The notes under the pieces were generated by a model. It ran no database searches. It saw nothing but the letters and a program-made list of their open reading frames with translations, and was not told the DNA's origin. A DNA stretch of 29,986 nucleotides from a virus, in the IMG/VR virus record IMGVR_UViG_3300037264_001775, positions 1 through 29,986 of that record; one strand, given 5' to 3'. Position 1 is the first letter of the stretch. Every line of letters starts with the position of its first letter. The position numbers and the translations under genes are program-made. Shown here in pieces: positions 1-29,986 of this stretch.

Positions 1-31
1 GCCCTTGTTTGTTCACTCGTCGGGAGGCCCG

Positions 32-286
32 ATGACCCACCTCGAGGCGTTGGATCTGGTGTTGGCGGCGGTGGGTGAGCCTGTTGAGGTTGCTGCGGAG
101 GTTCATGCGGCTCGGGGTTTGGCTGCGGTGTTGGATGCTGACCCGTCTTTGGAGTGGGCGTGGCGTGAATATCGGTTCGCGTTGAAGACGCTGCGGGAGG
201 TGTCTGGTGGTGACGTTGATGCGGCCTCTGAACTCTTTGTCCGGTTGGGCGGAACCCACTTACGCGACGTTAAGAACGCCGGGTAG
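32..286 (+). CDS. Small protein upstream of large terminase, possible small terminase subunit
   Basis: Encodes about 84 residues from an ATG preceded by GGGAGG at 22-27. An upstream in-frame start at 5 is possible but has no ribosome site. The product is small, Ala/Val/Leu-rich and predicted helical, with no clear helix-turn-helix that I can point to. Its only functional clue is position: it lies directly before, and overlaps by 80 bases, the large terminase gene, which is where actinophages usually carry the DNA-recognition (small) terminase subunit. It is shorter than typical small terminases, so it could instead be an unrelated leader protein. Confidence 0.5.
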   Translation: MTHLEALDLVLAAVGEPVEVAAEVHAARGLAAVLDADPSLEWAWREYRFALKTLREVSGGDVDAASELFVRLGGTHLRDVKNAG

Positions 287-1613
287 GGAGACGTTCGGTC
301 CGAGGTTGGGGCGGATTGCGGACGAGCTTGGCACTCCGCTGATGGGCTGGCAGCAGTACGTGGCCGATGTCGGCTTGGAGGTTGACCCTGAGTCGGGTCG
401 GCTGGCGTATAAGGAAGTCATCGTTTCGGTGATGCGTCAGAACGGGAAGACGACGCTGGTTCATTCGGCGATGGATGAGCGGTGTCTGATGTGGGGTCGT
501 GAGCAGCGGGTGGCGTATACGGCGCAGACGGGGAAGGACGCCCGGTCGAAGTTCAAAGACGATTTCCTTCCGATCTTGGACCGTTCACCGTTGAAGCAAC
601 TGGTGAAACGGCCTTACTTGTCGGATGGGAACACGGCGCTGCTGTGGAAGAACGGTTCCCGCATTTCGGTGTTGGACAACACCCCTGCGGCGGGTCATGG
701 GAAAACCCTGGATCTGGCGATTATCGACGAGGCTTTCAGCGATCAGGACAATCAGCGGGAGCAGGCGCTGCTGCCGACTATGGCTACCCGTGAGAACGCG
801 CAGATTTGGAACGTGTCGACGGCGGGGACTCAGGCTTCCACCTACCTGCTGCGGAAAGTTGAGATCGGCCGTGCGGCTGTGAACGCGGGCTCGGTTGAGG
901 GTATCGCCTACTTCGAATGGTCGATCCCTGAGGATGAGGATGTTGACGACCCGGATATTCACGAGCTGCGGATGCCGGCTTATGGGGTGACGATCCATTC
1001 GGGTTACATCGCGCATGCGCGTCGGACGATGACAGACGGCGACTTCCGCAGAGCCATCGGCAACCAGTGGACCGAAACCGACGAGCGGGTGATCCCTGCT
1101 GAATGGTGGCGGGCCGTCTGTTCGCATGAGGTTCGGGTGGCGGAGCCGTTGTTTGCGGTGGATGCTCGAGCGGACCATTCGTCGGCGTGCGTGTTGAAGG
1201 CTGACGCTGCGGGGAACGTGGAGCTTGTTGCTGTCCGTGAGGGTGTCGAATGGCTGCGTACTGCGGTGCCTGAGCATGTGCCGAAGGGGATTCGGCTTCT
1301 GGTGGACGCTTACGGCCCGGTCGCGCATATTGCTGATGATTGGGAGCGGCAGTCGTTCAACGTGCAACGTTGTGACGCGCTGACGGTTCGGAAGGCGTGT
1401 GGCCGGTTCTACGACGCCGTGGCGGATAGGAAGATTCAGGTCAGGTCGGATGAACGGTTGGATCAGGCTGTGACGAATGCTGTCAGGAAGCAGACTGCGG
1501 ATACTTGGTCGTGGCATCGTGACCAGCCGGGAGGTGACCTGTTGGTGGCTATGAGCTTGGCTTACGCTACGGCGGTCACTGAGAACGTGGTCACCCCGTT
1601 CGCATGGAGTTGA
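207..1613 (+). CDS. terL: Terminase large subunit
   Basis: This is the packaging motor ATPase and nuclease that pumps DNA into the prohead through the portal and cuts the concatemer. The N-terminal ATPase shows a Walker A-type loop MRQNGKT (residues 76-82), a Walker B with acidic pair AIIDEA (171-176, D174 and E175) and a coupling-type stretch WNVSTAGTQ near 201. The C-terminal RNase H-like nuclease begins with FAVDARADHSSA, with D319 the likely first metal ligand. At 468 residues it is normal for the HK97/actinophage group. The GTG at 207 is chosen because GGGAGG ends 6 bases before it; the ATG at 219 is the alternative. It overlaps the preceding small gene. Confidence 0.93.
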   Translation: MVTLMRPLNSLSGWAEPTYATLRTPGRETFGPRLGRIADELGTPLMGWQQYVADVGLEVDPESGRLAYKEVIVSVMRQNGKTTLVHSAMDERCLMWGREQRVAYTAQTGKDARSKFKDDFLPILDRSPLKQLVKRPYLSDGNTALLWKNGSRISVLDNTPAAGHGKTLDLAIIDEAFSDQDNQREQALLPTMATRENAQIWNVSTAGTQASTYLLRKVEIGRAAVNAGSVEGIAYFEWSIPEDEDVDDPDIHELRMPAYGVTIHSGYIAHARRTMTDGDFRRAIGNQWTETDERVIPAEWWRAVCSHEVRVAEPLFAVDARADHSSACVLKADAAGNVELVAVREGVEWLRTAVPEHVPKGIRLLVDAYGPVAHIADDWERQSFNVQRCDALTVRKACGRFYDAVADRKIQVRSDERLDQAVTNAVRKQTADTWSWHRDQPGGDLLVAMSLAYATAVTENVVTPFAWS

Positions 1614-1759
1614 CGCGTCTCGCCGGGGTCATCACGATTCTCGGCGGGCTCCTCCTGTCTGTTGGTGTCGGGTTTTGGGATTGGCGTGCTGGTGTGAGCG
1701 TTGCGGGATTCCTTCTAATCGTGGCGGGTATCTCGTCGTTGAGGAGTCAGAGTGGTTGA
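1604..1759 (+). CDS. Small two-pass membrane protein between terminase and portal
   Basis: A 51-residue reading frame starts at an ATG inside the end of the terminase gene and stops 8 bases inside the portal gene, so it fills the gap exactly. Two hydrophobic segments are visible, around residues 6-24 (LAGVITILGGLLLSVGVGF) and 31-46, separated by a short Asp/Arg/Trp-containing turn; this is a hairpin membrane protein. No function is recognised. Tiny membrane proteins in the packaging block are known in some actinophages, but their role is not established. The overlap on both sides supports it being real and translationally coupled. Confidence 0.65.
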   Translation: MELTRLAGVITILGGLLLSVGVGFWDWRAGVSVAGFLLIVAGISSLRSQSG

Positions 1760-3053
1760 TGTTCTCGCCGCGTTCCGCCCCAAAACACAAACCCGTTCCC
1801 TCTCATTAGAGGACTATTTCAGCCTTTTCAACGGCGACTACTCATACTCCCCATTCCAATCGTTGACTCCTGGGAAGGAGACGGTTGGGGCAGGGTTCGC
1901 CGGATACGCGTCGGACGCCTATGCCGGGTCAGGCATCGTGTTCGCTCTTGAACTGATCCGGATGCAAGTGTTTTCTGAGGCGCGGATCGTTTACCGGCGT
2001 ATCAACAAGGGCCGCCCGGGCGAACTGTATTCGACTTCCTCGTTGAATATTCTTCGGCGTCCTTCTCCTGGGCAGACGACCGGCTCGTTCCTGGCTCGGG
2101 CTGTCCTCGACGTGGATCTTGCTGGTAACAACTTTTCGGTTCGCACGCCGGGGAAGGTTAAGAGGCTCCGTCCCGACTGGGTGACAATCGTGTTGGGCGG
2201 GGAGCAGGATTCTCCTGAGCAGGAGGTGGTCGGCTACCTGTACCACCCCGGAGGTGACAAGGCGAAAGAACCTGTCTCCTACACGGCGGATGAGGTTGCT
2301 CATTGGGCTCCGATCCCTGACCCTCTCGCCCAGTATCGGGGCATGTCGTGGCTGACTCCGGTGGCTCGTGAGGTTCAGGCGGATAAGCAGGCGACGGCGC
2401 ATAAGCAGAAGTTCTTGGAGAACGGTGCTACGCCGAACATGATCATCAAACATCAGATCAACGACCCCGAAACTTTGAAGAAGTGGGTCGAACTGTTCAA
2501 ACAGTCCCATGAGGGTGTCGCCAACGCCTACAAGACTTTGCATTTGGGCGGCGGAGCGGATGCGACAGTGGTTGGTAAAGACCTCCAACAGCTCGACTTC
2601 AAAGCGGTTCAAGGCGCCGGAGAGACCAGGATCGCTGCTGCTTCGGGGGTGGGCGCGGTGATGGCCCAGTTTTCGGAGGGTATGCAGGGCTCCTCGCTGA
2701 ACGCCGGCAACTATGCGGCCGCCAGGAGAAGGGTCGCAGACGCTGTTTTCCGTCCGTTGTGGCGTTCATTCTGTAACAGTTATGAGCCGATCCTTCCCGT
2801 ACCACGCAATTCGGAGTTGTGGTATGACGACCGGGATATCGCGTTTCTCAGGGAGGATGAGAAGGACGCCGCGGAAATCCAGTTTCTCCGCGCGCAAACT
2901 CACCGGCAACTGTTGGACGCGGGGTACGAGTCTGACTCGGTGGTGAAGGCTATCGAGAACGACGACTTCTCACAGTTGGTCCATTCAGGACTGTTTTCAG
3001 TCCAGCTCCAACCGCCCGGCACGCAAACGCCGGCTCCCGACCCCGCCGTCTAA
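1752..3053 (+). CDS. Portal protein, HK97 type
   Basis: Forms the dodecameric ring at the capsid vertex through which DNA enters and to which the tail connectors bind. The 433 residues fit HK97-type portals. A GTG start at 1752 is preceded by GAGGAG at 1741-1746. Features typical of the family include the N-terminal segment with LNILRRPSPGQTTGSF (about 100-115), DLAGNNF, and the C-terminal helical region with QFLRAQTHRQLLDAGYESDS. The last 20 residues are Pro/Gln-rich and probably disordered. It sits between terminase and protease, the canonical place. Assignment rests on overall pattern and order rather than on a catalytic motif. Confidence 0.88.
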   Translation: MVDVLAAFRPKTQTRSLSLEDYFSLFNGDYSYSPFQSLTPGKETVGAGFAGYASDAYAGSGIVFALELIRMQVFSEARIVYRRINKGRPGELYSTSSLNILRRPSPGQTTGSFLARAVLDVDLAGNNFSVRTPGKVKRLRPDWVTIVLGGEQDSPEQEVVGYLYHPGGDKAKEPVSYTADEVAHWAPIPDPLAQYRGMSWLTPVAREVQADKQATAHKQKFLENGATPNMIIKHQINDPETLKKWVELFKQSHEGVANAYKTLHLGGGADATVVGKDLQQLDFKAVQGAGETRIAAASGVGAVMAQFSEGMQGSSLNAGNYAAARRRVADAVFRPLWRSFCNSYEPILPVPRNSELWYDDRDIAFLREDEKDAAEIQFLRAQTHRQLLDAGYESDSVVKAIENDDFSQLVHSGLFSVQLQPPGTQTPAPDPAV

Positions 3054-3080
3054 CCGGCTCCCCCCACCTCGAGGACTCCC

Positions 3081-3806
3081 ATGACTGAGATTCTTTCCCG
3101 CGCTTTCGACTTCACCGTGGAACGCGCAGAAGCCTCCGACGACGGCCTCACCCTTGAAGGGTACGCCGCCGTTTTCAACACGCCCGCACAGATCGACTCC
3201 GCACGCGAAGGCCGTTTCACCGAAACAATCGCTCCCGGCGCGTTCGCGAAAACGATTCAGGAGCGGATGCCTGTCCTCCAATTCGACCATGGCACCCATC
3301 CGATGATCGGTTCGATCCCTCTCGGAGTTGTCCAGCATTTGCGTGAGGATGACAACGGACTGTTTGTCCGTGCCCGCCTGTCGGATAACTGGCTGGTCGA
3401 ACCTGTACGCGACGCCATTTCTGATGGTGCCGTTTCGGGCATGTCTTTCCGGTTTGCTGTGCCGGAGGGTAAGGATTCGTGGAACCGTGGCCGCACACAG
3501 CGGACTATCCACGAGGCGAAACTGTACGAGCTGGGTCCGGTCGTTTTCCCTGCTTATGAGGCGACGACTGTTGGGGTCCGTTCGGATCTTCTAACACTTT
3601 TGGGTGACGACCGGGTCCGGTCGGAGCTCGCAACCATTCTCGCCTTCGGCGAGATCCCCGCCGATTCAGAAGCCGATTCGTTCACTTCTGATGAGGCGAT
3701 CAACGAGCCGGCGCTGCCACTCGTATCAAAGCTGCCCGCCTACCGCATGCTCGCGGTCAGACGTTTCGAGCAGCTCAACCTCATATTGAAAGAGAGAAAC
3801 GCATGA
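3081..3806 (+). CDS. Prohead maturation protease, HK97/U35 type
   Basis: A serine protease that degrades the scaffold part of the capsid protein during head maturation. Residues 22-57 carry the family start (DGLTLEGYAAVFNTPA, then FTETIAPGAFAKT). The likely catalytic His is H70 in LQFDHGTHP. The catalytic Ser is in GAVSGMSFRF (S119 or S122). The acidic/Leu-rich C-terminal third is a plausible scaffold-like tail. The start ATG has GAGGA at 3071-3075. It overlaps the capsid gene by ATGA, so the two are likely coupled and made in a fixed ratio. Confidence 0.9.
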   Translation: MTEILSRAFDFTVERAEASDDGLTLEGYAAVFNTPAQIDSAREGRFTETIAPGAFAKTIQERMPVLQFDHGTHPMIGSIPLGVVQHLREDDNGLFVRARLSDNWLVEPVRDAISDGAVSGMSFRFAVPEGKDSWNRGRTQRTIHEAKLYELGPVVFPAYEATTVGVRSDLLTLLGDDRVRSELATILAFGEIPADSEADSFTSDEAINEPALPLVSKLPAYRMLAVRRFEQLNLILKERNA

Positions 3807-5251
3807 GCAACAAGCTCATCGAGCGGCTCTCCCAGGTCAAGGACGAGGCCGAAGCATTGAACTTCGAACTGTTGGAGTTGAATGGTGCTGAGGAACTCAC
3901 TGAAGACCAGGAGGCCCGTTTCGCCCTTCTCACCGGCGACGAGTCGCCGATCCCGGCGCTCGTCGCGGAGAAGGAAACTTTGGAGAAGCGGCTAGCCGTA
4001 CTCGAAGCAGCGTCGAACGTTGCGAACACTGAGATCGGCGAGGACCGCGCCTACCACGTACAGGTCATGAAGCAGACCGAAACCGACGTCGACATTCGCA
4101 CCGCTGGCCGGGGCGAGGTCCGTTCGGCTTCGATGAAGCGTCTCGAGGAGGAGGTTCGCGACCAGATCACTCCGGTGTCTGACGCCAACGCTTCCCATCT
4201 TGAGAACCTGTTCGCCAGGTATACGGTGAACGAGGACGGCGAGGTGCTCACTGATGGTGACGCCATCGCACGCCGGTTCCTCGCCACCGAAACGCCGGCG
4301 TACCGGGCTGCCTTCCAGAAGGCTCTCCGCGGCCACGAGTCCACATGGACTGACGAGGAACGTCAGGCTATGACCTACTTCCGTGCCGCAGAACAATCAC
4401 TGACCTCCGCGTCTGGTGGTTACGGAGTTCCGGTTTTCTTGGACCCGTCGATCATTCTGACTTCTGGTGCTGAGGTGGCTCCGCTGCTTTCAGTGTCGAG
4501 GATCGAAACGATCACTTCGAACGTGTGGAAGGGTGTCTCATCGACTGGTGTGACGTTCGCTGTCCATACTGAGGGTGCTGCGATTACTGCTGGTCAGGCC
4601 ACCCTGGCCCAGCCGACGATCACCCCCGAAGTCGGGGCTGCGTTCATCCCGTATTCGGTTGAGATTCAGGGTGACTATCCGGCGTTCGCGTCGGAGATGC
4701 AGTCGCTCATCAACCAGGGCTGGATCGACTATCTCGCCGTTGAGACGGCGACTGGTGCTGCCGGCCTGGTCGGAATCTTCACCGCTATCGACGCGGTCTC
4801 AGCCTCCGAAGTTGCTGTCACCACTGACGGCACCCTGAGTCCGACAGACGCTGTGAAAGTGTTCAAGGCTCTCCCCGAGCGTTACCGCTCACGGGCAGCC
4901 TGGTTCATGAACATCACCTCTGAAATGCAACTCCGAAGCGCAAGCGCCCTGGGCGGCTTGTACACCACCGACTTGACGACTGAGGGCATCGGCCCACTGT
5001 TCGGCAAGCGCGTCCTACTTTCGGACTATGCACCGTCGTTCTCCGGGACAACCGGCGCGGCCAACCTGGCCATTGTCGGCGACTTCCAAAAGTTCGTCAT
5101 CGTGCAACGTGCAGGCATGACCATCGAAAACATCAACCACGTGGTCGATAGCAACGGTGTGCCGAAACTGCAGCGTGGGTTCGTGGCTTGGGGCCGTGCA
5201 GGCTCCGACGCCGTGGACACTAACGCGTTCCGGTTACTCCAGAACACGTAG
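3803..5251 (+). CDS. Major capsid protein, HK97 fold with N-terminal scaffold domain
   Basis: Encodes 482 residues. The first roughly 130 are charged and helical (coiled-coil-like, for example AEKETLEKRLAVLEAASN) and correspond to the delta/scaffold domain that the upstream protease would remove. The rest resembles phage HK97 capsid folds: an N-arm near SLTSASGGYGVPVFLDPSI, then a long E-loop/A-domain region ending with an Asn-rich segment near the C terminus. The gene follows the protease with a 4-base overlap and is followed by a strong hairpin at 5298-5325, as expected for the most highly expressed head gene. It is the natural candidate acceptor if the downstream sugar cassette decorates the capsid. 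Confidence 0.92.
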   Translation: MSNKLIERLSQVKDEAEALNFELLELNGAEELTEDQEARFALLTGDESPIPALVAEKETLEKRLAVLEAASNVANTEIGEDRAYHVQVMKQTETDVDIRTAGRGEVRSASMKRLEEEVRDQITPVSDANASHLENLFARYTVNEDGEVLTDGDAIARRFLATETPAYRAAFQKALRGHESTWTDEERQAMTYFRAAEQSLTSASGGYGVPVFLDPSIILTSGAEVAPLLSVSRIETITSNVWKGVSSTGVTFAVHTEGAAITAGQATLAQPTITPEVGAAFIPYSVEIQGDYPAFASEMQSLINQGWIDYLAVETATGAAGLVGIFTAIDAVSASEVAVTTDGTLSPTDAVKVFKALPERYRSRAAWFMNITSEMQLRSASALGGLYTTDLTTEGIGPLFGKRVLLSDYAPSFSGTTGAANLAIVGDFQKFVIVQRAGMTIENINHVVDSNGVPKLQRGFVAWGRAGSDAVDTNAFRLLQNT

Positions 5252-5297
5252 CCACCTGGGGTTTTAGACAAATCTCTAACAATCTGTGGAGTGTCAT

Positions 5298-5325
5298 GGG
5301 GGTCGCGCGGCTTTCGCGGACCCCC
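5298..5325 (+). terminator. Stem-loop after capsid gene, terminator or attenuator
   Basis: GGGGGTC pairs with GACCCCC across an inner CGCG/CGCG stem and a short GCTTT loop, giving an almost continuous 11-bp GC-rich stem. No U tract follows, so it may be a partial terminator or an mRNA-stabilising 3' structure that separates strong head expression from the accessory genes. Confidence 0.6.
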
Positions 5326-5356
5326 GACCTCCACCCAACCATTGAGGAGGGTTCAC

Positions 5357-5584
5357 ATGAACTCCGTATACGCGCTCGCCTCCTGTTCGATTACGAATGA
5401 TGGGGGTGAAACGTTCCGTTTGTATCGGGGGGAACCGTGGGATGCGGACGATCCGCTGGTCAAATCCCGGCCACAGTTTTTCTCTAAGAAGCCTGTGGTT
5501 GTTCGCACGTCGATGAATCCTGGGTTTGCCGAATATGTGGAGCAGGCGACTGCCGCTCCTGGTGAGAAACGCGCTTTGAAGTGA
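5357..5584 (+). CDS. Small conserved-looking virion-region protein of unknown function
   Basis: Encodes 75 residues from an ATG with a near-perfect GAGGAGG at 5344-5350; a longer reading frame starting at 5291 would run through the hairpin and is unlikely. The sequence has a compact basic-hydrophobic pattern (FRLYRGEPWDADDPLVKSRP, then a Val-rich strand KKPVVVRTS). Small proteins of this kind lie right after the capsid gene in several actinophages and are usually left unnamed. It shares a GTGA overlap with the next gene. I do not recognise a function; a head accessory role is possible from position only. Confidence 0.75.
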   Translation: MNSVYALASCSITNDGGETFRLYRGEPWDADDPLVKSRPQFFSKKPVVVRTSMNPGFAEYVEQATAAPGEKRALK

Positions 5585-6945
5585 AGAAACCTGGCGGGGT
5601 GTTTCTCGGCTATCTACATCCGAACGACCTGTCGGCGTCGTTTCACCGGTCGTTCATGGATCTTGTCTTATACGACAAGATGAACCCGGAGCTGAACCGG
5701 CTCGTCTCGTGGGGCGGGGTCCGTGCTGCGGCTACTGGGCTGCCGGAGGCGCGGAACACGATTGCGAAAGCGATGCTCGAGTCGGATGCTGAATGGCTCC
5801 TGTTTGTGGATGCGGACATGGGGTTTGATGCTTGGGTTCTCGAACAGCTTCTGCTTGTTGCGGATGAGAACGATCTGAAACTTGTTGGTGGACTCGCCTT
5901 CGCTTACCGGGAGATCATGATGGACGGGATGAACGGCTTCCGCTGCCGTCCTCTCCCCACCATCTACGACTATGGGAAAGATCCTGTCTCCGGGGTTGAA
6001 GATTTTCGGGGTCGTGCCCACTATCCGGTCAACCAGCTCGTAAGAGTGGCTGCGACCGGCTGTGCTCTCGTCCTGATTCACCGGGATGTGTTGCAGGCGG
6101 TTCAGGATGAGTATGGGGAGACTTGGTTTCACCGGCTGGCCGGACCGACAGGTTTGCGTGGGGAAGACATCTCCTTCTTTGTGAAGACTGGTGCGCTCGG
6201 GTTCGAAGCGTATGTGCATACGGGGATTCGGACGACCCACCATAAGGACAAGTGGGTTTCCGAAACCGACTTTTGGGAGGAGATGATCGCCCCTCCTGCT
6301 ACGGAACGGGTGGATGTGATTGTCCCCACGGTTAAAGCCCGCCTCCACAACATTCAACCTCTAGCTGAGAGTCTGATTGCCACTACCGGGCTGGCCCGTC
6401 TCCTGTTCGTAGTTGACGACCAGGAGCATGCTGAACAGGTCATGGAGTTTGGGGAGACGACGGTCCGGTCGGGGTCGTTCGCCAGGAAAATCAACCACGC
6501 CTACCCGCTCACCCGGGCACCGTGGGTTCAAGTTGTGGGGGATGACTGCCGGTTCCAACCCGGATGGTTAGACCACCAGCAGCTCACCGCCAAACTGTAC
6601 AAAGCCAAAGTGGTCGGGTCGAACGATCTGGCGAACCCTCGGGTTCTCCGCGGGGAACACGCCACCCATTGGATGGTTTCGCGGGAGTACATAGACGAGG
6701 TTGGCGCATCGTGGGACGGGCCCGGAGTGTTCGCCCATGAAGGCTATAGGCATTGGTTCGTAGACGACGAAATCGTGTTAGCTGCGAAACAGCGTGGAGT
6801 GTTCCAGTCCGCTCTCGGAGCCAGGATTGAACATCTTCATCCGATAACCGGTCGGGTCGAAACCGACAAGGTTTACGAGCGGAACGACAAGTACGCGCAG
6901 CAGGATCACGACCTGTTCCAAAAACGGGTAAAGGCGAACTCGTGA
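5581..6945 (+). CDS. Two-domain GT-A glycosyltransferase
   Basis: A 454-residue protein with two tandem GT-A-like domains. Domain one has the metal/nucleotide-sugar DxD motif in LLFVDADMGFD (D77 and D79) preceded by LPEARNTIAKAML, and ends with a His-rich segment TTHHKDKW near 218-225 that fits a C-terminal metal ligand. Domain two begins around 244 with VDVIVPTVKAR and carries VVGDDCRF (318-325). Together these suggest transfer of one or two sugars from nucleotide donors. It starts at a GTG overlapping the previous stop and ends in a GTGA overlap with the next gene. Domain one looks like phage virion-associated glycosyltransferases; the acceptor is not visible from sequence. Confidence 0.8.
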   Translation: MKKPGGVFLGYLHPNDLSASFHRSFMDLVLYDKMNPELNRLVSWGGVRAAATGLPEARNTIAKAMLESDAEWLLFVDADMGFDAWVLEQLLLVADENDLKLVGGLAFAYREIMMDGMNGFRCRPLPTIYDYGKDPVSGVEDFRGRAHYPVNQLVRVAATGCALVLIHRDVLQAVQDEYGETWFHRLAGPTGLRGEDISFFVKTGALGFEAYVHTGIRTTHHKDKWVSETDFWEEMIAPPATERVDVIVPTVKARLHNIQPLAESLIATTGLARLLFVVDDQEHAEQVMEFGETTVRSGSFARKINHAYPLTRAPWVQVVGDDCRFQPGWLDHQQLTAKLYKAKVVGSNDLANPRVLRGEHATHWMVSREYIDEVGASWDGPGVFAHEGYRHWFVDDEIVLAAKQRGVFQSALGARIEHLHPITGRVETDKVYERNDKYAQQDHDLFQKRVKANS

Positions 6946-7487
6946 GCCTCACCGTCATCGTCTGCACGATTCCTGAAAGACGTTCACTCCTCTCCCGGTG
7001 TCTTTGGTATTTGGAGCATCAGACCGTGACAGACTTCGAAGTCATCGTCGCTCACGGTCCGCAAGGGAAAGGGACCAAGCTCGCTCGGGCTTTCCCCCTG
7101 GTGGAAACGTCGCATGTCATGGTTGTTGACGACGACGACTGGATCTCCCCACTCCTAGTCGAATCTGTTCTCCCGTTCAGAGAGGATTGGGTCGGATACG
7201 ACGCTGTCCAATTCACAGACGGACGGTTCGACCGGAAGCTCACACTGAATCCTGGTTCCCACATTTGTCCAACACGCATCGGTCTGGCGCTCGAAGCCCC
7301 GTTCGGTGACGAATATTCCGCTGCCTACGACTACACCGATTTTGTTGCTTCTAAAGCCGAATCGACCTCGTACATTGTCGAACCGTTCTACTTCTACGAC
7401 AAGTGGAATGCTCCCGGTGGTGAATGGTCCCCTCCTCGGAATGTTGGGATGTGGCCGCACGATAAGAGCCTGTGGCGGTGGGCGTGA
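6942..7487 (+). CDS. Short GT-A family glycosyltransferase, copy 1
   Basis: A 181-residue GT2-like minimal domain: N-terminal strand SLTVIVCTIPERRSLLSRCL, then VVDDDDWISP with an acidic cluster at 63-66 acting as the DxD. The C terminus contains FYFYDKW and RNVGMWPHDKS. The gene at 8095 shares the start (TIPERRSLLSR), the DDDDW motif and the same tail (YFYDY, SVGMWPYDKS), so the two are paralogues, although they differ in the middle, which suggests different acceptors or donors. It is shorter than free-standing GT2 enzymes (usually 250-350). GTGA overlaps join it to both neighbours. Confidence 0.8.
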   Translation: MSLTVIVCTIPERRSLLSRCLWYLEHQTVTDFEVIVAHGPQGKGTKLARAFPLVETSHVMVVDDDDWISPLLVESVLPFREDWVGYDAVQFTDGRFDRKLTLNPGSHICPTRIGLALEAPFGDEYSAAYDYTDFVASKAESTSYIVEPFYFYDKWNAPGGEWSPPRNVGMWPHDKSLWRWA

Positions 7488-8098
7488 GCGCGTGGACGTC
7501 CGAACTGAAACTGGCCGCCTACCAGGCGTGGTTCAACTCGGGGGTTGAGGCCCGCACCCGGTGGAAGGGTGTCCAAATCCTCAAGTTTCCTAGCGACCTG
7601 TTCGTCGCGCAGGAGATCATTTGGGAAACGAAACCCGACGTGATCATCGAAACGGGAACGTTCCACGGCGGGTCAGCCTGCTTCTACGGCGACTTGGGAG
7701 TCGAAGTCCATTCTGTTGACCTGGCTCCGCCGAAGCCGCCGCCTCCACATCCGAACGTCACCTACCACCGTGGCTATTCGACGTCGCCGTCGAACGTCTA
7801 CTTCATCGGTGAAGCCGTTCGGGATAAGCGGGTCATGGTCATCTTGGATTCGGACCATCATAAGGCGAACGTTCTAGCTGAACTTGAGGCTTACGGGCCG
7901 ATGGTCAGCTCGGGCTGCTACCTCATCTGTGAGGACACGAACCTGGGCCGGTCGATCTGGTTGGAAGAGTTCGGCGGTGACGGACCCGGCGACGCCCTGG
8001 ACGAATGGTTACCCGACCATCCCGAGTTTCAAGTCGATCTGAGCCGTGAGAAGCATGGGGTGACAATGCACCCCGGCGGGTTCCTCCTCCGCCAATGA
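7484..8098 (+). CDS. CmcI/rhamnosyl O-methyltransferase-like enzyme
   Basis: A 204-residue protein resembling the CmcI family (cephalosporin hydroxylase / rhamnosyl O-methyltransferase), a Rossmann-fold SAM-dependent group. The SAM loop is ETGTFHGGS (56-64), the second strand EVHSVDL (74-80), and the family metal-binding-like stretch is VILDSDHHKANVLAELEAYG (119-138), followed by CYLICEDTN (145-153). In sugar loci these enzymes methylate sugar hydroxyls. The start is taken as the GTG at 7484, giving the same GTGA overlap as its neighbours; GTG at 7472 or 7478 are alternatives. It lies between two paralogous glycosyltransferases, which supports methylation of a glycan. Confidence 0.8.
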   Translation: MSAWTSELKLAAYQAWFNSGVEARTRWKGVQILKFPSDLFVAQEIIWETKPDVIIETGTFHGGSACFYGDLGVEVHSVDLAPPKPPPPHPNVTYHRGYSTSPSNVYFIGEAVRDKRVMVILDSDHHKANVLAELEAYGPMVSSGCYLICEDTNLGRSIWLEEFGGDGPGDALDEWLPDHPEFQVDLSREKHGVTMHPGGFLLRQ

Positions 8099-8661
8099 TG
8101 CTCTCCATATGTATCGCCACGATCCCTGAACGGCGGTCGCTCCTATCGCGGATGCTCCACTCCCTCGCCCAGCCCGGGATAAACGAAACCTTTGAGATTC
8201 TGTGTCATCAGGGGACACGACCGCACGGCGAGAAAATCAACCGGATGGTCAGTCTGGCGGAAGGCTCCCACGTCACCTTCCTCGATGATGACGACTGGGT
8301 CGCCTCCGACTACGTCGCCTCCCTGACCCCACATGGGGAAGATTTCGTCGGCTATGACACGGTGTGTCTGGTTGAGGGAAGATACGACCAGACGGTCACC
8401 CACGACGCCCAATACGAAGGGTGGAACGGGACCAGACGGGGTGTGTCGCAGAAGTGTCCGATTCTCCGCGAGCTCGCCTTAGAAATCCCGTATCCGGACG
8501 ACTACTACCAGGACGGCAAATGGTCCGCCTCCGTCCAGCTCGGGGTTAGAACTCACGCTTACGTCCCGAAGAACCTGTATTTCTACGACTACCGGAACCA
8601 GGACCGTCACCGGTCTGTCGGAATGTGGCCTTACGACAAGTCGGAGATCCGATGGCTGTAA
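8095..8661 (+). CDS. Short GT-A family glycosyltransferase, copy 2
   Basis: A 188-residue paralogue of the 6942 gene: MLSICIATIPERRSLLSRML at the start, FLDDDDWVAS with acidic residues 64-67, and a matching tail with LYFYDYRN and SVGMWPYDKSEIRWL. The region between differs and contains a Tyr/Asp-rich patch (IPYPDDYYQDGKW). A minimal GT-A domain of this size would transfer one sugar. It starts by ATGA overlap with the methyltransferase-like gene and ends inside the epimerase gene. The gene order GT, methyltransferase, GT suggests duplication with the methyltransferase captured between the copies. Confidence 0.78.
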   Translation: MMLSICIATIPERRSLLSRMLHSLAQPGINETFEILCHQGTRPHGEKINRMVSLAEGSHVTFLDDDDWVASDYVASLTPHGEDFVGYDTVCLVEGRYDQTVTHDAQYEGWNGTRRGVSQKCPILRELALEIPYPDDYYQDGKWSASVQLGVRTHAYVPKNLYFYDYRNQDRHRSVGMWPYDKSEIRWL

Positions 8662-9704
8662 GCCTTGTCACTGGTGGAGCAGGATTCATCGGTTCTCATC
8701 TTGCCCGAGGGTTGATGTCACGCGGTCATGATGTCGTCGTTGTGGACAATCTGACCGGCGGCTGGCGGGACAACGTTCCCGAAGGCGCATCGTTCGCCCA
8801 TGCCGACCTGGCCACAGCGAACCTCGACGTCCTGTTCAAAGTTTGGAAACCCACCCATGTCTGGCATTTGGCCGCGTACGCCGCGGAAGGATTGTCGCAT
8901 TGGGTGCGCGAGTTCAACTACACGAACAATGTGATCGGTTCGGTAAGACTGCTAAACGCCTCCATTAAATCAGGGTTAGAACGGTTCACGTTCACCTCGA
9001 GCATGGCCGTCTACGGCGCGCAGAAGCCTCCGTTCACCGAACTGATGCGGCCCACCCCGGAAGACCCCTACGGAATCGCCAAGTACACGGTCGAACAGGA
9101 TTTGGCCGCGTCAGGTCAACTTTTTGACCTGCCCTACGTCATCTTCCGCCCACACAACGTGTACGGGCCCGGCCAGAACATCGGCGACCCCTATCGGAAC
9201 GTGGTCGGGATCTTCATGCGGAAAGGGTTAGGCGGCGAACCACTCACCGTGTATGGGGATGGAACACAGACTCGAGCGTTCTCCTATATCACTGACATTG
9301 TCGACCCGATGCTCCGTTCACTGGACGTGGACATAACGGGACAGACCGTGAACATCGGTGGCGAACAGGTCATTACGATCGGTGAGCTCGCCGATCAGGT
9401 TGCCCTCCGCTTCGGCGTTGAAGTGAAACATTCTGATCCGCGGGTCGAAGTGAAACACGCCTTCTGCAACCATGCGAAAGCCAGGGATCTCCTCGGCTTC
9501 AACCCTCAAGTTTCGCTTGAGGTTGGGTTGGATCGGATGGAGGATTGGGTTCGTGCCGCCGGGGTCCGCTGGTCGAAAACGCCTGCTCTGGAATTGACTG
9601 AGGGTTTGCCTTCGTTTTGGAGGTCTGGTGAAACGGCTGCTCATGTGGACTGCCAATGCAGCCGAATGGGTCCGGTGGGAGTGGCTCCAGTTTGCTGTGT
9701 ATGA
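8652..9704 (+). CDS. NAD-dependent sugar-nucleotide epimerase/dehydratase (GalE-like SDR)
   Basis: A 350-residue extended short-chain dehydrogenase. The NAD-binding Rossmann loop is TGGAGFIGSH (7-16), the cofactor strand VVVDNLTGG (29-37), and the active site has the Ser in FTSSMAVYG (S116/S117) with YGIAK giving the Tyr-Lys pair (Y140, K144). It probably interconverts an NDP-hexose to supply the glycosyltransferases. ATG at 8652 is preferred: it begins directly with the Rossmann strand, whereas an upstream GTG only adds ten unlikely residues. The last about 25 residues (Cys-rich, overlapping the next gene) are not family-like and may be a result of gene crowding. Confidence 0.87.
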   Translation: MAVSLVTGGAGFIGSHLARGLMSRGHDVVVVDNLTGGWRDNVPEGASFAHADLATANLDVLFKVWKPTHVWHLAAYAAEGLSHWVREFNYTNNVIGSVRLLNASIKSGLERFTFTSSMAVYGAQKPPFTELMRPTPEDPYGIAKYTVEQDLAASGQLFDLPYVIFRPHNVYGPGQNIGDPYRNVVGIFMRKGLGGEPLTVYGDGTQTRAFSYITDIVDPMLRSLDVDITGQTVNIGGEQVITIGELADQVALRFGVEVKHSDPRVEVKHAFCNHAKARDLLGFNPQVSLEVGLDRMEDWVRAAGVRWSKTPALELTEGLPSFWRSGETAAHVDCQCSRMGPVGVAPVCCV

Positions 9705-9771
9705 CCTGATCCTCCGCAGAGGGTGGGACGGGTTCGAAACCTTCATCCGAATGGACGACGACTTCCTGTGA
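9628..9771 (+). CDS. 47-residue Trp-rich protein inside the end of the epimerase gene
   Basis: A GTG start with GGAGG at 9619-9623 opens a frame overlapping the epimerase 3' end by 77 bases and ending in a GTGA overlap with the gene at 9768. The product (start MKRLLMWTANAAEWVRWEW) is amphipathic, with four Trp residues in its first 19 and an acidic end FIRMDDDFL. The precise ribosome site and chained overlap argue it is translated. No family recognised. Confidence 0.55.
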   Translation: MKRLLMWTANAAEWVRWEWLQFAVYDLILRRGWDGFETFIRMDDDFL

Positions 9772-10052
9772 AAACGTTCCTCTACTTGCCGTCCGACTAC
9801 AAGAAACGGCGGAACACGGTGGTAACCGGTGAAGCCAGGACGGGTGAGATTTCGCCGAAGGGTCTGGTATCGCATACGGAGGATTGGGAAGGCCGCATCC
9901 AAGCTGCCGCCGCACCGTCAGCCGTCCGCATGATCCAAAACCCAGACGGCACCCTCCGTCCGATGACGTTCCGTGAGATGGTCGACCGCGGGTATTTCAT
10001 AGTTTCCAAAGGGCCGACTGGGGTCCGTAAGCAGACCAAAGGAATCCGATGA
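9768..10052 (+). CDS. Hypothetical basic protein, 94 residues
   Basis: Starts at a GTG overlapping the previous stop (GTGA) and continues to an ATGA overlap with the next gene; the longer frame from 9723 would bury two genes in each other and is not preferred. The product is basic at the front (LPSDYKKRRNTVV) and has a domain-like second half (RMIQNPDGTLRPMTFREMVD, then GYFIVSKGPTG). It resembles no enzyme I know. Position between sugar enzymes and head-associated genes does not settle its role. Confidence 0.65.
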   Translation: MKTFLYLPSDYKKRRNTVVTGEARTGEISPKGLVSHTEDWEGRIQAAAAPSAVRMIQNPDGTLRPMTFREMVDRGYFIVSKGPTGVRKQTKGIR

Positions 10053-10258
10053 GCGACAAGATCGCCGCCGCTAAAGCGGCCCTCGCCCTACTCGAAGCCG
10101 AAGAAGCATTCAAGGCGAAGAAGGCTGCCGGCGAGTTGACCACAGAAGACAAGCTGGCACTCCGCGCCCTACGCGAAGAGTTCCGGTCCAACACCCGCAC
10201 CCCTGTCAAAGATGGTGCGGCTCCCGCTCCGATAGGCGCGAAAGCTGAGGTGTCCTAA
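10049..10258 (+). CDS. Small Ala/Lys/Glu-rich helical protein
   Basis: Encodes 69 residues. The first 50 form a charged heptad-like helix (AAKAALALLEAEEAFKAKKA, then LTTEDKLALRALREEFRSN), so a coiled coil is likely; the tail is Pro/Ala-rich and flexible. Starts by ATGA overlap and ends in TAATG overlap with the next gene. Function unknown; a small scaffold or assembly factor is a possibility, not shown. Confidence 0.65.
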   Translation: MSDKIAAAKAALALLEAEEAFKAKKAAGELTTEDKLALRALREEFRSNTRTPVKDGAAPAPIGAKAEVS

Positions 10259-10710
10259 TGGCTATCACCGCGTCGGGCCTCTACTTCCTCACCTTCGAAA
10301 AAATGTTGATCGACACGCTCGGCGAATCGTTGGAGGCTGAGGATCACACCCTGTCGCTAGTGGAGGATGCGCACACTCCGGCGTTCGACACCCACGACTT
10401 CCACGCTGACCTGACCAACGAGATTACGGGTGGCAACTACGCCGCCGACGCGGTCACGTCTACAGAAGTCACAGTTTCCACGGGCACCCTCGTCTATGAC
10501 GCAGCTGACAACGTGTACGACAACGGCGGGTCGAACAACGTGACCATCACGAATGCGATGGCCGCTGTCCTCGTCACCACTGTCGGATCTTCGGCGACGA
10601 ACCAGCTTGTCGGACTGTGGGATTTCGTGACGGCAGCCTCCTGTTCCAACTCGACGTTTACGGTGCAATGGAACGCGGCAGGCTTGTTCACAATTGACTT
10701 GACCCCATAA
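10258..10710 (+). CDS. Putative virion structural protein
   Basis: A 150-residue beta-rich protein. The opening (ITASGLYFLTFEKMLIDTLG) and the close (FTVQWNAAGLFTIDLTP) match a pattern I associate with small phage proteins found next to fibre genes, though I cannot name a curated family. The middle is rich in Thr/Ser/Asn/Val strands with a run of Asn-Gly. It is joined by TAATG overlaps to neighbours on both sides, which ties it to the surface-protein genes that follow. A head decoration or fibre-base role is an inference. Confidence 0.6.
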   Translation: MAITASGLYFLTFEKMLIDTLGESLEAEDHTLSLVEDAHTPAFDTHDFHADLTNEITGGNYAADAVTSTEVTVSTGTLVYDAADNVYDNGGSNNVTITNAMAAVLVTTVGSSATNQLVGLWDFVTAASCSNSTFTVQWNAAGLFTIDLTP

Positions 10711-12293
10711 TGCGGGGTCGGCACCGGGCACCGTCTAACCACCTGCTCTTCAAAGCGTCCCTGGTTGGGGCGGTCCTGCTCATACCTGGACTGCTCCTGG
10801 CCGCTCCGGCGGTGTATGACCAGGTGTGGGGGGAGCGGGTGGATGCTCGGCTGTGCGCTCTTGAATCTGTTGAAGGGATTGTGAGTCCTGAATGTACGAC
10901 CACTACTGCGCCGTCCACGACCACAAGCTCGTCCACTACGACGACGGCTCCGCCGACAACATCTTCGTCGTCCACAACCACGACTGCCCCCACAACAACT
11001 ACAACTCAGCCCTCGACTACTTCAAGTACAGCTCCTACGACGACCTCTCAGCCGCCGACGACATCGACAAGTCTTCCACCTCCAACGACATCAACGTCGG
11101 TAACAGGTAGCCAAACCCTCACCGGCAACGTCTGCGGAATGGTTCACGGCGACGCAACTCTGGTCGGGAATGTGAATCTGACCTGCAACCTTGAGGTCAT
11201 GGGTCCGGCCGCGATCCTCCGAGCTCGTGCGGGTGTGACGGTGACGGGTAACGGGTTCGAAATCATGTTCATGGACGGGGCTCGAGCCGACATTCAAGGC
11301 ACCGTCACGAGCACATGGTCGAATGATGGGCTGACTCAGAACCGGGTCAGGTCGATCAACTTCAACGGCATCTCGAGGATGATGTTCCACCAGGGCGCAG
11401 GAGTTTCAACTCTCCGCTACTTCAAGATCACCGGCGCAGGACGGATGGGTGTGGTCGGCTTCTACCCGCTCCACTTCCATCTCAACGGCAACACCACAAG
11501 AGGAACTCTCGTGGAAGGAGTGGTGATTGAGAACAGTCAGAACCGGGCTTTTGTCCCTCATGGTTCTCATGGGATCACGTTCCGTGACACCATCGCCTTC
11601 AACATTCGCGGCCCCGCCTACTGGTGGGACCCCGGCTTCGCACCGAACGCTTCCAATGACATTCTGTTCGACCATGCGTTAGCCGACACCATCATCGGTG
11701 AGTCGCCTTCCGACCGGGGCTACCGGCTGTCTGCGTTCACTTTGAGGGACGGCACGAACCTGACGGTACGCAACTCGGTGGCACGGAACGTCAACCCCTT
11801 ATCTGATAAGGACTGTTCGGGGTTCCAATGGCCTGAGGATGCTGAGTCGGCGTGGACGTTCACCAACAACGCCAGCTTCTCAACGAACTGTGGGAACGGG
11901 ATTTTCGTATGGCAGAACGAAGGCCCCGTCCACCTTGTGACCGGGTTCCGCACTAATGGGGCGATCAACCACGGCGCCTACAACAACAAGTACGACTACC
12001 GGAATGTGACGGCCACCGCTTTCGAAGCTCACGCCATCGGCTGGAAGATGTCCGACTCGTCGGTGGGTGCTGTCACCTTCTTCGAACATGCCGTACCTAA
12101 TCCTGCCGGGGTGGTGTGGGTGAACGTGAACGTGACCTCGCTGCACATGTTCGACTCGCCCGACCGAGAGGGCAACGACCATCCGACCCTGCTGACCGTC
12201 ACCGGAGGGAATCTGACATGTTCGATGATCGACTGGTCCGGTGCGCATCCGTCGTCGCGGGTGGTCATCAACGGTGTGGCCTGCGTTAGATAA
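10710..12293 (+). CDS. Membrane-anchored, Thr/Ser-stalked, G8/CEMIP-like beta-helix protein
   Basis: A 527-residue protein in three parts. Residues 1-10 are basic, followed by a hydrophobic segment (about 16-36) acting as signal anchor or signal peptide. Residues 63-131 are an almost pure Thr/Ser/Pro stalk, mucin-like. Residues 135-527 form a right-handed beta-helix-like domain. It contains YPLHFHLNGN (252-261), then an Asn-Arg-Ala/His-Gly segment (SQNRAFVPHGSHGITFRDT) and GPAYWWDPG, a motif order resembling the G8/beta-helix core of the animal proteins CEMIP and TMEM2 (hyaluronan-linked) and bacterial relatives. Cys residues at 49, 62, 142 and 159 may pair. A signal anchor is odd for a virion fibre, so it may instead be displayed on the host cell. 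Starts by TAATG overlap. Confidence 0.7.
   Translation: MRGRHRAPSNHLLFKASLVGAVLLIPGLLLAAPAVYDQVWGERVDARLCALESVEGIVSPECTTTTAPSTTTSSSTTTTAPPTTSSSSTTTTAPTTTTTQPSTTSSTAPTTTSQPPTTSTSLPPPTTSTSVTGSQTLTGNVCGMVHGDATLVGNVNLTCNLEVMGPAAILRARAGVTVTGNGFEIMFMDGARADIQGTVTSTWSNDGLTQNRVRSINFNGISRMMFHQGAGVSTLRYFKITGAGRMGVVGFYPLHFHLNGNTTRGTLVEGVVIENSQNRAFVPHGSHGITFRDTIAFNIRGPAYWWDPGFAPNASNDILFDHALADTIIGESPSDRGYRLSAFTLRDGTNLTVRNSVARNVNPLSDKDCSGFQWPEDAESAWTFTNNASFSTNCGNGIFVWQNEGPVHLVTGFRTNGAINHGAYNNKYDYRNVTATAFEAHAIGWKMSDSSVGAVTFFEHAVPNPAGVVWVNVNVTSLHMFDSPDREGNDHPTLLTVTGGNLTCSMIDWSGAHPSSRVVINGVACVR
10896..11102 (+). repeat. Low-complexity Thr/Ser-coding stalk repeat
   Basis: Degenerate ACN/TCN codon runs with interspersed CCN encode residues 63-131 of the beta-helix protein, with units such as TTTTAPPTTSSSS recurring. 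The codons vary (ACG, ACC, ACT, ACA), so the peptide composition, not the DNA, appears to be conserved; it is a protein-level stalk and possible O-glycosylation target. Confidence 0.85.
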
Positions 12294-14165
12294 ATGGCGC
12301 ATCTCCTGTTCGACCGGGTAAAAGAAACCACCACCACCACCGGCACCGGCGATATCACGTTGGCCGGCGCCGTGTCCGGGTTCCGTGCGTTCTCCTCTGT
12401 CCTCGCCGCAGGGGATACGACCCTCTACTGCATCGAACTGAACGCCGAATGGGAGGTGGGGGTCGGCACCTACAACACGACCCTGGCCCGCACCACGGTC
12501 CTCGCCTCGAGCAATGCTGGGGCTCTAGTCTCGTTTTCGGCGGGTACGAAAAACGTGTTCATCACGTTCACCACGGCAGGGCCGGTCGGCTCCATGTCCG
12601 CAGGTGTCACCCCCTCCGTCATTTCGGTGGGTGCCGAGTTCACAGGAACCGGGGTTCCTACCGCCACTCTTCCCGGAACGCACGCCCTAAACGACATTCT
12701 GGTGTTGGCCCTCCAATCATCGAACGAGGATCTGGCTACTCCTACCGGCTACACCCGGTTGAGTCCGGAGAACGGGATCGGCGCTTCGGTTACGGCAGGA
12801 TCAACCCGGCTCGGCATTTTCTGGAAACGGGACGGCGGCTCCGAATCAGCACCCACCCTCGCCGACTCCGGCGACCACACCTACGGTTTCATGTTCGCGG
12901 TCCGTGGCTGTCCCACGTCGGGCGACCCGTTCCATTTCATAGCGAACAACTGGAAGTTCACCGCTTCGACCACGGGAACCGCTAAAGGCGGCGAAACCTA
13001 TGTTGATAACTGTCTCATCGCCAACATTTTTGCTACCGCCATCGACAATGCTGGCGCTCAAGCCTCCTCACCGACCAACTCTGATCTGACTTCGATCACC
13101 GAAAACTTTGATGACGGGACCACTGACGGGACCGGAGGTGGCCTCGCCCTGATTTCGGGGGTGCGGGCGGCGGCGGGAACTTTCGGGGATACCACTGTCA
13201 CTTGGGGTACTTCAACTGTTGACCTGTCCACCACGATCGCTTTCCTCCCGGCAACGACAATCGAACGGGCTTTCCGTGGTCCTTGCAGCCAAACGTTTAT
13301 CGGGTCGCTGCCGAACCTGACCGACGTGTACGTCAAACCCACCGGGGTCCGCAAGATCTTCGTCCAACTCTGCGACGGGGGCGGGTCGGGTTCTGGTGGG
13401 AACACGACCACTACCGCGGCGGGTGGAGGCGGCGGCGGAGGAGGCGGATACGACGAGGCGTGGTTCGACGCCCGCGACGTGGCGTCTCCTGCGACTCTCC
13501 GTGCTGGTGCTGGTGGGGCGGCGGGAACAGCTTTGAATCAGGCGGGCAACGCCGGCACCATTTCCACTTTCGACTCTGGTACTCGTTCCCCGTTCACTGT
13601 CCGTGTTACTGGGACTGCGGCTACTGCGGCCGCGTCCGCGGACGGCGGCAACGGCGGCTGCGGATCAGGCAACACCCTTGTCTCTCCTGCGGTGGCGACC
13701 ACTCGACTCTCACCGGAGGTCACTACTGACGGTGTCGCCTACGGCGGTGTCGGAGGCCGTGGCGGATCGGGTTCTACCGGTCCGACCGGCGGCGGGGTCG
13801 GCGAGTGGGGCGGCGGCGGTGGAGAGTCCGGCGCTGACACCGACGCGGCGACCACCTCAGACAACAACGGCTGGTCGAGGCGTGGAGGCGGCGGCGGGGC
13901 GGGAGGCCGGACCAACACGAACATTTCCGGTTCCGGACACGGCGGCGGCGCGGCAGGCGTCAACTCGGCGCAAGGCGCAGCAGGCACAGATTCGACCCGG
14001 CTCCCCTACGGAGGGTCGGGAGGCTGCGGCGGCGGCTCATCCGTCGTCCTCGGCGGACTTGGCGGATTCCCCGGCGGTGGAGGCGGAGGCGGCGCAGGCG
14101 TGGCGGGAGGGTTCGGCGGGGCAGGCGGACACGGCTGCATCGTTGTCACCTCCTGGTTCACATGA
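12294..14165 (+). CDS. Fibre/adhesin with glycine-rich C-terminal domain
   Basis: A 623-residue protein in three regions. Residues 1-95 are a compact beta domain seen at the start of many phage fibres (FDRVKETTTTTGTGDITLAG, then WEVGVGTYNTTLARTTVL). Residues about 105-325 are a jelly-roll-like domain (LNDILVLAL, PTGYTRLSP, SGDHTYGFMFAVRG) that has a distant counterpart in the N terminus of the 14461 protein. Residues about 362-615 are over one-third glycine with GGGG, GGAGG and GGSGG runs, consistent with polyglycine-II sheets as in known phage tip adhesins; the last residues HGCIVVTSW form a closing strand. It probably binds the host surface. It abuts the preceding stop codon. Confidence 0.72.
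   Translation: MAHLLFDRVKETTTTTGTGDITLAGAVSGFRAFSSVLAAGDTTLYCIELNAEWEVGVGTYNTTLARTTVLASSNAGALVSFSAGTKNVFITFTTAGPVGSMSAGVTPSVISVGAEFTGTGVPTATLPGTHALNDILVLALQSSNEDLATPTGYTRLSPENGIGASVTAGSTRLGIFWKRDGGSESAPTLADSGDHTYGFMFAVRGCPTSGDPFHFIANNWKFTASTTGTAKGGETYVDNCLIANIFATAIDNAGAQASSPTNSDLTSITENFDDGTTDGTGGGLALISGVRAAAGTFGDTTVTWGTSTVDLSTTIAFLPATTIERAFRGPCSQTFIGSLPNLTDVYVKPTGVRKIFVQLCDGGGSGSGGNTTTTAAGGGGGGGGGYDEAWFDARDVASPATLRAGAGGAAGTALNQAGNAGTISTFDSGTRSPFTVRVTGTAATAAASADGGNGGCGSGNTLVSPAVATTRLSPEVTTDGVAYGGVGGRGGSGSTGPTGGGVGEWGGGGGESGADTDAATTSDNNGWSRRGGGGGAGGRTNTNISGSGHGGGAAGVNSAQGAAGTDSTRLPYGGSGGCGGGSSVVLGGLGGFPGGGGGGGAGVAGGFGGAGGHGCIVVTSWFT
13377..14138 (+). repeat. Glycine-rich coding repeat region
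   Basis: GGN/GCN-rich DNA encoding the glycine lattice of the adhesin. Irregular GGCGGCGGN runs recur (for example near 13425, 13805, 13890, 14030 and 14075). This low-complexity DNA also opens long shadow frames on other strands, which I do not count as genes. Confidence 0.75.
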
Positions 14166-14166
14166 C

Positions 14167-14457
14167 ATGGCCGAATCCGTCATCTCCACCTTCACGGTCG
14201 GCGAAGACGACCTGATAGTCCAGACCGTCGCCGAAGGAGCATGGCCGACTAGGAACCCTGACCTCGGCTGGATCGTCGGCTACGACTGGACCGTCAAAAA
14301 CCAGGCGACGAAAGCCCGGCTGAAAATGGTGTGGCTGGACGACACCGACCCGATCCGCGAGCTCGCTGATAGGTCGGGTCTGTCGGGTTCGGTGAGGTTC
14401 CCGGTGGGGAAACGGATGCGTACCGGCTTCTACGTTGAACATCGAACTAGGGGGTAG
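14167..14457 (+). CDS. Hypothetical small beta protein
   Basis: Encodes 96 residues from an ATG 1 base after the adhesin stop. The frame is open far upstream only because of the glycine-repeat DNA, so the short version is chosen. The protein looks like a small beta-sandwich (VISTFTVGEDDLIVQTV, LGWIVGYDWTVKNQATKARLKMVWLDD). It lies among fibre genes and may be a fibre chaperone or adaptor; I recognise no family. Confidence 0.6.
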   Translation: MAESVISTFTVGEDDLIVQTVAEGAWPTRNPDLGWIVGYDWTVKNQATKARLKMVWLDDTDPIRELADRSGLSGSVRFPVGKRMRTGFYVEHRTRG

Positions 14458-14460
14458 CCC

Positions 14461-16005
14461 GTGGCTATCGCCTGGAACAGCGTTTTCACAGCGTTCGCCG
14501 ACGAACACGACACGTCGCTCACCGTCTCCTACGCCCCCGGCACGACCATCGCCGGCATCTTCGTCATTGTCCTCACCCCGACCCACTCCGACGACCGGAT
14601 TTCGGGTGTCACGTTCGGTGGGGACGCTCTAACCAGGGTCGTTTCGGGGATAGACACTGCCGACGAACCGGGTGGCGCCTACCTTTACTTTGTTGGAACG
14701 TCGATCCCCGCAGGCACCCAAGATGTTGTCATTTCGGTGGCTGGGGCGGTCAACACTCAACTCCGCGGGGTTATCGGCTCGGTCACTGCAGCAGCCGACA
14801 CCGAAATCGCGGATTCGGATTCGCTGTCCGCTAACCAGACCAACCCGCAGCTAACCCTTGACACAGGCGCGAATAACGCTGCTGTCGTAGCCGGCGTCTA
14901 CTCCGGCCTCTCAGACGTAACCTCACTGACCGCGCTCTCGTCGCAGACTCAAATCCAGTCTGACGATTTCGGCGCTCACGTCACAGTTTCGACCCGCCGG
15001 ACAAACATCGAATCCGGCACGATAACGATCGGCTGGACGGCCGCCACCGACGATGTGGCGATGGTCGCCGCAGCGATCAAAGAGTCCGGTCTGGCTCTTG
15101 TCCCTGGTGGTGGCGGCGGATTCGGTGCGATTTCGGAACTGCCCATTTCGGCGTTGCCGGGGGCTGGCGACGGTTCGGCCACCGTATCGCCTGCGGTTAT
15201 CGCCCGGTCAGTAACCATCCCCGCAGTCACGGTGAAGGGTGGCGCGGTTACCACTCCTGCGGTTACGGCTCGAGTGGCGACCGTCCCTGCCGTCGTGGTG
15301 AAGGGCGCAGCGAAAGCCCAACCCGCAGTAATCGCACGTTCGGCCACAGTCGATGCTCCCACCGTTAAGGGCGGGGCGGTTCTCACTCCTTCGGTGATAG
15401 CTAGGTCGGCGACTGTTCCGGCTCCTGTCGTGAAGGGCGCAGCGAAAGTCGAACCCGGGGTCATAGCCCGCACGGCGACGGTGGATCAGGTCACGATTAT
15501 CACTCCTGGCGGGACCACAGTTTCGCCCGCCACAATCGCCCGTACCGCCCTGGTTAACAGTGTGACGGTGAAGGGTGGCGCGGTCATAACGCCCGCCGTG
15601 ACGGGCCTCACAGCTTCCGTACACGCGGCCGTGGTTAAAGGCACGGCGAAGACCACACCTGCCGTCGTCACGTTGACGTTGACGCTCCCCGCGCCCACCG
15701 CGCAGGGGAAAGCCACCACCACACCGGCAGTCATTTCGAGGTCGGCGACAGTACCGGCAGTCATCGTTGCCGGCGCTGCCGTCACAACACCAGCCACGAC
15801 GATCCTCGTCCTCACCCTACCCGCGGCCTCCCCGTCCAACTCCGATTTTTCGGGGGTGTACCAGGAAGGTGCTCTCATCCTCGCCGTACAGGAAGGCCAG
15901 TTGACGGTGGCCGCCCACGACTCACGATTGACGGTTAACACACAAGACGGCCGGCTGACGGTCACACAACAGGATTCCGGTTTGAACGTTGAGAGGCAGG
16001 GATGA
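14461..16005 (+). CDS. Repeat-built tail/virion fibre protein
   Basis: A 514-residue protein with four parts. Residues 1-212 are a beta domain ending MVAAAIKES, similar in layout to the middle of the adhesin at 12294. A glycine linker (216-222) leads to ISELPISALPG, a motif common in phage tail/fibre proteins. Residues 240-460 are about ten 22-residue repeats with consensus A.TTPAVIARSATVPA.VVKGG. Residues 479-512 are four units of 9-10 residues (GQLTVAAHDS, RLTVNTQDG, RLTVTQQDS, GLNVERQG). The whole would form an elongated beta spiral. GTG start 3 bases after the previous stop; ATGA overlap with the connector gene. Confidence 0.72.
   Translation: MAIAWNSVFTAFADEHDTSLTVSYAPGTTIAGIFVIVLTPTHSDDRISGVTFGGDALTRVVSGIDTADEPGGAYLYFVGTSIPAGTQDVVISVAGAVNTQLRGVIGSVTAAADTEIADSDSLSANQTNPQLTLDTGANNAAVVAGVYSGLSDVTSLTALSSQTQIQSDDFGAHVTVSTRRTNIESGTITIGWTAATDDVAMVAAAIKESGLALVPGGGGGFGAISELPISALPGAGDGSATVSPAVIARSVTIPAVTVKGGAVTTPAVTARVATVPAVVVKGAAKAQPAVIARSATVDAPTVKGGAVLTPSVIARSATVPAPVVKGAAKVEPGVIARTATVDQVTIITPGGTTVSPATIARTALVNSVTVKGGAVITPAVTGLTASVHAAVVKGTAKTTPAVVTLTLTLPAPTAQGKATTTPAVISRSATVPAVIVAGAAVTTPATTILVLTLPAASPSNSDFSGVYQEGALILAVQEGQLTVAAHDSRLTVNTQDGRLTVTQQDSGLNVERQG
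15178..15840 (+). repeat. Ten degenerate 66-bp coding repeats
   Basis: In-frame units of 66 bp encode 22 residues each (recurring ACTCCTGCGGTTA-like and GTGAAGGGYGCAG-like blocks). Units alternate in ending GGAV and GAAK, suggesting a higher-order pair of 132 bp. One unit (near 15490-15510) is extended by two residues. Copy number could change by recombination. Confidence 0.8.
15895..15996 (+). repeat. Short C-terminal coding repeats of about 30 bp
   Basis: Four units with the pattern D(S/G)RLTV encode the end of the repeat fibre. The period differs from the 66-bp units just upstream, so it is a separate tandem expansion. Confidence 0.65.
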
Positions 16006-16931
16006 ACCAAATACTTGCGGGCGGCGGCAACGTAACTCTCACCAAATCCTGGTATACGGACGGCACCCTCAACGCCGGCATCGACACTGTCACAATCGGC
16101 ATAGTCGACGGAAACGGAACCACCGTCGTCGCTGCGGGGACTGCGACTACCGATGTTGGTGACGGCACCTACACGTACACGCTCGCCGACCAGAACAATC
16201 CGAACCAGCTCACCGTCACCTGGACGGACGTGTCCACCGGCGACACCCGCATCGACCGGATAGAGGTCATCGGGAACTGGCTGTTCACCGAAGTGCAGGC
16301 AAGGACGTTCGGGTCGAAAGCCGACGCCACGTCAGGGCTCATCCCGTTCGCTAGTTCGACCGAATACACGGATGCCATGTTGGCTGATGAACGGGCACGT
16401 ATCGGCGACGACCTCGAATACTGGACGGGCCGCTCATGGATTCCCCGTTACGCCCGCGTCGCCTACCCCGGTTCTAACTCGACTTATCTTCCTGCCGGGT
16501 CGGGGGTGTGTAGGACTTCGGACGGCTACCAGTTGAACCGGCCAGGCCGTACCAACGATATAGCAGTAGTCCTATCCGCATCCGTGGGCGGGACCGCACA
16601 GACAGTCGGAGATATTGAGGTTGACCCGGCTCGGAACATGTTCGTCCACACGAACGGCTCCTGGTCGACGGGGACTGACCCTTTCAACGTGGTCATCGAA
16701 TACGTGTATGGCCTCCCGTACATTGTCGACGGGATAGACCGCATCGCTTTGAAACTCCTCGTCGACCGGCTTGTGCCTTCGGGTGTTCCTGACCGTGCGA
16801 CTCGTTGGGATATGCCTGACGGTTCGAGTATGAACATCATCCAGCCGGGTGGACCGTTCAACAATGTGAGTCGTCTGCCTGAGGTGAACCAGTGGGTTCA
16901 GGCTCATAACCACAAGATCCTCGTCGGCTAA
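16002..16931 (+). CDS. Head-tail connector/adaptor protein, with N-terminal Ig-like extension
   Basis: A 309-residue protein. Residues 1-88 look like a small Ig/beta-sandwich (GGGNVTLTKSWYTDGT, VVAAGTATTDVGDGTYTYTL). Residues 95-309 are adaptor-like: FTEVQARTFGSKADAT, then DERARIGDDLEYWTGRSWIPR, VVIEYVYGL and IDRIALKLLVDRLVPSGVPDRA, a pattern seen in actinophage head-tail connectors that bind the portal. It follows the fibre genes rather than the capsid gene, an unusual order. ATGA and TAATG overlaps join it to its neighbours. Confidence 0.65.
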   Translation: MNQILAGGGNVTLTKSWYTDGTLNAGIDTVTIGIVDGNGTTVVAAGTATTDVGDGTYTYTLADQNNPNQLTVTWTDVSTGDTRIDRIEVIGNWLFTEVQARTFGSKADATSGLIPFASSTEYTDAMLADERARIGDDLEYWTGRSWIPRYARVAYPGSNSTYLPAGSGVCRTSDGYQLNRPGRTNDIAVVLSASVGGTAQTVGDIEVDPARNMFVHTNGSWSTGTDPFNVVIEYVYGLPYIVDGIDRIALKLLVDRLVPSGVPDRATRWDMPDGSSMNIIQPGGPFNNVSRLPEVNQWVQAHNHKILVG

Positions 16932-17368
16932 TGGCTTCTTCCACCTTCCAAAATATGAGGGCAGCCCTCCTCACCCTCATCTCCCCAATCACCGACGTGG
17001 CCATCACCGCGTACCCGCCGGTGGGGAACGAGTGGACCCGCGAGGACAGGGTGTGGCTTGCCGGTATCAGGGTGGAGCAGGACAAGCTCACAATGGGCGG
17101 CAGCTCGGGGGCACGGTCCGAAGATTTAGAAATCACCCTGATCATTTACGTTCCCCGCGTCGGCACGTCCGGTGACGAATGGTCGGATGTTGAAACCCGC
17201 GTTGAAACGATTCTCGCAGCAATCGAAGCGGACGTCCGCGGCGACGACACCATCGGCGGAACCGTCCTCACCTCAGATATTGACAGTTTCGAATCGTCAT
17301 TCACGTCTGACGATCAGGGTCCAGCAATGGTGATGGAAGTGACCATCACCGCCGAAGCCAACCTCTAA
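16931..17368 (+). CDS. Putative tail terminator / tail completion protein
   Basis: A 145-residue alpha/beta protein with a helix MRAALLTLISPITDVAI, strands LEITLIIYVPRV, the helix VETRVETILAAIEADV and the closing strand AMVMEVTITAEAN. This layout resembles tail terminator proteins (lambda U-like), which cap the tube and dock it to the head. The place between the connector and the tube protein fits. It starts by TAATG overlap. Evidence is fold pattern and order only. Confidence 0.55.
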   Translation: MASSTFQNMRAALLTLISPITDVAITAYPPVGNEWTREDRVWLAGIRVEQDKLTMGGSSGARSEDLEITLIIYVPRVGTSGDEWSDVETRVETILAAIEADVRGDDTIGGTVLTSDIDSFESSFTSDDQGPAMVMEVTITAEANL

Positions 17369-17392
17369 CCCCACTTCTCGAGGAGTCTCTTA

Positions 17393-18112
17393 ATGGCGTT
17401 TCAGCATGGCAAGAGCACAGGCGTGCTTTTCGACGAGTTCAACTTCTCATCGTATTTCAACGCTGTCTCAGCCTCCCGACAGATCCAAGTGGTGAACACG
17501 ACCACGTTCGGCAACGACAACAAGACCTACATCCCAGGCATCGAGGAGGGCTCCCTCTCCATCCAGGGTTTGTGGGACGGCGCTGCCGCCGCTGTGGACG
17601 CCGAGTTCGATGCTGCTATCGGCTCTGAGGGGGTCTTCACAATCTGCCCGGAAGGGTTCGCCACGGTGGGGAACCGGGCGATAATGATGAAAGCCGAAAA
17701 TGTCCAGTACGACATCCGCTCCACCGTTTCAGACGCCGTACGAATCGTCCTGGGTGGGACTGCGGACGGTGGGGTCCGTATGGCTGGCCGGCTGCTGCAG
17801 GATCTTGCTGCGGAGACGACCACGTTCAACGGCACCAACGTAGACAACACGACGTCTACCGCGTTCGGCGGGGTCGCCCACCTCCATGTCACCGCCTTTT
17901 CTGGTACGTCGGGGGTTATGAAGGTTCAGCATTCGCCGGACAACTCGGCGTGGGCCGACCTTGTCACGTTCACCACGGTGACTGGTGTAGGTGTCCAGCG
18001 GAGTGTTGTGGCCGGGACGACGACTGTTGACCGCCACCTCCGTTTTGCTATTACGGCTGACACGTTCACTTCAATGACCGTGGCCTGCGCGTTCGCCCGC
18101 AACCGCTCCTAA
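17393..18112 (+). CDS. Major tail tube protein, with C-terminal extra domain
   Basis: A 239-residue protein with its own ribosome site (GAGGAGT near 17380). Residues 1-140 are a tail tube-like domain (MAFQHGKSTGVLFDEFNFSS, GNDNKTYIPGIEEGSLSIQG). Residues 150-239 form an added beta domain (FGGVAHLHVTAFSGTSG, VQHSPDNSAW, HLRFAITADTFTSMTVACAF) like those displayed outside tail tubes. The gene at 18171 is a clear relative of its first half. It is probably the main tube subunit because it has the better start signal and the display domain. Confidence 0.7.
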   Translation: MAFQHGKSTGVLFDEFNFSSYFNAVSASRQIQVVNTTTFGNDNKTYIPGIEEGSLSIQGLWDGAAAAVDAEFDAAIGSEGVFTICPEGFATVGNRAIMMKAENVQYDIRSTVSDAVRIVLGGTADGGVRMAGRLLQDLAAETTTFNGTNVDNTTSTAFGGVAHLHVTAFSGTSGVMKVQHSPDNSAWADLVTFTTVTGVGVQRSVVAGTTTVDRHLRFAITADTFTSMTVACAFARNRS

Positions 18113-18121
18113 CCCTCTTTT

Positions 18122-18146
18122 GGAACCCTCGAGATCCGTGGGTTCT
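18122..18146 (+). terminator. Small stem-loop between the two tail tube paralogues
   Basis: GGAACCC (18122-18128) pairs with GGGTTCT (18140-18146) around an 11-base loop, followed by a short TTC run. Stability is moderate. It could tune the relative amounts of the two tube-like proteins; evidence is only the inverted repeat. Confidence 0.35.
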
Positions 18147-18170
18147 TTCACGTCTGAAAGGACATAACCT

Positions 18171-18563
18171 ATGGCGTTCGTCCACGGGTCCGACTCCGGC
18201 ATTGTCGTAGACGGAACCACTATTAGCGCATACGTCGACTCTGTTAGCCACAACCGGAGTGTTGATACGGCTGAAACGTCGGCGTTCACAAACAACGACA
18301 AGACCTTCATCGCCGGACTCGAGGACGGGTCATTCGACCTGTCCGGCCACTGGGATACTGCTGCGGACACGGCGTTGGACGGCTGCTTCGACAGTGCCTC
18401 CGTCTCCCTCATCTACGGTCCTGCCGGTGTGACTTCCGGTCTGGTCAAGTACACGGCCACCTGTTTCGTCACCTCCTATCAGATCGTTTCCAATGTCGGT
18501 GATCGGACTAACTGGACGGGCTCGTTCCAACGTTCGGGTGATCTGACTAAGGGCACCTTCTAG
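18171..18563 (+). CDS. Second tail-tube-like protein
   Basis: A 130-residue paralogue of the first domain of the 17393 product: both start MAF.HG, and share the order SGIVVD/TGVLFD, VS..R, NN(D)KTFI.GLE(D/E)GS and G.WDTAAD/G.WDGAAA. It lacks the C-terminal display domain. The ribosome site GAAAGGA lies just before the ATG. It could form a minor ring of the tube, be a tail initiator, or be a copy that lets the virion carry mixed decorated and bare subunits. The next gene starts at the base after its stop. Confidence 0.65.
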   Translation: MAFVHGSDSGIVVDGTTISAYVDSVSHNRSVDTAETSAFTNNDKTFIAGLEDGSFDLSGHWDTAADTALDGCFDSASVSLIYGPAGVTSGLVKYTATCFVTSYQIVSNVGDRTNWTGSFQRSGDLTKGTF

Positions 18564-19013
18564 TTGACGGTCACTGTTAGAGGGTTGAAGGAGCTTCGCA
18601 GCGAACTGCGGAGGATCAACCCGAAACTGACGAAAGTGTTCACCGTCGCCAACCGGCGAGTAAGTGATCGGCTGGTCGCAGTGTCTCGTCCGAAAGTGGC
18701 CGGCCTTCCCTCTCCGGGAGGCCAGGTCGCTGTCGGCGGGTTGAAATCTGGTGCCACACAGAAGTCGGCCCGGCTGATCCTGCAGGGGTCGAATCCGACG
18801 ATCCGGGCCAACGTGTTCGGCACTCTGTCGCACAAGGTGTGGGGCCGGCACGTTTCAGGTCCGGGTCCGTGGCTTCCGTGGGTGGGTTCGTCGTGGTCGC
18901 CGGAGGATCTGCATGGGGTGGGTCCGGCGTTCAAAGAGGTCGCCGACAATTTCGCACCTACCGAATACGCGGACGCTCTGATGGACGCTTTGAAGTCTGC
19001 TTTCCCTGATTGA
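18564..19013 (+). CDS. HK97 gp10-like / tail completion protein
   Basis: A 149-residue basic protein with TTG start immediately after the previous stop (ATG is absent). It begins TVTVRGLKELRSELRRINP, then VANRRVSDRLVAVSRPKVAG, and closes with PAFKEVADNFAPTEYADALM. This helix-plus-beta pattern resembles the HK97 gp10/phage tail completion group. Its place between the tube and tape measure is where the frameshifted tail assembly chaperones usually sit, but it does not look like them. The start is the weak point of the call. Confidence 0.5.
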   Translation: MTVTVRGLKELRSELRRINPKLTKVFTVANRRVSDRLVAVSRPKVAGLPSPGGQVAVGGLKSGATQKSARLILQGSNPTIRANVFGTLSHKVWGRHVSGPGPWLPWVGSSWSPEDLHGVGPAFKEVADNFAPTEYADALMDALKSAFPD

Positions 19014-19021
19014 GGTGAACG

Positions 19022-20593
19022 ATGGCCGGGAATAAGCGGAACGTTTTCCTCGACTTCATCGTCAACGACCGACAGGCCCGTCAGGGTTTGCAGGGTGTCG
19101 CGACTGAGGCGGGGAAAACCCAGTCCAGATTCCAACAGCTCTCCGGTGGGGCGAAAGCCCTCGTCGGCGGGTTCGCAGCTCTCGCCGCAACGAAGATCAT
19201 CGGGTTTCTCGGTGATGCTGCCGCTGCGGCTGCGGAAGATCAGAAGGCACAGGAGCTTCTGGCGCTCGCCGTCCAAAACTCGACCTCCGCCACCGACGCC
19301 GACATTGAGAAGATGGAAGAGTGGATTAAGAAAACCTCTCTTGCCACCGGTGTAGCCGACGACGAACTCCGTCCCGCCCTCGCCGAACTCGCCCGTACCA
19401 CCGGCGACCTGGAAACCGCTCAGGAAACCCTCGGCGTCGCAATGGATATCGCCGCGGCGAAGGGTATCCCCCTCGAAACGGTTACGAAGGCGATAGGTAA
19501 AGCAGCCCTCGGCAACATTGGCGCTCTCGGACGTCTAGGCGTGGCGACTAAAGACGCCGAAGGCAAGACGATGACCTTCGAGGACACCCTGGCGGAAGCG
19601 GCGAGGACGATGGGCGGCGCTACTGCCACCGCCGCGGACACGGCCGCAGGGAAAATGAAGATCCTGCAAGTTCGGATGGACGAGGCGAAGGAGAGCATCG
19701 GAAACGCTCTCATCCCGATTCTGGCTGACCTCGCCCAGCAGGGTTCGGACACGATGAAAGTGATGGAGTTTCTCGGGGAGAAGATCGGCGACCTCCTCCC
19801 CGTATCCGAAGGTTTCGGCTCGAAGATCATGGACTGGATCGGCCCCCTCGCCATATCCGGTCAACTCATGGAGATTGCAGCGGGGAAGGTCGACGAACTG
19901 ACTGCCGCCGCGGAGGAGGCTGAGCATCCGGTCCAGGCGCTCAAAGACAACTTTCGATATATGGCCGACGAAACCGCCGCCGCCACCACCGCCCTCCAAG
20001 ACTTCGAATCCGAGGTCCGTTCTCAAATGGACCCCATGTTCAACCTGATCAAAAAGACGAACGACCTGGCCGACGCCCAAACCGATGTAGCTGAAGCCCG
20101 CGACGAGTACGGGGACGGATCGCCTGAACATCTCGAAGCTCTCCGCAAAGAGGCGGAAGCGTTCTACGGTCTGAAGGCCGCCCAACTAGAAGCCGACGGC
20201 ACCGTCTCGCGGGAGCAGTACGAGGCGAACTTGCGGGCGATGGGCACCAAAACGTCACATGAGATAGACCTGATGATGGCCGAGTTCGACCGTTTGGACG
20301 GCCGGATCATCGACACGACCATCAATGTGAACTTGAAAGGGCGTGGCGCGTCCACTTGGTCCGACTCATTGAAAGGGGTGAAGGCTGCTGGCGGCCCAGT
20401 CTCCGCTGGGGGTGCGTATCTGGTTGGTGAGAAAGGCCCGGAAGTGTTGCAGATGGGTTCGCAGGGCGGGAACATCATCCCGAACAACAAGCTTTCCGGT
20501 GGTGGTGGTGCGACGACGAACATCACTATCCACGCCACCGACCTGTCAACTCGCACCCTGAAAGAGCTTCAGGAAATGGCTAGACGCCGGTGA
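19022..20593 (+). CDS. Tape measure protein, short
   Basis: Sets tail length and occupies the tube until DNA ejection. 523 residues. The N terminus (NVFLDFIVNDRQARQGLQGV) is amphipathic; residues 42-72 are a hydrophobic Ala/Gly/Leu stretch. The helical middle is Ala-rich (LRPALAELARTTGDLETAQE). The C-terminal end has GGPVSAGGAYLVGEKGPEVL, a signature found at the end of many tape measures. At roughly 1.5 Angstrom per residue the tail would be near 80 nm, on the short side for an actinophage. ATG start after GAGGTGAACG. GTGA overlap with the next gene. Confidence 0.82.
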   Translation: MAGNKRNVFLDFIVNDRQARQGLQGVATEAGKTQSRFQQLSGGAKALVGGFAALAATKIIGFLGDAAAAAAEDQKAQELLALAVQNSTSATDADIEKMEEWIKKTSLATGVADDELRPALAELARTTGDLETAQETLGVAMDIAAAKGIPLETVTKAIGKAALGNIGALGRLGVATKDAEGKTMTFEDTLAEAARTMGGATATAADTAAGKMKILQVRMDEAKESIGNALIPILADLAQQGSDTMKVMEFLGEKIGDLLPVSEGFGSKIMDWIGPLAISGQLMEIAAGKVDELTAAAEEAEHPVQALKDNFRYMADETAAATTALQDFESEVRSQMDPMFNLIKKTNDLADAQTDVAEARDEYGDGSPEHLEALRKEAEAFYGLKAAQLEADGTVSREQYEANLRAMGTKTSHEIDLMMAEFDRLDGRIIDTTINVNLKGRGASTWSDSLKGVKAAGGPVSAGGAYLVGEKGPEVLQMGSQGGNIIPNNKLSGGGGATTNITIHATDLSTRTLKELQEMARRR

Positions 20594-21783
20594 GCGGCTC
20601 ATACAATTCGACGGTCACTGTCACCATCGAATGCGGGTTCGGTGAGGACGTGTTCGACACGACGATCACCTGGACCGAAATAACGTCGGTCGTTCGCGAG
20701 TTCAACATTCAACGTGGCCGGTCAAGAGTGCTCGACCAGATGGGAGCCGGCACCGCAACCCTCGTCGTGAACAACAGTACGGGCAACTTCAACCCGTGGA
20801 ACACGGCGGGCGCGTACTCTCCGAACGTCCGGGTCAACACTCCGATCAGGATACGGGCCACCTACAACGCGGTTACCTACGACCTGTTTAGAGGGTTCGT
20901 CCAATCCTGGGAGGTCCGTGCTATTACCGGCGGGTTCGACCCTCACGTTGTTATTGAAGCGGTCGACGCCTTCACCATTCTCGCAATGGTCGAAGAAGAG
21001 CTCACCGAATCTGCCGAGGCGTCGGGCACCCGTATCGGCAACCTTTTGGATACGGCCGGCTGGCCTGCCGCATGGCGGGACATTGACACTGGCAACCACA
21101 ACGTTCAAGCTCTCACAGCAGAGTTCGATGGTGTGCTCAACCAGATCAACCGGGCCGTCCTAGTCGAACAAGGCTTGTTCTGGATTGCTGCGGATGGTGA
21201 CGCCACCTTCCGCGACGGCAACACTCGTATTCAGGATAAGGCCGCCTCGTCGGGCACGTTTTCTGATGATGGTGCCGACAATCCGTATTACGACCTGAAA
21301 CTGGCCTACGACACAACCCAGTTGTGGAACGACGCGTCGGTGACTCGGGTGGATGGTGTAGCCCAAACGTCGACGGACGCCACCTCTGTCGGAGATTACG
21401 GCACTCGAGCTCTGCACCTGTCCGAAACGTTGCATGTGGCTGATGGTGAATCTTTGGCCCTGGCGGACTGGCTGGTCATGGAAAACAAGGATGTCCGTGT
21501 TCGTGCCACTCAGCTTGTCCTCGTCCCTGAACATTCTCCGTCGACCCTCTGGCCTCACGCTTTAGGCCGCGAGTTTCTGGACCGGGTGAACATTGAACGG
21601 ACCGATATTACGGGCGACGATTTCGACGACGACTGCCATATCGAGGGTGTCTCGCATGAGGTGCGGATGGTGGGGGGCAGGTCGTGGACGACCACGTTTC
21701 AACTGTCTCCGAAACTGCCGTTTTCGGACTTTTGGATTCTCGGCACTTCCGCGTTAGGGACTGACACCAGATTGGGGTATTGA
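20590..21783 (+). CDS. Baseplate/minor tail protein
   Basis: A 397-residue protein. The N-terminal third carries the pattern REFNIQRGRSRVLDQMGAGT then LVVNNSTGNFNPWN, a motif typical of actinophage minor tail proteins next to the tape measure (distal tail or hub type). The C-terminal half includes DYGTRALHLSETLH and RVRATQLVL, strands expected of a tail-hub fold. It probably forms part of the tail tip ring. GTG start overlaps the tape measure stop; TGATG overlap with the next gene. Confidence 0.72.
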   Translation: MSGSYNSTVTVTIECGFGEDVFDTTITWTEITSVVREFNIQRGRSRVLDQMGAGTATLVVNNSTGNFNPWNTAGAYSPNVRVNTPIRIRATYNAVTYDLFRGFVQSWEVRAITGGFDPHVVIEAVDAFTILAMVEEELTESAEASGTRIGNLLDTAGWPAAWRDIDTGNHNVQALTAEFDGVLNQINRAVLVEQGLFWIAADGDATFRDGNTRIQDKAASSGTFSDDGADNPYYDLKLAYDTTQLWNDASVTRVDGVAQTSTDATSVGDYGTRALHLSETLHVADGESLALADWLVMENKDVRVRATQLVLVPEHSPSTLWPHALGREFLDRVNIERTDITGDDFDDDCHIEGVSHEVRMVGGRSWTTTFQLSPKLPFSDFWILGTSALGTDTRLGY

Positions 21784-22307
21784 TGCCCACATCCAACGGT
21801 CAGATCGGAAGATACGACATTCGTAGGGGGGCCGTCGACTCTACGAAGATCATGGATGAGGCTGTTACCACAGCGAAAATCCCGGATCTGGCGGTCACGT
21901 TCCCCGACAAGATTGACGACCCGATATGGTCGTCCACGTTCTACTCGGTCGCCTTCCACAACGCGTCGCTGACGACGACTGAGACGACGCATGGGACGGC
22001 CACCTTCGACGCTCCCGCCTGGGTTGATGAAGTGTCAGTGTTCGCAGTGGCCACTGTGCAAATGACTAACTCGTCGGGGGGGAGTCAAACCCTCATATTC
22101 GACTTGGACATCGCCACTCCGGCGGGTGGCGGTCTTAACTTGACCGTTCCGGACAGCTCGACATTAAGCGGCTCCCTCGCCCAAGTAGCCAGCTTGATCG
22201 GGGTGGCAGGTTCAACCGTGACTGTTTCATTGCAGACGTGGCTCAACACGGGGACCAATTCGGCCAACTTCGGGATTATCGGCGGGATCGTAGTGGGGAC
22301 CAGATGA
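21783..22307 (+). CDS. Tail tip/fibre-like protein
   Basis: Encodes 174 residues from ATG at 21783 (a TTG one codon earlier is less likely). The opening NGQIGRYDIRRGAVDSTKIM then DEAVTTAKIPDLAV resembles the linker repeats (GAV.S.KI/DEAVTTAKI) that attach fibres to tail tips. The rest is a Thr/Ser-rich beta sandwich (WVDEVSVFAVATVQMTNSSG, LIFDLDI). Likely a minor tail or small receptor-binding protein. Ends in ATGA overlap. Confidence 0.65.
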   Translation: MPTSNGQIGRYDIRRGAVDSTKIMDEAVTTAKIPDLAVTFPDKIDDPIWSSTFYSVAFHNASLTTTETTHGTATFDAPAWVDEVSVFAVATVQMTNSSGGSQTLIFDLDIATPAGGGLNLTVPDSSTLSGSLAQVASLIGVAGSTVTVSLQTWLNTGTNSANFGIIGGIVVGTR

Positions 22308-22582
22308 GAGTCGACCCCGCCTCCGACGGATGGTATGTGGAATACAACGGCCGCTACTACCACCTCACCCGACAGTGGTGCGACGAGTGGGCGCGGCATC
22401 AACTCCGCGGGACCAACAATCCGGCGTTCAACCGGCTCCTCGCCCACTGGGACCGGCTAACCGCCGACGATGTCATGGGCTTGTTCCCGCAGGTCATCGA
22501 CGGCCCCCGCGCCGAGAAACCCGCCCGAACGTCGGACCCTTCCGATTTCCAAACGTGGGTGGCGGAACGAGGTAAAAGATGA
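22304..22582 (+). CDS. Hypothetical small protein with a YNGRYY-HLTRQW motif
   Basis: Encodes 92 residues from an ATG in the ATGA overlap with the preceding stop. The sequence is compact and aromatic: DGWYVEYNGRYYHLTRQWCD, then helix FNRLLAHWDRLTADDVMGL. No family recognised. It is in the tail-tip block and could be an assembly factor. The frame is open further upstream, but those residues come from DNA coding the previous gene. Confidence 0.6.
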   Translation: MRVDPASDGWYVEYNGRYYHLTRQWCDEWARHQLRGTNNPAFNRLLAHWDRLTADDVMGLFPQVIDGPRAEKPARTSDPSDFQTWVAERGKR

Positions 22583-22926
22583 TCGTCAGAGCTGACAACA
22601 CGGTCAGAGCCAGGGTCCAGGATGCTGTCGACAGGCAGGGCTTCAAAACCCACCGTAACCGTAAGCCGGTCCTTGCCTACATCAACCACGGACGCTGGCT
22701 GGCCGACTGTGTCTGCAACGGCGGCGAACTTGTCTCCGAAGGCGAGGACATGTTGTGTGGCTCCTGCGGCACGATCTCACCCGTCACGTTCCCCGACGGG
22801 AAGGATGAGATCGAACGCCTGCTCCTCCTCCGCGTCTCGCCGATTTACAGGCATTGGCGGCCGGGAGAGTCAGAAGCGGAAATCCTGGCGCAGAACATCG
22901 ACAACGGTATTTGGGAGGACAAGTAA
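22579..22926 (+). CDS. Hypothetical protein with a zinc-ribbon-like Cys pair
   Basis: A 115-residue protein. Cys44, Cys46 and Cys60, Cys63 (CVCNGG and CGSC) form a zinc-ribbon-like pair between a basic N terminus (ARVQDAVDRQGFKTHRNRK) and an acidic C terminus. The final segment SPIYRHWRPGESEAEILAQN resembles a small recurrent phage pattern near tail genes, but I cannot name it. ATGA and TAATG overlaps flank it. Confidence 0.6.
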   Translation: MIVRADNTVRARVQDAVDRQGFKTHRNRKPVLAYINHGRWLADCVCNGGELVSEGEDMLCGSCGTISPVTFPDGKDEIERLLLLRVSPIYRHWRPGESEAEILAQNIDNGIWEDK

Positions 22927-23468
22927 TGGCCTGGACCGCCCCCCGGACGTGGACAACATCGGAGGTTGTGACCGCTTCGATCATGAATACTCACGTCCGA
23001 GACAACCTCTTGGAGTCGGCTCCGGCGAAGGCGACGACTGCGGGCGGGTTCATCACTACTACTGGGACGAACAGTCTCGCCCAACGGCTCCCCGAAAACG
23101 CTCTGGTTGCGACTAACGAGTCGACCGCTTCCACCTCTTACACGAACCTGGCCACGGCAGGGCCGCAGGTGTCGGTGATTACCGGGTCGAAAGCTCTCGT
23201 CGCGTGGGCCTGCTACATGTTCAACAACACCGCCGGCCAGTCCTCCTACGTGGGGATAACCCTTTCGGGGGATGACACTCTTGCCGCGACGGATTCGCTG
23301 GCTATCTCGTATGAGTCGGGCGCTGCGAACGATTCGGCTAGGTTCGGACGTGCCGAAATCTATACGGGGCTTACCGCCGGGGGGACGACCGCGTTCCGAC
23401 ATTCGTACCGGGTGACGGGCGGTACGAGCAACTTCATCGACCGTCGCATTTCGGTCATCCCGTTCTGA
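22926..23468 (+). CDS. Tail fibre / tip protein
   Basis: Encodes 180 residues from ATG in a TAATG overlap. The start (MAWTAPRTWTTSEVVTASIM then NTHVRDNLL) is a well-known N-terminal signature of small phage tail-associated proteins. The remainder is a beta-rich Thr/Ser domain (GFITTTGTNSLAQRL, VALVAWACYMFNNT-like, YRVTGGTSNFIDRRISVIPF) with the look of a small trimeric adhesin. It is the last tail gene before the endolysin. Confidence 0.72.
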   Translation: MAWTAPRTWTTSEVVTASIMNTHVRDNLLESAPAKATTAGGFITTTGTNSLAQRLPENALVATNESTASTSYTNLATAGPQVSVITGSKALVAWACYMFNNTAGQSSYVGITLSGDDTLAATDSLAISYESGAANDSARFGRAEIYTGLTAGGTTAFRHSYRVTGGTSNFIDRRISVIPF

Positions 23469-24154
23469 TGGGTCGCTGGCGGTGGTCGGGCACTAACTGG
23501 GAAAGCCGATTCTGGATCGCGTCAGAAGCCATTGTCGCCCTCGGAACGCAGGTCGAAGCCGATCATCCGGCCGGCCATGCCACGGACGGGACGGTCGCGG
23601 GCAAACAACACGACCAGGTGAACCCGTCCTCAGACCACCGGCCCCACCCGTTTACCGGCCCCGGGATGGTCCGCGCCATAGATATTGGTGTTGACCCTGG
23701 CGACCAGTTGGCCGAACAGCTCAGAGATAGTCGTGACGCCCGGATCAAATATGTGATCCATAAGGGCCGCAAGTTTCAAGGCCGCCTCGGACCTGACCCG
23801 TGGGAGTGGAAACCGTATTTGGGAGCCAACCCCCACGACACCCACGTTCACCTTTCCGTTCTTACTGCTGGCGACTCTGACGACTCCCCCTGGAATCTGG
23901 AAGGAACCGACATGCCTTTGACCGAAGCCGACATCACTGCGATAGCTAACAGGGTGTGGGGGTATCCGATGCCTGTCGCCGCAGGAGTGAACACGCAGCA
24001 GGCCCTCTCGAGGGCGAGCACGAACGCTCAGGCCACCTTCAACATTGTCTCCAATTTCGACACGGTCACTGACAGTGAATTGGACGAGGCGGTAGACGAA
24101 CTGGTTGCCCTGCTCCCACCCGCTGTGTTGGCCGCGTTGAAAGCCCGCCTGTGA
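23468..24154 (+). CDS. Endolysin, M15-type (LAS) peptidoglycan peptidase
   Basis: Cleaves peptide bonds in peptidoglycan to lyse the host. 228 residues. Zinc ligand region: SSDHRPHPFTGPGMVRAIDIG, with H57 and D72 as candidate first ligands, and the C-terminal HDTHVHLSV (H123, D124, H126, H128). Spacing and order match the M15 D-Ala-D-Ala peptidase/LAS fold. Residues 150-228 are a helical tail (LTEADITAIANRVWGYPMPV) seen after several actinophage lysin domains; possibly wall-binding. No signal peptide, so a holin is needed. No lysin B (mycolyl esterase) is visible in the window, which argues mildly against a mycolic-acid host. Confidence 0.8.
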   Translation: MGRWRWSGTNWESRFWIASEAIVALGTQVEADHPAGHATDGTVAGKQHDQVNPSSDHRPHPFTGPGMVRAIDIGVDPGDQLAEQLRDSRDARIKYVIHKGRKFQGRLGPDPWEWKPYLGANPHDTHVHLSVLTAGDSDDSPWNLEGTDMPLTEADITAIANRVWGYPMPVAAGVNTQQALSRASTNAQATFNIVSNFDTVTDSELDEAVDELVALLPPAVLAALKARL

Positions 24155-24306
24155 GCCCGGTCTGCTCAATGTGCTCCTGCCCGTGGAACGTTGGACGCCA
24201 CTCCTATTTGTCCTGTGACCGGGGCAACGCGCACGCCATGCAACCCGTACCCGGGTATCCCACCCGGTTTTACTGTCCGTTTCATGACGGGCCGGTGAAC
24301 TCCTAA
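24151..24306 (+). CDS. Small Cys-rich protein of the lysis block
   Basis: 51 residues starting at a GTG overlapping the endolysin stop and ending in TAATG with the next gene. Six Cys (5, 8, 10, 22, 42 and His45 nearby) form a possible zinc-binding cluster: CSMCSC, then SCDRGNAHAMQ and YCPFHDG. The tight overlaps on both sides argue it is translated. Function unknown. Confidence 0.6.
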   Translation: MSPVCSMCSCPWNVGRHSYLSCDRGNAHAMQPVPGYPTRFYCPFHDGPVNS

Positions 24307-24488
24307 TGGACATGGTTCCGCTCCGCGACCTGTTTGAAGCCCACCAACACCACGTCGACGAACGGTTCGACCGGCTGGAACGGCTAGTACGGGAACAGGG
24401 GAAACATTCTCATCCTGGTCTGGTCCCGTGGGCTGCCCTAATTCCGATGGTGGTGACCCTCATCGTTGCTGTCGGTTTGCTCTCCTAA
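24306..24488 (+). CDS. Putative holin, one membrane segment
   Basis: 60 residues. The N-terminal half is hydrophilic and helical (LFEAHQHHVDERFDRLERLV); residues 40-60 are one hydrophobic segment (VPWAALIPMVVTLIVAVGLL) ending the protein. One membrane segment plus a charged helix, one gene after the endolysin, fits a small holin or a membrane lysis protein. TAATG overlap with the Cys-rich gene. A different membrane role is possible. Confidence 0.6.
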   Translation: MDMVPLRDLFEAHQHHVDERFDRLERLVREQGKHSHPGLVPWAALIPMVVTLIVAVGLLS

Positions 24489-24540
24489 CACTTTGACAAT
24501 CGAACACTCCACTCCACCTTTAGCGGGAAAGGATGATGGG

Positions 24541-24783
24541 ATGCCAGACATATACGACCTGTGGAACCCCGCCGGAGGCGGCCACGTCACATGGTATGAG
24601 AGGCTGCCGTTGGAGGTTCAACTGTTCCTTCAGCGGGTCGCCGAAATCGTGGTTGAGAAAGGCCGGGAGCCTAACTGGGCTGGTGTCCTCCGCCGGATCA
24701 GACAGGAGTGGCCCGACTACGCGCCGTCCGCGGTGGGAACCGTGAAAGACACTGTCCGTCGGCTGGTCGAAACCAGTGGTTGA
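24541..24783 (+). CDS. Hypothetical helical protein
   Basis: 80 residues from ATG with AAAGGA at 24528-24533, 7 bases upstream. Composition is charged and aromatic (YERLPLEVQLFLQRVAEIVV, RRIRQEWPDYAPSAVGTVKD). The basic helical end would fit a small DNA-associated protein. It overlaps the exonuclease gene by 8 bases, so the two may act together. I see no named domain. Confidence 0.6.
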   Translation: MPDIYDLWNPAGGGHVTWYERLPLEVQLFLQRVAEIVVEKGREPNWAGVLRRIRQEWPDYAPSAVGTVKDTVRRLVETSG

Positions 24784-25564
24784 CGTCGACGACCTGTTCC
24801 CCCGTCCTCTGAAACTCCTGTTCTACGACATTGAGACCGCTCCGCTGCTCGGATGGTTCTGGCAGCTCAAACAGGACTACATCTCGCCTGACATGGTGGA
24901 GTCGGACTGGTTCATGCTCTGCTGGTCGGCGAAATGGTCCGACAACCCTGAGGTGATTTCGAAGGTTGTCACCCCGGCGGAGGCGAAACAGGAGAACGAC
25001 AAGCGGATTGTTGAGGGGCTCGCCGACCTGATACGCCAAGCCGACATCACTGTCGCCCACAACGGCAACGGGTTCGACGCGAAAATGTTGAACACCCGCC
25101 TCGTCTACCACAACCTCCAACCCATCGGGCAAACCCAAACCATCGACACTCTGACCGTCGCCCGTTCCACGTTCCGGTTCACCTCCAACAAACTCGACTA
25201 CCTGGCCCGCTTCCTCGGGTATGAAGGGAAACACCAAACCACTTTCAATTTGTGGCGTGACTCGGTGCGAGGCTCGAAGAAGGCTCTCGACCAGATGGTC
25301 GCTTACAACCGCAACGACGTCATCCTCCTCGAGGAAGTGTTCCACCGGTTGAAACCACACGCCAAATCGCTGCCGCGGCTGGTCGACGCGGTCTCGTATT
25401 TGCAGGAGGTTTGCCCCACTTGCGGTTCTTCTAAGCATGTGAAAGACGGTTTTTATCGGTCGAAGGCGGCGACGTTCCCCCGGTTCCGATGTCATTCCTG
25501 CGGCCGCCGGTTCCGGGGTCGCCTGTCGGTCGGCTCCGCGAAAACTGCGGGGGTGGCGCTTTAA
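24776..25564 (+). CDS. DnaQ-like 3'-5' exonuclease with C-terminal zinc ribbon
   Basis: 262 residues. The exonuclease core carries the metal ligands in order: FYDIET (D18, E20), AHNGNGFDAKML (N96-D101, with D101 the likely ligand), and MVAYNRNDVILL (Y177, D181), matching the DEDDy layout of RNase H-like 3'-5' exonucleases, including predicted YprB-type. Residues 212-250 add a zinc ribbon (C213, C216 and C239, C242) with a basic end RRFRGRL, probably for nucleic acid binding. GTG start 8 bases inside the previous gene. It lies outside the recombination block, between lysis genes and two hairpins. Confidence 0.8.
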   Translation: MVDVDDLFPRPLKLLFYDIETAPLLGWFWQLKQDYISPDMVESDWFMLCWSAKWSDNPEVISKVVTPAEAKQENDKRIVEGLADLIRQADITVAHNGNGFDAKMLNTRLVYHNLQPIGQTQTIDTLTVARSTFRFTSNKLDYLARFLGYEGKHQTTFNLWRDSVRGSKKALDQMVAYNRNDVILLEEVFHRLKPHAKSLPRLVDAVSYLQEVCPTCGSSKHVKDGFYRSKAATFPRFRCHSCGRRFRGRLSVGSAKTAGVAL

Positions 25565-25612
25565 CTTCCCGTTTCGGACCCGGACCCTTCCCCGGCTTCG
25601 ACGGGACCATCA

Positions 25613-25651
25613 GGATGGGGGGGCGTGTCCCGCCCCACGCTCCCCCCATCC
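25613..25651 (+). terminator. Very stable GC stem-loop
   Basis: GGATGGGGGG (25613-25622) pairs with CCCCCCATCC (25642-25651), then GCGTG with CACGC, with one bulged T and a loop of about eight bases. The 15-bp stem with ten consecutive GC-rich pairs is far above random. No U tract; it precedes the AGGAGG of the next gene, so it could block read-through, or shield or expose that ribosome site. Confidence 0.65.
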
Positions 25652-25668
25652 ACTCTCAGGAGGTCCAA

Positions 25669-25833
25669 TTGGAACGTTTACGCACCGGGCCTATCGCCGC
25701 GGTGTCCTGTCCGGTTTGTGGAGTGTCCGACAGCGCAGACGCGTTCTTCGTGAAAGACCCCGCCGACGGGAGCCTGGTCTGCACTGTTCTCCGCTGTGTG
25801 GTGGCCGCCGCTCTCCTGTTGTGCCCCCCGTGA
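25669..25833 (+). CDS. Small Cys-containing protein, TTG start
   Basis: 54 residues from a TTG preceded at 5 bases by a perfect AGGAGG (25658-25663); no ATG or GTG fits. Cys14/Cys17 (CPVCG) with Cys38/Cys43 may form a zinc ribbon, followed by a hydrophobic tail (VVAAALLLCPP). Function unknown; it belongs to the lysis-side string after the stem-loop. Confidence 0.55.
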   Translation: MERLRTGPIAAVSCPVCGVSDSADAFFVKDPADGSLVCTVLRCVVAAALLLCPP

Positions 25834-25866
25834 TGTACGTCGCGTACCTGAAATTGGAGGAGAGCG

Positions 25867-26124
25867 TTGAGATCGTTTGACTGGTCGGCTTGGCGTCTGG
25901 ATTGGGCGACGTGGGGTTGGATCGGGTGGATCCTGTTCTTCGGGGTATGGGAGACTGCGACGTTGCTGGCCGGAACCCAACAGGAGTTGACCGAGCATCT
26001 GCGGCCGGTGTTCCTGTTCGCTCCGCCGACCTGGTTTATGGCGGTCGGATTGTGGTTGTGGTTGGGGGTCCACTTGTTGTGGCCGCCATTGGAATCGTGG
26101 ATTCAACATTCGGTAGGCGGGTAG
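25867..26124 (+). CDS. Trp-rich two-pass membrane protein
   Basis: 85 residues from TTG with GGAGGA at 25856-25861, 5 bases upstream. Twelve Trp residues in 85 (for example at 6, 9, 13, 16, 18, 21). Two hydrophobic segments, about 17-35 (WGWIGWILFFGVWETATLL) and 55-73 (TWFMAVGLWLWLGVHLL). It is a candidate second holin or antiholin, last gene before the terminators. The Trp load is unusual for a holin, so another membrane role is possible. Confidence 0.62.
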   Translation: MRSFDWSAWRLDWATWGWIGWILFFGVWETATLLAGTQQELTEHLRPVFLFAPPTWFMAVGLWLWLGVHLLWPPLESWIQHSVGG

Positions 26125-26125
26125 G

Positions 26126-26148
26126 CGAAGGTTGCGGCTCAACCTTCG
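26126..26148 (+). terminator. First of two tandem terminator-like hairpins
   Basis: CGAAGGTTG pairs perfectly with CAACCTTCG (9 bp) around a CGGCT loop, just after the stop of the last rightward gene. No U tract directly after it. It works best read as the first of a tandem pair with 26157-26185, at the junction where rightward and leftward transcription converge. Confidence 0.65.
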
Positions 26149-26156
26149 GTTGGACC

Positions 26157-26185
26157 AGCCCTCACCCCTCACGGGTGGGGGCTTT
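26157..26185 (+). terminator. Terminator between convergent gene blocks
   Basis: AGCCCTCACCC pairs with GGGTGGGGGCT (11 bp with one T-G wobble) around a CTCAC loop, followed by TTT. It can act on rightward transcripts, and its reverse complement sits 7 bases past the stop of the leftward 26192-26314 gene, so it could serve both directions. Confidence 0.75.
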
Positions 26186-26191
26186 CGCCGT

Positions 26192-26314
26192 TTAGAACAG
26201 GTAGTTCCAGATGGTTGCCACGTCGTCAAAGAAATCGTCGGTCAACCAGACGAACACGACAACCGGAATAACCACCGCGGCGACAATCAGTACCGTCCGA
26301 GTGTTCTGGCTCAT
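26192..26314 (-). CDS. 40-residue single-pass membrane protein downstream of integrase
   Basis: On the minus strand an ATG begins at the base after the integrase stop codon and a 40-residue frame ends at TAA 7 bases before the terminator. The product has one membrane segment (TVLIVAAVVIPVVVFVWLT) followed by an acidic, aromatic tail (DDFFDDVATIWNYLF). It would be expressed from the prophage with the repressor and integrase, so a lysogen-expressed membrane function such as superinfection exclusion is a reasonable guess, not shown. Confidence 0.6.
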   Translation of the reverse strand: MSQNTRTVLIVAAVVIPVVVFVWLTDDFFDDVATIWNYLF

Positions 26315-27124
26315 TCAATCAAGATAGTCCAATGAGGCTACCGCTTCGCACAGGCGTTCCCCCGTGGTCCGAGTGTAAATGGCTGTGGTTTCTGGCCGGG
26401 AGTGTCCGGCGAACTCCTGGGTGGTACGCAAATCTCGAGTGTGGTCGTTCATCGTCGCCAAACAAGTGTGCCTGAGCTGGTGGGGTCTGGTAACTCGCAC
26501 TCCCGCCGCAACGGAAACGGTTTCTACCCATGTCCATACGGTTGCCGGGTGACAGTAGGCCCGCCCTTTCGCCCCGGGGAACACGTAGACGTACGCGGAG
26601 ACGTGAGCCCGCAGTTGGTCGGCGAGTGACGGGTGGACGGGCAGGGTCCGCGACCGTGACCCTTTCCCCATGATGGTCACCCACTCTAAATCACGGTCGA
26701 AGCTATCCCACCGCAGTTTGGCTATCTCCTCCCGGCGTAACGCCAGGTACAACCCGAGAAGCACCGCGCCGCCTTCCGGCCACCACCCCCTCGCGGTTTT
26801 CGCGAGGAGGCGGGCTTCGTCGGATTCCAGTCCGCGGTAATGGCCCAACGGTTTCGGCGGAACTCGAATCGCCCGGGCCGGGCCGACCACATCATGGAGC
26901 TGCCAGTAGTGGACGAGGGCGGTGCGGAGTTGGCGGCGGGTGGATGTGGTATACGGGAAACTGTTGGCGAGTTCGGCGGCTTGGGACGGGGTCAACTGTT
27001 GAAGGTCCCAACCCTGCCCGGTAGCAAGAGTTTCCGCCCGGTCCAGTTTCCCCCGGTAGATGGAAACCGTTTTGTCTGTCAACCCTTGCGCGAGCAGCCA
27101 CTCAGTGTAGGTATCTGCCACCAT
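26315..27124 (-). CDS. int: Tyrosine recombinase (phage integrase)
   Basis: Integrates and excises the phage genome by strand exchange at att sites. 269 residues. The N-terminal SAM-like core-binding domain covers about 1-85 (YTEWLLAQGLTDKTVSIYRG). Catalytic residues: R130 in LALRREEI, K154 in GKGSRSRT, H215 and R218 in HQLRHT, H241 in GHSRPET, and the nucleophile Y250 in AIYTRT. There is no clear arm-type DNA-binding domain, so it is of the compact, Xer-like size. It lies 17 bases downstream of the repressor gene and is probably cotranscribed with it. Confidence 0.93.
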   Translation of the reverse strand: MVADTYTEWLLAQGLTDKTVSIYRGKLDRAETLATGQGWDLQQLTPSQAAELANSFPYTTSTRRQLRTALVHYWQLHDVVGPARAIRVPPKPLGHYRGLESDEARLLAKTARGWWPEGGAVLLGLYLALRREEIAKLRWDSFDRDLEWVTIMGKGSRSRTLPVHPSLADQLRAHVSAYVYVFPGAKGRAYCHPATVWTWVETVSVAAGVRVTRPHQLRHTCLATMNDHTRDLRTTQEFAGHSRPETTAIYTRTTGERLCEAVASLDYLD

Positions 27125-27141
27125 CAGGGCAGGGCTAGAAG

Positions 27142-27468
27142 CTAGACGGCGGGGCGTGGAGTGGGATAGGGCTTAAGCCCTAAAAGCCGATCGCGATAAC
27201 CCGGCTTAACGCGGTCCCAGTCGTCGGGTGTCGCCCCGGACAGCCAGGCGGCGTCCCGGTGGAGGATGGTCTCGAGGGCTTTCATCTCCCGGTGCCAGAT
27301 GTCCCGCTCACCCTTCTCGATCACTGAGATGATGTTGTGTGAGATGACCTCCCCGGTCAGCTCCGATACTCTCCGGGCAAGTTGCTTCTGTGTGAGCCCG
27401 AGAGTGACACGAGCCCTTTTCAGCCGCATCCCCTGAAGCTCTAATTGTCCCGCCGTTTGCAGCGTCAT
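27142..27468 (-). CDS. XRE/Cro-CI helix-turn-helix repressor
   Basis: 108 residues. Residues 18-60 form a clear Cro/CI-type helix-turn-helix: KRARVTLGLTQKQLARRVSE then ISHNIISVIEKGERDIW. The C-terminal 45 residues are small and basic, without a LexA-like peptidase motif, so SOS-type self-cleavage is not expected. It is transcribed left from P-left at 27502-27531 and is the likely immunity repressor acting at the operators between 27500 and 27620. Confidence 0.8.
   Translation of the reverse strand: MTLQTAGQLELQGMRLKRARVTLGLTQKQLARRVSELTGEVISHNIISVIEKGERDIWHREMKALETILHRDAAWLSGATPDDWDRVKPGYRDRLLGLKPYPTPRPAV
27167..27182. repeat. Perfect 16-bp palindrome in the repressor 3' end
   Basis: TAGGGCTTAAGCCCTA is fully self-complementary and sits inside the last codons of the repressor gene, 40 bases from the integrase start. 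A perfect 16-bp palindrome is rare by chance and is a candidate regulator site or part of an attP core. Confidence 0.6.
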
Positions 27469-27501
27469 GTCCGCTTCCCTTTCGCCATTGGGGTACCCGT
27501 G

Positions 27502-27531
27502 AATTTACTCGCCCAAACTAGTGCTTGTCAA
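27502..27531 (-). promoter_or_regulatory. P-left, repressor promoter
   Basis: On the minus strand a perfect -35 TTGACA (27526-27531) is followed after an 18-base spacer by TAAATT (27502-27507), four of six -10 matches. It fires towards the repressor gene start at 27468. Confidence 0.6.
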
Positions 27532-27609
27532 CCGTTCGGAGAATGTTTCACGCAGAGTGCTTGACATGTTTCTGCGAGTGGCCTAGATTCATGTTCACAA
27601 GAACCGTTC
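27530..27609. promoter_or_regulatory. Candidate operator repeats in the divergent promoter region
   Basis: AACCGTTC occurs at 27530-27537 and again at 27602-27609. AGTGCTTG is repeated next to each -35 box (near 27520 and 27555). GTTC-ACAA-GAAC (27593-27604) and CACGCGTG (27609-27616) are inverted repeats. These are plausible repressor or Cro sites flanking both promoters; assignment is by position only. Confidence 0.45.
27561..27589 (+). promoter_or_regulatory. P-right, early promoter
   Basis: TTGACA (27561-27566), a 17-base spacer and TAGATT (27584-27589; four of six -10 matches). This is the strongest sigma-70-like promoter I noticed in the window. It drives the small HTH gene at 27628 and the early genes. 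Confidence 0.75.
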
Positions 27610-27627
27610 ACGCGTGGAAGGGTCGAC

Positions 27628-27780
27628 ATGGCTTCTCGAGAATCGAAACGGGACGCGGTCCGCAAACTCCACGAGGCAGGCCAAACCGTCCGACAAATCG
27701 CCCGGACCCTCGACATTTCCACCCAAGGCGTCCACTACCACCTCCACAAACTAGGGGTCGACACTTCGAGGCGGCCATGA
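27628..27780 (+). CDS. 50-residue helix-turn-helix protein, first early gene
   Basis: ATG with GGAAGGG at 27616-27622. The product has a resolvase/Hin-like helix-turn-helix at about 19-43: QTVRQIARTLDISTQGVHYH then HLHKLG. As the first gene of the rightward operon it is in the place of Cro or an excisionase. The size (50) is close to the smallest DNA-binding phage regulators. Other frames in this region open longer reading frames, but they begin upstream of the promoter -35 and are not credible. ATGA overlap with the next gene. Confidence 0.78.
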   Translation: MASRESKRDAVRKLHEAGQTVRQIARTLDISTQGVHYHLHKLGVDTSRRP

Positions 27781-28031
27781 CCACCGGCCCGGCCCTTCTC
27801 ATCGTCAACTGCCCATACCACGACCATTGGATACGGCTCGGCATGTTCTCCGCCGTCTACCGGTCCTGTCCCGTCTGCAAATACTGCGTCCGCTGCAAAG
27901 CTGCGAAACGACCGCTTTTTAGCAGGCATACGCACGGCCAATACAACTTCACCGAAACAGAACTGACCACGGCGACAGACTGGCCCCGCCCGTTCGGTGG
28001 GAGACTCGACATCTACGGGGCCGACGTATGA
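27777..28031 (+). CDS. Cys-rich small protein, zinc-ribbon like
   Basis: 84 residues from ATG in an ATGA overlap with the HTH gene. Cys12/His15 and Cys31, 34, 37 and 40 (CPVCKYCVRC) suggest bound zinc, followed by a basic stretch KAAKRPLFSRHTHGQY. Function unknown; early regulatory role inferred from location. ATGA overlap with the next gene. Confidence 0.68.
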   Translation: MTTGPALLIVNCPYHDHWIRLGMFSAVYRSCPVCKYCVRCKAAKRPLFSRHTHGQYNFTETELTTATDWPRPFGGRLDIYGADV

Positions 28032-28243
28032 ACCTCGACGTCTGCCCGGACTGCGGCGGAGACGTGGTCATGGTCGAAGGCACCCTCGAAGACTTCCACT
28101 CGCAATGCGAATCCTGCGGCCAGGAGTACGCCACCCCGGACATGAGACGGTGGCGGAAAGTCGACACTGTCCGCCTTGCAGCCTGGGTTTTGGTGGCCGC
28201 CGTCTGGTATACGGCGGGTGTCCTGGTCGGCGGCCAGTTTTGA
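28028..28243 (+). CDS. Zinc-ribbon protein with C-terminal membrane segment
   Basis: 71 residues. A zinc ribbon (Cys6, Cys9 in CPDCGG; Cys27, Cys30 in CESCG) is followed by a linker and one hydrophobic segment (about 49-69; LAAWVLVAAVWYTAGVLVGG). A zinc ribbon tied to a membrane anchor is unusual for an early phage protein, and resembles some small bacterial regulators. TTGA overlap with the next gene. Confidence 0.7.
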   Translation: MNLDVCPDCGGDVVMVEGTLEDFHSQCESCGQEYATPDMRRWRKVDTVRLAAWVLVAAVWYTAGVLVGGQF

Positions 28244-28620
28244 CCATCTTCCATCCGATAAGCCAGGATCGCTGCGACGGCTGCGGCCGCAACCGGTCCG
28301 GCTACTACCTGCGGCGCCATCCGCACATGGCCGCCGCCTTCCGCTCCGGTGTTCCTCTCCCCACTATTGCTGCCGCCTACGGGATGAGCCAACAGTGGGC
28401 GTTGAAACTGATCCAAGAACAGTTCGGGCTCGACGCGGTACGCGAGGTTCAGGAGGCCCACCGGGTGGGTTATGAGCCGGACTGTGACATGTGCGGTAAC
28501 CCGGTCGCCGACGACCAGTACGAGTTTGTGAACGACCAGAAAGTCCATTCGGATTGCCTGTTCGGGGATGACGACGTGTTCACCGAAGCTGAAATTCGAG
28601 ACAGATTGCTCGACCGGTGA
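28240..28620 (+). CDS. Zinc-finger and helix-turn-helix protein, TTG start
   Basis: 126 residues from a TTG in a 4-base overlap with the previous stop. Cys12/Cys15 (CDGCG), a helix-turn-helix at about 39-62 (PLPTIAAAYGMSQQWALKLI), and Cys82, Cys85, His103, Cys106 (CDMCGNP, VHSDCL), a treble-clef-like cluster. Likely DNA-binding early regulator. GTGA overlap with the recombination gene. Confidence 0.7.
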   Translation: MTIFHPISQDRCDGCGRNRSGYYLRRHPHMAAAFRSGVPLPTIAAAYGMSQQWALKLIQEQFGLDAVREVQEAHRVGYEPDCDMCGNPVADDQYEFVNDQKVHSDCLFGDDDVFTEAEIRDRLLDR

Positions 28621-29075
28621 GTGACCTTCGTCAACTAGCCGAACCGTTCCCTGCGGCCCTGGTGAAGAGACCGCCGCAAGGGAAATACGGCTCTTACGTT
28701 TCCCACTCCACGGTCAACGAGCGGGCTCTGTCGATTGTCGGACCGTTCTCGTTCGAGGTTGTCCAAGTCATTCGAGGTCACGCCGACAGTGTCATCATCA
28801 ACAAGGGGAAGGAAACCGAACGGACGTATGAATCCCGCGAGGCGGTGGTCGGTTGCCTCGCCCGGTTGACCGTTGACATTGACGGGCGGACCGTCACCAT
28901 TATCGAGGCGGGCGATGTCGAAGGAGCCGCCGGCCAGGACGACGGCGCCAATCTGAAAGAGGCGTCGTCCGACGCCTTCAAGCGGTGCTGGATGAGGACC
29001 GGTCTCGGCCTCCACTTGTGGTCTCAAAATGACTATTTCCTGGCGTATCAACTCGATAAGGACAGCGGCGTGTGA
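28617..29075 (+). CDS. Rad52-like single-strand annealing protein
   Basis: 152 residues, GTG start overlapping the previous stop. The pattern YGSYVSHSTVNERALSIVG (24-42) with LKEASSDAFKRCWMRTGLGL (113-132) and QNDYFLAYQLDKDSG matches the Rad52/22-type annealing fold (the Lys/Arg-rich KEA..DA.KR..R..G stretch lines the DNA groove). It probably anneals complementary strands in phage recombination and replication. No exonuclease partner of Red type is seen next to it; the DnaQ-like gene at 24776 could serve, but is 3 kb away. Confidence 0.72.
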   Translation: MSDLRQLAEPFPAALVKRPPQGKYGSYVSHSTVNERALSIVGPFSFEVVQVIRGHADSVIINKGKETERTYESREAVVGCLARLTVDIDGRTVTIIEAGDVEGAAGQDDGANLKEASSDAFKRCWMRTGLGLHLWSQNDYFLAYQLDKDSGV

Positions 29076-29242
29076 GTGCCCTGCTGTTGGACCGGACATT
29101 CTGGCTTGAGGTCGGGTTCCGCGCCGCCCTCCACGCCGAAACCTGTCAACGGGACCTCCGCTGGTTTCAAGGTTTGGACTGGAAACACCAGCCAAAGGAA
29201 GGAGGCTCCCAAAATGAGCCGCAGACCAATCCGCCAGGGTGA
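29072..29242 (+). CDS. Hypothetical 56-residue protein
   Basis: GTG in a GTGA overlap with the Rad52-like gene. Product starts MSALLLDRTFWLEVGFRAAL and ends Pro/Asn-rich. Its 3' end overlaps the next gene by 29 bases. Coupled position is the only support; no family. Confidence 0.5.
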   Translation: MSALLLDRTFWLEVGFRAALHAETCQRDLRWFQGLDWKHQPKEGGSQNEPQTNPPG

Positions 29243-29537
29243 CGTGACCCTCTACCCGGTAGACCGGCTGCCCGCTGGACTGCCCAAACAAGCCCGTATC
29301 CGGGGGCGGATCGTCGTCCAGGAGGGCGAAGCCACCGGCCACGCCCACGCCGTTTTGGACCGGGGAGCCGACCTCTACGGGACAGAACTGGAAACCCGGT
29401 TCCTCCAAGTGCTCACCGAAGGCGGAGTCGCACTGATCCATGAGGAGCACGACACGATCACCATTCCTGGAGGAGTGTACGAGGTGCGGATCGGCCGGGT
29501 GTGGGAGCCGGAAGGCGTCCGAAACGTTGCGGATTGA
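29214..29537 (+). CDS. Conserved small phage protein, function unknown
   Basis: 107 residues from ATG with GGAGG at 29201-29205; earlier in-frame residues lack a ribosome site. The pattern RQGDVTLYPVDRLP, EGEATGHAHAV, ELETRFLQVL, HEEHDTITIPGG, YEVRIGRVWEPE belongs to a family often seen in actinophages and their hosts next to DUF6745-like proteins, as here. It is beta-rich with conserved His, possibly a metal-dependent or binding fold, but no reaction is established. Confidence 0.7.
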   Translation: MSRRPIRQGDVTLYPVDRLPAGLPKQARIRGRIVVQEGEATGHAHAVLDRGADLYGTELETRFLQVLTEGGVALIHEEHDTITIPGGVYEVRIGRVWEPEGVRNVAD

Positions 29538-29986
29538 CCGGCTAACCGCCGAACAGGAAGCCCTCCTCCCGGTGGTACGGGACGAATGGTTACAAGCAGG
29601 ATTGTCTACTGAACCTGCAGACCGTTCGCGGGCTAAGGCTGGCGTCCGGGCCGCGTATGTGCGGGCTGGCCTTGAACCTCCCGTCGTTGTCGTGTGGCTT
29701 GATTCGCCGGAATCGGGTCTTTTCGCTGTGAACATGCTCCATCAGGTCTGGGGTCAGGTCTCGGATCAGGTCTGGGATCAGGTCCGGGGTCAGGTCCGGG
29801 GTCAGGTCTGGGATCAGGTCTGGGGTCAGGTCCGGGGTCAGGTCTGGGGTCAGGTCCGGGGTCAGGTCTCGGGTCAGGTCTCGGGTCAGGTCTGGGGTCA
29901 GGTCCGGGGTCAGGTCTGGGGTCAGGTCTCGGGTCAGGTCTGGGATCAGGTCCGGGGTCAGGTCTCGGGTCAGGTCTGGGATCAGG
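29527..29986 (+). CDS. DUF6745-like protein with tetrapeptide repeats, truncated by the window end
   Basis: A TTG at 29527 opens a frame that runs off the right edge. Residues 2-70 match my memory of the DUF6745 N terminus: [56 protein letters not shown]. From about residue 72 the protein becomes (W/R/S)(G/D)QV repeated about 20 times. The start is uncertain because GGAAGG at 29510-29515 is 11 bases away. Repeats of this type are known in DUF6745; their role is unknown. Confidence 0.75.
29743..29986 (+). repeat. 12-bp tandem repeat, about 20 copies
   Basis: CAGGTCTGGGGT-type units, each encoding QV(W/R/S)(G/D), fill the end of the window. Only three positions vary (TGG, CGG or TCG, and GGT or GAT), showing repeated duplication of near-identical units. 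It is in frame throughout, so copy number can change without frame loss. Confidence 0.92.

Follow-up and report, generated by a model that had tools for sequence, protein, structure and literature searches.

The sequence analysed (the window) comprised all 29,986 bases of an IMG/VR virus record. It encoded a terminase, a portal protein, a protease, an HK97-type capsid protein, major tail proteins, a tape measure protein and an integrase, and was thus assigned to a tailed, temperate phage. Two major tail protein genes, at 17393-18112 and 18171-18563, were tandem paralogues, as they are in the sister phage L111. The portal protein shared 47-57% identity with proteins in four Acidimicrobiia genomes and had more distant matches in two others, a resemblance that points to Acidimicrobiia, a group of little-studied actinobacteria, as the host class. 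No tRNA was found in the window, so a tRNA attachment site could not be proposed.

Among the virion genes, one encoded a 527-aa protein with a predicted export signal, a Thr/Ser/Pro stalk and a beta-helix (Table 1). The original prediction, made from the DNA letters, had described the same three parts, and its coordinates for the gene proved exact. The start codon overlapped the stop codon of the upstream gene (TAATG), and its own stop was directly abutted by the ATG of the next gene. A foreign base composition was rejected, because the GC content of the gene (0.590) was close to that of the window (0.601), leaving no compositional trace of a recent transfer.

Table 1 Features of the beta-helix gene, its product and the surrounding phage genome. 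Positions are those of the window.
Feature	Position	Strand	Details
Accessory glycan cassette	5581..9704	+	Missing in L111; lies within the head-tail gene region
Upstream virion-module gene	10258..10710	+	phrog_644; homologue in L111; 1-nt overlap with the start of the beta-helix gene
CDS of the predicted exported CEMIP-superfamily beta-helix protein	10710..12293	+	ATG start, 527 aa; homologues at the same position in two other phages
N-terminal export signal, residues 1-34 (predicted)	10710..10811	+	Basic n-region, hydrophobic core 16-32, AxA 32-34
Short coiled-coil-like segment, residues 36-61	10815..10892	+	Resembles, by eye, 'HEARIAALEGKVVELESRIDALEG' of the L023 homologue
Thr/Ser/Pro stalk, residues 63-130	10896..11099	+	T/S/P = 61/68
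Right-handed parallel beta-helix, residues 131-527 (397-residue domain, predicted)	11100..12290	+	AlphaFold2 pLDDT 91.6, pTM 0.90
Pfam PF24606 CEMIP_beta-hel match, residues 223-306	11376..11627	+	Profile positions 5-90 of 212
Residues common with G8/CEMIP-type proteins	11388..11630	+	H227, Y252, H255, H257, H284 and acidic D307; alignments including TMEM2
Downstream Gly-rich, fibre-like gene	12294..14165	+	phrog_863, E=7.6e-07; missing in sister phage L111
Tyrosine integrase	26315..27124	-	Temperate lifestyle

When the first 60 residues of 26 window ORFs were compared, this protein had the most hydrophobic 17-residue segment (mean KD 2.34, at residue 16; runner-up 1.79). The N-terminus had been taken for a signal anchor. 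Its hydrophobicity was borne out, but given its AxA motif (A32-P-A34), a Sec signal peptide seems somewhat more likely than a permanent anchor. For the coil-like segment that follows, a role in oligomerisation is possible. The stalk consisted of 34 Thr, 16 Ser, 11 Pro and a few other residues, and was 68 residues long instead of the 69 first counted; a DNA microsatellite artefact was ruled out by its mixed codons. A comparable stalk was found in the relatives from phage L023 and from the Acidimicrobiia genomes G001 and G042, and was missing in phage L082. The beta-helix was modelled with AlphaFold2 from a 21-sequence alignment.

The only Pfam domain match of the protein was to PF24606 (48.3 bits, E=1.4e-12), which exceeded the gathering cut-off of 27.3 bits and covered only ~85 of the 212 profile positions. 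All 21 family members matched the same profile at E<=0.01. By phmmer, the protein matched TMEM2 (8c6i, E=2e-6), and when the 21-member family profile was searched against all PDB sequences, the TMEM2 ectodomain (8c6i, 8.7e-19) was the sole match at E<=0.01. These results upheld the proposed kinship of the core with CEMIP and TMEM2, the latter being the sole relative with a solved structure. The structural comparison gave a mixed outcome. A beta-helix carrying the HFH motif was predicted, as anticipated, but the best fold matches in the PDB were the P22 tailspike and a PL6 alginate lyase, with GH28 enzymes also found and TMEM2 only at rank 24 (TM 0.40). Since the fold matches were generic, the link to CEMIP rests on sequence rather than on fold.

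Homologues were found in 24 of 395 Acidimicrobiia genomes, a few of them being long proteins of the G8/CEMIP type. The closest chromosomal relatives shared 48-51% identity over the helix core, and the match in G001 spanned residues 62 to 525 of the window protein. Most subfamily members with a complete N-terminus began with a Sec-, Tat- or lipoprotein-like signal of the export type. T/S/P linkers were present in several, and some carried CWB2 or SLH-like wall-anchoring repeats. In a tree of 34 rows (26 from the short clade and 8 from the long clade), the short subfamily was split from the long G8/CEMIP-type proteins with 100/100 support, and the three phage proteins were nested with the chromosomal proteins of G001 and G042 (97/92 support). 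The tree places the window protein in a distinct, previously unnamed subfamily of predicted exported Acidimicrobiia proteins. Because the phage members are nested and the chromosomal distribution is much wider, the transfer would have run from host to phage, and the gene was apparently captured by the phage. A recent acquisition from an animal was rejected, the nearest relatives found being bacterial, at ~50% identity. One genome, G034, had two convergent beta-helix paralogues (L068:26-1921, plus strand, and 1918-3672, minus strand), one of them with SLH-like repeats.

The description of the protein as specifically animal-like, of the G8/CEMIP kind, was therefore abandoned, given its Acidimicrobiia relatives, the fully supported split and the lack of a Pfam match to the G8 domain in the window protein and in L023, L082, L066 and L081. 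G8 was found in two divergent Acidimicrobiia members, L076 (3.6e-06) and L071 (9.6e-05, slightly below the cut-off).

Both motifs named in the original prediction were present, YPLHFHLNGN at residues 252-261 and NRAFVPHGSHG at 278-288, and were followed by AYWWDPG at 303-309. This last, Trp-rich part had been considered a CEMIP feature as well, but TMEM2 and the long CEMIP-type proteins have FFLED or a similar stretch instead. Thus, the superfamily as a whole shares the HFH motif, along with the first His of PHGSHG, and the Trp-rich part marks the short subfamily. Unvarying positions in the 26 short-clade rows were Y252, H255, H257, V282, H284, W305, D307, W374, W382, W401, Q402, H408, H421, G422, Y424 and N426, and all subfamily invariants (YxxHxH, VxH, WWD, WQN and HGAYxN) were found in the window protein. 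Y252, H255, H257 and H284 were also unvarying in the 8 long-clade rows, which had H at position 227 and E at position 307. The set H227, H255, H257, H284 and D/E307, common to both clades and largely to TMEM2, is a candidate catalytic or metal site.

Both nearest chromosomal relatives (G042/L066 and G001/L081) lay inside surface-polysaccharide loci with glycosyltransferases, a polysaccharide deacetylase and a DegT aminotransferase. The G042 locus additionally had a sulfotransferase, and the G001 locus a UDP-glucose/GDP-mannose dehydrogenase, a dTDP-sugar isomerase and an ABC-2 exporter. With such neighbours, the possibility that these two homologues are prophage genes was rejected. Across eight loci, the 78 neighbour ORFs, picked by a simple greedy selection that makes the counts approximate, included six group 1 glycosyltransferases, four deacetylases and three dTDP-sugar isomerases. 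Each of these families had fewer than two members among 73 control ORFs from arbitrary positions in four of the homologue-holding genomes. This context, together with the export signal and a predicted fold resembling depolymerases and PL6/GH28 enzymes, makes it likely that the protein acts on a host-type surface polysaccharide. It also supports the suggestion, made at the outset, of an actinobacterial polysaccharide as a possible target; hyaluronan as a substrate of the phage protein is unsupported.

The two further phage homologues, both from IMG/VR, were a 491-aa protein in L023, with signal, coil, stalk and helix, and a 425-aa protein in L082, with a signal and without a stalk. Their N-termini (RRHWW...VSGVAYA/AP in L023 and ...PAQA/SP in L082) looked like export signals, with AYA and AQA sites. 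In all three phages, the gene was located after a 130-150-aa gene and before tail-fibre-like genes, and in L082 the gene at the upstream position was a PHROG virion structural protein. The secreted or anchored architecture and the phage origin put forward in the original prediction were supported.

The sister phage L111 was colinear with the window from the terminase to the tape measure (identities of 60% for TerL, 57% for the portal, 61% for p10258 and 59% for p16002). It had no beta-helix gene, no p12294 and none of the glycan cassette, which in the window comprised glycosyltransferases at 5581, 6942 and 8095, an RMNT_CmcI O-methyltransferase at 7472 and an NDP-sugar epimerase at 8625. In L111, the p10258 homologue ended at 7140 and the next gene started at 7144. 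Because this colinear phage does without the beta-helix gene and keeps nearly all neighbouring virion genes, the gene is removable accessory cargo. In an Acidimicrobiia prophage (L096:12982-14935, minus strand), glycosyltransferase and methyltransferase genes came right after the capsid gene, without a CEMIP-like gene, which suggests that the cargo slot after the capsid gene is recurrent.

The virion is the usual place of a phage depolymerase, and the original prediction had allowed for a virion enzyme. The beta-helix would then be a tailspike-like part of the particle, degrading the capsule on entry. Such a role would fit its position in the three phages, among virion genes and beside fibre-like ones, and would also fit the phage tailspikes among its best fold matches and the signal-less G8/CEMIP-type proteins encoded near the portal gene in other phages (L011). 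However, tailed-phage particles assemble in the cytoplasm, and all three phage homologues of the clade have an export-type N-terminus, so the product would be expected to leave the cell and not to enter the virion. Neither Pfam nor PHROGs recognised a head-binding domain in the window protein, and L111 manages without the gene. We consider a virion-borne enzyme very unlikely. Export via the host secretion system is, in turn, highly probable.

Once outside, the protein could serve in lysogenic conversion, displayed or secreted and, together with the glycan cassette, altering the surface glycan of the lysogen, for example for superinfection exclusion or a change in attachment. The phage has an integrase, the cassette is accessory as well, and the Acidimicrobiia prophage L096 likewise has glycosyltransferase and methyltransferase genes behind its capsid gene. 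In addition, stalk and export signal fit surface display, and the host relatives resemble cell-surface proteins, some with wall-binding repeats. On the other hand, the gene overlaps its upstream and abuts its downstream neighbour, leaving zero intergenic room for a promoter of its own, and this suggests late rather than lysogenic expression. Between a late depolymerase for release and a change of the lysogen surface, the former is more likely, and we regard lysogenic conversion as possible but rather unlikely.

The reading that we prefer, with a probability of about 0.5, is that of a captured protein, exported and probably expressed late, by which host surface polysaccharide is cut or remodelled. 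The gene would have been taken from the surface-polysaccharide loci of the host and carried by a temperate Acidimicrobiia phage. Judging from the gene overlap, it would be translated together with the late virion genes. Its product would leave through host secretion and work outside the infected cell, not as a component of the particle. There, as a soluble or stalk-tethered depolymerase, it would cut, or at least bind and remodel, the host's own surface polysaccharide or exopolysaccharide, with H227/H255/H257/H284/D307 as the candidate active site, and progeny phages would thereby be released and dispersed.

A lectin or an epimerase is an alternative to a depolymerase. As a non-lytic glycan partner, it would act as a lectin, a C5-epimerase or an assembly or ruler protein in polysaccharide export, consistent with the location of the chromosomal relatives in biosynthesis and export loci. 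TMEM2 activity is itself disputed (PMC10206443, PMC12254123): one careful study saw no hyaluronidase activity of the ectodomain and assigned no active site (PMC10206443), but intrinsic activity was reported by another (PMC10474455, as cited in PMC12254123). WceF of Pantoea stewartii, a glycosidase from an exopolysaccharide locus with a tailspike-like fold, is slow and lectin-like (PMC7949094). Against a purely non-lytic role, several His and an acidic residue are strictly conserved across the clades, a pattern expected of a catalytic or metal site more than of a lectin, and intrinsic TMEM2 activity has been reported. We rate this role as very unlikely. In the most far-reaching reading, the conserved His4-Asp/Glu set would be the catalytic site of a new CEMIP-like subfamily of polysaccharide enzymes, one of which temperate phages of Acidimicrobiia captured from their hosts and now export; this reading is doubtful.

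The fold and the superfamily were already known. The novelty lies in the subfamily, in the exported form that phages carry and in its apparent capture. A first viral scan for close relatives found none, and most loci from a first HFH pattern scan were rejected as chance frames. By tblastn, no homologue was detected in 50,697 records of isolated phages (E<=1) or in 72,556 plasmid records (E<=1e-5). NCBIfam had no model for the beta-helix family, and a PHROGs match of the window protein was rejected as due to the low-complexity stalk only. In a literature search for CEMIP and bacteriophage, no title or abstract described such a phage protein. Hyaluronan cutting by CEMIP/TMEM2 and the location of the active site are openly disputed. 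The phage and bacterial branch, compact and single-domain, keeps H227, H255, H257, H284 and the acid at 307, and offers a tractable protein for testing the site. Catalysis by this site in bacterial and phage members, if confirmed, would make it a candidate for the active site of human CEMIP/TMEM2 too. A depolymerase exported by the phage, derived from host exopolysaccharide loci and encoded between virion genes, would give phages a further means of handling the host coat, and would establish depolymerase export, as opposed to display on the virion, as a strategy of this Acidimicrobiia phage lineage.

Compared with known systems, the phage protein is most similar to the Acidimicrobiia chromosomal proteins (L081/G001 and L066/G042), which share the predicted export signal, the T/S/P-rich linker, the beta-helix and the same invariants. 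Unlike the phage gene, theirs lie in surface-polysaccharide loci, and elsewhere in the subfamily there are also Tat or lipoprotein signals and CWB2 or SLH-like repeats. With human TMEM2/CEMIP, it has in common the beta-helix core with Y-x-x-H-F-H, followed by a V-x-H-like motif and the acid at 307. It differs in having no detected G8 and no lectin-like insert, in WWD replacing FFLED, and in the extra invariants W374, W382, WQN, H408 and HGAYxN.

A CEMIP beta-helix is likewise phage-encoded in the ~1000-aa G8/CEMIP-type proteins of L011 (L011:1504-4542, minus strand), L014, L019 and L021, which had no evident signal peptide. In contrast to the window protein, the L011 protein had a strong G8 (1.9e-17) and a full CEMIP match (4.5e-47), and was encoded near the portal gene. 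Its helix region had no match in isolated phages. Proteins of this type are probably virion proteins. Another short CEMIP-like branch was seen in viral contigs (L085:4832-7060, and L083, L084 and L086), with no evident signal where complete and, by eye, a PA14-like C-terminus; the L085 gene overlapped an M15-peptidase-like gene.

The tailspike depolymerases of P22, Sf6 and K64-1 (S2-4) are phage-encoded right-handed beta-helices as well, but they are virion-attached trimers without an export signal, and the fold likeness is weak (TM 0.3-0.5, 10-12% identity). The best functional analogy is WceF, which, like the host versions of the protein, is a beta-helix from an exopolysaccharide locus. Its activity has been experimentally demonstrated (PMC7949094), and the likeness is one of function, with no sequence relationship claimed.
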